NCBI RefSeq assembly: GCF_014695585.1
Contig: NZ_JACJON010000067.1
Span: forward strand, 124,001 to 188,000
Source of the DNA: Microcoleus sp. FACHB-831
GTDB taxonomy: Bacteria > Cyanobacteriota > Cyanobacteriia > Cyanobacteriales > FACHB-T130
Reading direction: 5' to 3'
Length of the DNA stretch: 64,000 nucleotides
The notes beneath the pieces were generated by a model that was given only the letters and a program-made list of their open reading frames with translations, was not told the origin of the DNA and did no database searches. Made by a program: the position numbers and the translations under genes. The stretch's first letter is position 1. Each line of letters begins with the position of its first letter. This document shows positions 1 through 64,000 of this stretch, one piece after another.

Positions 1-1
1 C

Positions 2-1252
2 TTCTTACCTGGCGCTGGCGAGAAACCCGCCACTGTCGCCAAGGCTCCACCGACTCCACCACCAAGCATGACCGTTACAGTTGCGCCAGTAGAAACTACG
101 CAACTTGCCCGCACGCTAGAGACAACAGGCACAGTTGCAGCCTACGATATGCTCCCTGTTTTACCGCAGACAACAGGCTTGCAAGTTAAGCAAGTCATGG
201 CATCAGAGGGGCAAAGGGTGCAAGTGGGACAAGTTCTCGCAATTCTGGACGATTCGGTACTGCAATCACAAATATCAGGCGCAAAAGCGCAGCTAGAAGC
301 TGCACTTGCTTTAGTGCAGCAAAAACAAGCAGCTAAAAGTCAAACACAAGCTGCTCTTGCTCAATCACAAGCAAGCTTGGCAGAAGCGAGGGCTAGATTC
401 AATGATGCTCAGACAACTCTCAAGCGGTATCAAACCCTGGCTGACAAAGGAGCAATTAGCCTTCAAGACCTAGACACCAGGCGTACTGCGGCCATCACTG
501 CGGCTGAGGCGGTTCGAGTTGCTGAAGCTGCGATCGCCAGTTCGCAAGCCAATATTAGGAGTGCTGAAGCTAACATTACCAGCGCAATGGCCGATGTGCG
601 AAATAACCAGGCTAAAATTCAACAACTTGAAACTCAGCTAGGGCAAACCTTGGTGAAGGCTCCTGCTAGTGGGATTGTGGCGGAGAAAATTGCCAGAGTT
701 GGGGATGTCTCATCTGGGAGCCAAAAGCTATTTACGATCATTCGTAACGGTGTTGTAGAACTTCAGGTGAAAGTACCAGAACCACAGTTGCCAGAAGTAC
801 GAGTAGGCGCACCAGCGATCGTTACCAGTAATGCAGATTCGCGCATTCGCTTACAGGGAAGAGTGCGAGAAATTGCTCCTATGGTAGAGCAGCAAACTCG
901 TTTGGCAACAGTCAAAATTGACTTACCTTCTAACGTTGGTGAAGTGGATCTGCGACCGGGTATGTTTCTCAAAGCAGCCATAACCTCGCAAACGGCTCAA
1001 GGGTTAACGGTTCCGGCGAAATCTGTGCTGCCTCAGACTGAGGGGAAAGCAATTGTTTATTTGTTGGATGCTAACAACATCGTGCATCAACAAACAGTGG
1101 AATTAGGAACGAATACTGGTGGAGATAACACCAATTCTGATAATGCCAAAAGCGAAATAAAAAGAGGCTTAAAATTGGGCGATCGCGTTGTAGTTGCAGG
1201 TGCGGGTTATCTCAAAGATGGCGATAAAGTTCAATTAGTTAGCGGTAAGTAG
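2..1252 (+). CDS. RND efflux periplasmic adaptor (membrane fusion protein), 5' end outside the window
   Basis: Adaptor subunit (HlyD/AcrA family) linking an inner-membrane RND pump to an outer-membrane channel. The frame is open from base 2, ahead of the first ATG at 68, and reads as a Pro/Ala-rich linker, so that ATG is internal and the true start with the signal or lipoprotein segment lies before the window. Visible parts are a first lipoyl half (VMASEGQRVQVGQVLAILDD), a long Ala/Gln-rich coiled-coil hairpin, the second lipoyl half (VKAPASGIVAEKIARVGDVS), then beta-barrel and membrane-proximal domains. The RND pump gene follows about 100 bp downstream in the same direction, so the two probably form one operon. 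Substrate cannot be read from the sequence. Confidence 0.93.
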   Translation, partial: FLPGAGEKPATVAKAPPTPPPSMTVTVAPVETTQLARTLETTGTVAAYDMLPVLPQTTGLQVKQVMASEGQRVQVGQVLAILDDSVLQSQISGAKAQLEAALALVQQKQAAKSQTQAALAQSQASLAEARARFNDAQTTLKRYQTLADKGAISLQDLDTRRTAAITAAEAVRVAEAAIASSQANIRSAEANITSAMADVRNNQAKIQQLETQLGQTLVKAPASGIVAEKIARVGDVSSGSQKLFTIIRNGVVELQVKVPEPQLPEVRVGAPAIVTSNADSRIRLQGRVREIAPMVEQQTRLATVKIDLPSNVGEVDLRPGMFLKAAITSQTAQGLTVPAKSVLPQTEGKAIVYLLDANNIVHQQTVELGTNTGGDNTNSDNAKSEIKRGLKLGDRVVVAGAGYLKDGDKVQLVSGK

Positions 1253-1258
1253 GTAGTC

Positions 1259-1354
1259 GTAAATAGAAGATGGGTAATCGGGAGCAGGTCACAAAGCCTA
1301 ATGCCCGATGCCCGCTTACCTATTGCCCATCACCAACCTCCAATCCCAAATTTT
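1259..1354. repeat. STRR-like degenerate heptad repeat between adaptor and pump genes
   Basis: The spacer is built from short related words (taatgcccgatgcccgc, attgcccatca, ccaatccc) of the kind seen in cyanobacterial short tandem repeats. It contains an in-frame ATG at 1301 that would add 18 residues to the pump; that extension is low-complexity and was not accepted as coding. Confidence 0.4.
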
Positions 1355-4300
1355 ATGTCTTTCAACATCTCGGCTTGGTCTATTAAACAGCCAGTCCCAA
1401 CCATTGTTCTATTCTTAATTTTGACAATAATGGGCTTGGTGGCATTTCCAGCATTGGGAATTGATGACTCTCCTAACATCGATGTCCCTTCAGTTTCGGT
1501 CAGCGTAACTCAGCCAGGGGCTGACCCGACAGAACTGGAATCACAAGTCACGAAAAAAATAGAGGATGCTGTTGCTGGATTGGGCAACATCGACCACATT
1601 ATATCTACGGTAAGCGACAGCTCCTCTAACACGACAATCAACTTTCTACTGGGAACAAATAGCGATCGCGCTACCAACGATGTCCGTAACGCCGTAGCCC
1701 AAATTCGTCAAAGTCTCCCACAAGACATTAACGATCCCGTCGTCAAACGAGTTGAGTTTACTGGCGGCTCCATCATGTCCTACGCCGTCGTTTCCGAGCA
1801 ACAATCTGTAGAACAACTAAGCGAATTAATTGACCAGAACATAAGCCGCGCCATACTATCAGTCAAAGGCGTCGGCCAAGTTCAACGCATTGGCGGCGTA
1901 GATCGCGAAATTCGAGTCAATCTCAACCCAGACAGACTGCAAGCCATCGGCATTACAGCAACTCAAGTTAACGAACAAATCCGCAACTTCAACATTAACC
2001 TGCCCGGTGGACGAACCGACATCGGCAACTCCGAGCAAACCGTCCGCACTTTGGGCAGCGCCAACAGCGTCGAAGAACTCAAAAATTATCAAATAACCCT
2101 TCCCAAAGGCGGCTTCGTTCCCCTCTCCACCTTGGGAGAAGTAATTAATGGCTATGCAGAAGCTCGTCAGGCAGCTTATCTAAATGGCAAACCTGTAGTT
2201 GCCTTTTCCATCGTCCGCAGCACTGGTAGCACCGTCGTCTCGGTAGAAGAAGGGGTGCGGAAAGTGGTGAAAGATTTGGAGAAGACACTGCCAGCAGATG
2301 TCAAGCTGGAAGTGATCTTCACCTTGGCAAACCACATCCGAGAATCTTACGAAGCTTCGGTAGATGCCCTAGTTCTGGGTGCAGTGCTAGCAGTAGTGAC
2401 GATTTTAATTTTTTTACGGGATTGGCGAGCCACTCTGATTACTGCTGTGGCGCTACCGCTATCGGTAATTCCCACCTTTTTCGTGCTGAAGGTGTTGAAC
2501 TACACCCTCAACAGCATGACTTTGCTGGCACTAGCGCTGGTAGTGGGTATTTTGGTGGATGATGCGATCGTAGAAATTGAGAACATCGAGCGGCACGTCC
2601 AGATGGGCAAAACGCCTTATCAAGCTGCTATGGATGCTTCGGACGAGATTGGTTTGGCAGTAGTCGCCACGACGATGAGCATTGTTGCAGTATTTGTGCC
2701 AGTCGCGTTTATGGGCGGCATTCCCGGTCAGTTTTTTCGACCGTTTGGCGTTACAGTCGCCGTCTCGGTCTTATTCTCCCTGCTGGTAGCAAGGACGGTG
2801 ACGCCGCTGATGGCAGCTTATCTGCTCAAAGATAAGGGACACCATCAAGATAACTTGAAGAAAGACCAACTTTCTTATCAGTATCGGCGGCTGCTAACTT
2901 GGGCGTTGAATCATAGATTTATAACGATGGTTCTAGCCGTAGCTTTATTCTTCGGCAGTCTTCAGCTCGTACCGCTGATTCCTCAAGGCTTCATTGATAG
3001 AGAAGACACGGGGCTTTCTACGGTATCAATTGAACTGCCCCCAGGCTCCACCATGAACCAAACACATCAAGCGGTGCAGCAGGCAAACAATATGTTGGTT
3101 GCCCACTCAGCAGTAGAGAGCGTACTGGCGACAGAAGGCGCTCCTACTGTTTCGGGTGGCCCTGGCGGCGGCGGTGGTGGTGGCGGCAGTGTGAATAGTG
3201 CCACGCTGTATGTCAAACTGAAAGAACACGATCGCCACATCGGTCAGCAGCAGTTTGAGCAAGAGCTACGTCCTAAATTTAATGACATTCCAGGGGTGCG
3301 GATTGGTTTTGCTCAAGGGCGAGTGGGAAGTAAGAAGCAGTTAGCAATTTTGCTCAAAAGCGAAAATCCAACGGCGCTGAACCGCACAGCAGAAGCGCTA
3401 ACCCAACAAATGAGCAGATTGCCTGGATTTTTGGAAGTAACATCGAGCGCTAGTTTGGTGAAGCCGGAGATGTTAGTTAAACCGGATACGAACGCGGCGG
3501 CGGATCAAGGAGTATCTGTAGCGGCGATCGCTCGTACTGCTTCCCTGGCCACTATTGGAGATAATGACGCTAATCTCGCTAAATTTGACCTCCCAGACCG
3601 ACAAATTCCGATTCGCGTGCAGCTAGCTCCCCAGTTCCGCAACGACATCAACACTATCAAAAATCTGCAAGTACCTGGTAAAAATGGGGCTTTAGTACCT
3701 TTAATGGCTGTTGCCAATATCAGCATGGGTACTGGCCCTTCTACGATCAACCGCTTCGACCGCGCCCGCCAGGTATCGGTAGAGGCAAACTTGCAAGACA
3801 TCCCTTTAGGCCCAGCTACAAAAGCCGCAAACTCCCTGCCAGCACTGAATCCGCTACCTCCCGGCGTCACCCAAGAACCCTTCGGAGATGCCAAAGTGAT
3901 GCAGGACATTTTTAGCGGTTTTGCTTTGGCTCTGTCAACGGCGGTGCTGTTTATCTTTGCCGTGCTTGTGCTGCTGTTTAGCAATTTCCTGCATCCCATA
4001 ACGATTATGGCGGCGTTGCCTTTGTCTATAGGTGGTGCATTCCTGGGATTACTAATCGGGCAAAAATCTTTAGGTTTGTATGCCTTAATTGGCGTGGTGT
4101 TGCTGATGGGAATTGTGACGAAAAACTCTATTTTGCTGGTAGATTACGCATTGTTCAACCAAGCAGAAGGGAAGCCGCTATTCAAAGCAACCTTGGAATC
4201 GGGGGTAGCGAGATTGCGACCCATTTTGATGACAACGATCGCCATGATTGCGGGGATGGTACCTATTGCTTTGGGAATTGGTGCGGGTTCTCAGGCTCGC

Positions 4301-4453
4301 GCTCCTATGGCGATCGCTGTTATCGGTGGTTTGATGACTTCAACTCTACTCACGCTGATAGTCATTCCTGTGGTCTTCACCTATATGGATCGCCTTCAAA
4401 CCTTTATTTTCAAACTCTTCGGTCGGAAACCTGCTAGAAAAGCAGCCCATTAA
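1355..4453 (+). CDS. RND superfamily efflux pump, inner-membrane subunit
   Basis: Proton-driven multidrug or metabolite exporter of the AcrB/MexF (HAE1-like) family, about 1032 residues from the chosen ATG at 1355 (MSFNISAWSIKQP). This start sits directly before the first transmembrane helix, whereas an upstream ATG at 1301 would add a repeat-encoded stretch. The duplicated layout is clear: TM1, large periplasmic porter loop, a TM block with the proton-relay motif GILVDDAIVEIEN, a second porter loop, and a second TM block. The second porter loop carries a run of about 11 glycines near 3163-3186, unusual for the family and possibly a flexible insertion. It is probably cotranscribed with the adaptor just upstream. 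No outer-membrane channel gene is in view. Confidence 0.93.
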   Translation: MSFNISAWSIKQPVPTIVLFLILTIMGLVAFPALGIDDSPNIDVPSVSVSVTQPGADPTELESQVTKKIEDAVAGLGNIDHIISTVSDSSSNTTINFLLGTNSDRATNDVRNAVAQIRQSLPQDINDPVVKRVEFTGGSIMSYAVVSEQQSVEQLSELIDQNISRAILSVKGVGQVQRIGGVDREIRVNLNPDRLQAIGITATQVNEQIRNFNINLPGGRTDIGNSEQTVRTLGSANSVEELKNYQITLPKGGFVPLSTLGEVINGYAEARQAAYLNGKPVVAFSIVRSTGSTVVSVEEGVRKVVKDLEKTLPADVKLEVIFTLANHIRESYEASVDALVLGAVLAVVTILIFLRDWRATLITAVALPLSVIPTFFVLKVLNYTLNSMTLLALALVVGILVDDAIVEIENIERHVQMGKTPYQAAMDASDEIGLAVVATTMSIVAVFVPVAFMGGIPGQFFRPFGVTVAVSVLFSLLVARTVTPLMAAYLLKDKGHHQDNLKKDQLSYQYRRLLTWALNHRFITMVLAVALFFGSLQLVPLIPQGFIDREDTGLSTVSIELPPGSTMNQTHQAVQQANNMLVAHSAVESVLATEGAPTVSGGPGGGGGGGGSVNSATLYVKLKEHDRHIGQQQFEQELRPKFNDIPGVRIGFAQGRVGSKKQLAILLKSENPTALNRTAEALTQQMSRLPGFLEVTSSASLVKPEMLVKPDTNAAADQGVSVAAIARTASLATIGDNDANLAKFDLPDRQIPIRVQLAPQFRNDINTIKNLQVPGKNGALVPLMAVANISMGTGPSTINRFDRARQVSVEANLQDIPLGPATKAANSLPALNPLPPGVTQEPFGDAKVMQDIFSGFALALSTAVLFIFAVLVLLFSNFLHPITIMAALPLSIGGAFLGLLIGQKSLGLYALIGVVLLMGIVTKNSILLVDYALFNQAEGKPLFKATLESGVARLRPILMTTIAMIAGMVPIALGIGAGSQARAPMAIAVIGGLMTSTLLTLIVIPVVFTYMDRLQTFIFKLFGRKPARKAAH

Positions 4454-4489
4454 TTTGGTACTGCGGCACTATAGCAAAAAGTTAAATGC

Positions 4490-4517
4490 AAAAGTAAAAA
4501 ATGTTTTTTTTACTTTT
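4490..4517. terminator. AT-rich inverted repeat between convergent genes
   Basis: AAAAGTAAAAAA and TTTTTTACTTTT are exact reverse complements around a 4-nt loop, between the stop of the RND pump and the stop of the oppositely oriented ggt. A/T runs flank both arms, so it may end transcription from either side. The lack of GC pairs makes it weak. Confidence 0.45.
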
Positions 4518-4530
4518 GTCTTTTTACTTT

Positions 4531-6123
4531 TTAATTTGCCAGCGCTACCCCATCCGCACGGGGTTCTGATGCTGCAACTAATACGCCATTTTGCCTCAAA
4601 ATAGCCCCTCCTTTGCCAAATAACGCCCCTCCCTCTATCTGGACTTCATGGCGTCTTTTAATTAATTCTTGCGCTACATTCGGGGGTACGCTCTGCTCTA
4701 ATAAAACTTGATTTCCTGATACAAATTGCCACCTTGGTGCATCGAGTGCTGCTTGCGGATTCATCTCATAATCTACTAAGTTTACAACTACTTGGAGATG
4801 TCCCTGCGGTTGCATTGGCCCTCCCATAACTCCAAATGGCCCCAAAGGTTGGTCGTTTTGAGTTAGAAATCCAGGAATAATTGTGTGAAATGGTCGCTTT
4901 CTTGGTGCTACTTGATTGGGGTGTCCCGCTTCTAAATTAAAACCCAATCCTCTGTTTTGTAATGCTATTCCCGTATCAGGAATCAAAATTCCACTGCCAA
5001 AACCCATGTAGTTAGATTGGATTAAGGAAACCATTAGTTCCTCATCTGCTGCTGCTAGATAAACTGTTCCCCCTTTAGGCAAACCTGGTTTGGCTAAGTA
5101 AATTGCTTTTTCACCAATTAGTTTGCGGCGATCGCTTGCATAATCTTTGTCTAAAAGGTGTTCTACTTTTACTTCCAAATAGCGCTCATCACCTACATAT
5201 CGGTGAACGTCAGCAAACGCTAACTTCATCGCTTCAATTTGCAAGTGATAAGTTTCGGGCGATTCGCGGGGATATTTTGCTATGTCAAAACCTTCTAAGA
5301 TATTCAATGCCATCAGGGTGGCTATTCCTTGAGTATTGGGAGGAATTTCCCAAACTGTGGTTCCCCGATAGTTAGTGGAAATTGGCTCAACCCAGTCTGC
5401 TTGGTGTGACGCTAAGTCATCTGCTGTGATTATTCCACCAGTCTCAGCGGCAAAATTAGCTATTTGTTCAGCTAATTCGCCTCGATAAAAAGATTCTCCT
5501 CCACTTGTGGCGATCGCTCTTAATGTCTTTGCATGATCCTTACTACCCCATACTTCTCCCGCTAAAGGTGCGCGATCGCCAGGAAAGAAAACACGTTTGA
5601 ACGGCTGATACTCCTCACCCATCAAAGGTAAATAAACCGCCTCTGCGCGTTTCCAAGCTTGCGCCGTTACTGGTGATACCGGAAAACCCTCTTCAGCGTA
5701 TCGAATTGCTGGTGCAAACAGTTGCTCAAAAGGCAGTTTTCCCCAACGTTCCCATAAAGTTCGCCATGCGGATACTGCGCCCGGTACAGTAACAGTAAGC
5801 CATCCTAAAGATGGCATTTCATTCATTCCGGTAAACAGTTTTGTGGTGAGGTTTTGAGGGCTTTTACCCGAAGCATTTAATCCGTGCAATTTGCCATCCC
5901 AAACTAAGGCAAACGCATCCGAACCAATGCCGTTTGAGGTTGGTTCTACTACTGTAAGAGCGATCGCTGTTGCTATTGCCGCATCGATGGCATTACCCCC
6001 AGCCCAAAACATCTCCATTCCAGCTAATGTGGCTAACGGTTGGCTTGTTGCTACCGCGCATTTCTTCCCCATTACTACCCGTCGCGCTGAGGAGTAGGGG
6101 TAGTCAGTCAAGTTTCTGTGCAT
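4531..6123 (-). CDS. ggt: Gamma-glutamyltransferase family protein (Ntn hydrolase)
   Basis: Gamma-glutamyltransferase/cephalosporin-acylase family enzyme, 530 residues, a usual length. Family members self-cleave and use the freed N-terminal Thr to hydrolyse or transfer gamma-glutamyl groups, for example from glutathione. Here the Thr of KGGTVYLAAAD, residue 353, fits the cleavage and catalytic position, and GFGSGI plus GGPMQPQGHLQ match the small subunit. No signal peptide is visible, so it resembles the cytoplasmic YwrD-like branch rather than periplasmic GGT. The ATG at the upper end is the first in-frame Met before the conserved AVATSQPLAT block. It converges on the RND pump and stands alone. 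Confidence 0.9.
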   Translation of the reverse strand: MHRNLTDYPYSSARRVVMGKKCAVATSQPLATLAGMEMFWAGGNAIDAAIATAIALTVVEPTSNGIGSDAFALVWDGKLHGLNASGKSPQNLTTKLFTGMNEMPSLGWLTVTVPGAVSAWRTLWERWGKLPFEQLFAPAIRYAEEGFPVSPVTAQAWKRAEAVYLPLMGEEYQPFKRVFFPGDRAPLAGEVWGSKDHAKTLRAIATSGGESFYRGELAEQIANFAAETGGIITADDLASHQADWVEPISTNYRGTTVWEIPPNTQGIATLMALNILEGFDIAKYPRESPETYHLQIEAMKLAFADVHRYVGDERYLEVKVEHLLDKDYASDRRKLIGEKAIYLAKPGLPKGGTVYLAAADEELMVSLIQSNYMGFGSGILIPDTGIALQNRGLGFNLEAGHPNQVAPRKRPFHTIIPGFLTQNDQPLGPFGVMGGPMQPQGHLQVVVNLVDYEMNPQAALDAPRWQFVSGNQVLLEQSVPPNVAQELIKRRHEVQIEGGALFGKGGAILRQNGVLVAASEPRADGVALAN

Positions 6124-6145
6124 GCATTTTCACTATTTAAGTAGC

Positions 6146-6161
6146 GCGGGCACTGCCCACC
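6146..6161. repeat. Dispersed palindrome, GGTGGGCA-N-TGCCCACC family, imperfect copy
   Basis: GCGGGCA C TGCCCACC is one of four related palindromes in the window (others at 30549, 43751 and 48218), here in the 235-bp spacer between gntK and ggt. Confidence 0.5.
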
Positions 6162-6358
6162 ATCCTGATAATAATTAGCGGCTTTGGAGCCTAAAAAAGT
6201 ATTATATATTAGGTTCCAGTTGCACCTTTCCTGCTATGCTTAAATAATCAAAATATATCTTAAGAAATTATTGCAGCCTAGTTCTTCCTCGTCAAAATAA
6301 TTATATCAGAAAAAATTAGTGAAGTCTAGCGGTTTTAAGAGAAAAAATCGCAGATGAA

Positions 6359-6874
6359 TCAGAGTTTAAGAAGGCTGCGGATCTGGTGAGCGATCGCTTC
6401 TGGCGGCTGCGAAACCTCAACAGAAATTACATCATTTGGTTCTTCTAAAGAATCAAACTGGCTTTGCAAGAGATAAGCGCCCATATAGTGGTTTTGGCGC
6501 TGTTGCAGCCGCGACGATATTAACTCAAAATTGCCTTTCAGATAAACAATACTCATTTGTTCTGGGTCAACAAAGAGTTGGCGACGGTAGGAAGATTTCA
6601 ACGCAGAACAAGCTAATACAACATTTTTCTTCTGTTGCAACCATAGAGCGATCGCCTGTCGCATTGCATCAAGCCAAGGTTTTCTATCCGTATCATCCAG
6701 AGGAATGCCTTGGCTCATCTTGTCGATGTTTGCTTGTGGGTGGAAGTCGTCAGCATCGTGGAATTCCCAATTATTGAGACGCGATAAATCGCGTCTCAAT
6801 TCCTCAACTAGCAGCTTCCCAATCGTGGTTTTGCCTGAGCCAGAGACACCCATCAATATAATGATTTGAGGCAT
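6359..6874 (-). CDS. gntK: Gluconokinase, with a repeat-encoded insertion
   Basis: Phosphorylates D-gluconate to 6-phosphogluconate using ATP, feeding the oxidative pentose-phosphate route; cytoplasmic. P-loop GVSGSGKTT at residues 9-17, DADDFHPQANIDKMSQGIPL and DRKPWL match the family's substrate-binding region, and CSALKSSYR and YLKG follow in order. The 171 residues are close to normal length. Compared with the remembered E. coli enzyme there are roughly 8-10 extra residues (LRRDLSRLN, about 26-34) between the first helix and the FHDADDFH block, encoded exactly by a 26-bp perfect palindrome. The frame is kept, so the enzyme may still work. It appears monocistronic. Confidence 0.92.
   Translation of the reverse strand: MPQIIILMGVSGSGKTTIGKLLVEELRRDLSRLNNWEFHDADDFHPQANIDKMSQGIPLDDTDRKPWLDAMRQAIALWLQQKKNVVLACSALKSSYRRQLFVDPEQMSIVYLKGNFELISSRLQQRQNHYMGAYLLQSQFDSLEEPNDVISVEVSQPPEAIAHQIRSLLKL
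6774..6799. repeat. Perfect 26-bp palindrome inside gntK (GAGACGCGAT family)
   Basis: TTGAGACGCGAT-AA-ATCGCGTCTCAA is an exact 12-2-12 inverted repeat. Related copies lie at about 6945, 9234, 12702 and 18877, all outside genes. Here it encodes LRRDLSRLN in frame. Confidence 0.9.
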
Positions 6875-6923
6875 TTTACTAAAGTTATGGCTTCAGACGT
6901 TAAGAGTAAAGAATTAAAAGTCA

Positions 6924-6969
6924 GGAGTTATTAACTCCTAACTCAGGCGCGATGTATCGCGTCTCTACA
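6924..6969. repeat. Two adjacent small inverted repeats downstream of the DUF948 gene
   Basis: AGGAGTTA-T-TAACTCCT is followed by a copy of the GCGCGAT..ATCGCGTCTCTAC family. They lie between the stop of the DUF948 gene and the start of gntK, both on the minus strand, and could serve as transcript ends. Confidence 0.5.
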
Positions 6970-6980
6970 AACTCAAAACT

Positions 6981-7589
6981 CTATTCATCGGAGTCTATCG
7001 ACTCCAAATCGTCGTAATCCTCGTATTGGCTCTGATTGGGAAATGCGTCATTGGCATCTGGATGATGTGCCTTGCGGTTGCTAATAGATGATTCCTCAGT
7101 GTAGGGATCGCGATACATTTTGCCAGATGATGCTGTAGTCGCCACAGGGTTTGCCTGATTATTACGAAGCTCAATAGAGCCTCTTTCAGAAGGTGGCAAA
7201 CGATCGATAGATCGACGAGGGGGGTTTGGACGGCTAAAGGTTTTCCAGGCAGCTTTGACACCAGCAAAGACGCTTTTAGTGGTAACTTGCACTTTTTGCG
7301 CCTGCTTGCCAGCGCTGCTTATGCTTTGATCGACTTGTTTAACTACCTGACCCGCCGATTTGACACCTTCGTTGACATCATCGGTCAACTCGCTAATTTC
7401 CATACCCGTAAGGCGGATAGCTTCCAGGGTTGGGGGTAATTCGCGCCTGAGCGTGTCAGCTAATTTTTCTACACTTCGAGCCGCACGCGCTAATTCTCGG
7501 AAAGCTGGCACCGCCACTACCAAAACAGCAGTTAAGCTGACGGCAACCAACAGAATCGACAATCCTAGCCAAAACAGGGGGTCAATCAC
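6981..7589 (-). CDS. DUF948 family membrane-anchored protein
   Basis: 202 residues starting at GTG. One N-terminal transmembrane helix (about 7-29) is followed by an amphipathic helical region typical of DUF948 (ETLRREL-like segment through SISSAGKQAQKVQVTT), then a charged, Pro/Ser-rich disordered tail ending in an acidic stretch (DYDDLESIDSDE). Function is unknown; family members often sit beside YtxH proteins and are linked loosely to envelope stress. The YtxH gene is only 13 bp upstream on the same strand, so the two are almost certainly cotranscribed. Confidence 0.85.
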   Translation of the reverse strand: MIDPLFWLGLSILLVAVSLTAVLVVAVPAFRELARAARSVEKLADTLRRELPPTLEAIRLTGMEISELTDDVNEGVKSAGQVVKQVDQSISSAGKQAQKVQVTTKSVFAGVKAAWKTFSRPNPPRRSIDRLPPSERGSIELRNNQANPVATTASSGKMYRDPYTEESSISNRKAHHPDANDAFPNQSQYEDYDDLESIDSDE

Positions 7590-7602
7590 AAAGAAATGGT
7601 GT

Positions 7603-7956
7603 TTATCGTCTGGGGTCAGGAACGGCAGGACGTGACTCGGAGGACACTTCAGCGTTTATCGATTTTAGCGTTTGGCGTTCGCGCTGGGTGGCTTCAATGC
7701 CAGCAGCGATCGCCTGCCGCAGTCGAGCCAGGGTGTCATCCCAGTTCCGCGCTGCTGATTCAGATAGTCGGTCTGCTTGCAGTTGTACGGTGGTGGATAA
7801 ATCTTCTGCTAACTCAGGCAGGGCGTCGGCAGATTTCTTTAACAGTTGCCGCGTCTCCCGACCGTTGCGAGGGGCAATCAGTAAGCCAGTTAGGGTTCCG
7901 ATGGCCGTTCCCAGCAGCACTCCACCAATAAACGATCCAGCACGGTTATTAGACAT
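7603..7956 (-). CDS. YtxH domain protein
   Basis: 117 residues. It begins with a glycine-rich hydrophobic segment and the YtxH signature (GGVLLGTAIGTLTGLLIAP, then RNGRETRQLLKKSADALPEL), followed by a long amphipathic helix that may form a coiled coil. YtxH proteins are small membrane-associated proteins of unknown function, some induced by general stress. It is the first gene of a probable two-gene unit with the DUF948 gene. The ATG at 7954-7956 is the only sensible start. Confidence 0.8.
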   Translation of the reverse strand: MSNNRAGSFIGGVLLGTAIGTLTGLLIAPRNGRETRQLLKKSADALPELAEDLSTTVQLQADRLSESAARNWDDTLARLRQAIAAGIEATQRERQTLKSINAEVSSESRPAVPDPRR

Positions 7957-8084
7957 TTTCTGGTTTTTATTCCTATTCCAATTTAAGACAGGGCAGGCTC
8001 AGATACACTCAGCCGCAAGTAGTAGACGCTCTTACATGAGAGTTTACACTTTAGGGTCTATAGTTCAGGCGATCGCGCCACTAT

Positions 8085-8414
8085 TTACAGTAGCTTTTGG
8101 CGAAATTTAGGTTTTTTTGCCTTTGAGCGTCGCCGCCACACGTTTTGTACCAGACCAATTAGTGCCAGAATTTTTTGCACTTGTTGCAGTTGAAGCTCAA
8201 GTTTATCGTAGCGCGATCGCAGCTTATTAACGCCCAGTTCTCCTTTGGAAATGGCTTTGGGGGCTTTGTTTAGTACAGAATGGGTACTTCTTTCAGCTCC
8301 GGCGATCGCATTTGCTGCTTTTGCTAGTTGCGATCGCAGTTTAACTATTCTCCGCGCCACATACAAGCAAGCCAGCGATATCAGCACATTAATAACGACA
8401 ACGACCATCACCAT
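8085..8414 (-). CDS. Small membrane protein of unknown function
   Basis: I do not recognise a named family. The start is placed at the ATG of MVMVVVVINVLISLACLYVA because it opens directly into a transmembrane helix; the frame extends 38 residues further upstream with no hydrophobic or conserved look. The product of about 109 residues has one N-terminal helix and then a basic, helical cytoplasmic tail (LRSRYDKLELQLQQVQKI, RRRSKAKKPKF). The architecture resembles the two neighbouring single-helix proteins on the same strand, from which it is separated by about 130 bp. A cyanobacteria-restricted envelope protein is likely, but this is inference. Confidence 0.6.
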   Translation of the reverse strand: MVMVVVVINVLISLACLYVARRIVKLRSQLAKAANAIAGAERSTHSVLNKAPKAISKGELGVNKLRSRYDKLELQLQQVQKILALIGLVQNVWRRRSKAKKPKFRQKLL

Positions 8415-8794
8415 TTTTGACCCCTGGCTTAAGCTAGACTGGGCTGCTGGATCGATCCTAGCTTGCGAACGAACATTTCCCCTGCACCTCCCAAGCGCGA
8501 TCGCTACATTTTTGCCAGCTTGCATCAAGAGTGCGTTAGTATTTTTCCTAGATTGGCAATCTGTCGCTTTGAGGCTAGAGCTGTGAGAACTTCTTTATGG
8601 CTCTGGTCTCATTCAAGTTGTTAGCAAGTTATTCAGATGTTTAAAAATTAAATATGCGATCGCACCTTGCTATTTCAGCGCAATACAAAAGAGCAACGCC
8701 AAATTTTCATAACAAAATAGCCATAATTCTGCATACAGAATTATGGCTTAAAGAATAGACAACTTATCGTGTCTAACTTCTATTTAAATGTTGA

Positions 8795-8867
<73 letters not shown>

Positions 8868-8990
8868 GCACGTTTTTTCAGCGCTTAATTAAGATAACAA
8901 ATTTATCTAATTTTTGCAAGTATTTTTTTGATAACTGCGAATATTTTTTCCCTGCTCCCGACCAAGCGGGCTGGTAAAGTTAGATAAAGT

Positions 8991-9016
8991 AATACATGAA
9001 CATCTGTTCATATGTT
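8991..9016 (+). promoter_or_regulatory. SmtB/ZiaR-type 12-2-12 operator upstream of smtA
   Basis: The core ATGAACA-TC-TGTTCAT is a perfect 7-2-7 inverted repeat inside an imperfect 12-2-12, the classic operator layout of ArsR/SmtB repressors. It ends 37 bp before the smtA start codon, overlapping the likely promoter. Zinc binding to the repressor encoded at 10227-10646 would release it. Confidence 0.8.
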
Positions 9017-9052
9017 ATAGTTTAGGAGTCAGAACCGATTGAGAGAAAAGCC

Positions 9053-9217
9053 ATGACTACCGTAAACTTAATGAAATGTGCCTGTGAATCTTGCCTGTGC
9101 GTAGTTTCCATCGGCGAGGCCATGGAAAAAGACGGTAAATACTACTGCTCCCACGCCTGCGCTGACGGTCATGCTAATGAGGAAAGCTGCGGGAATACTG
9201 GTTGTGGCTGCTGCTGA
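9053..9217 (+). CDS. smtA: Bacterial metallothionein
   Basis: A 54-residue cysteine-rich protein very like SmtA of Synechococcus: MKCACESCLCVV, then KYYCSHACADGH, then CGNTGCGCC. The nine cysteines and two histidines (CSHACADGH) correspond to the Zn4-cluster ligands of SmtA, although the tail ends in CC rather than the His-bearing CxCHG of the reference. It sequesters zinc in the cytoplasm, and cadmium incidentally. GAGAGAAAAG before the ATG can act as a ribosome binding site. An SmtB-type operator lies upstream and the cognate repressor gene about 1 kb away, so zinc-induced expression is expected. Confidence 0.95.
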   Translation: MTTVNLMKCACESCLCVVSIGEAMEKDGKYYCSHACADGHANEESCGNTGCGCC

Positions 9218-9233
9218 TAATAGTTTTGAGTTT

Positions 9234-9260
9234 TGTAGAGACGCGATTTAGCGCATCTGA
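9234..9260. repeat. GAGACGCGAT-family palindrome, degenerate copy
   Basis: GTAGAGACGCGATTTAGCGC followed by ATCTGAG is an imperfect copy of the family found perfectly in gntK. It lies between the convergent smtA and znuB and may act as a terminator. Confidence 0.5.
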
Positions 9261-9299
9261 GTTTTGAATCCAGAATTCTAAGCCAAAACTCGATACTAT

Positions 9300-10187
9300 T
9301 CAGCCCGCTTGCAGTTTTAGCTTTGACCAAGCCAAAACCGCTAAAAATAGCAAAAACTGCACTAAAACGATACTGGGGCCAGAAGCGAAGTTGAAAAAAC
9401 CGGATACAATCATTCCGACAATGCTGCTTAATGCCCCCAGAATCACTGATAGCCACAAAAATCGCGTAAATTGCTGACTGAGTAACTTAGCGCTGGAAGC
9501 GGGGATTACCAGGAAGGCATTTACTAACAAGATACCTACAGCCTTGATAGAAACGGCTACTGCTAGAGACAGCAGGACAACAAATAAGTAACGATATAGC
9601 TGAACTGGGACGCCTTGAACTTTAGCAACGGCGGGGTTAAGCGTCAATAAAATTTGCGATCGCAGCGTTGAGAGTAAAAACACGCTGCTGCCTACAAGCA
9701 GAAGTAAAATTAAGATTAAATCAGTATTGTCTATCGCTAAAATATCCCCGAACAGCACCCCCATCAAATTTCCCCGATAGCTTTTAATCAAGCTGCTGAG
9801 AATAACCCCAATTGCCAAAGCACCCGATAAGACAATACTCAGGATGTTGTCGCTAGTTAGATTTGTTTTGTCAATTAGGTAGAGTACAGCTAAACCAAAA
9901 ATCAGGGTAAAGGGGAGCAGAGTCAAGTTAGGATTAAGCTGCAATAACGTCCCCATGACAATGCCGACTAATGCCGCATGACCAACAGCATGGCTGAAAA
10001 AAGACAACTGTCTTAAAGTGACAAAACTGCCAAGCAAGCCACCTAGCAATCCCATTAAGATACCACCAGCGATCGCCCGCTGCATGAAAGGAAATTGTAA
10101 CAGCGAAATCAAGTCAGTGCTATCCGTAACGGCTAGTAACTGAAAATGATAGTGGCTAACCAAATTCACAAAAATTACTGCAAACAT
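9300..10187 (-). CDS. znuB: Zinc ABC transporter permease
   Basis: ABC-3 family (ZnuB/ZurB) inner-membrane permease, about 295 residues with 7-9 predicted helices. MQRAIAGGILMGLLGGLLGS and SHAVGHAALVGIVMG are family hallmarks, as is VQGVPVQLYRYLF. The frame can be extended to a TTG at 10197-10199, but the ATG at 10185-10187 is preferred. It works with ZnuC (ATPase) and ZnuA (binding protein) to import zinc. It is separated from znuC by about 490 bp in which smtB/ziaR lies on the opposite strand. Either it is transcribed through that gene from the znuA promoter or it has its own promoter in the short gap before smtB. Confidence 0.88.
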   Translation of the reverse strand: MFAVIFVNLVSHYHFQLLAVTDSTDLISLLQFPFMQRAIAGGILMGLLGGLLGSFVTLRQLSFFSHAVGHAALVGIVMGTLLQLNPNLTLLPFTLIFGLAVLYLIDKTNLTSDNILSIVLSGALAIGVILSSLIKSYRGNLMGVLFGDILAIDNTDLILILLLLVGSSVFLLSTLRSQILLTLNPAVAKVQGVPVQLYRYLFVVLLSLAVAVSIKAVGILLVNAFLVIPASSAKLLSQQFTRFLWLSVILGALSSIVGMIVSGFFNFASGPSIVLVQFLLFLAVLAWSKLKLQAG

Positions 10188-10200
10188 CAACTTAACCAAT

Positions 10201-10223
10201 AAGTTAAAATAAAAATTAAACTT
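10201..10223. promoter_or_regulatory. AT-rich imperfect dyad between znuB and smtB
   Basis: AAGTT and AACTT arms flank an A/T-only centre in the very short gap between the divergent starts of znuB and smtB. It could bind a metal-responsive regulator, but it does not match the SmtB operator found at smtA, so the call is weak. Confidence 0.3.
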
Positions 10224-10226
10224 AAT

Positions 10227-10646
10227 ATGAGCAAAATGCCAGCTAATCTTTCAGCTGATAGCCCAAAAAGCGACAAGCATCACTTGGCAGAGAATTTAAA
10301 TTGTAATCCACCACACCCCCTTGAGATTGAGAACGTTGAGGAGATCCAGGGTGAAATTCTTACTGTCGAAAAGTCGCAGCGCATGGCAGAGTTCTTTAGC
10401 CTATTGGGAGATGCTAATCGCCTGCGGATTCTCTCAGTTTTGGCGGTCAAAGAATTGTGCGTCTGCGACTTAGCGGCTGCACTAGAAATGAGTGAATCTG
10501 CGGTTTCTCATCAGTTAAGAACTTTACGGACAATGCGACTGGTGAGTTACCGCAAGCGCGGACGTAAGGTATTCTATAGCCTCCAGGATAATCACGTTTT
10601 AGATCTATATAGATCTGTTTCCGAACACCTGGATGAATCAGCTTGA
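10227..10646 (+). CDS. smtB: ArsR/SmtB-family zinc-responsive repressor (ZiaR/SmtB type)
   Basis: 139-residue winged-helix repressor. The C-terminal alpha-5 zinc site of SmtB is conserved as Asp121, His123, His134 and Glu137 ([10 protein letters not shown]...EHLDE). The alpha-3N site is present as ELCVCDLA (Cys78, Cys80), as in ZiaR, with a His/Cys-bearing N-terminal arm ([10 protein letters not shown]). The recognition helix is in [13 protein letters not shown]. It should bind the 12-2-12 operator upstream of smtA and dissociate when zinc binds. The gene lies head-to-head with znuB (start codons about 40 bp apart) and antisense inside the znuA-znuC-znuB array. Whether to call it SmtB or ZiaR depends on targets; no ZiaA exporter is in view. 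Confidence 0.93.
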
Positions 10647-10679
10647 ATTTTGGATTTAGGATTTAGCACCAATCTAAAA

Positions 10680-11519
10680 TCAAAAGTCGTGCTGATGGTG
10701 GTAGCGGCTGAATGATGGGCCGTATGTGGCTAACAGATTTTGGGGTGAAAGGGCAATTTCGGGATGGCCAGAACATACTAAAGTTTGGTTGAGACAGAGT
10801 ACGCGATCGCAGTGGCGACTTACCATATCAATATCATGTGATACCTGCAATACCGTCCAATTTTCTTCCTTCTTAAGTTCGTTCAGCAAAGCGTAAAAAT
10901 CTGCTGCGCCTTGCATATCCACTCCGGCAAACGCTTCATCTAGCACCAACAAGAGGCGCGGCATTACTAAGCAATAAGCCAGCAACACTCGCTTTAGTTC
11001 GCCGCCGCTTAAAGTGCCGATTGCTTGACGGCGCAAGTGATAAGCATCAACACGTTTTAAAGCAGTGGCGATCGCATTTGATTTTTCCTGATTTTGCCCC
11101 CAAAACCTTTGCCTTGATGAAGTCTCTTCCCCCCCCTTAAAAAGGGGGGTTAGGGGAGATCGCCTTTTGCCTTCCTTATCAATACCCAATCCCACCAATT
11201 CAGCCACAGAAATGGGAAAACTCCGGTCAAAAATAAAATTTTGCGGCATATAACCCAACTGACTGCGCCAACTCCCCAGCCTTTCTATTGGGCGTCCAAA
11301 AATCTCAACTTTCCCCGCCGTTCGCGGCATTAGTCCCAGAATCGCCTGAACTAGCGTACTTTTACCAGCGCCATTCGGCCCAACCACCGCCGTATCAGTT
11401 CCCGGTATTAATTCAAAACATACATCCCGAAGCGCTACATAACTGCCTCGGTAAACCGTTAAGTTTTCCACCTTCAAAGTGGGGAGTGGAGAAGGGTTAT
11501 TGGTTAATTCAGAATTCAT
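10680..11519 (-). CDS. znuC: Zinc ABC transporter ATP-binding protein, with repeat-encoded insertion
   Basis: ATPase of the Znu zinc importer. From the preferred ATG at 11517-11519 (a TTG five codons earlier would overlap znuA) it has Walker A GPNGAGKST (about 47-55), the Q-loop in YMPQNF, LSGGE (about 170-174), Walker B LLLVLDEAF (about 189-197) and the His switch in VSHD. The 279 residues exceed the usual ~250. The extra segment, about residues 119-145 (RRSPLTPLFKGGEE and following), is encoded by a CCCCCCTT..AAGGGGGG dispersed repeat and lies between the Q-loop and the signature, in the helical subdomain. Its effect is unknown. It is 5 bp from znuA, so an operon is certain. Confidence 0.9.
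   Translation of the reverse strand: MNSELTNNPSPLPTLKVENLTVYRGSYVALRDVCFELIPGTDTAVVGPNGAGKSTLVQAILGLMPRTAGKVEIFGRPIERLGSWRSQLGYMPQNFIFDRSFPISVAELVGLGIDKEGKRRSPLTPLFKGGEETSSRQRFWGQNQEKSNAIATALKRVDAYHLRRQAIGTLSGGELKRVLLAYCLVMPRLLLVLDEAFAGVDMQGAADFYALLNELKKEENWTVLQVSHDIDMVSRHCDRVLCLNQTLVCSGHPEIALSPQNLLATYGPSFSRYHHQHDF
11129..11160. repeat. C-run/G-run dispersed repeat inside znuC
   Basis: A CCCCCC run, TTAAAAA and a GGGGGG run followed by TTAGGGGAGA form a GC-armed hairpin. A second copy is intergenic at 24760-24797. In the reverse reading it encodes RSPLTPLFKGGEE. Confidence 0.7.
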
Positions 11520-11524
11520 TACGT

Positions 11525-12481
11525 CTATCGACAAGCCGTTTCTAGAGTTTGCAAATTATTTTTCATGGCAGTAAAGTACGTCTGCGGATCTAAAGAGCCA
11601 TTTTCCAAAGGATCGATAGCGCTGACGGTCAGCTTGAGGTCTTGTGAAAGACCTTGCAGCAACTTGTTGTCTGTTCCCGGTTCGCCAAGCAGAGTCTTTA
11701 CTTTAAACTGCTTCACTGTCGAAACAGCTTTTTGCACATCCAAGGGCGAGAGGTTATCCTCTGGAATTTGTACAACTGCCACCTGCTTGAGGTTGTAGCG
11801 CTTGGCTATATATGGATAAGCATCGTGGAAGGTGACATAAGTGCAACCACGATAAGGCTGCAAACGCTGCTGAAACTCCTTGTCTAGGGCATCTAGTTGC
11901 TGGATATAGGTGGCGGCGTTAGCTTGATAACTGGCTTTGTTGTTGGGATCTGCTGCAATTAAGCCGTCGCGAATGTTCTCCACCTGCTGACGCGCCAAAA
12001 CTGGATCTAGCCAAACGTGGGGATTGCCTTGTGCATGGTCGTGGTCTTTTTCGCCAGCTTTTTCGCCCTTATGGTCGTGGTCTTCGTTGAGGGCTACAAT
12101 GCCACTACTAGCCTCAATCTCTTTTAACTGGCTATTCCCAGCGTTTTTTACAGTTCCTTCGAGAAACTCTTCCAAGCCAAGGCCGTTTTTCACTAGCACG
12201 TTTGCTTTGGCGATCGCTTGTACGTTTGTTGGTGTAGCTTGATACTCATGCACCTCCGTCCCCGGTGGCACTAATATCTCTATCTCTGCTTTGTCACCAG
12301 CAACAGCCGATGCAAACCAATACATCGGTAAAAACGTTGTCACTACTTTAACTTTTGGCGGCTGCTGACTTACGTTTTGCGCTGGAAAAGTGGCAGCGGA
12401 GTTCGATTGGCTGCATCCAGCCGCAGCGAAGACGGGCAGCAGCGATGCCAGCAGCAATCCCTGCTGTTTTGGACTTATCAT
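11525..12481 (-). CDS. znuA: Zinc ABC transporter substrate-binding lipoprotein
   Basis: Cluster A-I periplasmic metal-binding protein, 318 residues. The N-terminus (LLASLLPVFAAAGCSQS) is a lipoprotein signal with Cys at the lipobox. The zinc ligands are recognisable: HEY after GTEV, NPHVWLDP, and TFHDAYPY. A His/Asp/Glu-rich loop (DHDHKGEKAGEKDHDH) sits before the second His, which is characteristic of zinc rather than manganese binding proteins. It is the first gene of the znuA-znuC unit; a dyad-rich region directly upstream probably holds the Zur operator. Confidence 0.93.
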   Translation of the reverse strand: MISPKQQGLLLASLLPVFAAAGCSQSNSAATFPAQNVSQQPPKVKVVTTFLPMYWFASAVAGDKAEIEILVPPGTEVHEYQATPTNVQAIAKANVLVKNGLGLEEFLEGTVKNAGNSQLKEIEASSGIVALNEDHDHKGEKAGEKDHDHAQGNPHVWLDPVLARQQVENIRDGLIAADPNNKASYQANAATYIQQLDALDKEFQQRLQPYRGCTYVTFHDAYPYIAKRYNLKQVAVVQIPEDNLSPLDVQKAVSTVKQFKVKTLLGEPGTDNKLLQGLSQDLKLTVSAIDPLENGSLDPQTYFTAMKNNLQTLETACR

Positions 12482-12539
12482 AGTTGCTCTTCTTTATAGG
12501 GCTTAGATTTAGACCCCACACAAATATGTTTTGACAATG

Positions 12540-12578
12540 ATTCTAATTCTATTAGAATAGCTTAAAATGAGACTCATT
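12540..12578 (-). promoter_or_regulatory. Putative Zur operator upstream of znuA
   Basis: Two palindromes lie 60-100 bp upstream of the znuA start: ATTCTAAT-TCT-ATTAGAAT at 12540-12558 (perfect 8-3-8) and AATGAG-A-CTCATT at 12566-12578 (perfect 6-1-6). AT-rich dyads of this size and position fit FUR-family Zur sites that repress znu genes when zinc is plentiful. The assignment is from context. Confidence 0.6.
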
Positions 12579-12990
12579 CCAACGAAAGATCCCAACCGGA
12601 CTGGTTAATGGGAGAAAATCGGCGTCTCTACTGGGGAATGCGGGGTTCCGGGGGGTATTAGCGGCAATGGAGGCTAGTGGGTAGGAAATTATAGGCTCAA
12701 AACTCAGACGCCATTCATCGCGTCTTTACAAAATTCACAGTTTAAAAAACGAAGATAAGAATTCGCTCTAATTTATTAATAGTTAATAAATACCCCCCCG
12801 GAGGATTTAGCCAAGTTTGTTGAGAATAAATAGTGCAATTTGCTTGACATAGATAGGGAATTTTGAGTATTTTCCTAGAAGTTTATTGACCAATTTTTTT
12901 ATTATTTCGCGATAAAGCTCTAAACCGAAAGCATGCGCGAGATAGTTTTATCTTTAAGAATTTGGAAAGGGTGTGAGGAGAGGATAACAG
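12579..12990. other. Intergenic region between divergent znuA and porin
   Basis: No gene found. It holds two fragments of the GAGACGCGAT repeat family (ggcgtctctac near 12621; the copy at 12702-12730) and an A/T-rich stretch before the porin. The porin ribosome binding site GAGGAG is at 12975-12980, ten bases before its GTG start. Confidence 0.6.
12702..12730. repeat. GAGACGCGAT-family palindrome, degenerate copy
   Basis: CTCAGACGCCATTCATCGCG followed by TCTTTAC matches the family's two arms with a few changes; it is intergenic. Confidence 0.45.
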
Positions 12991-14871
12991 GTGTCTAAAA
13001 ATTTGTGGAAATTGCTGCTACTTAGTCCATGCGTGTTGGGAACGGCGCTAGCGGTATGTACGGGGGCGATCGCCAGCGAAACGCCAGAGATTAGCTTTGC
13101 CCAAGGCAAAGACGCGATCGCGGCTGAAAATAAGCCAGAGATTAGCTTTGCCCAAGGCAAAGACGCGATCGCCACCCTCAACGTTGCTGAGACTGAGGTA
13201 AACAATTCATCTGTTGCAGAGCTAGAATCGCCAGCATCATCTAATACCAGCATATTAGACCAAAACAATCTAGAAATAGAAGAAGACGGCGCTGATGATG
13301 CGATGGGGCAAGTCACAAATGTAACCCAGTTGCGAGATGTGCGACCGGGAGACTGGGCTTATGAAGCGCTGCGATCGCTCGTCGAACGCTACAACTGCAT
13401 AGCAGGTTATCCCGATGGCACCTTTAGAGGCAGCCGTGCCATGACGCGATATGAATTTGCCGCTGGCTTAAACGCCTGTCTCAGACAAATTGAGAAATTG
13501 ATTGCTGGCAGTCCTGGGGATTTGGCATCTAGGGCAGATTTAGACAAAATCCGGCAGCTAGTAGATCAGTTTGCCCCAGAAATCACAACACTACGCGGTC
13601 GTGTTGATGCTCTCGAAGCGAGAACATCAGAACTTGAAGCAACACAATTCTCCACCACCACCAAGTTAGATGGCGAAGTAATCTTGGGCTTTGCGAGTAT
13701 CGTAAAAGGAGAAGATGCTACTGGTTCGCGCATAGATAGCACATCGGTTTTTGGTCACAGATCGCGTCTGAATTTGGAAACAAGCTTCACCGGAAAAGAC
13801 CTGTTGAGAACGCGATTGCAAGCAGAAGGACTAGCTGCATTCTCAGAACGCACGCTGACTCAAGAAGGCAACCTGGCTTTCTCAGGAGATAGCGACAACA
13901 ATGTGTTCATTGATGCGCTGTTATATAGTTTCCCCATAGGAGAACAAACCCAAATTGTTGTTGCTGCCAATTCAGGTGCAGCCGATGACTTTGCCAGTAC
14001 GGTCAACTTTCTGGATGGGGACGGTGCGAGTGGTGCTTTATCTACCTTTGGAACGCGCCCACCAATTTATTACCTAGCAGAAGGTGCGGGCGTCGGACTA
14101 AGGCAGCAGTTGGGTAAAAAACTAGAACTAAGCTTAGGCTATTTAGCTGGTGATGCGGCTAACCCAGAGGAGGATGGGGGTTTGTTTAACGGGCCTTACG
14201 CTGCTTTAGCACAATTGCTGATCAAGCCTACCGAAAAGCTCAATATTGGCTTGACCTACATTCATTCTTACAACAACAATGACACGGGGACTGGAAGCAA
14301 TCTGGCTAACTTTCAAGGGGGGCTTACTAGATATTTCGATCGAGATTTGCAGGGCACGTCCGTAGGCGATACCATCGGCAGCTTGGGGTTCAGCACCGCC
14401 CTTCCTGTAGTCAGCAATTCTTACGGTTTGGAATTGTCTTGGCAACTGAGCGATCGCTTCGTTGTCGGCGGTTGGGCTGGCTACACCAACACGCGCACCC
14501 TATCCACGCTGGGAGGGCTACTTAATCGCGGAGATGTAGACATCTGGAACTGGGCTGTCACCCTTGGCTTCCCCGATTTGGGTAAAAAAGGCAACTTGGG
14601 GGGCATCATCGTGGGCATGGAGCCTAAATTAACTAACTCAAGCCTGCGTTTAAATCCAGGTGCGTTGCCTCAGTTAACCGCATTAGGCATTCCCTTGCCC
14701 CCAGTTGGTAAAAATAATGATACTTCACTGCACGTCGAAGCTTTCTACCAGTATCAAGTTACAGATAATATCTCCATCACTCCTGGGGTTATTTGGCTAA
14801 CGGCTCCCGATCACAACAATCGCAACGACGATCTGGTTATCGGAGTCGTCCGCACCACATTCACTTTCTAG
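12991..14871 (+). CDS. SLH domain-containing OprB-type outer-membrane porin
   Basis: 626-residue cyanobacterial porin starting at GTG with a good GAGGAG site. Order: signal peptide (LLLLSPCVLGTALAVCTGAIAS), an acidic linker with a 17-residue tandem duplication (PEISFAQGKDAIA twice), one SLH domain (LRDVRPGDWAYEALRSLVER, then YPDGTFRG, then MTRYEFAAGLNACL, about 110-165) that tethers the barrel to the cell wall, a coiled coil (ITTLRGRVDALEARTSELEA), and an OprB-like beta-barrel ending in the outer-membrane signature RTTFTF with C-terminal Phe. It should carry small solutes and ions across the outer membrane. It is divergent from znuA; a zinc-related role is possible but not shown. Confidence 0.93.
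   Translation: MSKNLWKLLLLSPCVLGTALAVCTGAIASETPEISFAQGKDAIAAENKPEISFAQGKDAIATLNVAETEVNNSSVAELESPASSNTSILDQNNLEIEEDGADDAMGQVTNVTQLRDVRPGDWAYEALRSLVERYNCIAGYPDGTFRGSRAMTRYEFAAGLNACLRQIEKLIAGSPGDLASRADLDKIRQLVDQFAPEITTLRGRVDALEARTSELEATQFSTTTKLDGEVILGFASIVKGEDATGSRIDSTSVFGHRSRLNLETSFTGKDLLRTRLQAEGLAAFSERTLTQEGNLAFSGDSDNNVFIDALLYSFPIGEQTQIVVAANSGAADDFASTVNFLDGDGASGALSTFGTRPPIYYLAEGAGVGLRQQLGKKLELSLGYLAGDAANPEEDGGLFNGPYAALAQLLIKPTEKLNIGLTYIHSYNNNDTGTGSNLANFQGGLTRYFDRDLQGTSVGDTIGSLGFSTALPVVSNSYGLELSWQLSDRFVVGGWAGYTNTRTLSTLGGLLNRGDVDIWNWAVTLGFPDLGKKGNLGGIIVGMEPKLTNSSLRLNPGALPQLTALGIPLPPVGKNNDTSLHVEAFYQYQVTDNISITPGVIWLTAPDHNNRNDDLVIGVVRTTFTF
13083..13172 (+). repeat. Perfect 39-bp direct repeat, 51-bp period, in the porin linker
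   Basis: The 39 bases starting gccagagattagctttgccc occur at 13083-13121 and again at 13134-13172 without a mismatch. Each copy ends in a HIP1 octamer and encodes PEISFAQGKDAIA. The identity suggests a recent tandem duplication. Confidence 0.95.
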
Positions 14872-14912
14872 AACATCACAGGCATTATGCCTGTGCCACA
14901 CCCATACAAAAA

Positions 14913-14934
14913 ACCAGCTGTTCCACCAGCTGGT
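14913..14934 (+). terminator. Hairpin downstream of the porin
   Basis: ACCAGCTG-TTCCAC-CAGCTGGT has 8-bp perfect arms and a 6-nt loop. It is preceded by an A run and followed by CTAAATAAATCTTTATT, 42 bp after the porin stop. The T tract is interrupted, so it is of moderate strength. Confidence 0.5.
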
Positions 14935-15061
14935 CTAAATAAATCTTTATTCTGTTGTCGTTAATCTGAGGAAATCCCCCGTCTGCGCGTTCCCAACCGG
15001 CAGGCTGTAAGATTTCTTTACATTTACTGTAACATAAAAGACAAAATTCCCAAATAAATCT

Positions 15062-16810
15062 TTAAATTTTGTTAGAAGTTTCTTCCCTCAGATAGTTGCA
15101 GGCTTGTGGAGGACGCCCCCAAAGGATGCGCTCGTGCTTGTAAATCGCCATTCCCGGTTTAGCACCTTTGGGTTTGTAGACGTGCTTGGGTTCGGTGTAG
15201 ACAACAGGCACTTGGTCGCTTTGACGGGCGCGACTATAGTAGGATACCAGGTCAGCGGCGAATTGCAGATCGGATTCTTCAGCGATCGCTCCCGGTTCTA
15301 GTCGCAGTAACCCATGACTTCCTGGAATTTCCTGGGTATGGAACCAGAGGTCATAATCTCCAGCAGTGCGAAAACTTAGCTGGTCGTTCTGTCGATTGTT
15401 ACGCCCGATTAATAATTCAAAGCCGCTGGGACTGCGGTAGCTGTAAGGTGTTGAAGCGTCTGTAGCGTTGCGGCTGCGCTGTTCTGGATCTTCTAGATAC
15501 CGCTGCTGGATTAGCTCATCGCGGATTTCTTCTAGTGTCTGCAAATCTTCTGCAACTTGATAGGCGTCGAGTTGCACCAGTGCTGCTTCCACTTGCTCCA
15601 AGTAGTTAATCTCCGCCTGCACCTCTTGGAGTAAAGGCTCAACAGCAGCCCTAGCGCGTTTTAGCTTTTGGTGGCGCTTGTAAAGCGATTGGGCATTTTG
15701 GACAGCATTTTTCTCTGGATCGAGTGGAATATTAACAAGATTGCCAGTGTCAAAGTCTGCAAGGGCGATCGCTTTCATGCCCGGTTCCCAGTTTTGCAGG
15801 TGTGCCATCAGCAAGTCCGCGTCTTGGCGGTATTTATCAGCTTGGTCTGATTGCTGCAAACGTTCCTCAAAAGTAGCAGCCTTGACCCGCAATTTGCCTA
15901 AAATGCTGCTAATTTTCTGAGTTAGTTGATGGCGCAGGGCAGTAAATTCTTGTTGATTTAGCCAATCGGTGTAATAGCGGTTGAGTAAGCCTTGAACCGT
16001 ATCAACTGGTTCTGTAATGCCCCAAGGCATTACGCTGTAACTTTCAGTCGTCCACCCTGGTTGAAACTGAGATTTTTCTAATGACTGTAGCCATTCTTGC
16101 CAGCGGCTAAATAGCTGTTCCCAGTCTGTATTGCTTAAATTATCTGTAGATTGGTCGGGGTCAAGTCCCGCAACTTGGATCATTGAGACAACTAAAGCGG
16201 GGCTTAAACCTCGATAGTTTTTTAACAACTGTCGCCGCAACTGTCCTGGTACGAGACTTACTCGTTCTTGCCAACGTTCTAGGGATTCCTTTAAAGATGG
16301 AACTGTAGCGGTGAGGGCTGGCGGGACTTCGTAGGGCTGTCCAGTTTGGATGGGACGGATGCTGGATTGCTGGACGCCTACTTGATGGGCGGGAGCAACT
16401 ATGAGGTTGTCTGCACCTGTGAGGATGACATTGCTGTATTTGCCCATAATTTCGACGTAGAGATGCCAGGATGGCGTATCTCCGGGGCGTCTGGCAAATT
16501 GCAAGTCTAATACTCGTTCCCAAGGGGCGATCGCTTCTATTGCCACGAGTGCCCAACCTGTTAGCTGATGCCGCAGTTGGTCGCTGAAGGTAAATGTATC
16601 TGGCGTCCGGGGTGGTGGATCGCCCAGACAAAGACGCGCTGCTTGAGGATGCCAGGAAATGGTCAGCCAACCCCGCCGTTTGAGGGTTCGCAAGAACAGG
16701 GCAATCGTGAAGCGATCGCGCTGATAAACTTGTTCGAGCCGCGCTGGTATCCATTCGGAACGCAGTTCGGCACAAGCCGCAGTTAAAGTAGTAAAGTCAA
16801 CAAGTTGCAC
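15062..16810 (-). CDS. rqcH: NFACT-family ribosome quality-control protein RqcH (FbpA/Rqc2 homologue)
   Basis: 582 residues with the full NFACT layout: NFACT-N (1-~180, MQLVDFTTLTAACAELRSEW), a central HhH/coiled-coil arm (SILGKLRVKAATFEERLQQS; NYLEQVEAALVQLDAYQVAE), and NFACT-R at the C-terminus (GFELLIGRNNRQNDQLSFRT, YDLWFHTQEIPGSHGLLRL, KHVYKPKGAKPGMAIY). RqcH binds stalled 50S-peptidyl-tRNA and adds C-terminal alanine tails that mark the chain for proteolysis. The Asp-Arg pair studied in Bacillus RqcH appears here as Glu98-Arg99 (PWERVLDL), possibly normal for cyanobacteria. It was formerly annotated as a fibronectin-binding protein. It stands alone and converges on the porin. Confidence 0.92.
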   Translation of the reverse strand: MQLVDFTTLTAACAELRSEWIPARLEQVYQRDRFTIALFLRTLKRRGWLTISWHPQAARLCLGDPPPRTPDTFTFSDQLRHQLTGWALVAIEAIAPWERVLDLQFARRPGDTPSWHLYVEIMGKYSNVILTGADNLIVAPAHQVGVQQSSIRPIQTGQPYEVPPALTATVPSLKESLERWQERVSLVPGQLRRQLLKNYRGLSPALVVSMIQVAGLDPDQSTDNLSNTDWEQLFSRWQEWLQSLEKSQFQPGWTTESYSVMPWGITEPVDTVQGLLNRYYTDWLNQQEFTALRHQLTQKISSILGKLRVKAATFEERLQQSDQADKYRQDADLLMAHLQNWEPGMKAIALADFDTGNLVNIPLDPEKNAVQNAQSLYKRHQKLKRARAAVEPLLQEVQAEINYLEQVEAALVQLDAYQVAEDLQTLEEIRDELIQQRYLEDPEQRSRNATDASTPYSYRSPSGFELLIGRNNRQNDQLSFRTAGDYDLWFHTQEIPGSHGLLRLEPGAIAEESDLQFAADLVSYYSRARQSDQVPVVYTEPKHVYKPKGAKPGMAIYKHERILWGRPPQACNYLREETSNKI

Positions 16811-17170
16811 GCGCGATCGCTCTTTTTTGTCAAAAGTTGGATAGTCTGTCTACTTCTATCCTGACAGATCGATGCTCAACGTGATTTCGATAATGCGTTT
16901 TTCTGCAAAATAAGGCTTTATAGCTACTAATTATTAATCTTTCTCCCGCTCTCCTACTCTCCCCCTCTACCACCCTGACTACCTCTTCAGCCGCTGTGCC
17001 CTCTGTGCCTTTAGAACGATGCCAAAAGGTAGAAAAACGTCAAAATAAGCCTGCTCAACCTAAAAAAACGGTTGTTTTGTCAGTTTTAAGCTTGTAAGTC
17101 CGAATTTTTGTCGATAACATGGAAATTAATCTTTTATAAGCTTTTTATACGGCGGAGCCGTTAGTGTGCG
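16811..17170. other. Intergenic region between divergent rqcH and remA
   Basis: No gene seen. Contents are a HIP1 site at the rqcH start, a pyrimidine-rich stretch around 16940-16985, and a small hairpin ACGGC-GGA-GCCGT at 17149-17161 just before the remA start that could affect its ribosome binding. Confidence 0.5.
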
Positions 17171-17437
17171 ATGGATATTCAGCTGATCAATATCGGTTTT
17201 GGTAACATAGTATCGGCAAACCGAGTAGTAGCCATAGTAAGTCCAGAGTCTGCCCCAATTAAGCGAATTATTACAGATGCGAGGGATCGAGGGCAGCTAA
17301 TTGATGCAACCTACGGACGTAGGACGCGAGCGGTGATTATCACTGATTCAAGCCACGTCATTCTGTCGGCAATTCAGCCAGAAACAGTTGCCCATCGCTT
17401 TGTGATTGGCAAAGATGGTAGTGTCGCCAACAATTAA
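17171..17437 (+). CDS. remA: RemA/DUF370 family DNA-binding regulator
   Basis: 88-residue protein matching RemA (extracellular matrix regulator A, DUF370): [40 protein letters not shown], and [20 protein letters not shown]. RemA oligomerises into a ring that wraps DNA; in Bacillus it activates matrix and osmoprotection genes. In cyanobacteria the target is unknown. It lies 44 bp upstream of gmk on the same strand, a pairing also found in Firmicutes, so an operon is likely. The Shine-Dalgarno site is weak and a small hairpin overlaps the leader. Confidence 0.9.
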
Positions 17438-17481
17438 ACTGTATTGGATAGGAATGGCGATATGAAGCGGATGGTAGGAGC

Positions 17482-18063
17482 ATGGAAACAGGGAGACTGA
17501 TTGTATTAACTGGGCCGAGTGGAGTGGGCAAAGGTACTTTGCTGCGATCGCTCCTACAACGTCATCCGGAATTATATTTCTCTATCTCCGTGACGACTCG
17601 CTCCCCCCGTCCTGGGGAAATGGACGGGAAAGACTATTACTTTATCAGCCGCAGCGACTTTGAAGAAATGGTCAAAGCTGAGAAATTCCTGGAGTGGGCT
17701 GAGTATGCTGGGAACTACTACGGGACGCCCCGCTTGCAGGTGGAGGAACACATTGCACGGGGTGAGTCCGTGATATTAGAAATTGAACTAGAAGGGGCGA
17801 GGCAAATAGGCAAGACTTTCCCCGATGCACTGCGGATATTTATTCTGCCGCCTTCGCTTCCAGAACTAGAGCAGAGGATACGCAGACGCGGTACTGATTC
17901 TGAAGAGGCGATCTCTCGTCGTCTTTCCCGCGCCGGAGATGAACTCGCCGCCGCAACTGAATTTGATATTCAAATCATCAACGACGACCTAGAAAATACC
18001 ATCCACCGTATCGAAGCTGCACTTTTCACGTACAACCCACCGTTCCCAGTTGGTGAAACCTGA
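17482..18063 (+). CDS. gmk: Guanylate kinase
   Basis: Converts GMP to GDP with ATP, essential for GTP and dGTP supply. 193 residues with P-loop GPSGVGKGT (about 10-18), the GMP-binding [11 protein letters not shown] and GKDYYF, the segment [30 protein letters not shown], and the lid [15 protein letters not shown]. Full length. Second gene of the remA-gmk unit, with a strong hairpin terminator about 90 bp after the stop. Confidence 0.95.
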
Positions 18064-18156
18064 ATTTATTTCCTTTCTTCTGAATGAGGTTTTTAGGCAA
18101 ATAGCGCCTGCGCTATAGATTTTGAGACCCCAGGAAAAGGCTTGTGTAAATATCTA

Positions 18157-18205
18157 GCGTTGGTAGCTTATTTGTGAAAGCACAAATGCTGCCAACGCAT
18201 TTTTT
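18157..18205 (+). terminator. Rho-independent terminator of remA-gmk
   Basis: GCGTTGGTAGC pairs with GCTGCCAACGC (one G-U), with an inner perfect stem ATTTGTG/CACAAAT around AAAG, then ATTTTTTA. A long GC-anchored stem followed by six T residues is a textbook intrinsic terminator. Confidence 0.85.
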
Positions 18206-18460
18206 ACCTTACATTCCAACTACCTACCTTCAACAAGCAATTCCCCGACTTCTCTAAGAAGCCGGAGATATTGCCTTCGCTTAAAGACTGCTGTATATCT
18301 TTTAGATCGTGATGCTATTTTGCCTAACGCAAGCGTTTTTATAAAAGCTTACTTAATATTCTTATAGGATAAAAATTAGCTTATTGGTTCTATTTAAATA
18401 GAACCAAACCAGGTTTATAACCGCAGATGAGCCTTTGGCTTACACCTGCGGTAAAAATAT
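18206..18460. other. Intergenic region between convergent gmk and a small membrane protein gene
   Basis: No gene seen. An imperfect dyad CCCCGACTTCT..AGAAGCCGGAG (18243-18266) resembles a dispersed cyanobacterial hairpin repeat. The rest is A/T-rich, with short inverted words near 18390-18410 (ggttctatttaaatagaacc). Confidence 0.45.
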
Positions 18461-18835
18461 CTAGTTCCAATAATCCAAATCAAGCGCTTGCGAACCACCG
18501 CGCTCTATCTGAACCAAAACTCTACTTAGCTGGAACCAAACGAGCCAACTTGTCAAAAGAGTGAGGGGTAGAGAAATTATATAAGTTAGCGGAGCCGGAA
18601 AGCCAAAAACCTCTAACCCAGCTGCCAGAAATACGCAGATACCGACAGTAATTCCCACAAATGGCAACTGTAATTGCGCCCCTTGCATTTGCGCCAAAAT
18701 GCGAGTAGAGCGGGTTTTTGACCACTCATTCACTTGTTGTTTGAGGGTGGCTTGAAACGCTATACCAGACGAAATTCCCGCAAACAAACCAGCAAACAAT
18801 AAAAAATACGGCGGTTCTGGGAAGTAGTAATACAC
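18461..18835 (-). CDS. Conserved small membrane protein, function unknown
   Basis: 124 residues starting at GTG with a strong AAGGAG site. Three hydrophobic segments are visible: YFLLFAGLFAGISSGIAF, LPFVGITVGICVFLAAGLEV, and YIISLPLTLLTSWLVWFQL; the loop between the first two is basic (QQVNEWSKTRSTR). The C-terminus is acidic (ALDLDYW). I recognise no named family; the compact form suggests a cyanobacteria-specific membrane protein. It lies about 130 bp downstream of the AarF-like kinase gene on the same strand and could be its operon partner. Confidence 0.75.
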   Translation of the reverse strand: MYYYFPEPPYFLLFAGLFAGISSGIAFQATLKQQVNEWSKTRSTRILAQMQGAQLQLPFVGITVGICVFLAAGLEVFGFPAPLTYIISLPLTLLTSWLVWFQLSRVLVQIERGGSQALDLDYWN

Positions 18836-18876
18836 TAAAACTCCTTAATGGGGGGATGGGGATTGGGGAGGGGGAT

Positions 18877-18906
18877 AGAGAGACGCGATAAATCGGCGTC
18901 TCTACA
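18877..18906. repeat. GAGACGCGAT-family palindrome, near-perfect copy
   Basis: GAGAGACGCGAT-AA-ATCGGCGTCTCT has one extra base in the right arm. It lies between the AarF-like gene and the small membrane protein gene and ends in the CTACAAG extension also seen at other copies. Confidence 0.6.
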
Positions 18907-18967
18907 AGAATGGGGCATAGGGACTTTCCAGACTCCGTAGTGCGGTATCAGGACTGCCAATGCCAAA

Positions 18968-20674
18968 TTACAAATTACTCTTGAAAGCCGAGACTGAGGG
19001 CAGTATAGCCGCAACACCTTCCGTAGAAAGTTCGTTTAATGCTCCTAGTGCGACATCAAACAGACGGGCTGGTTTCAGTTCATCTTTGACGAGGTTCCAG
19101 AGGCGTCGAACTTCTTCGGTATGCAGTCTATCATCTTCTATCAAAGCTAACAGCAACTGGCGTCGGAGAAATTGACCTTCAGCGGAGAGAAGATACTGCA
19201 AACCTAGTTGGGCTGTTGGCAGTAGATCAAAGTTACCATCAGTGCGGGCGATCGCGATCATGTTCTCCAACCGCTGCCACTGGAATTTACCATCTTTAAA
19301 CAATATCTCAATCAGCCGTCGCCGCATTTCTGGCGATTCCCCGGTAAGCAAACGTCGCGCCACGTAGGGATAACCTACTTCCACAATTTTGAAATTGGGA
19401 TTGAGGCTGAGTGCTAAACCTTCTTGCGTCACTAAGGAACGAATAATTAAGGCAAACTTAGCAGGTACGCGGAACGGGTAATCGTACATTAATTCCGAGA
19501 ATTTGTCAGTAATCGTTTTAAAGTTAAAACTACTGACACTTTCTCCAATTGCATCGCCCAAAACTGTTTCTATAGCTGGTACGATTGGCCAAATATCTGT
19601 TTCTGGTGTCAGAAAGCCCAGCTTTACAAAGTCTTTTGCTAAATCAACATAATCTTTGTTGATTAAGTGAACTACAGCAGTTACCAGAGTTTCTTTGGTA
19701 TTCTGGTCTAGCTGATCCATCATGCCAAAGTCAATGAATGCCATGCGACCGTCCGGAGTGGCAAACAAATTGCCTGGGTGGGGATCGGCATGAAAAAAGC
19801 CGAACTCCAACAACTGTCGCAGTCCAGATGTTACGCCAATCTGGATAATTGTATCCGTGTCAAGACCTGCGGCTTTAATGCGCTCGGTATCTGTTAGCTT
19901 GAAGCCATTAATCCACTCTAGAGTAAGGACATTGTGGCTGGTGTAGCGCCAATAGATTGCTGGAACTTTAACCGTTGGGTCGTCTTGGAAATTAGCGGCA
20001 AATTTTTCAGCATTTCTACCTTCGTTGATGTAATCGATTTCTTCAAATAGTTTGATGCCGAATTCATCAACAATTAAGCTTAGGTCATGACCTAGATTTA
20101 GGGGAAGCCAGGGAGCTAGCCAGCTAGCAGCCCACCGCATTAAGTAAAGGTCTAGTGTTATTGTCGGTAGCAAGTTGGGGCGTTGCACCTTGACTGCTAC
20201 TTCTTCGCCAGTGTGGAGACGCGCTCGATATACCTGTCCAAGACTAGCGGCGGCGATTGGCTCTGGCGTGATTTCGCTAAAAATTTCTGAGATGGTGCGA
20301 CCAAGTTGGGCTTCAATTATCGAGTGGGCGATCGCATTCTCAAATGGCGGTAATTGATCCTGTAATTTGATTAACTCTTCTAAGAAGTCTTTGCGGATCA
20401 AGTCTGGCCTTGTCGAGAGCGCTTGACCTACCTTAATAAATGTTGGCCCCAATCGGGTAATTATATGCCGCAGTTGTGTGGCGCGTCTATTTGCGACATG
20501 ACCCGGTTCTACTTTAAGCCATTCGTCCCACTTCAGGCCGAAGATAAACCCAACAAATGAAAAAATTATAGCGATCGCACGCCAGATGACCAGCCAGGGA
20601 CGATTGCGGTAGTATTTAGCGATCGCCTTGGCATCGTAACGCCGTTGACTCTGAGCGACTGGATACCGATTCAC
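18968..20674 (-). CDS. ABC1/AarF/UbiB family atypical kinase
   Basis: 568 residues, GTG start. The family hallmarks are present: the KxGQ motif (FIKVGQALSTRPDL), the Ala-rich loop replacing the Gly-rich loop (AAASLGQVYRA), the catalytic Lys in VAVKVQRP, FHADPHPGNLF as the catalytic-loop equivalent, and DFG as FIDFGMMD. Members are ATPases or kinases that support prenylquinone synthesis (UbiB, Coq8) or, in cyanobacteria and plastids (ABC1K), plastoquinone and tocopherol metabolism. A hydrophobic N-terminal segment (WRAIAIIFSFVGFIFGL) may anchor it. Cyanobacteria carry several paralogues, so the exact role is open. Confidence 0.92.
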   Translation of the reverse strand: MNRYPVAQSQRRYDAKAIAKYYRNRPWLVIWRAIAIIFSFVGFIFGLKWDEWLKVEPGHVANRRATQLRHIITRLGPTFIKVGQALSTRPDLIRKDFLEELIKLQDQLPPFENAIAHSIIEAQLGRTISEIFSEITPEPIAAASLGQVYRARLHTGEEVAVKVQRPNLLPTITLDLYLMRWAASWLAPWLPLNLGHDLSLIVDEFGIKLFEEIDYINEGRNAEKFAANFQDDPTVKVPAIYWRYTSHNVLTLEWINGFKLTDTERIKAAGLDTDTIIQIGVTSGLRQLLEFGFFHADPHPGNLFATPDGRMAFIDFGMMDQLDQNTKETLVTAVVHLINKDYVDLAKDFVKLGFLTPETDIWPIVPAIETVLGDAIGESVSSFNFKTITDKFSELMYDYPFRVPAKFALIIRSLVTQEGLALSLNPNFKIVEVGYPYVARRLLTGESPEMRRRLIEILFKDGKFQWQRLENMIAIARTDGNFDLLPTAQLGLQYLLSAEGQFLRRQLLLALIEDDRLHTEEVRRLWNLVKDELKPARLFDVALGALNELSTEGVAAILPSVSAFKSNL

Positions 20675-21412
20675 GCTTGTGTCTGCCTCTTTAATCGGAA
20701 ACTTTTTAGCAACTTGCGGCTCCCGGTAGTAGAGCCACTTCCATACCTGCTTAACCGAATAACAATTATTTCCAGGTATTCCTTCAGCAATCTCCCGTAA
20801 CTTTACTCATCGTTTATTACCAGTTTTTTAACGTTTTATTAACTCCCAGTATACAAAACTACAGACACCTTCGGGGATCGGCATCGTACCTAAATAAGTA
20901 AAAAAACTTCTCCCACACCCATGACTTGTTTGTAAGGGTTCCATGACATAGCCCTATAAATTAATCTTTATATAAAAAAAATTATGGGATGGGTGCAGGC
21001 GCTCGCATTGGGGGACGGCAACATTCCGGCGGTATCCTTAGCACAGTTCTTGGAGTCGCGTTTACATCTTCCTTTGCCAGGTTTGTGGTCAACCGCAGTT
21101 GGTAGCTGCGATCGCGATCGCACACAAAAAGGACAGACCAACAACTGTAGTTGATACCGTTCACAGTTGGCTGTGCTTACCAGTTGTCAGGACACCTGAT
21201 AGACAAGCGTTTCGACAAACCAAAATATTATTGACAAAAACCTGTTGATAATGTTCAATATGCACTATTCAATAAATAGAAATAGTTAAATTCAGCCAAT
21301 TGCAATAAAAAAGCTTAAATGAAAAGCTTAGATAAGGAATAAAATTAATATTGTTTGCGCGTACTCTACAGAAATGTAATCTTTTATAGCTTTGTTTACG
21401 AGGAATCTCGAC
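20675..21412. other. Long intergenic region upstream of the ATP-grasp/SET operon
   Basis: About 740 bp between divergent genes. Most is A/T-rich with no credible gene. A GC-richer island at 20984-21155 has overlapping short frames (56 residues starting MGWVQALALG; 38 residues starting MGAGARIGG), none with a ribosome binding site; a precursor peptide cannot be excluded but is not supported. Near the operon, AAGCTT occurs twice around 21310-21325. A good AGGA ribosome site precedes the ATG at 21413. Confidence 0.5.
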
Positions 21413-22879
21413 ATGAAAGTGTGTGTTCTGCAACCTGATTATTCTCAATCGGCAGTGGACTACAAAAACTACGATCCGCCTCGTAACCTCTCTCATCTGT
21501 TACTAGAAGACCAGGTAGACCATGTATTTCTCAACAAAGCGACAACGTACCGTCAGCTAAAAGAGTTAAAAAATAAAGATTACAATATTTTTGTCAACCT
21601 CTGTACGGGATGTTTGGACTGGGAAGTTCCCTCTATTGATGTAATTGTTGCTTTAGAACAGCTTAATTTACCTTATACTGGCCCTACTTTCGACCTCTAC
21701 GAGATTAACAAAGAGTTAATGAAGTATGTTGCCTACGTGGCAGGAGTAAGAACACCAGCATTTGTGAAAGCTGAAACCTTAGCTGATGTCGAGAGCGCTT
21801 GTGAAAACTTGCAATTCCCCCTGTTTGTTAAACCAGCAGCATCATCAGACAGTCTGGGAATTGACGCTCAATTTTATGTAACCACAAAAGAAGGATTATA
21901 TAGCAAAGCCGCCGACATCATAGGCAAATTTGGTCAAGTTTTAATTGAGGAGTATGCGCCTGGACGAGAGTTTACAGTCCTTGTAGCTGCTAACCCTGAA
22001 AATCGCTCTTCTCCCCTAACTTATAAATCTCTAGAGTTTGTCTTTCCTGATGGGGAACATTTTAAAACCTACGAACTGAAGGTGCGCCGCAATCGTCCAG
22101 AATTTTATATTACCTGTGCTGACCCAGAACTTGACCTGCGGTTGAGAGACGCTGCGGCGAAAATTTTCTGTGAATATAATGGGTTTGGCTATGCTTGTCT
22201 TGATTTTAGAGTTAACGAACAAAACGAGGTTTTCGTCTTGTCAATTAACTTCAAGCCTTCGGTTTTTTATTCAGAAGGTGCAGAAGCATTGGCTGACTGC
22301 ATTTTAAAGTTTGATGGTGCGGGTTCTTCAGGATTCCTCAAACATATTATTGCAGAAGGTATTGACAGACAGAAACGTCGTCAGAGGAAATTTAGAGTAC
22401 GCAAGAATACTATTTCCGGCTATGGCATTTATGCCATTACTGATTTCAAAGCTGGGGAAATTGTCGTCCAATTCGAGGAACAAGCAAAAAGGATTGTTAC
22501 CCGTTCGCACGTCGAATCCCACTGGAGTATATCGGCTCAAGAATCTTTTCAACGGTATGCTCTTCCTTTGAGTGAAGAAGTCTTTATTTTCTGGGACGAA
22601 GACCCAGCCAAATGGCTGCCTACAAACCACTCTTGCGATGCGAATATGGTCTTGCGAGGACTTAACATTTGTGCCCTTAGAGACATCGCAGCAGGAGAGG
22701 AATTGACTTTAGACTACTCAGTGTCAATATATAGCGAAGATTTTCCAGAATTTGAGTGTCAGTGTGGATCGTTCAAGTGCCGAGGGATTATTCGCGGAAC
22801 TTCAGGAAATTCTGTAACTTGGCGAGAAAAGGAGCGCAAAAAATCACAAATTCGTTCTCAAATTCAGGCGGGAAAATAA
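21413..22879 (+). CDS. ATP-grasp ligase fused to a SET-domain methyltransferase
   Basis: 488 residues from the ATG at 21413, which has an AGGA site; the frame also runs back to a TTG at 21392. Residues 1-~315 form a D-Ala-D-Ala-ligase-like ATP-grasp module: FPLFVKPAASSDSLGID with ATP-binding Lys140, VLIEEYAPGREFTVLV, and ACLDFRV (Asp264). The final metal-ligand motif reads VLSINFKP, so the usual Glu is Ser277 while Asn279 is kept. Residues ~325-460 are a SET domain: SGYGIYAITDFKAGE, NHSCDAN (405-411), EELTLDYS with catalytic Tyr435, then a post-SET cysteine set (CQCGSFKC, 449-456). The tail is basic. It probably modifies a peptide or protein; the target is unknown. First gene of three. Confidence 0.9.
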   Translation: MKVCVLQPDYSQSAVDYKNYDPPRNLSHLLLEDQVDHVFLNKATTYRQLKELKNKDYNIFVNLCTGCLDWEVPSIDVIVALEQLNLPYTGPTFDLYEINKELMKYVAYVAGVRTPAFVKAETLADVESACENLQFPLFVKPAASSDSLGIDAQFYVTTKEGLYSKAADIIGKFGQVLIEEYAPGREFTVLVAANPENRSSPLTYKSLEFVFPDGEHFKTYELKVRRNRPEFYITCADPELDLRLRDAAAKIFCEYNGFGYACLDFRVNEQNEVFVLSINFKPSVFYSEGAEALADCILKFDGAGSSGFLKHIIAEGIDRQKRRQRKFRVRKNTISGYGIYAITDFKAGEIVVQFEEQAKRIVTRSHVESHWSISAQESFQRYALPLSEEVFIFWDEDPAKWLPTNHSCDANMVLRGLNICALRDIAAGEELTLDYSVSIYSEDFPEFECQCGSFKCRGIIRGTSGNSVTWREKERKKSQIRSQIQAGK

Positions 22880-22971
22880 AGCGATCGCCAGCCAGCAGTA
22901 AACTTATGCAGATTTGATTAACAAAGATAACTCTTTGGCACGCTTGGCAACAGATTGAGGGAAAAATATCA

Positions 22972-24075
22972 ATGCTTCAGAAATTGCCCGTTGCTGCTAG
23001 TAAAATATTTGTCTGGGCATTTATTCCCTACCGCATCCAACAACAAAAGCTGATAAGCGAATACCACGACAAGCCCAGCGAACGACAGGAACTGGCAGAT
23101 GTTTTTGCAGAACTCGGTATCAAGTGGAAATGGCAGCCACTCACCTTAGAAAATATGCAAGCAGTGGTTGAGGAGGTAGCTGCTGCTGCTGATAAATGCA
23201 TACCTGTAGTGCTGAACTATTGCGATGGTTTTGATGAAATTGACGGCTACCCAGGGATTGCGATTGCCAAACTGCTGGAAGCGAAAAACATCATTTTCAC
23301 AGGAGCAGATGCTAGCTTTTTGCATCTATCAGACAACAAAATATTGATGAAGCGTGCTTTTGTTAAAGCAGGGGTTTCAACTGCTCCTTACGAAGTCATT
23401 TCCTATGCAGCCGCATTCGGGGGAGTATGCGATCGCCTTGGCACTCCTCTAATTGTGAAACCAGCAATTTCTTACGCCAGCTATGGAATTTCTTTGCAGT
23501 CAGTTGTTAATAGCGACGAACAGGTAAACCTGCAATTACAGCGCTTGGTTCAAGGACAGCATGGTAAATATTTTCCGCCTGAAAGCATTTTTGTAGAAAA
23601 ATTTATCACCGGTTCTGAGTTTACCGTCTTGATTGTTGGCTCCGTTCATCAGCCAGCTACAATTAAAATTTATCCACCTGTAGAACGGATTTTTCATTCC
23701 AGTTTGGCTGTTTCTGAACGGTTTTTAACTTTTGATAGGTACTGGGCAAAATATCAAGAAGAAACTTCCCTTTCTCCTGAAGAACCTTTTTACCGTTACC
23801 AACTAGCCGATCCTATTTTGCATGACAAACTTTGCGAGTTAAGTATGCGTGCTTACTGTGCCGTTGGCGGTAATGGATATGGACGGGTTGATGTGCGAAT
23901 GGATAAAAATTCCCAAGAACTTTTTGTCCTTGAAGTGAATGCTAACTGCGGTATTTCTTCCGATGACCAAACTTCAGTTGGCAATATTTTGCGCTTTTCT
24001 GGTACGCCGTTTGCACAACTGATGTCAGAAATGATCGGCGGTGCTTTTGATAGGCATTATACTAAGTCGCAGTAA
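22972..24075 (+). CDS. ATP-grasp ligase (D-Ala-D-Ala ligase-like)
   Basis: 367 residues with a TGAGGG site before the ATG. The ATP-grasp fold is complete: a pre-ATP-grasp region with VVLNYCDGFDEIDGYPGIAI, IVKPAISYASYGI (Lys163), IFVEKFITGSEFTVLIVG (Glu209), and a metal site GRVDVRMD...LFVLEVNANC with Asp307, Glu321 and Asn323 all present. So this ligase looks active, unlike the ATP-grasp half of the upstream fusion. It is about 100 residues longer than a minimal core and lacks features of genuine Ddl, so it is unlikely to be the housekeeping peptidoglycan enzyme. It should form an acyl-phosphate and join it to an amine. It lies 92 bp after the fusion gene. Confidence 0.88.
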   Translation: MLQKLPVAASKIFVWAFIPYRIQQQKLISEYHDKPSERQELADVFAELGIKWKWQPLTLENMQAVVEEVAAAADKCIPVVLNYCDGFDEIDGYPGIAIAKLLEAKNIIFTGADASFLHLSDNKILMKRAFVKAGVSTAPYEVISYAAAFGGVCDRLGTPLIVKPAISYASYGISLQSVVNSDEQVNLQLQRLVQGQHGKYFPPESIFVEKFITGSEFTVLIVGSVHQPATIKIYPPVERIFHSSLAVSERFLTFDRYWAKYQEETSLSPEEPFYRYQLADPILHDKLCELSMRAYCAVGGNGYGRVDVRMDKNSQELFVLEVNANCGISSDDQTSVGNILRFSGTPFAQLMSEMIGGAFDRHYTKSQ

Positions 24076-24137
24076 ACTCATAGCAGTTTCGTAGATTTTG
24101 AAAGTATTCAATCAAAAATTAGGAGTTTCTACGCAAA

Positions 24138-24632
24138 GTGCAGCTAACTAATATCCCATCTAAAGTCACTAAAGCTTCATATTTTGCCGAATTATGGGAG
24201 TGTCCTCTAACAGGTGAAAAATCGCTCCACGCAAGTGTTACACTTATGCCGAGTGAAATAGTTTCTGCTTTCAGAATTCAAGAAATCTTGAGCAAGCCTA
24301 ACTACTTGACGGTGCAATTAAACGAGCAAGAACACATGACGCTCGAACCGGAGTTTTTGCAATACATCAATCACAGTTGCGATCCTAATGTTTTTTTTGA
24401 CACTACAAATATGGTTGTCATCTGTCTTAAGAAGATTGAATTGAGCGAACAAATGACCTTCTTCTACCCATCTACAGAATGGTCTATGGATCGAGGGTTT
24501 GATTGTCTGTGTGGAACTGAAGAATGCCTGGGATATATTCAGGGAGCAGCACATTTACCAACAAATATTTTGAAACAATATAAACTGTCTGATTACATTC
24601 AACAAAAGTTAAAAATTATAAAAGATGATTAG
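24138..24632 (+). CDS. Small stand-alone SET-domain protein
   Basis: 164 residues starting at GTG with AGGAG 12 bp upstream. YINHSCDPNVFFDT (SET motif III, 76-89), SEQMTFFYPSTEW (motif IV, Tyr110) and a post-SET cysteine group DCLCGTEEC (122-130) are clear. The N-terminal SET strands are short and divergent. It should use S-adenosylmethionine to methylate a lysine or N-terminal amine; the small size suggests it may act with a partner, perhaps the SET half of the fusion upstream. It is third in the operon, 62 bp after the ATP-grasp gene, and a perfect palindrome follows. Confidence 0.85.
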   Translation: MQLTNIPSKVTKASYFAELWECPLTGEKSLHASVTLMPSEIVSAFRIQEILSKPNYLTVQLNEQEHMTLEPEFLQYINHSCDPNVFFDTTNMVVICLKKIELSEQMTFFYPSTEWSMDRGFDCLCGTEECLGYIQGAAHLPTNILKQYKLSDYIQQKLKIIKDD

Positions 24633-24652
24633 GGTACGGAAACTGGTAATGG

Positions 24653-24682
24653 AAAATTTGGCACCAATTGGTGCCAAATTTT
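24653..24682. terminator. Perfect 30-bp palindrome after the ATP-grasp/SET operon
   Basis: AAAATTTGGCACCAA joined to TTGGTGCCAAATTTT with no spacer, 20 bp after the last stop. It is followed by a second dyad (CAAAATATT-CCCC / GGGG-AAATATTG, 24686-24727). It probably ends the operon transcript; a protein-binding role is possible because a loop-less palindrome is not ideal for termination. Confidence 0.65.
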
Positions 24683-24759
24683 CGACAAAATATTCCCCGT
24701 CAAGGATAAAAAGGTGGGGAAATATTGTTAAGTTAAGGGTTTGAGGTTAGGCATTCCAT

Positions 24760-24797
24760 CCCCCCTAGCGGGCTTAAAAAAGGGGGGGGTTGGGGAA
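24760..24797. repeat. C-run/G-run dispersed repeat, intergenic copy
   Basis: A C run, TAGCGGGCTTAAAAAA and an eight-G run followed by TTGGGGAATC: the same family as the copy inside znuC. It sits directly downstream of the aminopeptidase stop on the minus strand, where it may act as a terminator. Confidence 0.6.
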
Positions 24798-24800
24798 TCT

Positions 24801-27413
24801 CTAACTAGCGCTAGACTTAGCCTCTAAATTCTCCAGACGGCTTTTTAACTCCTGATTTTCCTTCTTCAACTGGTCGAGATCTTCGCGCAGCTGTTTTACA
24901 GCGTGGTCAGAACCAATATGTTTCTGCACCTTTTGAATTGCTTCCTCAGCAATGCGACGCACGCGCCCATCTGGTGTTTGATCTGCTAGCGCTGACAAAA
25001 CCGGAATCGCCTTCGCCGTCTCCATGTGTCCGAGTGCGCCAACAACCGCAACTTGAGTTAGGAAGAAAGATTCTTGGGAAAGTTGCTCTAATTGTTCGAT
25101 AATCCAGTCGATATTGTTAGGCGTTTGACCAGTGGAAATTGCTCCCAGTGCGCGAATTGCAGCTAAGCGCAACGGTTGTGCTACACCGGGCGTAGTATAT
25201 TCCACAACTAGAGTTAGCGCCGCTGGTGAAGTTTTCATCAGACTCAGACCCGCGATCGCGCCCCCGCGTACAACTTCATTCCACCCAGCCTTTTCTCTGA
25301 CCAAGTGACCCAGCAGTTGCAGCGCCTCATCTTCCTTATCTTTCAAATTACCCGAAGCCGCAACGCCTCCCAGCGTTCTAGCCGCCGCCGCCTCAACATA
25401 GTAGCTAGCATCCCCCTTCTCTACAAGGGATTTCAGGACTTCGTAGCTTTCAGGCGTCTTAATTTTGCCCAACGCTTCCACAACCGCACGGCGCACCCTA
25501 GCATCTTCATCTTGCAAACCCGCCACCAAACCTTCAAAAGCTTGATCGAGTTTGACCGATGCCAAATTTTTCGCTACTTCAGCGCGGACGCCCCAGCACG
25601 TATCGTTCTTGAGAGATTCTGCTAGCGCCTTCACAGCTTCCAATCCGCCTTTTTTAGCGATCGCCTTCGCTGCATAAATCCGCGATACTGGGTCTGGATC
25701 GAATTGCAACTGCGCCTTTAGTTCCGAAATCCCATACTCTAAGGACACCGTTTTTAGGAAATTATTCCCAACATCAAAACTGATAAACTGCGGCTTTTCT
25801 TCTAGTGGGAAGTAAAAACTTTGTTCCCGTTCATGCACTCGGACGGTAAAGATTTTTGATTTTGCAACTCCCGCTTCAGAGTTTGCATTTTCTGCGCTAT
25901 AGCCGAAGCCGATGGGAATCTTTAAGTCAAATAAATCGCCCTTAGTGCCATTTTTGTCAACCTTAACTTGAGCTTGAGTAACAGTCACCTTAGCCAGCTT
26001 GCTATCGCCATCCCAAGAATAAGCAATTTTATATTCTGGATGACCGCCGCGATAAACGTACTGGTCAAACAAAAACATCAAATTGCGACCAGTGGCTTTT
26101 TCAATCGCCCGCAATAAGTCGATAGTTTCTACAGTTTTGTGAGCGTTATCCTGAACAAAAGTATGGATGGCTTTTGTGAATAACTCATCTCCCAACTCCG
26201 CGCGAATCATGTTGTAGACACAAGCACCCTTTTCATAAAGGTGACGGTCGTAAAGTTCGATCGCTTCGCGGTAGACATGAGTAACAATAGGGCGGCGATA
26301 GCGACCGCTATCTTCAGCTAAATAGTTACGCGCCTCAAGCAACATATAATATGCTGCATCTTCAGCACCATACTCCTGTTCCGTCCACAGTACCTCAGAG
26401 TAAGACGCCATCCCCTCTTTAATCCAGGCATGCGACCAATGCTTGATCACCACCAAATCGCCAAACCACTGATGGGCGAGTTCGTGGGCGACTAGACTTT
26501 CAGTGCTGCGGTTATCTATAGCAGCACGGGCATCTAGCAAGCAGCGGTCTGTTAGCAGCGTTGTGGAGGTGTTCTCCATGCCGCCAAAAATGAAGTCATC
26601 CACGCAAACTTGCGCGTATTTGGGGAAAGGATAAGGATATCCAAATTTTTCGCTGAAATATTGAATCATGCGCGGCGTTTTGCCCATGCTGAGACGCGCT
26701 TCTTCTTCCAGACCTTTTTCCACGTAGTAGGTGACGGGTTTGCCATTCCATTCGTCTTGAATTTCGGCAAAGTCGCCTACAGCCAAAGTCATCAAGTAGG
26801 TGGGATGGACTTGCTGCTGCAACCAGTGGAATATTTTGCTATCGCCGTCTTCCTCAGTTTTAATCAGTTCGCCGTTAGAGATGGCGATGAGGGGTTTGGG
26901 GACTTTAACGCGAATTTCGGAAGTAGCTAGCTGGCCTGGGTAGTCAAAGCAGGGGAACCAGAAGCGGGAGTCTTCATCTTCGCCTTGAGTCCAGACTTGT
27001 GTAGGTTTGTTGGGGTAGTGCTTGTCGGGAACAATAAAATAAAGACCGCGCCGGGGTTTTTCCACAGAATAGGCGATCGCTATCTTTATTGTCTTCCCCG
27101 CAACTGTTGGCGTCTGCATCCGGACGTGCAGTTGGTCGCCGTCATAATCAAAACCTTGCTGGGTTCCGTCCACCTGAACCGAGTGAATATTCTGGGAACA
27201 TGCATCCAGCGTCAGCGCCGTTAACCCACTCCGCACTGGCGCTAAAGTGATGGTGCAAGTGCCCTGGAAACTCTGGTTAGGTATATCGAGGACTAAATCC
27301 AGGAAAATATGCTCAACTTGCCCCGGTCGGTCTGGATTGTAGTGAGGACGGGCACCGGGCAACTCAAAGGATTTGTGACCGTTAGTTTCCGAATCAAGAT
27401 AAGACTGCAACAT
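24801..27413 (-). CDS. pepN: M1-family aminopeptidase with HEAT-repeat C-terminus
   Basis: 870-residue zinc metallopeptidase of the PepN/LTA4-hydrolase family that trims N-terminal residues from peptides. GGMEN (277-281) is the GxMEN substrate motif; HELAHQWFGD gives His310, Glu311 and His314, with Glu333 of WIKEGMASYSE as third zinc ligand in the standard HExxH-X18-E spacing. The C-terminal 300 residues are HEAT-like repeats (AEVAKNLASVKLDQAFEGLV; DARVRRAVVEALGKI), ending in a coiled coil (LREDLDQLKKENQELKSRLE). No signal peptide, so cytosolic. Similar two-part M1 proteins are common in cyanobacteria. Monocistronic. Confidence 0.92.
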   Translation of the reverse strand: MLQSYLDSETNGHKSFELPGARPHYNPDRPGQVEHIFLDLVLDIPNQSFQGTCTITLAPVRSGLTALTLDACSQNIHSVQVDGTQQGFDYDGDQLHVRMQTPTVAGKTIKIAIAYSVEKPRRGLYFIVPDKHYPNKPTQVWTQGEDEDSRFWFPCFDYPGQLATSEIRVKVPKPLIAISNGELIKTEEDGDSKIFHWLQQQVHPTYLMTLAVGDFAEIQDEWNGKPVTYYVEKGLEEEARLSMGKTPRMIQYFSEKFGYPYPFPKYAQVCVDDFIFGGMENTSTTLLTDRCLLDARAAIDNRSTESLVAHELAHQWFGDLVVIKHWSHAWIKEGMASYSEVLWTEQEYGAEDAAYYMLLEARNYLAEDSGRYRRPIVTHVYREAIELYDRHLYEKGACVYNMIRAELGDELFTKAIHTFVQDNAHKTVETIDLLRAIEKATGRNLMFLFDQYVYRGGHPEYKIAYSWDGDSKLAKVTVTQAQVKVDKNGTKGDLFDLKIPIGFGYSAENANSEAGVAKSKIFTVRVHEREQSFYFPLEEKPQFISFDVGNNFLKTVSLEYGISELKAQLQFDPDPVSRIYAAKAIAKKGGLEAVKALAESLKNDTCWGVRAEVAKNLASVKLDQAFEGLVAGLQDEDARVRRAVVEALGKIKTPESYEVLKSLVEKGDASYYVEAAAARTLGGVAASGNLKDKEDEALQLLGHLVREKAGWNEVVRGGAIAGLSLMKTSPAALTLVVEYTTPGVAQPLRLAAIRALGAISTGQTPNNIDWIIEQLEQLSQESFFLTQVAVVGALGHMETAKAIPVLSALADQTPDGRVRRIAEEAIQKVQKHIGSDHAVKQLREDLDQLKKENQELKSRLENLEAKSSAS

Positions 27414-27834
27414 CGGGAGAGGGAGACTCTATGAGTTTTACAAGAATTGCTAAGTAATATCTTTCAGGTTAGCGCCTGCGAGAGCTTAACTGTATCACAG
27501 CCTTGGGTTGATGTCTTAAAGAGCGATGCCTCGCAACTCGCAGGCGAACCCGCGCATCCGCAGCACTCAGTTTAGCTACGCCAGCGCCTAAACTAGGATT
27601 CCTGTGGAAGGTTAATGCCCGGATAAATTTTAGATTCTATTTTTTCTGATTAATAATACTCGCTTGCGGAGTCGCGACTACTTCCCTTGAAGTCTTACTA
27701 AGACAACACCAAATGAGTTGAGGTTATATACCGAAGTTTGAAGTAAAGATTGGTGTTATGTCCGGAAATTCCGCAATGTAAAAAGGCGAACTTGTAGATA
27801 ACAATCAGTAGATAATAATCTAAGGACAAAAACA
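27414..27834. other. Intergenic region between divergent aminopeptidase and DUF3352 genes
   Basis: No gene found. It contains GC-rich short words around 27530-27600, a pair of arms AACACCAA (near 27703) and TTGGTGTT (near 27751) that could form a large stem-loop, and the ribosome site of the DUF3352 gene. Confidence 0.5.
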
Positions 27835-29481
27835 ATGCCTGAGAAGAAATCTAAACCTATAGTTTATGCGCTTATTGGTGCTGGTGCAGTCCTGCTAGGT
27901 GGCGTGGCTGCTTATCTATACTCCGATGGTTATATTGGTGCTAGCGATACCCCGATAGAAAGTGCCAAAGTTGTACCAAATCAAGCACTCATGGCTGGCA
28001 CAATTTCCACAGATCCTAGAAATTGGGCACAATTGCAGCAGTTTGGCACTCCTGAAGTACAAAAGCTTGTAGATAAAGGTCTAAAAGACTTTCAAAAAGA
28101 TGCCTTTGCAGACTCCAAGATTAATTATGATAAGGATGTAAGACCTTGGTTGGGTAGCGTAATGTTTGCCATGCTGCCATCATCGGGCGCAAAAGCCACG
28201 CAAGAACCCGATGTTCTGGTAGTAGTAGGTATTAAGAATAAGTTTAGTATGTTGGGGTTTGGCAACAAGTTTAAAAACGATAAAACTAAGGGTGCTACTA
28301 AGGAAACAGACTACAAGGGCGTCAAAATATACGAAAATACAGACAATGGCAAGAAAACTTACGCGGCTATATTGAAGAACCATTTAGTGATGGCTTCTGA
28401 AATAAAAAACGTGCAACAAGCCATCGATACTTTTAAAGGCCAGCCTTCGCTTGCGAGTAAAGCGGATGCAAGCGCTATGTTCTCAAAAGGGGTAGATGTT
28501 AAAAACCCGATTGCTCAATTTTATGTGCCTGATTATGGGGCTTTCGTGGATAAGTTAGTAGCCAACAATGCTGGGGGTGCTGGTGTGAGTCCGCAAGCCC
28601 TAAAGCAGATGAAGGCGGTAAAGTCTATGGTAGCGGGTGTGGGCATTGATGAAGCTGGCGTGCGGTTTAAAGCGGTCACAAAAATAGATCCAGCTGCAAT
28701 GAAATTAGAATATAAACCTTCACCCGGCAAGGTGATAGGTCAACTTCCTGCCTCAGCAATAGCTACGATTAACGGGCAAGGAATCAGCCGTTTTTGGTCA
28801 GTAATAGTAGAGGAAGGGAAAAACGATCCGCAAATTAAGCAGGCGATTGAGGGAGCAAGACAGCAAGTTAAAACGGTTAATTTAGATTTAGATAAAGATA
28901 TTTTGGGTTGGATGGATGGAGAATTTGCGATCGCTGCAATTCCATCAAATGAGGGAATACTTAAGGCGTCTGGATTTGGCGGGGCGTTAGTATTTGAAAC
29001 CAGCGATCGCGCAACGGCTGAAGCAACGCTAACTAAACTGGATGCGATCGCTAAGGGCAACTCTATGACTGTATCGCAAAGAGATGTCGGCGGTAAAAAA
29101 GTAACCGAGTGGGTAATTCCCCAGCAAGGAGCCTTTATGGGGCACGGTTGGCTAGATCAAAACACGGTTTTTGTGGCAATTGGTGGCCCCATAGCTGATG
29201 CGATCGCAACTAAGCCTAGCCCGTTAGATAGCAGCGAATCTTTTAAGGCAGTAACAGGAACTTTGCCTCAGACAAACGCGGGCTATTTTTACCTAGATAT
29301 GGACAAAACTATGTCCGTAATCAACAGTCAGCTACCTCCGGAACAAAAGAGTGCTATTACTCCAGAAACTAGCGCAGTCATTAATTCAATTCGCGGCTTG
29401 GCGATCGCAGTCACCCAACCTGACAAATCAACCAGCGGAATGGAGATGTTGCTAGCACTCAAGCCTAAAACTGCAAAATAG
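27835..29481 (+). CDS. DUF3352 family membrane-anchored protein
   Basis: 548 residues; ATG preceded by AAGGAC. After a short basic N-terminus comes one transmembrane helix (IVYALIGAGAVLLGGVAAYL, about 9-30), then a large exported domain with the DUF3352 pattern: VPNQALMAGTIS, an AWxxLxxFGTPE-like segment, DVRPWLGSVMFAML, ALVFETSDRATAEATLTKLD and WLDQNTVFVAIGGPIADAIA. Function unknown; the family is widespread in cyanobacteria and probably periplasmic. No catalytic motif is apparent. Monocistronic, with a hairpin repeat downstream. Confidence 0.85.
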   Translation: MPEKKSKPIVYALIGAGAVLLGGVAAYLYSDGYIGASDTPIESAKVVPNQALMAGTISTDPRNWAQLQQFGTPEVQKLVDKGLKDFQKDAFADSKINYDKDVRPWLGSVMFAMLPSSGAKATQEPDVLVVVGIKNKFSMLGFGNKFKNDKTKGATKETDYKGVKIYENTDNGKKTYAAILKNHLVMASEIKNVQQAIDTFKGQPSLASKADASAMFSKGVDVKNPIAQFYVPDYGAFVDKLVANNAGGAGVSPQALKQMKAVKSMVAGVGIDEAGVRFKAVTKIDPAAMKLEYKPSPGKVIGQLPASAIATINGQGISRFWSVIVEEGKNDPQIKQAIEGARQQVKTVNLDLDKDILGWMDGEFAIAAIPSNEGILKASGFGGALVFETSDRATAEATLTKLDAIAKGNSMTVSQRDVGGKKVTEWVIPQQGAFMGHGWLDQNTVFVAIGGPIADAIATKPSPLDSSESFKAVTGTLPQTNAGYFYLDMDKTMSVINSQLPPEQKSAITPETSAVINSIRGLAIAVTQPDKSTSGMEMLLALKPKTAK

Positions 29482-29501
29482 TTACTGGCAATTGGGGAAA
29501 A

Positions 29502-29559
29502 GTTCATAGTTCATAGTTAATTGCTCATTGCAATGAACGATTAACCATGAACTATGAAC
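29502..29559. repeat. Hairpin built of heptad repeats
   Basis: The 20-nt left arm (29502-29521, GTTCATA GTTCATA GTTAAT) pairs with 29540-29559 with a single mismatch, and the loop again contains CATTGCAATG. The 7-base periodicity is that of STRR elements, and the fold-back suggests a mobile-like unit or a terminator for the DUF3352 gene. Confidence 0.8.
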
Positions 29560-29613
29560 AACTGACATTAGTTGTTAGACTAAATTCTGATAACTAAAAA
29601 CTAGCAATTTAAG

Positions 29614-30531
29614 ATGACTGCTGCGTTAAATACTTCTCCAGGATTAGCTTCGCGCTTGGTAAACGGCGTGCTTGCCATTAAGCCTTTGGCTAACTTAGCC
29701 AAGCAAAAAGCGCGTCAGATGATGATTAAACGAGCAGAGGAAATTGGAGTACCTTGGACAAAGCAAGTAGAGGAATTGCGATCGCATGACTGGGAAGGGC
29801 AACTAGCTAAGGTACAAAATCCCAGCTTGACCTATCCCCAATACTACGTGCGATCGTTCCACGCCTACGATAGCGGTAATCTTAGCTGGGATGCTGCTTT
29901 AGAAGTGGAAGTTGCAGCCAAAGCCGTTCACGCAAAAATTTGGCCAGATGCTGGGAGCCAAGGCGATGACAAACTCCGCCAATCGTATCACGATGTCCTT
30001 ACATCTCAAATTGCCAACCAGCCGCGAGACATTGTGGACTTGGGTTGCAGCGTGGGGATGAGTACTTTTGCCCTGCAAGAAGTTTATCCGCAAGCCAAAA
30101 TTACGGGTTTGGACTTATCACCCTATTTTTTGGCTGTTGCTAACTATAGATCCCAGCAGCGTAATCAGCCGATAAACTGGGTTCAGGCAGCAGCGGAATC
30201 TACTGGATTGCCAGATGCTTCGTTTGATTTAGTCTCTACCTTCCTAATGTTCCATGAATTGCCCCAGTCTGCCGCAATGCAGATTTTCCGCGAGGCTAGG
30301 CGTCTGCTGCGTCCCGGCGGACATTTGGCGATTATGGATATGAATCCGAAGTCGGAGGTTTTTGCCAAGATGCCACCGTATATCTTAACTTTGCTCAAGA
30401 GTACGGAGCCTTACTTGGATGAGTATTTCGCCTTGGATTTTGAGCGGGCGCTAGTAGAGGCTGGCTTTGCTGATGTGAGTATTACTGGCAATAGCCCTCG
30501 CCATCGCACGATTATTGCCAGTCGGTTGTAG
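29614..30531 (+). CDS. Class I SAM-dependent methyltransferase
   Basis: 305 residues. Motif I DIVDLGCSVGMSTFAL (near 139-154), motif II ITGLDLSPYFLAVA and post-motif LLRPGGHLAIMDMNP define a Methyltransf_11/25-type Rossmann fold. About 130 residues precede it, including ARQMMIKRAEEIGVPWTKQV and YVRSFHAYDSGNLSWDAALE, a region seen in cyanobacterial UbiE-like methyltransferases. A small hydrophobic acceptor (quinone, tocopherol or lipid) is plausible but not shown. The next gene follows after a palindromic repeat and may be separate. Confidence 0.85.
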   Translation: MTAALNTSPGLASRLVNGVLAIKPLANLAKQKARQMMIKRAEEIGVPWTKQVEELRSHDWEGQLAKVQNPSLTYPQYYVRSFHAYDSGNLSWDAALEVEVAAKAVHAKIWPDAGSQGDDKLRQSYHDVLTSQIANQPRDIVDLGCSVGMSTFALQEVYPQAKITGLDLSPYFLAVANYRSQQRNQPINWVQAAAESTGLPDASFDLVSTFLMFHELPQSAAMQIFREARRLLRPGGHLAIMDMNPKSEVFAKMPPYILTLLKSTEPYLDEYFALDFERALVEAGFADVSITGNSPRHRTIIASRL

Positions 30532-30548
30532 GCGTGCTTCTCAAGGTA

Positions 30549-30568
30549 AGGTGGGCAATGCCCACCCT
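30549..30568. repeat. GGTGGGCA-N-TGCCCACC palindrome
   Basis: AGGTGGGCA-A-TGCCCACCCT, 18 bp after the methyltransferase stop. Same family as copies at 6146, 43751 and 48218. It may serve as a terminator. Confidence 0.65.
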
Positions 30569-30674
30569 ACTCACTAAAATCAAAAATTTATATAAGCCTG
30601 GAGATAGGGTATTTATCACAGCAGCTAAGTCTAAGCTGAAAAGTGTTGATATAAACCTAATTGAGGAAACAATT

Positions 30675-30872
30675 ATGCCTAGCGGTCATGCCAGTCATAA
30701 AGGCGCTTCACAAAAACCTAATACTAATGCCAATGGTTTGATTAATGCTGCTGCTGAAGGCACAGCAGATCCGCACGATATTACTACTCAAGGTAGCGAT
30801 CCCACAAGAACGGAGGAAGCTCCTGAGAATGCTGCTGCTACTCAAAGACCAGAGGACGAGGCAGCAGAGTAA
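30675..30872 (+). CDS. Small disordered acidic protein, unknown function
   Basis: 65 residues from the ATG at 30675, chosen because GAGG precedes it at 30663-30666; the frame opens earlier at 30534 but that part runs through the palindromic repeat and has no coding look. Composition is low-complexity: His/Lys/Asn-rich start (MPSGHASHKGASQKPN), Ala/Thr/Asp/Glu-rich remainder (GTADPHDITTQGSD; TRTEEAPENAAATQRPEDEA). It is probably unstructured. I recognise no family; a stress-type hydrophilin is possible. A hairpin follows 8 bp after the stop. Confidence 0.6.
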   Translation: MPSGHASHKGASQKPNTNANGLINAAAEGTADPHDITTQGSDPTRTEEAPENAAATQRPEDEAAE

Positions 30873-30880
30873 GCTTTATT

Positions 30881-30903
30881 CTACTGTTAGGCTATAACAG
30901 TAG
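30881..30903 (+). terminator. Hairpin after the small acidic protein gene
   Basis: CTACTGTTA-GGCTA-TAACAGTAG, 9-bp perfect arms with a 5-nt loop, followed by TTTAAAAAG. Placement 8 bp after the stop supports termination, though the T tract is short. Confidence 0.5.
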
Positions 30904-30974
30904 TTTAAAAAGTGCATCGCGATCGCGGTTTAATTTTTCCCAACGGTCGCGATCGCGCAAAGTCTTGAATAATC

Positions 30975-31316
30975 TTATACAGATTCGCTACTTTCATCTA
31001 CGGTCTTAATTTCACTAACCACTTCATAGAAAGCCGTAGTTGGTGGTTTGGCAAACAAAGGATTCATCTTATCTAATATGGCTTGGTAAGCCTCGCTTTT
31101 GTTGGCTTCCATATCTTCCGCACTCTCCCAAAGAATTATAGCAATTCCTCTGTCAGTGCCCGGTTCTTGCAACAGGTAAGATCCCTTGAAGCCTTGCTCG
31201 TATGTTGAGACAGCTTTTTCGTAGAGTTCTTCTGCTTCATCAAATTTGCCTGCTTTGAACTCTCCGATAGCAACATAAGCAAATTTATGTTTGAGAAAAT
31301 CTTGAAACTCCGACAT
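30975..31316 (-). CDS. Small dimeric alpha/beta-barrel (ABM-like) protein
   Basis: 113 residues. Length and pattern (FAYVAIGEFKAGKFDEAEEL, a long helix, GSYLLQEPGTDRGIAIILWE, a second helix, FYEVVSEI) fit the dimeric alpha+beta barrel fold of antibiotic-biosynthesis-monooxygenase-like proteins. These include quinone monooxygenases, haem-degrading enzymes and many proteins of unknown role. No haem or metal ligands can be assigned. Monocistronic; an unknown protein gene lies downstream on the same strand about 180 bp away in the opposite coordinate direction. Confidence 0.75.
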   Translation of the reverse strand: MSEFQDFLKHKFAYVAIGEFKAGKFDEAEELYEKAVSTYEQGFKGSYLLQEPGTDRGIAIILWESAEDMEANKSEAYQAILDKMNPLFAKPPTTAFYEVVSEIKTVDESSESV

Positions 31317-31495
31317 TGCTTACTCCTTGGGTAGTTATATTTTCTGTTTAAACTAACATTACTCGCTTCCGGCAAAATTTGGATTGACCAATTTTTGTTT
31401 TTTTCCCAACCATATCAAAACAACTTACAACTTCCCCGACTGTGCGAGACGATTACCCATCTCGCAGCAAGGTGTGTCAAGTTTCGTTGTCGGCG

Positions 31496-31963
31496 TTAGT
31501 TAGTTGACTCTATTTTTGGTTGATTCAACTCTCTGCACTTTTCTTCTGCCTGTTTATAGGCTTCTGAATAGTTTTTACCACCCATCATTAAGTTGCCGTA
31601 ATACTCGTGCGGTAAAGCATCATAGACGGGTAGCGGTTCGTCCTCTGGATAATCTTCCTTAGCTTCTTCTACTGCTGCTTTTAGTTTCTTTACACTCAAT
31701 TGTTGCGCGGGGAAGTAGTAGAGTTGTTCAGCCTTTTTGTTTAAGTGCGTCAGTGTTGGATCGACAATGCGATCGTCAACCTCAATCCAGCTATGCTCAA
31801 TTGGTTTGTACGGATCTCCAGGACAAGCTAAAAAGCCTTGAACATATATTGCTCCCTCTGTCAACAATGCTGCATTATAAGCATTGTCGAAGGGTTTGTT
31901 AGCCTTGCTTTTGATGCGCGAGGCAATTTCTAATGAAAGAGTCTCATCTAATGGTTTGTTCAT
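31496..31963 (-). CDS. Hypothetical protein with a transglutaminase-like HSWIEVD motif
   Basis: 155 residues, no signal peptide. The segment YVQGFLACPGDPYKPIEHSW followed by IEVDDRIVDPT resembles the His and Asp strands of transglutaminase/papain-like proteins (HxWxEx..DPT), but the expected upstream nucleophilic Cys is not obvious: the only nearby Cys is inside this segment (LACPGD). It may therefore be a non-catalytic relative of the kind common in phage and accessory DNA. The C-terminal half is helical and acidic. Function unknown. A TGCGAGA/TCTCGCA hairpin lies about 30 bp past the stop. Confidence 0.7.
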   Translation of the reverse strand: MNKPLDETLSLEIASRIKSKANKPFDNAYNAALLTEGAIYVQGFLACPGDPYKPIEHSWIEVDDRIVDPTLTHLNKKAEQLYYFPAQQLSVKKLKAAVEEAKEDYPEDEPLPVYDALPHEYYGNLMMGGKNYSEAYKQAEEKCRELNQPKIESTN

Positions 31964-32437
31964 ATTGCGGCATTAACTCTGGGCTAATATTTTTGCATAC
32001 TCAGTATCGCTTATTCCTCTGCCATAGGTGGAGGTGAGTCAGTTTGTCATGTTGGGGGCGACAATCTCGCGATCGCCTGATAATAAGCAGGGATGTCACT
32101 CCTTTGCTTGCTAGCCTGAGCTATATATGCATAGCATTTAGGAATTAGCAGTTACAAGTTTTGTAAGCCTATATTCACAAGTTTTATAAAGCAAATCTGG
32201 GTAACTTTTACAGCCGCGATCGTTACCAGAAATGTTTTATTCTAGAGGGCGATCGCTCTCCAGATAATCAAGCGATTTTTAAGCGTAAATACTTAAATTA
32301 TCCAGCTTGTTTAAAGTAGTTTTTTTGAATTTATGTGTTTTGTTTAAAACTTATATTTTTAAGGCTATAAACCTCGACGTACCAATATTCACAGGGTAAA
32401 ATAGTATTTATAAAGCGCTACAAATTAGGGTTAGAAA
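31964..32437. other. Intergenic region between divergent genes
   Basis: About 470 bp, A/T-rich, with several HIP1-like sites (near 32069, 32215 and 32249). No gene, tRNA or clear operator seen. Confidence 0.5.
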
Positions 32438-33499
32438 ATGACTAGCAATATCGAAGTAGTTTTCAGCTTTGATACAACAGGCAGCATGTACCCTTGTCTT
32501 ACTCAAGTACGACGCAAAATAAAAGAGACAGTCACGCGACTTCTCGATGAAATTCCCGGCATTCGCATCGGCATCATCGCTCACGGGGACTATTGCGATG
32601 CAGGCTCCACATATGTGACTAAAACGTTTGATTTATCCGGCGATGGAGAAGCGATTTGTAACTTTGTAGAAAACGTAGAACAAACTGGTGGCGGAGATGC
32701 GCCAGAATGTTACGAACTGGTATTGCATGAAGCTCAATCTCTATCGTGGACGCCTACAAACTCTAAATCTCTCGTGCTAATTGGCGATGATATTCCTCAC
32801 GCACCAGCGCAAACACCACAAAAGCTCAATTGGCGCAAAGAAGTCGAAAAATTAGCCGATATGGGCGTCGCCGTTTACGGAGTCCAAGCGCTAAATCGAA
32901 ATCATGCCACTGCCTTTTATAAAGAACTGGCGGAAAAATCTGGCGGGTTTCACGTCACTCTCGATCAATTTTCCTACATCACAGATTTGTTTTTTGCAGT
33001 TTGTTACCAACAATCTTCAGACGAACAACTGCAAGCTTATGAAGAAGAAGTGAAAAAAGAAGGTCGCATGAGTCGTGGATTAAACAAAATGTTTAATTCC
33101 ATGATGAAGCGAGAAGCGATTTCCTATTTCGAGTCAGCAGATTTGCGGACTGTAAAACCGGGACGATTTCAGGTTTTGGACGTAGACAAAGATAGTCCGA
33201 TTAAAGGATTTGTCTTGGAAAATGGCCTTAATTTTAAAACAGGCCGAGGCTTCTATGAATTTACCAAAACAGAAACGATCCAAGGCTACAAAGAAATCAT
33301 TTTAATGGAGCGAACAACGGGCGATTTGTTTGAAGGTGAAGCAGCACGGGAAATGTTGGGTTTATCTGCTGGTGCGACTGCTCGAATTAAACCTAATAAT
33401 TTGGAGAAATACGTTGTTTTTGTCCAGAGTACCTCTGCTAATCGCAAATTGATGGGCAAAACACGATTCTTATACGAAGTGGAAGACTGGGATCGGTAG
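32438..33499 (+). CDS. VWA-domain protein
   Basis: 353 residues. The N-terminal ~210 residues are a von Willebrand A domain with an intact MIDAS motif (FSFDTTGSM, Asp12, Ser16), a conserved TGGGDAPECYELVL segment and SLVLIGDDIPH. The C-terminal part (VLDVDKDSPIKGFVLENGLN; FVQSTSANRKLMGKTRFLYE) is a separate beta-rich domain I do not recognise. Such cytoplasmic VWA proteins act as Mg2+-dependent adaptors; similar VWA domains are found with alpha-kinases and in bacterial conflict or stress modules. No kinase or AAA partner is adjacent here, so the role is open. Confidence 0.85.
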   Translation: MTSNIEVVFSFDTTGSMYPCLTQVRRKIKETVTRLLDEIPGIRIGIIAHGDYCDAGSTYVTKTFDLSGDGEAICNFVENVEQTGGGDAPECYELVLHEAQSLSWTPTNSKSLVLIGDDIPHAPAQTPQKLNWRKEVEKLADMGVAVYGVQALNRNHATAFYKELAEKSGGFHVTLDQFSYITDLFFAVCYQQSSDEQLQAYEEEVKKEGRMSRGLNKMFNSMMKREAISYFESADLRTVKPGRFQVLDVDKDSPIKGFVLENGLNFKTGRGFYEFTKTETIQGYKEIILMERTTGDLFEGEAAREMLGLSAGATARIKPNNLEKYVVFVQSTSANRKLMGKTRFLYEVEDWDR

Positions 33500-33564
33500 G
33501 CTAATTTTAAAAAGTGAGCAGGCTATATAATCCATAGCCAACACAAATTGAAAGATACAAAATT

Positions 33565-33590
33565 CCCTATCCTTGCAAAACAGGATAGGG
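33565..33590. terminator. Bidirectional terminator between the VWA gene and glpQ
   Basis: CCCTATCCT-TGCAAAAC-AGGATAGGG, a 9-bp perfect stem with ATATTTT after it and AAAATT before it, between convergent genes. It can serve both. Confidence 0.75.
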
Positions 33591-33627
33591 ATATTTTCGC
33601 TAGTAATTTAGCGGTTGAATTATTGTT

Positions 33628-34842
33628 CTATTGAGCCTTACGACGGCGTAAAATTTCCGCTAAAGGTAGAATACCGAAAGCTAGTAACGAAGTAGGTTCA
33701 GGAACATCTTTATTTGGCTCGCCAGCAACACGATTGCGAACTGCAACAGCCGTATCTGGAAAGTCGCTAAACACGCCATCAACACCTAATTTAAAGAACT
33801 GTTCGTATTCTGCTTCGGGGTTGCCATTGTAGTCTGGAGCCAGGAAGAAGTCGTCACTGCGGAAAGTGTACGCATGGACAAGTAAACCCGCAGCATGAGC
33901 GTCATTAATCAGCGAAGTTGGTTGTTGCAATGGCTTATCAGCGTCGCTGATGACCCCATCACCATTAAGATCGTCAGGCTTGCCATCGCCATTATTATCA
34001 ACAGTATCAGCGGGTATTATTAGCCGCTTCCAAGGGCCAATACCTTTGGCATATTGAGCAATTCCTGCTAATCCTGTAGAGGTTAGCAAATCGCCATAGG
34101 TGCGAGAGTCGCCGCTGGCTACAAAATCATACGGTTTAGCACTGCTGGCATCAAATAACTGGACTAGAGGTAAATTGGTGAGTGTCTTCAAAAACTGTAG
34201 GTTTGATACTTCAAACGACTGGATAAAAACTGCATCATCAGGGCTGTCATAGCCATTAGTTTTAAGTACATTAACTAACGGTTCTTCCAAAGATAACCCA
34301 ATCGACTTAAAGTAAGTGGGGTGTTTAGTTTCAGGATAGATACCGATAGTGCGACCTGTTTCAACACTTTTACGCTTGGCTAGATCGATAACTTCTTGAA
34401 GCGTAGGGATTTCAAATTGGCCGTTGTAGGATTGATCGCGGAAAGGTACGCGCTCTTTAGCGCGAAGCGTTTTGATTTCTGCAAGGGTGAAGTCTTCGGT
34501 AAACCAGCCAGTTACTGGTAGCCCATCGATAGTTTTGGTAGTTTTGCGGTTAGCAAAATCTGCACGGTTAGCAACGTCGGTGGTTCCGGAAATTTCGTTT
34601 TCGTGCCTAGCAATTAGCACGCCATCTTTGGTAGAAACTACATCTGGTTCAATGTAGTCAGCGCCCATTTCAATTGCTAATTCATAAGCGGCTAGGGTAT
34701 GTTCTGGACGGTAGCCGCTAGCGCCCCTGTGCCCAATAACAATCGGCGCTTTTCCTGTTAAAGTTGCTGCCATTGCACTGCCAACAGGTATAACTGTTAG
34801 AGATGCGATCGCTAGTAATGCTAACTTGCAAATGCGAAACAT
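33628..34842 (-). CDS. glpQ: Exported glycerophosphodiester phosphodiesterase with PEP-CTERM anchor
   Basis: 404 residues. Signal peptide ([19 protein letters not shown]), then a GDPD TIM barrel: [16 protein letters not shown] (His38), ADYIEPDVV (Glu65, Asp67) and ARHEN (His80). It hydrolyses deacylated phospholipid headgroups to glycerol-3-phosphate. Residues 281-302 ([19 protein letters not shown]) form two Asp-rich, EF-hand/dockerin-like calcium loops inside the barrel region. The C-terminus [19 protein letters not shown] plus RRRK (380-404) is a canonical PEP-CTERM signal, implying processing by an exosortase elsewhere in the genome and surface or matrix location. Divergent from ligA. Confidence 0.92.
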
Positions 34843-34944
34843 AATGCACTCCTCAATAACTTCGGTAGATGTAAAATTATTACTACCGTTCTATTCACTT
34901 AATTTTGATAGCTGGGATTCATTCGCTCTATCTAGCTATGTCAA

Positions 34945-34976
34945 TGAATCTCCATTAGTGAGTATATGGAGATTCA
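34945..34976. repeat. Perfect 11-bp inverted repeat between glpQ and ligA
   Basis: TGAATCTCCAT (34945-34955) and ATGGAGATTCA (34966-34976) with a 10-nt spacer, about 100 bp upstream of glpQ and 165 bp upstream of ligA. It could be an operator for the divergent promoters; the regulator is unknown. Confidence 0.6.
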
Positions 34977-35137
34977 GTTAAGCTAGCAGGTTAGTTTGGG
35001 TTAAAGTAAATACAACTGCTGTTTAAATATTGATTAAAATAAAGGTAATTCTTGCCTGGGATGGTTGCCAGACCGCATACAGGGGTATCGCAGTTAAACT
35101 AAGGTCGGATTGATATAAATTTTTGGTGGGGATGTAG

Positions 35138-37183
<2,046 letters not shown>

Positions 37184-37214
37184 ATTTTAACAGCAAACAC
37201 ACAAAGGAATCCAT

Positions 37215-37247
37215 AAGGAGCGGGCGCCAGAAGGCGTATCGCTCCTT
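37215..37247 (+). terminator. Hairpin after ligA
   Basis: AAGGAGCG and CGCTCCTT (perfect 8-bp arms) enclose a smaller GGCGCC..AGGCG pairing; TTCTCTAC follows. Placed 31 bp after the ligA stop. Confidence 0.55.
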
Positions 37248-37263
37248 TCTCTACGATATATAA

Positions 37264-38187
37264 ATGCAACTTCACTCTACTTCAGGTAAATGGCGTTTAG
37301 GGCTGGCGTTATCCCTTTTAACTGTATTACTTTGGGGGGTTTTGCCCATTGCCCTATCGGTGACGCTGCAAGCGCTGGATGCATACACTGTCACTTGGTT
37401 TAGATTTTTAGTATCGTTTGGATTGTTGGCGGTTTATTTAACAGCAAGACAGCAATTTGCACCATTACATAAGCTGAGAGCAACGCCGCTGAGTTTGCTA
37501 GCGATCGCAATCGTTTTCTTAGCAGCCAATTATATTCTTTTCTTACTAGGATTAGAGTACACTTCACCAGCTAATACTCAAGTTCTTATCCAGCTAGCTC
37601 CTGTTTTGATGGGCTTGGGTGGATTGTTTGTTTTCAAAGAACGTTATACTCTCAGTCAATGCATTGGTTTAGGCGTACTAACTTTAGGGTTTGCGCTCTT
37701 TTTTCATGAAAAATTAACAACTTTAATTACAGCGCAAGGTAAATATTTAATCGGCTGTGGTTTTATCATCGTGGCGTCGGCGACCTGGGCAATTTATGCG
37801 TTAGCTCAAAAGCAGCTATTGCAAAAGTTACCTTCTTCTAACATCATGCTGCTAATTTATGGCGGCTGCGCGATATTATTTAGCCCGTTTGTCACTATAA
37901 AACCGATTTTTACCTTGAATCCGTTACAGTGGGGAATGCTAATATTTTCTGCTTTGAATACTGTAGTTGCTTACGGTGCATTTGCAGAATCTTTGGAGCA
38001 TTGGGAAGCATCGAAAGTTAGTGCAATACTGGCTCTTACTCCGATAGTAACTTTAACATCAGTGTGGGTAGTGTCGTGGTTAGTACCGAGTTTAATTGCA
38101 CCGGATAGTTTAACAGTATTGGGAGTTTTTGGGGCGTTTTTGGTTGTAGCTGGATCGACCGCGATCGCGCTAGGAAAGAATAAATAA
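37264..38187 (+). CDS. EamA/DMT-superfamily transporter
   Basis: 307 residues, ten predicted helices in two EamA repeats. The first repeat starts at LGLALSLLTVLLWGVLPIAL and contains WFRFLVSFGLLAVYL; the second starts near IVASATWAIYALAQKQLL and ends with GVFGAFLVVAGSTAIALG. Family members export amino acids, purines or other small metabolites; the substrate cannot be told. The last ~60 bp and the downstream spacer are duplicated at 39518, 1.4 kb away. Confidence 0.88.
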   Translation: MQLHSTSGKWRLGLALSLLTVLLWGVLPIALSVTLQALDAYTVTWFRFLVSFGLLAVYLTARQQFAPLHKLRATPLSLLAIAIVFLAANYILFLLGLEYTSPANTQVLIQLAPVLMGLGGLFVFKERYTLSQCIGLGVLTLGFALFFHEKLTTLITAQGKYLIGCGFIIVASATWAIYALAQKQLLQKLPSSNIMLLIYGGCAILFSPFVTIKPIFTLNPLQWGMLIFSALNTVVAYGAFAESLEHWEASKVSAILALTPIVTLTSVWVVSWLVPSLIAPDSLTVLGVFGAFLVVAGSTAIALGKNK

Positions 38188-38212
38188 ATTATCTTACGCC
38201 CCTCAATAGTTG

Positions 38213-38434
38213 TCACGCAACCTGAAAAGATAGAGTTTTAGGTTCAGGAAGGGGTCTGCCTTCCTCCTGATACATTTCAATCAATGTTTCTATGACTTCC
38301 TGCCCATGTTTTGCAGCTTCTTCATAGGTATCACCATGAGTGTGGAACTGCTGGAAGGGAAAATCAGGCAAATGAACCAAGTAGCATTTGTCTTCATCTG
38401 ACCATTGAATAACCATGCTGTAATGAGAAATCAC
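38213..38434 (-). CDS. hicB: HicB-family antitoxin
   Basis: 73 residues, GTG start overlapping the hicA stop by 4 bp (GTGA), indicating translational coupling; an in-frame ATG lies 6 codons later. The pattern YSMVIQWSDEDKCYLVHLPDFP, ...HGDTYEEAAKHGQEVIETL is the partial RNase-H fold of HicB. The short length lacks a C-terminal DNA-binding domain, as in the HicB-like short form. It should neutralise HicA by direct binding. Its 3' end and downstream sequence were copied to 39560-39640. Confidence 0.8.
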   Translation of the reverse strand: MISHYSMVIQWSDEDKCYLVHLPDFPFQQFHTHGDTYEEAAKHGQEVIETLIEMYQEEGRPLPEPKTLSFQVA

Positions 38435-38637
38435 AATAAATCCTCCAGTTTTTCAAGTCTCTGATTAACTTCCTTCTCTAAATACAGTTTTGCATCATCA
38501 CCGTCTTTTCCTGCAAGGGTAATTGGCTCACCAGGTAGTAGGGGATGACTCCACACAGTATGACTACCTTTGCCAGGACGATAGGTAAATCCTGCTTTCC
38601 GTAACATACTTTTTAACTCTCTAATCTTTTTGGGCAT
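38431..38637 (-). CDS. hicA: HicA-family mRNA interferase toxin
   Basis: 68 residues. KIRELKSMLRKAGFTYRPGKG followed by SHTVWSHP carries the dsRBD-like fold and the catalytic His of HicA (GSHTVW); TLAGKDGDDAKLYLEKEVN follows. HicA cleaves mRNA and blocks translation when HicB is degraded. Toxin-first order and overlap with hicB are standard. A fragment of the hicA start region is repeated at 39654-39690. Confidence 0.87.
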   Translation of the reverse strand: MPKKIRELKSMLRKAGFTYRPGKGSHTVWSHPLLPGEPITLAGKDGDDAKLYLEKEVNQRLEKLEDLL

Positions 38638-38870
38638 GAATAGCGATCGCTACCTCTCTTCCTCCGTCCCTCTGCGGTTCGGTAAACAGTTATGAAGTTA
38701 ACTTTTGATCCTATGTTCTTGAAGAAATAAAAAGCGAACTCAAAAGGACAACATTTGTTCCTGGTTCTTTGACTGCACCTTTTTTAGCAGCTCTAGAAAT
38801 TGATACTTTGTCTTACATTCCAAAAGCTCTTCCTGCTATCTACGACCTTTCCAACCGGGGGTATGATATT

Positions 38871-39470
38871 TCACGAGCAGTCAATCAAAGTAGCGCTTTC
38901 CAGGTTGACGCCACTCAAGTTAACTTGACTCAGACCTGTTTTCTTAATAGTGGTATTGTTCAAAATGACACCGCTCAGGTCAACACCACTCAGGTCGGAA
39001 ATGTCAATCAAAGCAGCGCTCAGGTCAGCACCGCTCAGGTTGGCGTCATTCAACCAGCTAGCATTGATCTCGGCACCACTCAGATTAGCTCCACTCAGAT
39101 TAGCTCCACACAGATCGGCAAGAATCAAACCTGCGCCACTCAGGTTGGCATGGCGCAGGTCAGCATTGGTCAGGGTGGCTTCAAGGAAATCGACATTGTT
39201 CAAGTTGGCACCGCACAGGTCGGCACCTTCCAAGTGGGCTTCAGCCAAAGCAGCACCACTCAAGTCGGCATTTCTGAGGATTGCACCTTCCAAGTAAGCC
39301 CTAAACAAACTGATTCCACTCAGATTGGCACCACTCAGGTCAACACCCCTCAAGTTAACCTCACGAAAATTCCTCTCCCCAGCAGCGTACAGCCTCAGCA
39401 AGACCTCAGCGCCCATAACTACGTTCTTCCGAGCAATGGACTCTCTCAAAACTCTCCTAATATCATCCAT
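38871..39470 (-). CDS. Pentapeptide-repeat protein
   Basis: 199 residues; ATG preceded by GGAG. A short helical head (MDDIRRVLRESIARKNVVMG) is followed by about 30 pentapeptide units A(D/N)LxX (VDLSGANLSGISLFRAYLEG; ADLSGAALAEAHLEGADLCG), which should fold into a right-handed quadrilateral beta-helix. Such proteins are abundant in cyanobacteria and mostly of unknown role. The period of 15 bases keeps all frames open, so a 255-residue Thr-Gln-Val-rich frame on the other strand is an artefact. It lies between the two copies of a local duplication. Confidence 0.87.
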   Translation of the reverse strand: MDDIRRVLRESIARKNVVMGAEVLLRLYAAGERNFREVNLRGVDLSGANLSGISLFRAYLEGAILRNADLSGAALAEAHLEGADLCGANLNNVDFLEATLTNADLRHANLSGAGLILADLCGANLSGANLSGAEINASWLNDANLSGADLSAALIDISDLSGVDLSGVILNNTTIKKTGLSQVNLSGVNLESATLIDCS

Positions 39471-39517
39471 AATTCATCTCCGAATTTATTTTCAACATCA
39501 ACTATAGTGCTGTTGCT

Positions 39518-39690
39518 ATGGAGTTTTTGGTTGTAATTGTATCGACCGCGATCGCGCTAGGAAAAAGCAAATAAATTATCTTACCTTGCGGCATTCAATA
39601 GTTGTCATATAACCTGAAAAGATTCGCCAAAATTTTTAGGCTTTGGAAGAGGTTTACTCTCTAATCTTTTTGGGCATGACTGCGATTGCT
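39518..39690 (-). pseudogene. Decayed second copy of the transporter-tail/hicBA segment
   Basis: 39518-39645 matches 38134-38255 (end of the EamA gene including the word atcgaccgcgatcgcgctag, spacer, hicB 3' end with aacctgaaaagat), and 39652-39680 matches 38613-38641 (ctctctaatctttttgggcatga, start of hicA). The hicB body and most of hicA are missing in between. So this is a duplicate of the hicBA region that lost its centre. Confidence 0.78.
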
Positions 39691-39709
39691 GCCTCTGCGA
39701 TTCTTACTT

Positions 39710-42700
39710 CTACCAGCGATAATACCGATATGGGTCATCCCCCAAATCAAAATCTGTGCGGTAATCTGAGTGATAAAATTCAGCACGAGGAGCAGATTTA
39801 GCGAACCAGTTTCCTTTCTGCTGCTGATTAAATATAACTTCGTCAGCCTTAAAAGTAGCTCCGAAATTAGCCAGCAGTTGAGCTAAAACTCGCGTTTCTC
39901 GCCAGCGAGTATAACGCAAGTAAGTCTTATCATCCGCACTGAAATTATCCGGGTCTATCTGGCAGAAAATTGCTACACCTTTACCCAGTTTAATTCGACT
40001 AAACAGGCCATTACTCGCAACTTCACCACCAGATTCAATTAACCAAGCTTCATGGTCGGTTCGAGAATGTAAATCAGAAACGCTAATTCCCCTCGCCTCA
40101 GACCATTTAGGTATACTCAACGAACCACCAAAATTGTTTACCTGCTGAAAGCGCACCCCCAAAACATTTAAAGGCGAGCTTCTCGGTAAGAAAAACAGCT
40201 TACCGCCACCCTTCAAATAAGCTTGCAAATCCTCATCTTTTACATTCGCCCCCGTCCCGATGATGGCCAGATCGGCATCATTTTCTAACGAGTTCGACTG
40301 CTGATAAATCAAGCCGAATGCATTCAACTTCGCCTTATCTGCATCACTTCCAATTAATATCACCTTCTCTGCTTTTTGAGACAGAGGCGAATTAGCCGAA
40401 TACTTCATAATCTGTTTGGCTAATTTCGCCGCCACTGGATCGCGTGACACATAATCTTCTAAGTCTAAAGTATTTAAAATTAGCCGCCCTTTACCATAGT
40501 CCAGTTCCATTAGCGGCGTGTAAGCTAAATCAAATTCAGACTCTAAAATTGGTCGCCAAGAACTGCGGTGTGGCTTCTCTATAGATGCACTGCTAACCGC
40601 GCCGCGATTACCCCAATGCCAGCCGTACCAAGGAGTACCGTGAGGGCTGCGTTTACTACCATTCTTAACAGTATCGGGGTAAGCTGCAACTAGGGTACTC
40701 TCGCCAGTCCAGTCGCGCAAATCGAGTTCATCCAATCCGTTAAATATAGGATGGGAGTTATTAATTGGAAAGACGCGGCGGGTGAGATGATTGGCAACGC
40801 GCAAGCCTAGTTGCTGCATCCATTCAGGATTTTGAGCAAAAACTATAACTCTGCCGCCTTTGCGTACAAATTCTGCTAAATTTCCTGGTAGCTTTCCTTT
40901 AGAAGATAACGCCTCGCGACCAATAACCAGCAACGGTGTTGTAGAACCATCCCAAGGTACAACACTATATCCCAACTGCTGCAACATCCGCGTAGTCTTA
41001 CCAACAGGATCGAAGGCGGTAATAGTTCCAGCCGCTTTAGATAGTTTGGGGAAGACGCGGAAAGCGAATTTGTCTTGATGTTGCTGATTGCCAATTTTGG
41101 CTAAAAGGCGAATTTCTCCATCAATGGATTTTGGATTTTGGATTTTAGAGGTTAACCTCACCCCCAGCCCCTCTCCTGCAATGCGAGGGGAGTAATTTGC
41201 CTCCCCCTTTCCCTTGCAGGGAAGGGGGGTTGGTGGGGTTAGGTATGCCTTATCGGAAGAGGTTTGTACGCACTCCGCTATTCTTTTCTCAACCTTCTTT
41301 TGTACGGGGGGAATCGTACTATTTGGCAAATTCGCTTCTATTGGAAAAAACAGCGTTTGCGCCGTTTCCATATTTCCCTTTTTCTGACCAGTTGCTAACT
41401 GTTGACCGTTTACAATAACTTGCCATTCAAAAGAAAATTCTTGTTTTGACCTTGTATCGTTAATTAGAACAACTTGCTTTTGCAATTTTTGTCCCACATT
41501 GAAGCTGTGGTCTTTTGCTGTAAAAGCTTCCTTAGAACCAGCAATCCAAGCCAAAGTCGGGCGATTATTTTGCATAATTGCTTGTCCGCCTGGGTGGATA
41601 ATATTCGCCTCTGGCTGCAAGTTGTACCATAAAGACTTGGGTATTTGCTTTAGGTATACGCCGCGTCCTTCAGGGGAAGAAAGACCGCTATCCATCCTCT
41701 CTTTTCCCTCAGAAGAATGCTCCCATCCATGCCCGTTATTCCAGGGAATCAACCCACCCGAAAGGCCGAAAGTTCGCCAACTGCGCCATGTGTTTGTGCT
41801 AAACAATTGCTGCAACTTTTGGAATGCAGGCGAGAAATCTAAGTCGCGATCGCCGTGCCAACTTTTATACTCTTGATCCTTAACAAATAAATCGCGAATT
41901 TTAGCGCGATAGGCTGGAGTTTCTAACTTATAAGCCTGCGATCCTAAATAAATAGCGCTAAACTCAGTCATCAAAGGTTCGCTAGCGATCGCGCCCCTAA
42001 AACCATTGCGACTACGCATCATTGTAGTGTGTAGCGGCGTGCCAAATTCCACCACCATGTAGGGCATATCCCCGCGTTTACTCCACTCCGATAACCACTC
42101 CTCGCGTTCTTGCAAGGGAATCATATTTAGATAAGAATTCAGCGCATATACATCCCCTACCGCTGGCCCTTGATGCATCATCACTGGTCGCGTAGGGTCG
42201 TATTTCTTGATAGTCGCAACAGCTTCTTCCCCAATAGGAATTATCTCCCGCATCCGCTTATCTTCCACGCGATTAATGCTGCCTTCTATCTTTTTCTTGC
42301 CAATTCGCAGTGGGTTTTGGTCATCGCTATGGCCAAAAAAATTAGGGCTGCTAGCCCATAATAAAATAGATGGATGATTGCGATAGCGACGCAGGTCTGT
42401 CGCCATTCGTGCTTCCCACTTTTGCTTTGACGATGCGTTCCAAGTTTTATTAGAGGCGATGTTAGCCATATAAAGCGCTGGTGCCATTAGGGGAAACCCT
42501 TTAAGATCGGCGCGTTCGGAAAAAATTTCTTGAAAGTGCCATTTCCCCCTTTCATCGCGGTTCCAAGGCCACATTTCTGCGATATTAAATCCAGCCCAAA
42601 AGTAGCCGTCAATCATTCGGTCAACTACTTCAGGAATACCAACCGCCCAACCTTGCCAAGTCTCGTCAAAAGAAGTTGGACGCAGGCGTAATTCCTTTCC

Positions 42701-43726
42701 GTTTAAGTAAAATTTTCGTCCTTCAATCCAGAACTCGCGGAAGCCAAATCGCTGGTTATATTCATCTTCAATACCGCTTCCCTGTACTTCCAGTTGTAGA
42801 GTGTAGAGGTTTGGCTGACCAACGTCCCAAAGTCTTGGATTGGGCCATTCCGCAACAAATTGTAGCGTTTGAGTTGGCTTGGCTTTGATGTTGTTGGTAG
42901 CGGTAAATTGGCGTTCCACGCTGCCTGTTTCATCAAGCATCTTCATGACGAATTTTGCCGCGCCAGCTTGCTGAACTCCTGTTAGTTCTACGTCTAGTTT
43001 AATTTGTTTATTTCTTGTTGAAGGTTGTATAAATACATCGCTGACGTGAGGGCCTTTGGGCATACTCAGCAACCGCACTTCACCTATTAGTCCCCGCGAG
43101 TCTAAGTTGGCGTCGGTGGTGTATGATTCATTCGGCCCCATGATGATAGTTTTTTTCTTTTCATCGGCAACGGCGGCTACCATTACAGTTAAAGTCGCTT
43201 CTTCTCCTGGCTTGGCTGCTTTAGTAATATCGGCGGCGCCGTAAGGGAAATTAATTTCAGCGCATTTAATACCGTTGACGTATAAAATCGCATCGGTGCT
43301 AACTCGGCCTATATCGACGAATAGCGATCGCCCTTGCCATTCGTGGGGTATCTTTATGGTGCGTTGATACCAGGCTTTTGCTAATTTTTCGCCGTTAAAA
43401 TTCTGCCAAGCTTTTCCTTTTCCCCGCGCAATTAATCCAGGTCTAGATTTATCATTTTCGCGCTGCCAATCACCCGGTACTAATATGGAACCCCAGCCTT
43501 GTTGCGGGGGTTGCTGTTCTGATGCTGCGTCAACTGGGATAAATTTCCAAACTCCGTTTAGGAATATTTGGCCTCGTTTGCTATTTGATTCTTGCGACGG
43601 GTCGCTAGTAATTTGTATGGCAGCATAATTAGCGCGATCGCCCTGTTGACCTCTGCTGCCAATCACTCCGAAGAAAAGGACTGTTACTAAAAATAGTGCT
43701 ACTATTATCGCCCGTTTCTTCATCAT
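39710..43726 (-). CDS. Very large secreted glycoside hydrolase family 2-like protein
   Basis: About 1338 residues from the ATG at 43724-43726 (MMKKRAIIVALFLVTVLFFG, signal peptide or anchor); an upstream ATG lies inside a palindromic repeat and was rejected. GH2 sugar-binding (FLNGVWKFIPVD; AWYQRTIKIP; DAILYVNGI), Ig-like and TIM-barrel (GRKFYLNGKELRLRPTSFDE) modules are recognisable. The nucleophile region is MVVEFGTPLHTT. The usual acid/base motif NE is replaced: LLWASSPNFFGHSDDQNP. A ~400-residue C-terminal part (ADKAKLNAFGLIYQQ; LAIIGTGANVKDEDLQAYLK) resembles a glutamine-amidotransferase-like trimerisation domain. A repeat-encoded insertion lies at about residues 830-880. Substrate unknown. 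Confidence 0.85.
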   Translation of the reverse strand: MMKKRAIIVALFLVTVLFFGVIGSRGQQGDRANYAAIQITSDPSQESNSKRGQIFLNGVWKFIPVDAASEQQPPQQGWGSILVPGDWQRENDKSRPGLIARGKGKAWQNFNGEKLAKAWYQRTIKIPHEWQGRSLFVDIGRVSTDAILYVNGIKCAEINFPYGAADITKAAKPGEEATLTVMVAAVADEKKKTIIMGPNESYTTDANLDSRGLIGEVRLLSMPKGPHVSDVFIQPSTRNKQIKLDVELTGVQQAGAAKFVMKMLDETGSVERQFTATNNIKAKPTQTLQFVAEWPNPRLWDVGQPNLYTLQLEVQGSGIEDEYNQRFGFREFWIEGRKFYLNGKELRLRPTSFDETWQGWAVGIPEVVDRMIDGYFWAGFNIAEMWPWNRDERGKWHFQEIFSERADLKGFPLMAPALYMANIASNKTWNASSKQKWEARMATDLRRYRNHPSILLWASSPNFFGHSDDQNPLRIGKKKIEGSINRVEDKRMREIIPIGEEAVATIKKYDPTRPVMMHQGPAVGDVYALNSYLNMIPLQEREEWLSEWSKRGDMPYMVVEFGTPLHTTMMRSRNGFRGAIASEPLMTEFSAIYLGSQAYKLETPAYRAKIRDLFVKDQEYKSWHGDRDLDFSPAFQKLQQLFSTNTWRSWRTFGLSGGLIPWNNGHGWEHSSEGKERMDSGLSSPEGRGVYLKQIPKSLWYNLQPEANIIHPGGQAIMQNNRPTLAWIAGSKEAFTAKDHSFNVGQKLQKQVVLINDTRSKQEFSFEWQVIVNGQQLATGQKKGNMETAQTLFFPIEANLPNSTIPPVQKKVEKRIAECVQTSSDKAYLTPPTPLPCKGKGEANYSPRIAGEGLGVRLTSKIQNPKSIDGEIRLLAKIGNQQHQDKFAFRVFPKLSKAAGTITAFDPVGKTTRMLQQLGYSVVPWDGSTTPLLVIGREALSSKGKLPGNLAEFVRKGGRVIVFAQNPEWMQQLGLRVANHLTRRVFPINNSHPIFNGLDELDLRDWTGESTLVAAYPDTVKNGSKRSPHGTPWYGWHWGNRGAVSSASIEKPHRSSWRPILESEFDLAYTPLMELDYGKGRLILNTLDLEDYVSRDPVAAKLAKQIMKYSANSPLSQKAEKVILIGSDADKAKLNAFGLIYQQSNSLENDADLAIIGTGANVKDEDLQAYLKGGGKLFFLPRSSPLNVLGVRFQQVNNFGGSLSIPKWSEARGISVSDLHSRTDHEAWLIESGGEVASNGLFSRIKLGKGVAIFCQIDPDNFSADDKTYLRYTRWRETRVLAQLLANFGATFKADEVIFNQQQKGNWFAKSAPRAEFYHSDYRTDFDLGDDPYRYYRW
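41125..41250. repeat. Dispersed-repeat material inside the GH2-like gene
   Basis: Pyrimidine/purine-rich sequence (ctcacccccagcccctctcc; cttgcagggaaggggggttg) of a kind usually found between cyanobacterial genes lies in frame. On the coding strand it gives LTPPTPLPCKGKGEANYSPR and then IAGEGLGVRLTSKIQNPKSI, unlike the rest of the protein. Confidence 0.6.
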
Positions 43727-43750
43727 GTATTTTGTATTATTTGTAAGCCG

Positions 43751-43773
43751 AATGGTGGGCATTGCCCACCATT
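43751..43773. repeat. GGTGGGCA-N-TGCCCACC palindrome, perfect copy
   Basis: AATGGTGGGCA-T-TGCCCACCATT, exact 11-1-11, immediately upstream of the GH2-like gene. It supplies a spurious in-frame ATG for that gene. Confidence 0.8.
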
Positions 43774-43800
43774 AAAAATATCCCCAATCCGTGTTTTTAA

Positions 43801-44100
43801 CTAGGGCTTAATCAGACGTTTCTTTTGTTCCGACTCTTTATATTGAGCCAGTATCTTCCGCTGCTGCAAATCTGGATACATTATCATTGCCACGCTAGAT
43901 ATACCCGTTCCCAGAAGGGATAAGAATACAGTTGCCTTCAAGAATCAGAGGGTGAAAGCACTCCCCAAACTAATACCAAAGCCTGTTGTCAGTAGCGCGA
44001 TCGCGGTTGCAAAGTGGTTGCTGAATTTTTTATCCCTATAATTCTTAATTACAGCCCCAGCGACAAATCCAACAATTAGGCCAAAGAAACTTAATAACAA
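43801..44100 (-). pseudogene. Small membrane protein gene interrupted by an in-frame TGA
   Basis: Reading the minus strand from about 44100, one frame gives LLLSFFGLIVGFVAGAVIKN, then ATAIALLTTGFGISLGSAFT, then TGA at 43945-43947. The same frame then gives FLKATVFLSLLGTGISSVAM and QYKESEQKKRLIKP before TAG. Two to three hydrophobic helices and a charged tail suggest a real small membrane protein of about 100 residues broken by a single stop. No ATG is seen at the start (TTG or further loss). It could also be two short pieces. The stretch between the GH2-like gene and dus holds nothing else. Confidence 0.6.
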
Positions 44101-44169
44101 CGTTACTTTTAGGCTTTAGCTCAGGGTTGCGTCAGCGCTTCCTCATCTTTATCCTATCCTCCAGGAAAT

Positions 44170-45228
44170 TTAAACTTCTACCAAAATTGGCTCCTCACCC
44201 TCAACTTCTTGCCAATTACAATTAGCCAGTCGCTCAATAGCTCTATCAATAAATTCCAACCCATGCTCAACTTTATCTACCACAGCCAGTTGTCCCCTCA
44301 ACTCGCTAGCACCAGCGAATCCTTTTGCATACCAAGTCATGTGCTTGCGGGCTTGTCGGACGCCGCGATCGCCTTTATATTCCCACAGCGCTTGCAAATG
44401 TTCTTTAGCACATTCCAACCGCTGTATGGGTGTCGGCGGCTCTAGCAAATTGCCTGTTTTTAAGAAGTAATCAACTTCTCCAACTAAGAAGGGGTAGCCT
44501 AAAGTTCCCCGCGAACACATCACGCCATCAGCACCAGTTTCTTCTAAACACCGCACTGCTGCTTCGACGGAAAAAATATCCCCGTTGCCGATAACTGGAA
44601 TAGAAAGAATTTCTTTAACTTTTTTAATCCACTCCCACTTAGCAGGGCCATTATAACCTTGAGCGCGAGTGCGACCGTGAACGGTAATCATCTGCGCTCC
44701 AGCATCTTCCATGCGCTTGGCAAAATCGAGAATAGTAATTTCTTGGTCTGTCCAACCGATACGAGTTTTAACTGTAACTGGTACGTTTACAGCTTTAACT
44801 ACTGCCCGCACAATTGCCTCAGCTACTTCCGGTTGGCGCAATAAAGAAGAACCGCCGCCATTCTTAGTAATTTTATTGACCGGGCAACCCATATTTATAT
44901 CAACAGTATCAGCCCCTTCTTCAACTGCCATTACAGCAGCTTCTGCTAAGAAATCCGGGCGACAGTCAAATAGTTGAATGCTGATCGGTCTTTCGTTATC
45001 GTCTATCTCCATAATCTTGGGCAACTCTTTGACATAGTGCAGCCCAGTTGCATTCACCATTTCGGTGTACATCATCGACTCTGGAGCATAGCGACGCACC
45101 AGGCGACGAAATACCATATCGGTCACGCCCGATAAAGGCGATTGCAGTACTCGGCTTTTGACTTCAAAAGAGCCAATTTTCAGCGGTGTCGAGAGTCGGG
45201 CTTGGAGACTAGGAGATAGGGAAATCAT
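44170..45228 (-). CDS. dus: tRNA-dihydrouridine synthase
   Basis: FMN-dependent reduction of uridine to dihydrouridine in tRNA D-loops. 352 residues from the ATG at 45226-45228; the frame extends to a TTG 7 codons earlier. LQSPLSGVTDMVFRRLVRRY, VDINMGCPVNKITKNGGGS with catalytic Cys (residue 115), KTRIGWTD, ITVHGRTRAQGYNGPAKWEW and IPVIGNGDI are conserved. Most like DusB/Dus1. The C-terminal helical domain (ARKHMTWYAKGF) is complete. Monocistronic, between two pseudogenes. Confidence 0.95.
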   Translation of the reverse strand: MISLSPSLQARLSTPLKIGSFEVKSRVLQSPLSGVTDMVFRRLVRRYAPESMMYTEMVNATGLHYVKELPKIMEIDDNERPISIQLFDCRPDFLAEAAVMAVEEGADTVDINMGCPVNKITKNGGGSSLLRQPEVAEAIVRAVVKAVNVPVTVKTRIGWTDQEITILDFAKRMEDAGAQMITVHGRTRAQGYNGPAKWEWIKKVKEILSIPVIGNGDIFSVEAAVRCLEETGADGVMCSRGTLGYPFLVGEVDYFLKTGNLLEPPTPIQRLECAKEHLQALWEYKGDRGVRQARKHMTWYAKGFAGASELRGQLAVVDKVEHGLEFIDRAIERLANCNWQEVEGEEPILVEV

Positions 45229-45315
45229 AGATAATATCAAGGCAATCAAGCTTTTCTATTGTAAGAGCGATCGCTCTTGAACCACTGGGGTAACAAGCGA
45301 TCGCTCGTGGGACAA

Positions 45316-45724
45316 CTAGGCGCGGCTGCTATCTGAAGTCGCTTTCTCATCCCATTGGTTGCCGATTGCTGCCAAGCGATCGCTGTACTCTATGCGGCTA
45401 ACCCAATCTTCAAACGCACGCCTTGAGACAAGTCATTCCAGGTGCGCGGTTATTGTCGGGGCTGCGCCACCATTCGACGAAGGCGCGTCGCAGTGATTAC
45501 TCTAAGCTTTCAGCACTGAAAGGTTGTGCCGATTTCAGCAGTGCCTCACCGACTGCTAAAGTCATCTGCGTGTCGTCAGTTACCCTCGCCGGATTGCCCA
45601 TTGGCTCTTGTGGGCCGTGCGGTGGAAAGCGGTGCAGAATTTCGTCAACGTAAAGAAACTCTGTCACAGCACCTAAAGCATCCCCAAAAGCTAGACCGAA
45701 CAGGTATCCAGAACTACGGCGCAT
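45316..45724 (-). pseudogene. ADP-ribosylglycohydrolase (DraG family) remnant
   Basis: The first 75 codons from the ATG at 45722-45724 (SGYLFGLAFGDALGAVTEFL; VTDDTQMTLAVGEALL) match the N-terminus of DraG-type ADP-ribosylglycohydrolases, including the TDD metal-binding motif. A TAA at 45497-45499 interrupts, but the same frame continues SLRRAFVEWWRSPDNNRAPG, as expected for the family, until another stop. A shifted frame then gives FEDWVSRIEYSDRLAAIGNQ. The family is normally ~300 residues, so most of the gene is gone. Intact members remove ADP-ribose from proteins or nucleic acids. Confidence 0.78.
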
Positions 45725-46278
45725 AGATAATACAACTCTTGTTTGTTTTCGCTTTCAAATGAGGAATCTGAAAACGCTAACTACCATATAATACACAAAT
45801 ATTACATAAGGAAGAATTAAGCAGCAACATTATAAATTTTCAGAGGGTATCGATGGAGAATCTCATCCTCGTGGTGCGATCGCTCCCTATCTTATGTTGG
45901 GGTTCTATCGTTTAAAAATTTGCTACCGCGTCTATGCATCATTACAGTTCAAATCGATTAAGACGGCAAACACAACAGATAAATTACGGCTTGCACCCCA
46001 ACATAGAGCCATTGATTTCCTTACATTAGACACAGTAGAGCGAGCCGATGTGATGTAGATGAGCCAACCCCGAATGCCTCTGAAGTCTAACCGACCTTCT
46101 CAAGGTTCGGAAAACCCCCCTTCATCGATTGGCGCTGCACGCACACTATATAGATCAGTAGGCTCAACCAATCGTATTAAACCTGGACTTGCTGCTGATT
46201 GAAGCGGATTCGTACAAATTGTAGTCTTGTCTCTCGCCCAAAAATTTTTGTAGTTATAGGAAGTTAGAGAACACCCCT
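45725..46278. other. Long leader region upstream of dnaK
   Basis: About 550 bp. An 11-bp perfect inverted pair, TATGTTGGGGT (45893-45903) and ACCCCAACATA (45995-46005), is separated by 91 bp. A 47-codon frame at 46059-46202 (MSQPRMPLKS) has no ribosome site and was not accepted. No CIRCE element (TTAGCACTC-N9-GAGTGCTAA) is visible. Confidence 0.5.
45893..46005. repeat. Widely spaced 11-bp inverted repeat in the dnaK leader
   Basis: TATGTTGGGGT and ACCCCAACATA are exact reverse complements with 91 bp between them, and could close a large RNA stem or mark the ends of a small decayed element. Confidence 0.4.
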
Positions 46279-48210
46279 ATGGGAAAAGTAGTTGGAATTG
46301 ACTTAGGAACGACTAACTCTTGCGTAGCAGTAATGGAAGGTGGTAAACCCACCGTAATCGCCAACGCAGAAGGTTTCCGCACGACCCCTTCGGTAGTAGC
46401 ATTTGCCAAGAACGGCGATCGCCTTGTCGGTCAAATCGCTAAGCGCCAAGCCGTAATGAACACGGACAACACATTTTATTCCGTGAAGCGGTTCATCGGA
46501 CGCAGATTTGACGAAGTAACCCACGAAACAACAGAAGTTTCTTACAAAGTTCTGCGCGATGGCAACGGCAATGTCAAGATAGACTGCCCTGCACAAACCA
46601 AGCAGTTTGCCCCAGAAGAAATTTCTTCCCAAGTCCTTCGCAAGCTGGTCGATGATGCCAGCAAATATCTCGGCGAAACCGTTACCCAAGCCGTAATCAC
46701 GGTACCCGCTTACTTCAACGACTCCCAGCGCCAAGCTACTAAAGACGCTGGTAAAATTGCCGGAATTGAAGTACTGCGGATTATCAACGAACCTACCGCC
46801 GCTTCTCTAGCCTACGGCTTAGAAAGAAAGACCAACGAAACCATTCTGGTATTTGACCTTGGTGGTGGTACTTTCGACGTTTCTATCCTAGACGTGGGCG
46901 ATGGCGTGTTTGAAGTGCTAGCTACCTCTGGTGACACTCACCTCGGTGGTGACGACTTCGACAAGAAAATCGTTGACTACCTTGCCGAAACCTTCAAAAA
47001 AGACGAAGGTTTAGACCTGCGTAAAGATAAGCAAGCGTTGCAACGTCTGACCGAAGCTGCTGAGAAAGCCAAGATCGAACTTTCTAGCGTTACCCAAGCC
47101 GAAATCAACCTGCCCTTTATCACAGCTACCCAGGATGGCCCCAAGCACCTGGATATGACTTTGACGCGGGCGAAGTTTGAAGAACTCTGTGCTGACTTAA
47201 TCGATCGCTGCCGCATCCCCGTCGAAAATGCTGTGCGCGACGCCAAAATTGACAAGGCTCGCATTGACGAAGTAGTGCTAGTCGGTGGTTCTACTCGTAT
47301 TCCTGCTGTCCAGGAACTGGTCAAGCGGGTTTTGGGTAAAGACCCCAACCAAAGCGTTAACCCTGATGAAGTCGTTGCAGTGGGTGCTGCAATTCAAGCG
47401 GGTGTCCTCACTGGCGATGCTGGAACTTCCGGTATCTTACTGCTCGACGTTAGCCCCTTGTCTCTGGGTGTAGAAACCCTCGGCGGCGTGATGACCAAGA
47501 TCATCCCTCGCAACACTACCGTCCCCACCAAGAAGTCGGAAGTCTTCTCGACTGCTGTGGACGGTCAGACTAACGTGGAAATCCACGTCCTCCAGGGCGA
47601 GCGCGAGATGTCTAATGACAACAAGAGCTTAGGTACTTTCCGCTTGGATGGTATTCCACCAGCACCACGCGGCGTGCCTCAAATTGAAGTTACTTTCGAC
47701 ATTGACGCCAACGGCATCCTAAGTGTTACTGCTAAGGACAGGGGTACTGGTAAAGAGCAAACCATCAGCATCACTGGTGCTTCTACCCTAGATAAAGCTG
47801 AAGTCGAGCGCATGGTCAAGCAAGCGGAACAAAACGCGGGTGCCGATAAAGAGCGCCGCGATAAAATTGACCGCAAGAACCAGGCTGACTCCTTGGTGTA
47901 CCAAGCAGAGAAGCAAATCACCGAACTTGGTGACAAGGTTCCCGCTGCTGATAAGACCAAGATGGAGGGATTGATTGCAGATCTCAAGGATGCTGTTGCT
48001 AAGGAAGATGATGAGCGTATCAAGACGCTTACGACTGAAGTGCAGCAAACACTCTACACGATTGGCAGCAATATCTATCAACAGGCTGGCGGCGGTACTC
48101 CCGGTGGCGGTGATGGTACGGGCGGCACTGGTGGCGGCCCCACTGGCGGCGGTACAACTGGCGGCGATGATGTGATTGATGCTGAGTTCTCGGAACCTGA
48201 AAATAAGTAA
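46279..48210 (+). CDS. dnaK: Molecular chaperone DnaK (Hsp70)
   Basis: 643 residues. ATPase domain signatures [28 protein letters not shown] and [17 protein letters not shown]; the linker [14 protein letters not shown]-type segment appears as [18 protein letters not shown]; substrate-binding domain [16 protein letters not shown]; then a helical lid. The tail is glycine-rich and ends [10 protein letters not shown], the usual J-protein/GrpE-linked C-terminal motif. A GGAAG ribosome site precedes the ATG. Cyanobacteria have several DnaKs; this one most resembles the main housekeeping form (DnaK2). No grpE or dnaJ is adjacent. A strong terminator follows. Confidence 0.97.
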
Positions 48211-48217
48211 TTAGCTC

Positions 48218-48240
48218 TAAGGTGGGCAGTGCCTGCCTTA
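48218..48240. repeat. GGTGGGCA-N-TGCCCACC palindrome, degenerate copy
   Basis: TAAGGTGGGCA-G-TGCCTGCCTTA, two mismatches between arms, 8 bp after the dnaK stop. Confidence 0.6.
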
Positions 48241-48257
48241 ACCATCTAAATTAGGGG

Positions 48258-48294
48258 GAGAGGAAGCGCGATCGCGCTTCCTCTCTCTTTTTTT
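48258..48294 (+). terminator. Terminator of dnaK built around a HIP1 site
   Basis: GAGAGGAAGCGCGA-TCGCGCTTCCTCTC is a perfect 28-bp palindrome centred on GCGATCGC, followed by TCTTTTTTT. It lies 48 bp after the dnaK stop. Confidence 0.85.
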
Positions 48295-48530
48295 GTTTGC
48301 TATAACAGACGCATATTTGTATCTAATAAATATGCAACCGATGGATTTAATCCACGTTAAGAATCAATAGCGCTGCCATTAATTCTGTATAATAACCAGT
48401 TTTATTGATAGCGCTCGAATTAATAACTTAGAGCTTATTTGTGACAACATTCTCCATCAATGCTGGAGTCTGATCTCGAATTCGCAAAAAAATCTTGCTT
48501 TGCTGCGATCGCACTACACATTTTTGCCCT

Positions 48531-48557
48531 CGTTCCCAGGGCTGCTGCCTGGGAATG
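48531..48557 (-). terminator. Hairpin repeat downstream of the HtrA protease gene
   Basis: CGTTCCCAGG-GCTGCTG-CCTGGGAATG pairs over 10 bases (one G-T). It lies 13 bp past the protease stop on the minus strand. The word CGTTCCCAGG..CCTGGGAACG is, from memory, a common cyanobacterial dispersed hairpin. The rest of 48295-48530 is A/T-rich with no gene. Confidence 0.6.
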
Positions 48558-48569
48558 CTTTTAAAGGTT

Positions 48570-49763
48570 CTACTTGGTCGGAACAGCGCCTGTTTTCACC
48601 TGAATGGTTTGCGCCTGACCGCCCCGAATGACTTCGACATCCAGCAGCGCACCGATTGTAGTCGCTTCTACGCGCTCTTGCACCTGAGAAGCAGTGCTAA
48701 CAATTTTGCCACCAACTTTTTGTATTACATCGCCCTTGCGTAATCCAGCCTTGTCAGCGGGTGAATTATTAACAACTTTGGCAATTAAAACGCCTTTGTC
48801 TAGACTGACTTTGAAGCCTGCATCTTTATCTTGGTTAATCTCTTCTTTCAACTCTGATGTCAAAGTTACCATTTGAATTCCCAAGTAGGGATGCTCGGCT
48901 CTGCCTTTGGTAAACAGCTGGTTGGCGATTCTCTCGGCAGTTTCAATCGGAATTGCAAAACCGAGTCCTTGGGCATCGGCCCGAATTGCGGTGTTGATGC
49001 CAATGACTTCGCCTTTTGAGTTTAACAACGGGCCACCGGAGTTACCGGGGTTGATGGCGGCGTCGGTTTGGATGAAGCTGACGCGCTTATCGGGGACGCC
49101 GACTTGGGAGCTAGAACGACCTGTGGCGCTGACGATGCCTACGGTAACTGTATTGTCTAAGCCGAGAGGATTGCCAATGGCGATCGCCCACTCTCCAGGT
49201 ATCAAGTTCTGCGAGTTCCCCAGCGCTACTGTTGGCAAATTGTTTGCCTTGATTTTGACCACAGCTACATCTGTGACCGGATCGACTCCCAGCACCTTGC
49301 CCTCTAACACCCGACCGTCCTTAAGCGTCACTTTAACCGTATCTGTCCCGGCAACAACATGGGCATTTGTCATCATGCGACCATCCGGGGTGAGAATGAA
49401 CCCAGAGCCAGTGCCGCGTTCTACCCTGTTTTCTGGGGGTAGTGGCACTTCGCTGCCAAAAAAGCGCCTGAAAAATGGGTTTTTGAATTGGTCGGGAATA
49501 TTTGAAGACACTTTGCGCGAAGAATCAATTCGCACTACGGCTGGGCCGACTTTTTGCACGGCTTGGGCAATGAAGTTTAGGTCATTAGAGGGTTTGCGAC
49601 TTTGCCCTGGAGATAATTGCTGTAGCACCGCCGGAAGCGCTTGGGAGGGCTGTGACATACCTGTGTTTTCTGCCTTGAAATAGCGACTCCCGACAAATCC
49701 TGCACCGCCGCCGATAGCCAGCAAAGTCAGATAGGTGGTCAGCTGTTTTAGGGATAAACTCAT
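48570..49763 (-). CDS. HtrA/Deg-family serine protease (HhoA/HhoB/HtrA type)
   Basis: 397 residues: N-terminal anchor or signal (YLTLLAIGGGAGFVGSRYF), trypsin-like domain with triad His134 (TNAHVVAG), Asp165 (VTDVAVV) and Ser242 (GNSGGPLL), and one C-terminal PDZ domain (NSPADKAGLRKGDVIQKVGG). Deg proteases degrade or refold misfolded periplasmic and thylakoid-lumen proteins under heat and light stress. Which of the three cyanobacterial paralogues this is cannot be settled without comparison. Monocistronic, convergent with dnaK. Confidence 0.93.
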   Translation of the reverse strand: MSLSLKQLTTYLTLLAIGGGAGFVGSRYFKAENTGMSQPSQALPAVLQQLSPGQSRKPSNDLNFIAQAVQKVGPAVVRIDSSRKVSSNIPDQFKNPFFRRFFGSEVPLPPENRVERGTGSGFILTPDGRMMTNAHVVAGTDTVKVTLKDGRVLEGKVLGVDPVTDVAVVKIKANNLPTVALGNSQNLIPGEWAIAIGNPLGLDNTVTVGIVSATGRSSSQVGVPDKRVSFIQTDAAINPGNSGGPLLNSKGEVIGINTAIRADAQGLGFAIPIETAERIANQLFTKGRAEHPYLGIQMVTLTSELKEEINQDKDAGFKVSLDKGVLIAKVVNNSPADKAGLRKGDVIQKVGGKIVSTASQVQERVEATTIGALLDVEVIRGGQAQTIQVKTGAVPTK

Positions 49764-50238
49764 AGTTTTCGGGCTTAAGGACAGCGATACAGGTACTTTC
49801 TTCTAATCTAATTCTTTTCGACTGGGATGAAAGTATATTATGGCTGGATATACCGGGGGCGATCGCTCTGCCTTTTGTTAAAAAAGACCACACCTGGCAC
49901 GGCAGATCTCCCAGCATTGCCTTATCTGACAGCCTAACTAGCCCCGCTATAGGAACCCTGCGATCGCCAGGGCGATCGCACGTCCCCAATGCTCCTACAG
50001 GGTGGTTAATCGCAAAACCAAATTTTCGCCCAGAAATCAGATAAGGCGAGGGATGCGCTTGGCAATGCCCAAGCCGATGAAACCCAACCCCAATCGCTAC
50101 GACTGCGTTAGTAATTTAAGTTAAGTGGTCAACTCAAACGAGCAGTGCGATCGCCCGCTTGCTACTTCTGTCTATATGCATCACCAAATTTCTCTAATTT
50201 GGTGCATGACTACCAGCTAATTTGCAGCAAAATCCCTA
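49764..50238. other. Intergenic region upstream of the Deg protease
   Basis: No gene seen. It holds a perfect hairpin of two HIP1 octamers, TGCGATCGCC-AG-GGCGATCGCA (49959-49980), a GCTTGG..CCAAGC dyad near 50059-50076, and a hairpin CACCAAATT-TCTCT-AATTTGGTG (50182-50204) about 35 bp past the stop of the CBS-kinase gene, which may end that transcript. Confidence 0.55.
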
Positions 50239-51933
50239 TTAAAAATTGAGATAATGGCTATTTTTAATAGCTTTATTCTCCACCCGCTGCTTAACATTCG
50301 CCGATGTAATCTTATGGATATCCTCGACGCGGGAAAAATTCCGCAGGTAAAGCAAAAGATTGCGAATTCGATCGGCCCCCAGTTGCATCGACCCCAATAT
50401 TTTTGGTAGGTCTTTCTTAATAAAATCTAGGTCAATCGTATCAATCTCCTCCTGCACTTCATCCGCTGGTTGGGGATAGTTTTTAGCATAGACTTGCAGT
50501 AACAACAGCAAATCCTCTACATACTGACCAGCGTAAGTCAGATTGCCGTAAATAAAATTAATGGGGTTATTAATTTCCTGAGTAACAGCGGAAACCATCT
50601 GCCCCAAAGTTGACATTTTTTCCTTTTCAATCAGCTGCGCTTGTGTTTTTTGCAGCTCCTGCACGGTTTGTTCCAGTTTAGTTGTTTGTTCTTTCGATTG
50701 TGCTTCCGATTGCCGCAATGCCGCCTCTACCCGCTGGCGCTCGATAATGTCTTGTTTGAGTAGTGCGTTGGCTCTTGTCAGCTGGGCTGTCCGTTCTTCC
50801 ACTTGTTTTTTTAAATCATCGTGCGCCTGTCGCAGCGCTTCCTCAGCTCGTTTGCGTTCAGAAATTTCTCGGCGCAACCGCTCGTTAGTATTATTTAATG
50901 TCTGTGTCCGCTCTTCTACTGCCTGCTGCAATACCTCGATTACACCATACATATCGGCTGGATTCAGCACTTGTAGCAGACTGGTTTGCGAGACAATTCC
51001 CAGTAACTCCCCCCCACTGCCACTAACAACCAAACGCCGCACGCGCCGCCGTTGCATCTCCTGATGGGCTACCCACAGCGAATCGGAGGGGCTAAGACAA
51101 AACAATGGCGTACTCATCACGTCTTTTGCCTGGGTTTTGGATAAGTCCAGCTCTAGCGCCTGAAACTGCACAATGTCTCGCTCTGTGACAATGCCCACAG
51201 GTAATTGCAAGGTGGAAGTTGCGAATTGAGAATTGGAACTTTCTGTGCAATTACCCCTTGCCTCTTTGGTAATTACAACACAGCTAACTAACTGCCTCGC
51301 CATCAACTGGGCTAAATCCATTACAGAGGCGGTCAGCGGTGCATGAACTACGGAGGGGGTCATAACATCCCTGACGTATCGCAACCGCGTTAGCAGATTG
51401 ACGGGTTGCAGCGCTGTGCGAATACTGTCTTGTGTCACCACTCCCACCAGACTCCCCCCATCGTCAACAATCGGCAGGTGGCGAATACGATGTTGGCGAA
51501 ATAGAGATAAGACTGTGAAGACATCCTTCACCTCTGAGTGTTTTAGCACCAAAGGTGGTTGCGTGACTACATCAAGTATTTTGACGGCTGCAAGTGATGC
51601 TCCGGCTGCTGTTAGCCTGACCATATCTCGCTCGGTGAATACGCCGACTAGCTGCAAGCCATCCATCACCAAAACGCATCCACCAGCGCTATGGGCGGCG
51701 TCCAGAACCTTCTCGTTTTCCCTATCTAGCAATCCACCACCAGAGGTGCTGCTAAGGGATGCTTCAAGAGGATTTGTTACTGAACTACATACGGGGATGA
51801 TGCAACTACTCCGTAACTTACTCATCAACCCCAAGACTTCAACCAAGGGGGTGTCAGGTGCAACGGTCAGAGGATGCCGATCGATTGCAGAGTCTATGCC
51901 TAAGGTATTAAAAGGCAGGCCGCTTGGCTGCAT
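50239..51933 (-). CDS. Four-CBS protein with degenerate, truncated histidine kinase module
   Basis: 564 residues. Residues ~15-330 contain two Bateman modules (four CBS motifs: VGVFTERDMV, VGVVTQDS, VGIVTERDIV, LGIVSQTS), which usually sense adenosyl nucleotides. A coiled coil (~335-437) leads into a HisKA-like dimerisation domain, KMSTLGQMVSAVTQEINNPI. The expected phospho-acceptor His is Gln452 (family HEINNP, here QEINNP). The protein stops 34 residues after the LRNFSRV segment, with no HATPase domain and none readable downstream. About 20 extra residues in the third CBS (226-246) look repeat-encoded. It probably acts as a non-catalytic regulator or is decaying. Confidence 0.87.
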   Translation of the reverse strand: MQPSGLPFNTLGIDSAIDRHPLTVAPDTPLVEVLGLMSKLRSSCIIPVCSSVTNPLEASLSSTSGGGLLDRENEKVLDAAHSAGGCVLVMDGLQLVGVFTERDMVRLTAAGASLAAVKILDVVTQPPLVLKHSEVKDVFTVLSLFRQHRIRHLPIVDDGGSLVGVVTQDSIRTALQPVNLLTRLRYVRDVMTPSVVHAPLTASVMDLAQLMARQLVSCVVITKEARGNCTESSNSQFATSTLQLPVGIVTERDIVQFQALELDLSKTQAKDVMSTPLFCLSPSDSLWVAHQEMQRRRVRRLVVSGSGGELLGIVSQTSLLQVLNPADMYGVIEVLQQAVEERTQTLNNTNERLRREISERKRAEEALRQAHDDLKKQVEERTAQLTRANALLKQDIIERQRVEAALRQSEAQSKEQTTKLEQTVQELQKTQAQLIEKEKMSTLGQMVSAVTQEINNPINFIYGNLTYAGQYVEDLLLLLQVYAKNYPQPADEVQEEIDTIDLDFIKKDLPKILGSMQLGADRIRNLLLYLRNFSRVEDIHKITSANVKQRVENKAIKNSHYLNF

Positions 51934-52178
51934 GATTTATTTATGTATTTATTGGGACAGGGTATTGCTGGCAATTGTAAGGCTTTATACAGGCAGCCTT
52001 GCCAGTATTATTAACTTGTCTTAATAAAGATTTACATAATTTTAATGTTATTTTATGTTCAAATAACCAAAATGCGACTACTGATAGTGGCGCTAAATCA
52101 TAGTAGACGCATTAGGGATTGACTATTGGGAATTAGCCATTGGAGTTTGGAGTTCCCATCTCCATAGGCTATTATCCA

Positions 52179-52991
52179 TTACCCGTTAACGTTTTCCTGG
52201 CTGCCTTGGGGTAAAGTCGGCAAAACGCGATCGCATACAAACAGCGTTCCAGCACTTACGCACAGGGGGATGCTTAAGAGGTTAATTAGGGGGATGGTAA
52301 CTAAAAACAGGGATACTAAGCCAAATGTACTGCTAGCAGGCAAGTTTTGGCGCACAATAGCCAGCTTAGTGCGAAAGTTCAGGCGACGCCTTTCTAGGGG
52401 TGCGTCGAAAAAGTCGAGACAGATAATCGTAGACGATACCAGGATGCCACCGATGCTAGCAATTAGTGGGCCGATTGGTGGAACAAAACCAATTATAAAT
52501 AAAGGTACCCCGAAGCTAATGACAAGCAGCAATTTTTTTAGCTCATAGAAGAGCGATCGCCCTATATCCCCCAAAATAGCTACAGGACTCTCCGCCACAA
52601 CAGGCGGCAATTGACCGATGCGTATCTTTTCCAATTGTTCCGATAGCATTCCATACCAGGGCGCCCCCAAGACTACACCAAATTGCACCTGCAAGAACGC
52701 CGTAACAATCAGCAGTAACACCCCCAACAGTATACGCAGCAGCCACTCCAAAACGGGCAGAGCAACTCCAGCCGCACTCGCCCAATTGGGGAGTGACAGT
52801 TTAGCAATCAAAATATCAACAATATGAACGCCACCAAGTAGCAATCCCACGTAAAGCGCAACGCCAATGATGACGTTCACCAAAATAGGGATTAGCACAT
52901 AGCCGCGCAATTCTGGTGTATCGTTCAATATAGCCAGCGCCCGCAAGTGGTATGTTGCGCCAGCAAATAATCCGCGAAAAAATCTAATCAC
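52179..52991 (-). CDS. EI24/CysZ-like integral membrane protein
   Basis: 270 residues, GTG start. MIRFFRGLFAGATYHLRALA, several long helices (GYVLIPILVNVIIGVALYVG; VLEWLLRILLGVLLLIVTAF), FGVVLGAPWYGMLSEQLEKI and FLVTIPLINLLSIPLCVSAG match the EI24 domain family (PF07264), which includes CysZ sulfate transporters and etoposide-induced 2.4-like proteins. No cysteine-biosynthesis gene is nearby, so sulfate transport is only one possibility. STRR-like words occupy part of the downstream spacer (52100-52178). Confidence 0.8.
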   Translation of the reverse strand: MIRFFRGLFAGATYHLRALAILNDTPELRGYVLIPILVNVIIGVALYVGLLLGGVHIVDILIAKLSLPNWASAAGVALPVLEWLLRILLGVLLLIVTAFLQVQFGVVLGAPWYGMLSEQLEKIRIGQLPPVVAESPVAILGDIGRSLFYELKKLLLVISFGVPLFIIGFVPPIGPLIASIGGILVSSTIICLDFFDAPLERRRLNFRTKLAIVRQNLPASSTFGLVSLFLVTIPLINLLSIPLCVSAGTLFVCDRVLPTLPQGSQENVNG

Positions 52992-53127
52992 TTTATTAAT
53001 TAACTGTTAGCTCTTAGTGTAATTAGCTTGCTGCAAAGTATATTTTACCTGATTTTATAACATAAAATTTCCACAATTGATTCTTATATATCCGTCTATT
53101 TATAACTGCTGAAAGCCGACTAGATGA

Positions 53128-53158
53128 TAAAAAACCGTTCTCTCAAAGAAAACGGCTT
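53128..53158 (-). terminator. Terminator downstream of the hypothetical protein gene
   Basis: On the minus strand AAAAAGCCGTT-TTCTTTGAGAG-AACGGTTTTTTATC gives a GC-containing stem followed by a T run, 55 bp after the stop of the gene at 53213. Confidence 0.65.
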
Positions 53159-53212
53159 TTTGTTTTTTACCGCGCCAAATTTAATTGCGTCCGCCGCCTG
53201 CATAACTAATCG

Positions 53213-53665
53213 TTAGTGCGTATCAAACACTGCCAGCATTTTATCGAATAACTCTTCTCCAACACGGGTTTGCAAAATAGAGCGGGCTAAGCCAATGAAT
53301 TCACTATCCTCTTTGCTATCAGTCTGTATTAATTTGCTAGCGGGATAAAATGTCATGTCATCCACCCTCAATTCATTTGTTATTCCGGTTTGCAAACCAG
53401 GTCTTTGCTTATTCCATGAAATTGACTTACCGCGCAAAGTAAATTGAAACCACTGAATTTCATCATCTCGCACATCGATCACCAGATCGAAATAAGCCTC
53501 TCCGCCTTGAAACCAAACTCTCTTAGTGCCATTTTGGGAGTTTTGGCTCAAGAGTTTCTGCGAAATCCGTCGCAAGGAAGTACCCAGTGCCTCAATTTCC
53601 TTTTTATCCATAAATGTAAACAGTCGATTCCTAGAAGCGCGGTTAGTATTGTAATAATTAATCAT
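53213..53665 (-). CDS. Hypothetical protein
   Basis: 150 residues from the first ATG, or 132 from the internal ATG at 53609-53611 (MDKKEIEALGTSLRRISQKL); neither has a strong ribosome site. The protein looks globular: N-terminal helix, beta-rich centre (VWFQGGEAYFDLVIDVRDDE; IQWFQFTLRGKSISWN), C-terminal helices (FIGLARSILQTRVGEELFDK). No signal peptide or recognised family. Conserved spacing of aromatic residues suggests a real protein; a terminator follows it. Confidence 0.65.
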   Translation of the reverse strand: MINYYNTNRASRNRLFTFMDKKEIEALGTSLRRISQKLLSQNSQNGTKRVWFQGGEAYFDLVIDVRDDEIQWFQFTLRGKSISWNKQRPGLQTGITNELRVDDMTFYPASKLIQTDSKEDSEFIGLARSILQTRVGEELFDKMLAVFDTH

Positions 53666-53949
53666 TGTGAGGCTGGCAAGTAGCTAAAACATACATAAAT
53701 ATAGATACATTGCCAGTGCTAGCGTCTCCGGATTAGAGGTACTAACAGTTTATAAAAACTCCAGTCCGGGTAAGCCTCTCAGAATTTTTAGCCCAATAGT
53801 ATTCCTGAATTAACTAGCATTAGTATGACGTTTAGGGGCGATGAGATGTGTCAGTTATCCAAGTTTTTTAAGTTGGTTGCTATATCCGTTGATATGTGAA
53901 GTAGGACAATTTCTAAAGTTTAAAATCAAAGTCTTTACAGTCGTTGCAA

Positions 53950-55089
53950 TTAACACGTATTTATCTGCCCCGCCTGGACAGATAGAATTTGCGAAGAATT
54001 CAGCCACTGGGCATCGAAAGAGCCTAAATGGGTGGTGGCGATCAAGGTTTGAAAACGGTCTTGAATGGCGTCGAGGAGCTGATTTTGACGCAAGAGATCG
54101 AGTTCAGCCAAAACATCGTCAAGCAGTAGCAGCGGCGGTTCGCCAACGACTTCTTCAATTAATTTTAGCTCTGCCAGTTTGAGGGCTAAAACTAGCGTTC
54201 GCTGCTGACCTTGGGAGCCATAAGCTCTTGCTGGCGTTTGGTTGATAGCAAAGTCAACATCGTCTCGATGAGGACCCACTATGGTTGTGCCGATATGCTG
54301 TTCGGCGACGCGACGCTGCTGTATTTTGTCTAAAAAGGATTGCTGTACAGAAGCGGCGTCATCATACTCTAGGGGGATATTTGGAGCATAGGTCAATTCT
54401 AGCACCTCAGTTTTGCCGCTGATGCTAGCGTGCCAAGCGGTGGCGAGGGGAGCCAGCCGCTGCAAAACGCGCGATCGTCGTCTGGTGACGCGGGAGCCTA
54501 CTGTCGCTAATTGGGCATCCCACAGAGCTAGTTCTGAGTCCTGATTTGCAGAGATGCGATCGAGCGCGTCTGAGTCCTGATTCTTCAGTGCTTTTAAAAG
54601 AGCGTTGCGCTGGCGCAGAACCTGGTTGTACTGCTGCAAAATGTGGGCGTAGATGGGTTCGAGCTGAGTGAGCATGGAATCGAGCCAGTTGCGCCGCCTT
54701 TCGGGCGCACCCCGCACTAGGTCTAAGTCTAGACTAGAGAACTGGACGGCATTGAGGACACCCAAGAAGTCGAGTTGGCGACGTAAAGATTCCTGGTTGA
54801 GGGCAACGGTGCGACGCCCTTGAATGCGTAGAGTTAAAGCAAGTTCGCTCAAACCGTTGGTGCGGTCTAGGGTGGCGGAGATTTTGCCCTCCGATGCACC
54901 TTCGCGGACAAAATCGCGATCGCGTCCCCCCCTGTGGCTCTTTAACGTCGCTAGTAACTCGACCGCCTCCAAAACATTAGACTTCCCCTGAGCGTTATTC
55001 CCCACCAAAATCGTTTTGGGGGCACTAAAGTCAATCCGCTGATCTTTGTAGTTGCGGAACTGTCGCAGGTGAAGGGTCTTAAGATACAT
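53950..55089 (-). CDS. recF: DNA replication and repair protein RecF
   Basis: SMC-like ATPase that helps RecOR load RecA at gaps. 379 residues from the ATG at 55087-55089 (MYLKTLHLRQFRNYKDQRID); an earlier ATG at 55143 would add 18 residues encoded by a heptad repeat and was rejected. Walker A VGNNAQGKS, signature region in GSQGQQRTLVLALKLAEL, Walker B PLLLLDDVLAELD, and the D-loop follow in order. Complete. The Ca2+ ATPase gene is just upstream on the same strand with the repeat between them. Confidence 0.95.
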   Translation of the reverse strand: MYLKTLHLRQFRNYKDQRIDFSAPKTILVGNNAQGKSNVLEAVELLATLKSHRGGRDRDFVREGASEGKISATLDRTNGLSELALTLRIQGRRTVALNQESLRRQLDFLGVLNAVQFSSLDLDLVRGAPERRRNWLDSMLTQLEPIYAHILQQYNQVLRQRNALLKALKNQDSDALDRISANQDSELALWDAQLATVGSRVTRRRSRVLQRLAPLATAWHASISGKTEVLELTYAPNIPLEYDDAASVQQSFLDKIQQRRVAEQHIGTTIVGPHRDDVDFAINQTPARAYGSQGQQRTLVLALKLAELKLIEEVVGEPPLLLLDDVLAELDLLRQNQLLDAIQDRFQTLIATTHLGSFDAQWLNSSQILSVQAGQINTC

Positions 55090-55163
55090 AGACAATTGGG
55101 AATTGAGAATTGGGAATTGGGTGTCGCTATTACCAATTCCCAATTACCCATTACCCATTACCC
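55090..55163. repeat. STRR-like heptad repeat with inverted half
   Basis: attgggaattgagaattggg followed by aattgggtgtcgctattacc, then caattcccaattacccatta and cccattacccc: units close to AATTGGG then its complement. It occupies the gap between pacL and recF and encodes the false N-terminal extension of RecF. Confidence 0.65.
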
Positions 55164-58025
55164 CCTACTTCTGTATAAGCGAATAAACACTTTCTCAAGC
55201 TCTACCCAAACAAACATTAAGGCGCTGAAGCCAAAACAAACCCCCAGTTCCTCCAAACTCAGTGGGTGAGTATTAAAGAAAGTTCGCAGGGGTGGAACGT
55301 AAACCAGCGCCAGTTGCAAGGCTGTGGTTACAGTTACCGCTGCTAGCAGATAGGGGTTAGAGAAGGGGTTTAACTCAAAGATCAGCCTCGTGTTAGAGCG
55401 AACCGCAAGAGCGTGACCCATCTGTGCAATACAGAGGGTAGTAAACACCATAGTCTTCCAGGTATCTTTATCTCCCTGATAGCCTGGTGCATTGGTATGC
55501 TGATAAGCCCACCACATTAAAGCAATGGTGATAATAGCAAAGATAATACCAATGCGGATCATGTAAGACCCCAGACCTTGGGCAAAAATACTCTCGCGGG
55601 GATTCATGGGAGGACGCTCCATCACGTCTGGTTCCGCTGGTTCGACTGCTAGAGCGAGGGCTGGCAAACCGTCTGTAACTAAGTTCATCCAGAGAATTTG
55701 CAACGGCGAAAGTGGCACTCCTCCCAGACCCAATAAGGGGGCGGCGGCGATGACAAAAACTTCACCAATGTTGCTGCCCAGAATGTATTTAATAAAGCGG
55801 CGAATGTTGCTGTAAACAGTCCGCCCTTCTTCGGTTGCAGCGACTATGGTGGCGAAGTTGTCGTCTAGCAGTACCATATCGCTGGCTTCTTTGCTGACAT
55901 CGGTGCCAGTGATGCCCATAGCGATGCCGATATCGGCTTGCTTGAGGGCTGGGGCATCGTTAACGCCGTCTCCGGTCATGGCGACAAATTTGCCCTGATT
56001 TTGGAGCGCTTGGACGATGCGTAGTTTGTGCTCGGGGGCGACGCGGGCGTAGATGGTAACGTCGTTTACTTGTTGTTCGAGTTCTTCTTGAGAGAGTTTT
56101 TGCAATTGTTGACCAGTGAGGACGCGATCGCCTTCTTTGGCAATTCCCAGATCTATGGCGATCGCTTGCGCTGTTAGCTGGTGATCGCCTGTAATCATTA
56201 CAACTCGAATCCCCGCTTTCTTGCATTTCGCTACCGCGTCCCGCACTTCAGGTCGCGGCGCATCCAGCATCCCCACCAGTCCCAACCACACTAAATCGCG
56301 CTCATTAGTTTCCTCTGAGCCTTCTGGGGGTATGGTGTCTAGGTGCTTTTTAGCAAACCCCAACACGCGCAAACCGCGCCCCGCCATGTGGTTATTTTGC
56401 TCTAGTATCTGAGTTCGCTGTGCATCCGAGATGGCTTCTAGCCTGCCACCTATCTGAATTTGGGTACAGCGCTCCAGAATTAACTCTGGAGAACCCTTGG
56501 TGAACATCACGTACTGAGGATTGGGCGTTTCCCTGTCCCCTATTCCCAGTCGTATATCCCCTGCCTCGCTAATCGTACTCATCCGCTTGCGTTCGGATGA
56601 AAAGGGAAACTCACCAACGCGCCGCATTCTCTGGATCAAAGGCTCTTTGTCAACGCCTCCCTTACCAGCAAGTGAAATCAGCGCTCCTTCTGTCGGATCG
56701 CCTAAAATCGTCCATTGGCCTTCCTCATGCTGCAACAGGGCATCGTTGCAAAGCACGCAGGCAAACAATACCTGTTGGAGTTCTGGATATTGATCTGCTG
56801 TGACTGTCTGAGTTTCTAGTTTAAACTCGCCCGCTGGCGCATAACCTTCGCCCGTGACAGCGAACGTCTGGCTTGCCGTTTCCACCCGTTGCACCACCAT
56901 TTTGTTTTGGGTGAGGGTTCCAGTTTTATCCGAGCAGATGGTGGTGACGCTGCCTAAAGTTTCTACAGCTGGGAGTTTGCGAATGAGGGCGTTGCGACGC
57001 ACCATGCGTTGAGTTCCCAGCGCTAGGGTAACGGTAATTACGGCTGGTAAGCCCTCTGGAACTACGGCTACTGCCATACTCAGAGACACTTCCACCAGTT
57101 CTTTAACAACGTTACCCAGCTTATTCAAATTCCATCCGTTGGTGACGCCCGCGTGGATGGTGCCACCCACAATGACTATGGCCACTAGGGTCAAAGAGCC
57201 AGTTACCAGTACGTTACCTAGCTGCGTCATGCGCTGTTGCAGAGGGGTAGGCTCGGATTCCACCGATTGCAAGAGGGCGGCTATTTTTCCGAGTTCTGTC
57301 TGCATCGCCGTGCCAGTGACAACGGCTTTAGCACGTCCGTTTATGACTTCGGTTCCTTGAAACACCAGGTTGACGCGATCGCCCAAGGAAGTGTCTTCAC
57401 CTAGCTGCACCCGTGCTTGCTTGTTGACGCCCTGGCTCTCGCCTGTCAGCGCTCCTTCTCGCACTAACAAGCTAGATTCTTCAATCAGACGGCCATCTGC
57501 TGGTATTTGTACGCCAGCTTCCAGCAGCATGATGTCTCCCGGTACAAGTTCCTTGGCATCCACTTCTAAGGTTTTGCCGTCGCGGATAACTCGTACTTTG
57601 GGGGAGGAGAGTTGCTTTAAGGCGGCGAGGGCTTTTTCTGCACGGCTTTCTTGGAGGTAGCCTAAGACGCCGTTGAGGATGACAATCAATAAAATCGCGA
57701 TTGTATCTTTGAAAGGTATTTCACCGGGTTTCAAATTTCCGGCTTGCCAATCCAGCAGGTCTAAACCTCCAGAGATAAATGCCACTGCGATCAGCATCAC
57801 CAGCATGATGTTAGTGAACTGATCTAGGAGGATTTGCCAGGAACTGCGACCAGCGGTTTCTTGGAGTTCATTTGGGCCGAAGTGCTGCGATCGCTCTTGT
57901 ATCTGCTGGGATGTCAGTCCCGATGCGGCGTCGCTACCTATTAACTCCAGCGTCTTGTCAACTTCCAGAGTATGCCAATGTCTTGCCACGTCTGGCACAG
58001 AATTTGAATAACTAGATAAACTCAC
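55158..58025 (-). CDS. pacL: P-type Ca2+-transporting ATPase (PacL/SERCA-like, P2A)
   Basis: 955 residues, GTG start. Cation ATPase N-domain ([17 protein letters not shown]), actuator ALTGES (192-197), [20 protein letters not shown] (TM4 ion site), phosphorylation site [12 protein letters not shown] with Asp366, nucleotide-binding KGSPE, hinge [20 protein letters not shown], and TM5-6 segments [15 protein letters not shown] and [20 protein letters not shown]. It expels calcium from the cytosol. The extreme C-terminus ([15 protein letters not shown]) ends in the adjacent repeat region. It probably shares a transcript with recF. Confidence 0.95.
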
Positions 58026-58256
58026 GGCGACTTATGCTTTAGAACCTACTAGCAGTCAATAATAGAGCTTTAAGTCAGCGTTGTGAGTGACTAAGGACTA
58101 GGAAATAGGGCATTGTTTTGATAAGTATCCTATTGGTTTACTTGCAGACCAGCATATACCACTAAAATTTTTATTATCGCGCCCGCCTGCATTGTAAGGT
58201 GCGTTTTGTGAGGAAAAGTCACTTTCGGACTAACCCACTCTTAATTTCTCCCCTGG

Positions 58257-59201
58257 CTAATTTTTGAGCGCTGTGTCTGCTCCCTCCCCTTCTTCTACCC
58301 CCTCTTCTTGCAACCCTGGAATTTCAGGCGATTTGGAGACGATAACCGACAACGACTGGGGAATGACGCGAAATTTAGCCGGGGTGTAAGTGATGATTTC
58401 ACCATCAGCACTTATAGGGCGTGGGGTCTTAGTATTAACTTCGATTTCTTGACCTTGGAGCGCACGCACCGCCGATGATTTCCCCTGCGTCCCTTGCCAC
58501 ATTCCAGGCAGCAACCCTACAACTTGCCACCAGTGCTTATATTCTAAACTGTACAAATCTAGCCTAGCATCGTTGATGGTTGCATCCTCGGCAACGACCA
58601 TACCACCGCCGTAGAATCTACCGTTACCTACTGCAATCTGGGCTGTTTTTACTACTACTGAAGCGCCGTTTATAGTAATTTGTGCGTTAAATGGTCGCGA
58701 TCGCGATATAACTTGCATTGCTGTGGCTGCATAAGCTAAAACTCCCCAACGCCGTTTAGCTTCTTTACTCAAATTGCGCGTTATTTGTACAGTTAGCCCC
58801 ATACTGGCAACGTTGAAAAAGTATTTATCGTTGACGCCGCCTATGTCAATCCGCCTTACTTCACCGTTGGCAATAATGTTACAAGCTTCGGTTAAAGAAT
58901 TTGGAATTCCCAGGGTTCTAGCAAGATCGTTTGCGGTTCCTAAAGGTAAAATTCCCAAGGGCAATTGAGTTTCAATTAACCCTGCTGTGGCAGCATTTAA
59001 CGTACCATCACCGCCACCGACTATTACCATATCAACGCGATCGCGGTATCGTCGGATAATATCTGATATCTGCTGGGGTTTTTCTGTTGACTCTTCAAAC
59101 AGTTCAAAGCCAAGCGATTTTAATTGGTTTAGTGCATCCGATAAAGTATCTTTTCCGCGCCGAGCGTGGCGATTAACTAACAACAGCGATCGCTTGCTCA
59201 T
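58257..59201 (-). CDS. YegS/DagK-type lipid kinase
   Basis: 314 residues from the ATG at 59199-59201 (MSKRSLLLVNRHARRGKDTL); the frame reaches a TTG five codons upstream. The DAGK catalytic core VIVGGGDGTLNAATAGL and LPLGILPLGTANDLARTLGI is intact, followed by IDIGGVNDKYFFNVASMGL and the beta-sandwich (YGGGMVVAEDATINDARLDL; ISADGEIITYTPAKFRVIP). It phosphorylates diacylglycerol or a similar membrane lipid. A low-complexity acidic tail (EEGVEEGEGADT) ends the protein. Monocistronic. Confidence 0.9.
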   Translation of the reverse strand: MSKRSLLLVNRHARRGKDTLSDALNQLKSLGFELFEESTEKPQQISDIIRRYRDRVDMVIVGGGDGTLNAATAGLIETQLPLGILPLGTANDLARTLGIPNSLTEACNIIANGEVRRIDIGGVNDKYFFNVASMGLTVQITRNLSKEAKRRWGVLAYAATAMQVISRSRPFNAQITINGASVVVKTAQIAVGNGRFYGGGMVVAEDATINDARLDLYSLEYKHWWQVVGLLPGMWQGTQGKSSAVRALQGQEIEVNTKTPRPISADGEIITYTPAKFRVIPQSLSVIVSKSPEIPGLQEEGVEEGEGADTALKN

Positions 59202-59216
59202 GTTGCGCCTCTTCAA

Positions 59217-59926
59217 TGATTAAACTTCAAAGTTATATTTCTAATTATCCCAAATTTCTGGGAAAAACACCTCTATCCACTGAGAGACTCAGCATTATTC
59301 ACAATCTCACGCTTTTATTCCCATAACCTATTTCTGACATCAATTTGGGTTATGAGTTACACTTTTTAACCCAGAAAATATGTCTTTAGAGGTAGAGGAT
59401 TTCCTATTAAGGGGGTGCAACTTAGTACAGGATAGGCTGCTGGTGATTGATAGCTGCATCGCCAATTCGCCAATAATAAATCAATGTAGCAAAGTGCGTT
59501 TTAGGCTTTGGCTGGGTTATTGCATCTAACCTAGAGCAAACTAGCTCAAGTAGATAAATTGTGTTAATTATCTGATCGTGCCTATTTTTTATTTCCAATA
59601 TCAGGGCGATCGCTAAAAAAATCATTTGTCTAATGGAGCAAATAAAGCTGTCGATGCCGAAAAAAAAGTAGAGGATTAAAACTGGCAGGTTATTGAGGAT
59701 TGAGTACTATGAACCGTTCAGTTTAAAGCAATGCCAAAGGTGGGACGTGTTTCTAATTAGGCATTAAGTCAGGGCTAAATGGCTTTAATCTTGATAATTT
59801 AGATTATAGCTATACTTTCTTATTAATTAATCTATTTAACTATATAAATAGTAATTAATATTGGCGAAATATAAAAAGGTGTATTTGCATAATGTATAGC
59901 TAGATAATTGAAAATTATTCCAAGTT
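59217..59926. other. Long A/T-rich intergenic region upstream of the haemagglutinin gene
   Basis: About 700 bp with no convincing gene. A 67-codon minus-strand frame (59422-59625) lacks a ribosome site and family resemblance. One HIP1 site near 59607. The last 120 bp before the ATG are very A/T-rich, suiting a promoter. Confidence 0.5.
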
Positions 59927-62900
59927 ATGAAATTAAGTATATCGCGTGTTAGTCTGCTGGTGGTCGCACTTTCGTTTATGGTTAGCATAGGTATAGAGAA
60001 AGGGCGATCGCAGGCGCAATCTATTATCCCAGCCGCAGATAACGCTAACACCATTACCACCCAGAATGGCAATCAGTTCGACATAAGTGGCGGTAAGATT
60101 TCAGGCGATGGTGCAAATCTATTCCATAGTTTTACCCACTTTGGCCTAAGCAAAGACCAAATTGCAAACTTTATCTCCAACCCCAACATTCAGAATATTC
60201 TTGCAATAATAAAGGGCGGAGACGCATCAGTAATTAACGGCTTACTCCAAGTTACGGGCGGCAATTCTAACTTAATTTTAATGAATCCAGCAGGGATTAT
60301 TTTTGGCAGCAACGCTAGCTTAAATGTACCTGCTGGATTTACAGCTACAACAGCCAATGCTATTGGCTTTGGCTCTAATTGGTTTAATTCGACTAATATT
60401 AATGACTACGCTATTCTCACCGGAACGCCCAGCAATTTTGCATTTACGATGAGTCAGCCAGGGGCAATTATTAACGCTGGCAACTTAGCAGTGGGAGAAG
60501 GAAAAAATTTAGTTTTGGTAGGCGGAACTGTTATAAATACGGGTAATTTATCCGCGCCCGAGGGTAATATTATCGTAGCGGCTGTAAAAGGAGAAAATTT
60601 AGTTCGCTTGAGCCAAGCGGGACACCTTCTAAGTTTAGAAATAGGGACGGGGAATCCTAATACCCCATCACCAACCCAAAATCCCCTATCATTACCGGAA
60701 TTATTGACTGGTGGCGGTGCAAGTAGTGCTACGGGACTTACAGTTAATAGTAATGGTGAGGTAATCTTAACTGGTTCAGGGATTAGCATTCCCACAGAGT
60801 CGGGTATTGCTATTGTATCTGGCAGTATTGATGCATCAGGCAAAAGCGGCGGAAATGTGCAAATTTTTGGTAACAAAGTTGGATTATTAGGCGCTAATAT
60901 TAAGGTTTCAGGTACTAATAATGGGGGTAACGTGCTGATTGGCGGCGACTACCAGGGTAAGGGTAAAGTGCCTCGCGCCGCAAGCACTTACGTTAGTAAA
61001 GATAGTGTTATTAATGCAGATAGTATTCTTAACGGTGATGGCGGTCGTGTTATTGTTTGGGCTGATAAATTAACTGAATTTTTAGGTAATATTAGCGCTA
61101 AGGGTGGCAGTAATTTAGGTAACGGCGGATTTGTGGAAGTGTCGGGTAAAGACACCCTAATTTTTAGAGGTAAAGTTGATACTCTGGCGACTAATGGTAA
61201 TGCGGGTACTTTGCTGCTTGACCCAATTGATATCACGATAGTAAGCGCTACGGCTGCATCGGAAGACAGCAAGTTGCCCTCTTTTTCCTATACTGATAAT
61301 TATCCTTCTTCGTTTACAATTTCCAAAACTGCACTGGAAAATCAGAGCGGTAATGTGTTGCTGGAGGCGAGTAATAATATCACAATTAACCCAGGCGTAT
61401 CGTTGAATTTTGTTAGCGGTGGGTCAATTGTTTTTAAGGCGGACGCTGATAGTAATGGTGTTGGCTCTTTTTTGATGAATTCAGCAGATACTATTGCTAC
61501 AAATGGGCGATCGCTATCTATTTCAGGAGCAACTTTATCTGTTGGAAATATTAATACTTCATCGGGTTCTGGCAATGGAGGAGCGTTCGCTCTTACTGCC
61601 AATGGGGATATTAATTATAATTTCCTTTCGACTAAAAGTATTAGTGGCAATGCTGGCAACATCGATATAAATGCTGGTGGAAACGTTGTCGGCTTAGATA
61701 TTTATGCCAACTCTGATGGAGACAATGGCGGCAATCTCACTATAAATGCTGGTGGGAATATTTACACCGATGATATCTTTTCTATGGGTTCTTTAAAGAG
61801 TGGGGATATCACCCTAATCAGCGGCGGGACGATTGACACATTCAAAACTGATACAACCCTAAATACCCCAGGTGGTATAGTTTCATGTTCTAGCAGTGGT
61901 GCTGTACTTTGCGCTGGTGGTAGTGGCAAGGGTGGAAATATCACTCTTAAAGCAGCGATCGCAATTGATATTCCAAATACACTCACCAGTACTGGTTCTG
62001 CTGGTGGCGGAAATATTGATGTTCAAAGCGATGGAACAATTAGCAGAATTTCTTTAAACTCAAGTTCTACTAATGGTAAAGGTGGCGCGATCGCTGTCAA
62101 TGCCAAAAGCGATATTACGACGGGTGATATTAATTCGAGTGCCTTTCTAGATGGCGGAAATATCGATATTAAAAGCGGTGGAATAATTGATATTAGGCAA
62201 CTGGCTATAAACTCAAGTTCTACTAATGGTAAAGGTGGCGCGATCGCTCTCGATTCGGCAAGCGATATTACAACGGGTAATATTAATTCCAATGGCTTAT
62301 TAGGCGGCGGCGATATTAAATTGCTAACCAGCGGCGGCAGCATTAATGCTACTAAAGGTGGCCTAAACTCTAGTTCTATTAATGGCAATGGCGGCGCGAT
62401 CGCACTTGAAGCTAAAGGCGATATTAGGACGGCAAAAGTGGAATCTAGTTCGCCTGATTCTGTTAAAAATGGGGGTGACATTACCTTCACTAGCAAGGAA
62501 GGAGCGATAAACACCACAGCGGGAAGTTTATTTTCTAGCTCTACCTTTGGCAATTCGGGAGCGATCGCGCTTTCTGCTAATGGCAACATTACTACTTCTG
62601 ATATTGATTCTCGCTCAACTGGTTCCGGCAATGGGGGTAATATTACTCTTATTAGTAAAGCGGGAGCGATTGACACTACATCGGGAACTTTTAACTCTTA
62701 CTCTAATAGTGGCTTAGGAGGTGCGATCGCTCTCAGTGCTAATAGCAATATTACTACTGCTAATTTGATATCTGTATCACCCGGCGTTGGCACTGGTGGT
62801 AATATTATTCTTAACACCACAACAGGAGCCATCGATACAACAGCAGGAGTTTTATTCGGTGGTTCTGTGAGTGGAAATGCAGGAGCGAGCGCTCTTACTG

Positions 62901-64000
62901 CTAATGGAAACATTACCACTGGTGCTGAAGTGAATTCTCGCTCTAGGGGTTCTGGCACTAATGCTGGTTCTATCACATTAACAAGCATTTCAGGAGCCAT
63001 TGATACAACAGCAGGAGAGGTGAAATCTAGCTCGGTTGATGACAATGCTGGTAATGGTGGAGCGCTAGTTTTTAAAGCATCGGGAAACATTACTACTAAT
63101 ACGCTTATCTCTGAATCTTCTGGTTCTGGTAACGGCGGTAATATCAATATCACCAGTTTAAAGGGAGAAATTAACACGACAGCAGGAGATGTGAATGCTA
63201 GTTCTGTTAATGGAAATGGTGGAAATATTACGCTACAAGCCGCTGGCAATGTTACTACTAATAAAATTAGCTCGAATGGTTTTTCTAAGCTCAATGCTGG
63301 GAGCCTTCTTATTAAGAGTGACGGTAATATAAATACTGATGATTTAAGTTTTGTTAGTTTTTCTGGCGATGGCGGTAATATCTCCCTTACTGCGGCTAGT
63401 AATATTACAACCAAACGAATAAGTTCTAGCGGAGCAAATATCAGCGGAGATATTAATCTTACAAGTGGTGGAATAATTGATACTACTGGGGGCGATGTTA
63501 CTTCTACGTTTGGAACCGATAATCTTATCAATTCCGCTTTTGGTGGCAATATTACTTTCACTGCTACTGGTGATATAAAGACTGATGTATTAATATCTGG
63601 TATTCAGCCTTACACTGGCAGCGCTGGAAATATTAAGCTTGATAGCACGGGCGGTGTTATTACTAATAATCTTAACTCATCAGGCTTGAGTGAAGGAGGC
63701 GCGATCGCTATCTCAGCTAGCAACCAAATTACAACTGGGGAAATCAATTCTAGTTCTACTTCTGGTATTGGTGGAAATATACAAATCGATAGCAAAGATA
63801 CTATCTTAAGTGGAGATATTAACTCATCAGGGTTGAATGGGGGAGGCGCGATCGCTATTTCAGCTAGCAACCAAATTACAACTGGAGAAATCAATTCTAG
63901 TTCTAATTTTGGTAATGGCGGAAATGTAACTCTCGATCCGCTTGGAGATATTCAAGTTAGTTTAATAAATGCCCAAGGTGGAACGCGGGGAACGGGGGGG
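59927..64000 (+). CDS. Filamentous haemagglutinin/TPS-secreted adhesin, 3' end outside the window
   Basis: An uninterrupted frame of 1358 codons from the ATG at 59927 to the window end. Signal peptide (LSISRVSLLVVALSFMVSIG), then a two-partner-secretion domain: TQNGNQFDISGGKISGDGAN, LFHSFTHFGLSKDQIANFIS, GGDASVINGLLQVTGGNSNL, ILMNPAGIIFGSNASLNVPA and GFTATTANAIGFG. A beta-helical region of repeats of about 50 residues follows (GGAIALSA / GNITT / GNGGNI / TSGGIIDT). A TpsB transporter is required for export and is not in view. Several cyanobacterial relatives end in CHAT or calcium-binding domains; the end is not visible here. The A/T-rich, Gly/Ser/Asn-rich coding makes long false frames on the other strand. 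Confidence 0.95.
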   Translation, partial: MKLSISRVSLLVVALSFMVSIGIEKGRSQAQSIIPAADNANTITTQNGNQFDISGGKISGDGANLFHSFTHFGLSKDQIANFISNPNIQNILAIIKGGDASVINGLLQVTGGNSNLILMNPAGIIFGSNASLNVPAGFTATTANAIGFGSNWFNSTNINDYAILTGTPSNFAFTMSQPGAIINAGNLAVGEGKNLVLVGGTVINTGNLSAPEGNIIVAAVKGENLVRLSQAGHLLSLEIGTGNPNTPSPTQNPLSLPELLTGGGASSATGLTVNSNGEVILTGSGISIPTESGIAIVSGSIDASGKSGGNVQIFGNKVGLLGANIKVSGTNNGGNVLIGGDYQGKGKVPRAASTYVSKDSVINADSILNGDGGRVIVWADKLTEFLGNISAKGGSNLGNGGFVEVSGKDTLIFRGKVDTLATNGNAGTLLLDPIDITIVSATAASEDSKLPSFSYTDNYPSSFTISKTALENQSGNVLLEASNNITINPGVSLNFVSGGSIVFKADADSNGVGSFLMNSADTIATNGRSLSISGATLSVGNINTSSGSGNGGAFALTANGDINYNFLSTKSISGNAGNIDINAGGNVVGLDIYANSDGDNGGNLTINAGGNIYTDDIFSMGSLKSGDITLISGGTIDTFKTDTTLNTPGGIVSCSSSGAVLCAGGSGKGGNITLKAAIAIDIPNTLTSTGSAGGGNIDVQSDGTISRISLNSSSTNGKGGAIAVNAKSDITTGDINSSAFLDGGNIDIKSGGIIDIRQLAINSSSTNGKGGAIALDSASDITTGNINSNGLLGGGDIKLLTSGGSINATKGGLNSSSINGNGGAIALEAKGDIRTAKVESSSPDSVKNGGDITFTSKEGAINTTAGSLFSSSTFGNSGAIALSANGNITTSDIDSRSTGSGNGGNITLISKAGAIDTTSGTFNSYSNSGLGGAIALSANSNITTANLISVSPGVGTGGNIILNTTTGAIDTTAGVLFGGSVSGNAGASALTANGNITTGAEVNSRSRGSGTNAGSITLTSISGAIDTTAGEVKSSSVDDNAGNGGALVFKASGNITTNTLISESSGSGNGGNINITSLKGEINTTAGDVNASSVNGNGGNITLQAAGNVTTNKISSNGFSKLNAGSLLIKSDGNINTDDLSFVSFSGDGGNISLTAASNITTKRISSSGANISGDINLTSGGIIDTTGGDVTSTFGTDNLINSAFGGNITFTATGDIKTDVLISGIQPYTGSAGNIKLDSTGGVITNNLNSSGLSEGGAIAISASNQITTGEINSSSTSGIGGNIQIDSKDTILSGDINSSGLNGGGAIAISASNQITTGEINSSSNFGNGGNVTLDPLGDIQVSLINAQGGTRGTGG

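Follow-up and report, generated by a model that had tools for sequence, protein, structure and literature searches.

An operon of Ddl-like ATP-grasp and SET-domain proteins in Microcoleus sp. FACHB-831: a candidate pathway to a small methylated peptide or amino-acid derivative

The SET fold is best known from methyltransferases that mark histones, and bacterial SET domains are routinely annotated as protein-lysine methyltransferases. Among solved structures, the closest relative of the small SET protein treated here is BurB, in which a SET domain converts free methionine to S-methylmethionine (PMC12542666). A SET-like domain combined with an ATP-grasp-superfamily domain in one chain is described for TTLL12 (PMC3520985); this protein, however, is eukaryotic, its ATP-grasp domain is of the TTL type and not of the Ddl type, and the likeness considered is that of the domain pairing. 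It is the only relevant pairing in the open-access full text searched (most subscription journals lie outside it), where no earlier description of an ATP-grasp/SET operon was found.

Organization of the operon and its flanks

The window, i.e., the whole stretch of 64 kb that was analysed, contains three such ORFs on the (+) strand: P0001 at 21413-22879 (488 aa, ATG start), in which a Ddl-like ATP-grasp domain is fused to a SET domain; P0002 at 22972-24075 (367 aa, ATG start), a free Ddl-like ATP-grasp ligase; and P0003 at 24138-24632 (164 aa, GTG start), a small SET-domain protein and putative methyltransferase. The intergenic gaps measure 92 bp between P0001 and P0002 and 62 bp between P0002 and P0003, and a purine-rich, Shine-Dalgarno-like stretch (gaggaa, gaggga and aggag, read off the sequence) precedes every start. 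ORFs, Pfam matches and coordinates agree in this respect with the first-pass annotation of this DNA, which had reported fused and free ATP-grasp and SET proteins in tight same-strand order, a ribosome site for each gene and a perfect palindrome at the operon end. The palindrome, of 32 nt (24652-24683, without assigned strand), is situated between convergent genes, folds into a strong hairpin (z = -4.05) and is a probable bidirectional terminator; its 16-nt core occurs only once within the window.

The non-coding region upstream of the operon (20675-21412, + strand, from the ORF list) is the presumed site of its promoter. No ORF of at least 80 aa lies wholly inside it, and promoter-like matches there were not clearly above shuffled sequence; no known RNA element was found in the operon region. 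The housekeeping-like neighbours (helicase, SSB, MnmG, YbeY and NadD, named by reading their sequences) are judged unrelated to the operon, because its start usually lies 100-300 bp from the upstream gene and the neighbours vary. Among the window ORFs around the operon, no BurI-, BurD- or BurE-like genes were seen, and in the whole 6.42-Mb genome P0001 and P0003 are the only SET matches.

Distribution and genomic context in relatives

Orthologues of P0001 of nearly full length (48-62% identity) are found in Cyanobacteria, Bacteroidota, Gemmatimonadota, an Acidobacteria MAG and a betaproteobacterial MAG. Of 66 non-cyanobacterial loci with enough upstream sequence, 63 have a ligase of the P0002 type immediately upstream of the fusion, and all three genes are contiguous in 43 of 61 non-cyanobacterial loci, the gaps in relatives ranging mostly from a short overlap to around 100 bp. 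Among 296 genomes of Bacteroidota, 15 carry the fusion and 15 the small SET, with 14 carrying both (Fisher p 7e-22; 2e-12 with one clade of similar small genomes collapsed), and some Bacteroidota carry the two unlinked. The three families are thus co-conserved as a unit, for which the first-pass annotation had proposed a search by fusion architecture and gene neighbourhood, and no characterised pathway with a matching gene set was found.

Among the sampled genomes, the operon families occur in around 5% of Bacteroidota, 11% of Gemmatimonadota and less than 1% of Cyanobacteria. A strict three-gene requirement can be rejected: the free ATP-grasp of the P0002 type is absent from several cyanobacteria (Plectonema, Tolypothrix, Nostoc S13 and Trichocoleus), and therefore the full triad is not obligatory. 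A recent transfer from Bacteroidota into Microcoleus sp. FACHB-831 is unsupported, since the cyanobacterial copies group as one starred clade (100/97). A search for plasmid-borne copies gave no match for P0001 and a single distant match for the small SET, in Eleftheria terrae.

Concerning export, 28 loci have an ABC_membrane_3 protein downstream of the fusion, and a full ABC exporter is present in loci L116 and L180-L182; some exporter part is found in about one third of the loci and is absent from the operon of Microcoleus sp. FACHB-831. The remark of the first-pass annotation that no transporter or NRPS lies nearby is valid within the window; it does not extend to the relatives, which possess an ABC exporter or a part of it and, in one cyanobacterial cluster (L112), an NRPS together with an EctC homologue.

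Relatives of P0003 are located beside an aminotransferase and a 2-hydroxyacid dehydrogenase at L205 and L207 (with a 2OG-Fe(II) oxygenase in one case), the P0003 relatives beside such a pair having 62% (L205) and 53% identity. These enzymes are reminiscent of the two steps that open the transamination route to DMSP, a route that includes MTOB reductase and MTHB methyltransferase; this likeness, together with the production of S-methylmethionine by BurB (PMC12542666), would fit a narrower form of the small-molecule pathway proposed below, namely one to an S-methylmethionine- or DMSP-like sulfonium metabolite, with the ATP-grasps conjugating a sulfonium amino acid. The neighbouring aminotransferase, however, matches LL-diaminopimelate aminotransferase and not a methionine enzyme, the other partners vary, the operon has no conserved methionine-specific companion gene and a basic amino acid would fit equally; this narrower form is regarded as rather unlikely.

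Further partners comprise a BesD/HalD-like (halogenase-family) protein adjoining a P0003 relative at L209, a PKS, a dioxygenase and an aminotransferase with the small SET of Eleftheria terrae, and, in cyanobacterial clusters, a FemAB/GNAT protein (L043) and a SpeD homologue (L039, whose genome gave no SpeE match). The missing SpeE match weakens a reading of the Trichocoleus SpeD as an ordinary AdoMet decarboxylase. The links to SpeD, EctC, FemAB and NRPS come from one or two genomes each.

In Brasilonema, the operon includes a FemAB-like protein; with the Ddl-type fold of the ligases and the downstream ABC membrane subunit, this would suit a role in the cell envelope, where peptidoglycan or some other wall polymer would receive a variant peptide made by the Ddl-like ligases and methylated by the SET enzymes. 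Such a role is very unlikely in view of the patchy distribution among the sampled phyla, of scores far under the Ddl cut-offs (see below) and of the locus survey, in which no Mur, penicillin-binding or flippase genes were conserved beside the operon.

As the first-pass annotation had noted, a precursor peptide is missing: no convincing conserved small ORF was found within 800 bp of the operon, and a RiPP (graspetide-like) system was rejected on this ground. Anti-phage defence was likewise rejected, the PADLOC models matching none of P0001, P0002 and P0003. Where small ORFs do recur near the operon, they appear to be shadows of the downstream gene, antisense to it or off-frame.

The SET and ATP-grasp domains

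In P0003, Pfam aligns only the second (C-terminal) half of the SET profile (5.1e-7); despite this, the AF2 model contains a complete short SET fold (pLDDT 92). The top solved relative is BurB in the single-sequence search (2.5e-13 vs 8e-5 for the next), in the family profile search (2.6e-20 vs 1.6e-8) and in the comparison of predicted structures (Z 15.3 vs 11.5), at around 26% identity. Among the side chains that contact SAM in BurB, His93 and Arg133 are kept as H79 and R119, and His72 and His138 are changed to Leu57 and Leu124; Tyr124 of BurB is kept as Y110, and at position 119 of P0003, 36 of 44 members of the family have Gln. P0003 further possesses the NHSC motif shared with lysine methyltransferases, which BurB lacks (Asn replaced by Leu), and this motif, the catalytic Tyr and the post-SET cysteines are invariant or nearly so in both SET families of the operon.

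The retention of these residues in both SET domains would favour a protein modification system, to which the first-pass annotation leaned: the ATP-grasps would attach an amino acid or peptide to a protein, at a side chain or a terminus, and the SET domains would methylate lysines in that protein or in a different one. In the same direction point the SET half of P0001, for which MLL/ASH1L-type lysine methyltransferases and BurB are matches of about equal quality, and the similar pairing in TTLL12 (PMC3520985). We nevertheless consider protein modification unlikely, for the ATP-grasp parts resemble Ddl, i.e., small-molecule ligases, P0003 has BurB as its nearest relative, the families are accompanied by exporters and amino-acid enzymes, and a survey of 78 loci found no conserved partner gene that could code for a protein substrate. 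The premise of the first-pass annotation that a SET domain stands for protein lysine methylation is weak for P0003, judged from sequence and model, with BurB (PMC12542666) as nearest relative and with relatives located beside enzymes of free amino acids.

P0001 consists of a ligase (around residues 1-325) and a SET domain (around residues 327-470), both above the Pfam cut-off (Dala_Dala_lig_C 1.3e-14, SET 5.4e-11), as is the ligase P0002 (Dala_Dala_lig_C 2.8e-17). In P0002 the ATP-grasp fold is complete, with its Lys and intact Mg ligands (D307, E321, N323); P0001 has the fold without the Glu (S277), which is present in 44 of 46 aligned sequences. Since this near-invariant Mg-binding residue is lost (E277S), the ligase half of P0001 may be impaired in Microcoleus sp. 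FACHB-831, as far as the alignment indicates. The substitution was beyond what the first-pass annotation could see.

Altogether, 13 of 110 near-invariant columns are altered in the ATP-grasp part of P0001, E277S, G145S and C282P among them, vs 2 of 37 in its SET part. With the likewise divergent Trichocoleus copy and the reverse loss in UBA8803 (SET gone, ligase half retained), this would agree with a decaying or repurposed operon, in which the ligase half is dead and P0001 acts only as a SET methyltransferase or scaffold. That is distinctly unlikely, given that the three frames are open and closely spaced, that Lys140, Asp264 and Asn279 are retained in P0001 and that P0002 is intact; it is also compatible with a small-molecule pathway.

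A candidate small-molecule pathway and its described counterparts

The recurrence of the operon as a unit in several distant phyla suggests that its product is a methylated small molecule (a peptide or an amino-acid derivative), undescribed so far, and the idea of the first-pass annotation that something is ligated and methylated stays the best reading. We favour a ribosome-independent and mostly NRPS-independent pathway to a small methylated peptide or amino-acid amide, the chances of which we judge to be about even. It is based on the observed co-conservation, folds, nearest relatives, conserved active-site motifs and exporter linkage; against it speak the only partial conservation of the BurB SAM contacts in P0003, the NHSC motif foreign to BurB and the restriction of exporter parts to about a third of the loci, that of Microcoleus sp. 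FACHB-831 not included.

Supposing a small substrate and steps that form one pathway in the order given here, the BurB-like P0003 would methylate a free amino acid, or a close derivative of one, on its side chain; P0002, plus the ligase half of P0001 in most relatives, would use ATP to activate a carboxylate, which would then be joined to an amine in the manner of Ddl; the SET half of P0001 would methylate what its own ligase half uses or makes; and the product would be exported, in many relatives, by the ABC exporter or ABC membrane subunit of the same operon. In Microcoleus sp. FACHB-831, P0002 would carry the ligation, because P0001 probably has a weak ligase half. By analogy with BurB, methionine is the leading guess for the amino acid (giving a sulfonium), followed by a basic amino acid. 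Only tentatively, the operon may stand for a new class of ribosome- and NRPS-independent peptides with a SET-installed side-chain methyl (sulfonium or methylated amine), made in at least four phyla by the fusion, its partner ligase and a BurB-like SET, with dedicated ABC export. If amino acids or small peptides are what this family methylates, many bacterial SET annotations would be misleading, and the operon would define a widespread, hitherto undescribed metabolite of Bacteroidota, Gemmatimonadota and filamentous cyanobacteria.

Among the described systems, DsyGD of the transamination route to DMSP (Gynuella and some filamentous cyanobacteria) differs in that a class I (PF08241) methyltransferase, and not a SET domain, is fused to a decarboxylase. 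Ddl enzymes, i.e., D-alanine-D-alanine and similar dipeptide ligases, constitute both the nearest folds and the nearest sequences of the ATP-grasp parts and share their ATP-binding and Mg-binding motifs; the operon proteins, however, remain with 65.5 and 86.2 bits far below the curated Ddl cut-offs (around 243-246 bits), their N-terminal part is different, and P0001 is fused to SET. With BurB, P0003 has in common the size of a stand-alone SET protein (around 170 aa), the fold, the motif Y..STE....F.C.CG....C and the occurrence in small-molecule clusters (for BurB, the DMSP/malleicyprol pathway), whereas it differs by its NHSC motif and by the lack of equivalents of His138 and His72, and ATP-grasp ligases replace BurI/BurD/BurE in the operon. 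If the proposed activity is true, BurB would no longer stand alone as an exception; it would belong, as one of several branches, to a broader group of SET enzymes acting on small molecules.

Organization of the operon

The operon comprises three genes on the forward strand, separated by gaps of 92 and 62 bp: P0001 (21413-22879), in which an ATP-grasp domain resembling D-alanine-D-alanine ligase (Ddl) is joined to a SET domain, P0002 (22972-24075), a free Ddl-like ATP-grasp protein, and P0003 (24138-24632), a short SET protein. Domain matches confirm the content and order proposed in the first-pass annotation, and P0001 and P0003 are the only SET matches in the whole 6.42-Mb genome. The palindrome reported there at the operon end is indeed perfect (32 nt, 24652-24683) and folds into a strong predicted hairpin; it separates P0003 from an aminopeptidase-like gene of convergent orientation and is most likely a bidirectional terminator. 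The flanking genes, which from reading their sequences we take to be guanylate kinase, an ABC1-type kinase and an aminopeptidase, look unrelated to the operon. Neither a defence-model search of the operon's proteins nor an Rfam search of its region returned a match. When the operon and its relatives were compared, no conserved small ORF was found beside it, which agrees with the earlier impression that a precursor peptide is absent and argues against a ribosomal one. Elsewhere in the window (60454-63894, reverse strand), successive open frames rich in Pro, Leu and Ile look repetitive; Tandem Repeats Finder detected no array.

P0001 departs from near-invariant columns at 13 of 110 positions in its ATP-grasp part, whereas only 2 of 37 are changed in the SET part. 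The substitutions include G145S, C282P and E277S, the last at what we take, from established knowledge of Ddl, to be one of three Mg-ligand positions. Because of these changes, P0001 probably has a weak ligase half in this genome, and P0002, where the three ligands are all conserved, probably takes over ligation. Local decay, compatible with the small-molecule pathway proposed below, would account for the same substitutions, and we consider it improbable.

Distribution and co-conservation of the three genes

Searching 84,980 species genomes with four aligned fused proteins yielded 108 relatives. Copies conserved along almost the entire length of the fusion, 48-62% identical, come from Cyanobacteria, many Bacteroidota, Gemmatimonadota, one Acidobacteria MAG and one betaproteobacterial MAG. 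Under even sampling, the fusion occurred in 22 of 200 Gemmatimonadota, 15 of 296 Bacteroidota and 4 of 199 Acidobacteriota (two of the four with the ATP-grasp part only), and the 339 Cyanobacteria held one full-length fusion apart from this genome's. Fusions from Cyanobacteria group together in a single supported clade (100/97), which speaks against recent transfer into this genome.

Outside Cyanobacteria the usual order is small SET, ATP-grasp, fusion on a single strand. Among the non-cyanobacterial loci whose upstream sequence is long enough, a P0002-type gene immediately precedes the fusion in 63 of 66, and 43 of 61 have the three genes contiguous. As these loci were selected for holding the fusion, co-occurrence was tested independently in the 296 Bacteroidota genomes: fusion and small SET are each present in 15 and together in 14 (Fisher p 7e-22, or 2e-12 with eight similar small genomes collapsed; both values take no account of phylogeny and hence overstate support). 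In G350, G963 and G1043, three of the genomes concerned, the two are distant or on separate contigs, so that the association is more than linkage. Co-conservation is thereby borne out. Not every genome has the full triad: P0002 is missing from Plectonema, Tolypothrix and Nostoc S13, which have the fusion and the small SET, and in Trichocoleus neither P0002 nor the small SET stands beside the fusion.

Neighbours of the fusion in other genomes

Of the 108 relatives, the 80 best loci were retained. An ABC_membrane_3 protein without ATPase domain is the next gene after the fusion in 28 loci. A full ABC exporter is present in L116 and in L180-L182, a second arrangement in small-genome Bacteroidota, e.g., L182 (5812-10074, reverse strand) with small SET, fusion, exporter and a 120-aa mini-SET in that order. 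The cyanobacterial MAG UBA8803 (L112, 358-9368, forward strand) has in one row an NRPS with adenylation, PRMT5-like methyltransferase, carrier and thioesterase domains, a ligase half of 69% identity that lacks SET, an ectoine-synthase homologue and two P0002 copies, followed by a cNMP-binding protein and, by reading, an HlyD-type membrane-fusion-like protein. The earlier statement that no transporter or NRPS lies nearby does not extend to these relatives. In Brasilonema a FemAB/GNAT protein is inserted. Envelope chemistry as the role of these Ddl-like ligases is a reading we regard as very unlikely. In Trichocoleus-type genomes the ATP-grasp-SET gene is preceded, at a distance of 61 bp, by that of a SpeD homologue (L039, 8187-8588; L040, 8108-8509; both reverse strand); it is the sole SpeD match in the Trichocoleus genome searched, where the spermidine synthase N-terminal domain found no match. 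SpeD without SpeE has been linked to new decarboxylase functions (PMC10407285). The FemAB/GNAT, NRPS/ectoine-synthase and SpeD links each concern one or two genomes.

Proposed pathway and similarity to BurB

Retained from the first-pass annotation is the idea that something is ligated and methylated. The best-supported reading, to which we give about an even chance, is a small-molecule pathway, in which a SET enzyme would methylate a free amino acid or near derivative (methionine being the leading, still doubtful guess), the Ddl-like ligases would couple this product with an amine or a further amino acid, the SET half of the fusion would add a second methylation, and an ABC system would export the product in many hosts. 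No comparable system was found described in the open-access literature, most subscription journals being outside the scope. Protein modification appears unlikely. The SET activity was earlier taken as lysine methylation, which is not supported for P0003, since P0003 is nearest to BurB, the SET enzyme of the DMSP/malleicyprol pathway. BurB and MLL-type enzymes match the SET half of P0001 about equally.

The neighbours of the small SET favour free amino acids or derivatives as substrates, because amino-acid enzymes recur there. Two cyanobacterial relatives of P0003 (L205 and L207, 62% and 53% identity) are closely packed, on one strand, with genes for an LL-DAP-type aminotransferase and a GhrA-like 2-hydroxyacid dehydrogenase, joined in L205 by a 2OG-Fe(II) oxygenase (L205, 3875-7431, reverse strand, assigned by family searches; L207, 9159-12061, forward strand, matched by eye). 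A more distant relative (L209, 29% identity; 7859-9253, forward strand) directly follows a gene of the BesD/HalD family of free-amino-acid halogenases, whose product scores under the BesD cut-off. An EamA transporter adjoins the small SET in L206, and EamA-like proteins, read by eye, do so in L207 and L213. On an Eleftheria terrae plasmid (L190, NZ_CP106953.1, 14854-15375, forward strand), a BurB-like SET gene annotated as a protein-lysine N-methyltransferase has genes for PKS, a TauD-type dioxygenase, an aminotransferase and an aldehyde dehydrogenase around it.

Among solved structures, BurB is nearest to P0003 whether judged from the single sequence (2.5e-13; runner-up 8e-5), the family profile (2.6e-20; runner-up 1.6e-8) or the confident model of P0003 (pLDDT 92; Z 15.3, runner-up 11.5). 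BurB S-methylates free methionine, contacting its substrate by the main chain (PMC12542666). Of the side chains contacting SAM in BurB, His93 and Arg133 are conserved in P0003, as is the active-site Tyr124, and His72 and His138 are not; P0003 is therefore BurB-like, with methionine methyltransferase as a candidate role. P0003 and BurB have a Y..STE motif in common, as well as cysteines in the spacing C.CG....C. The L205 and L207 clusters recall the transamination route to DMSP.
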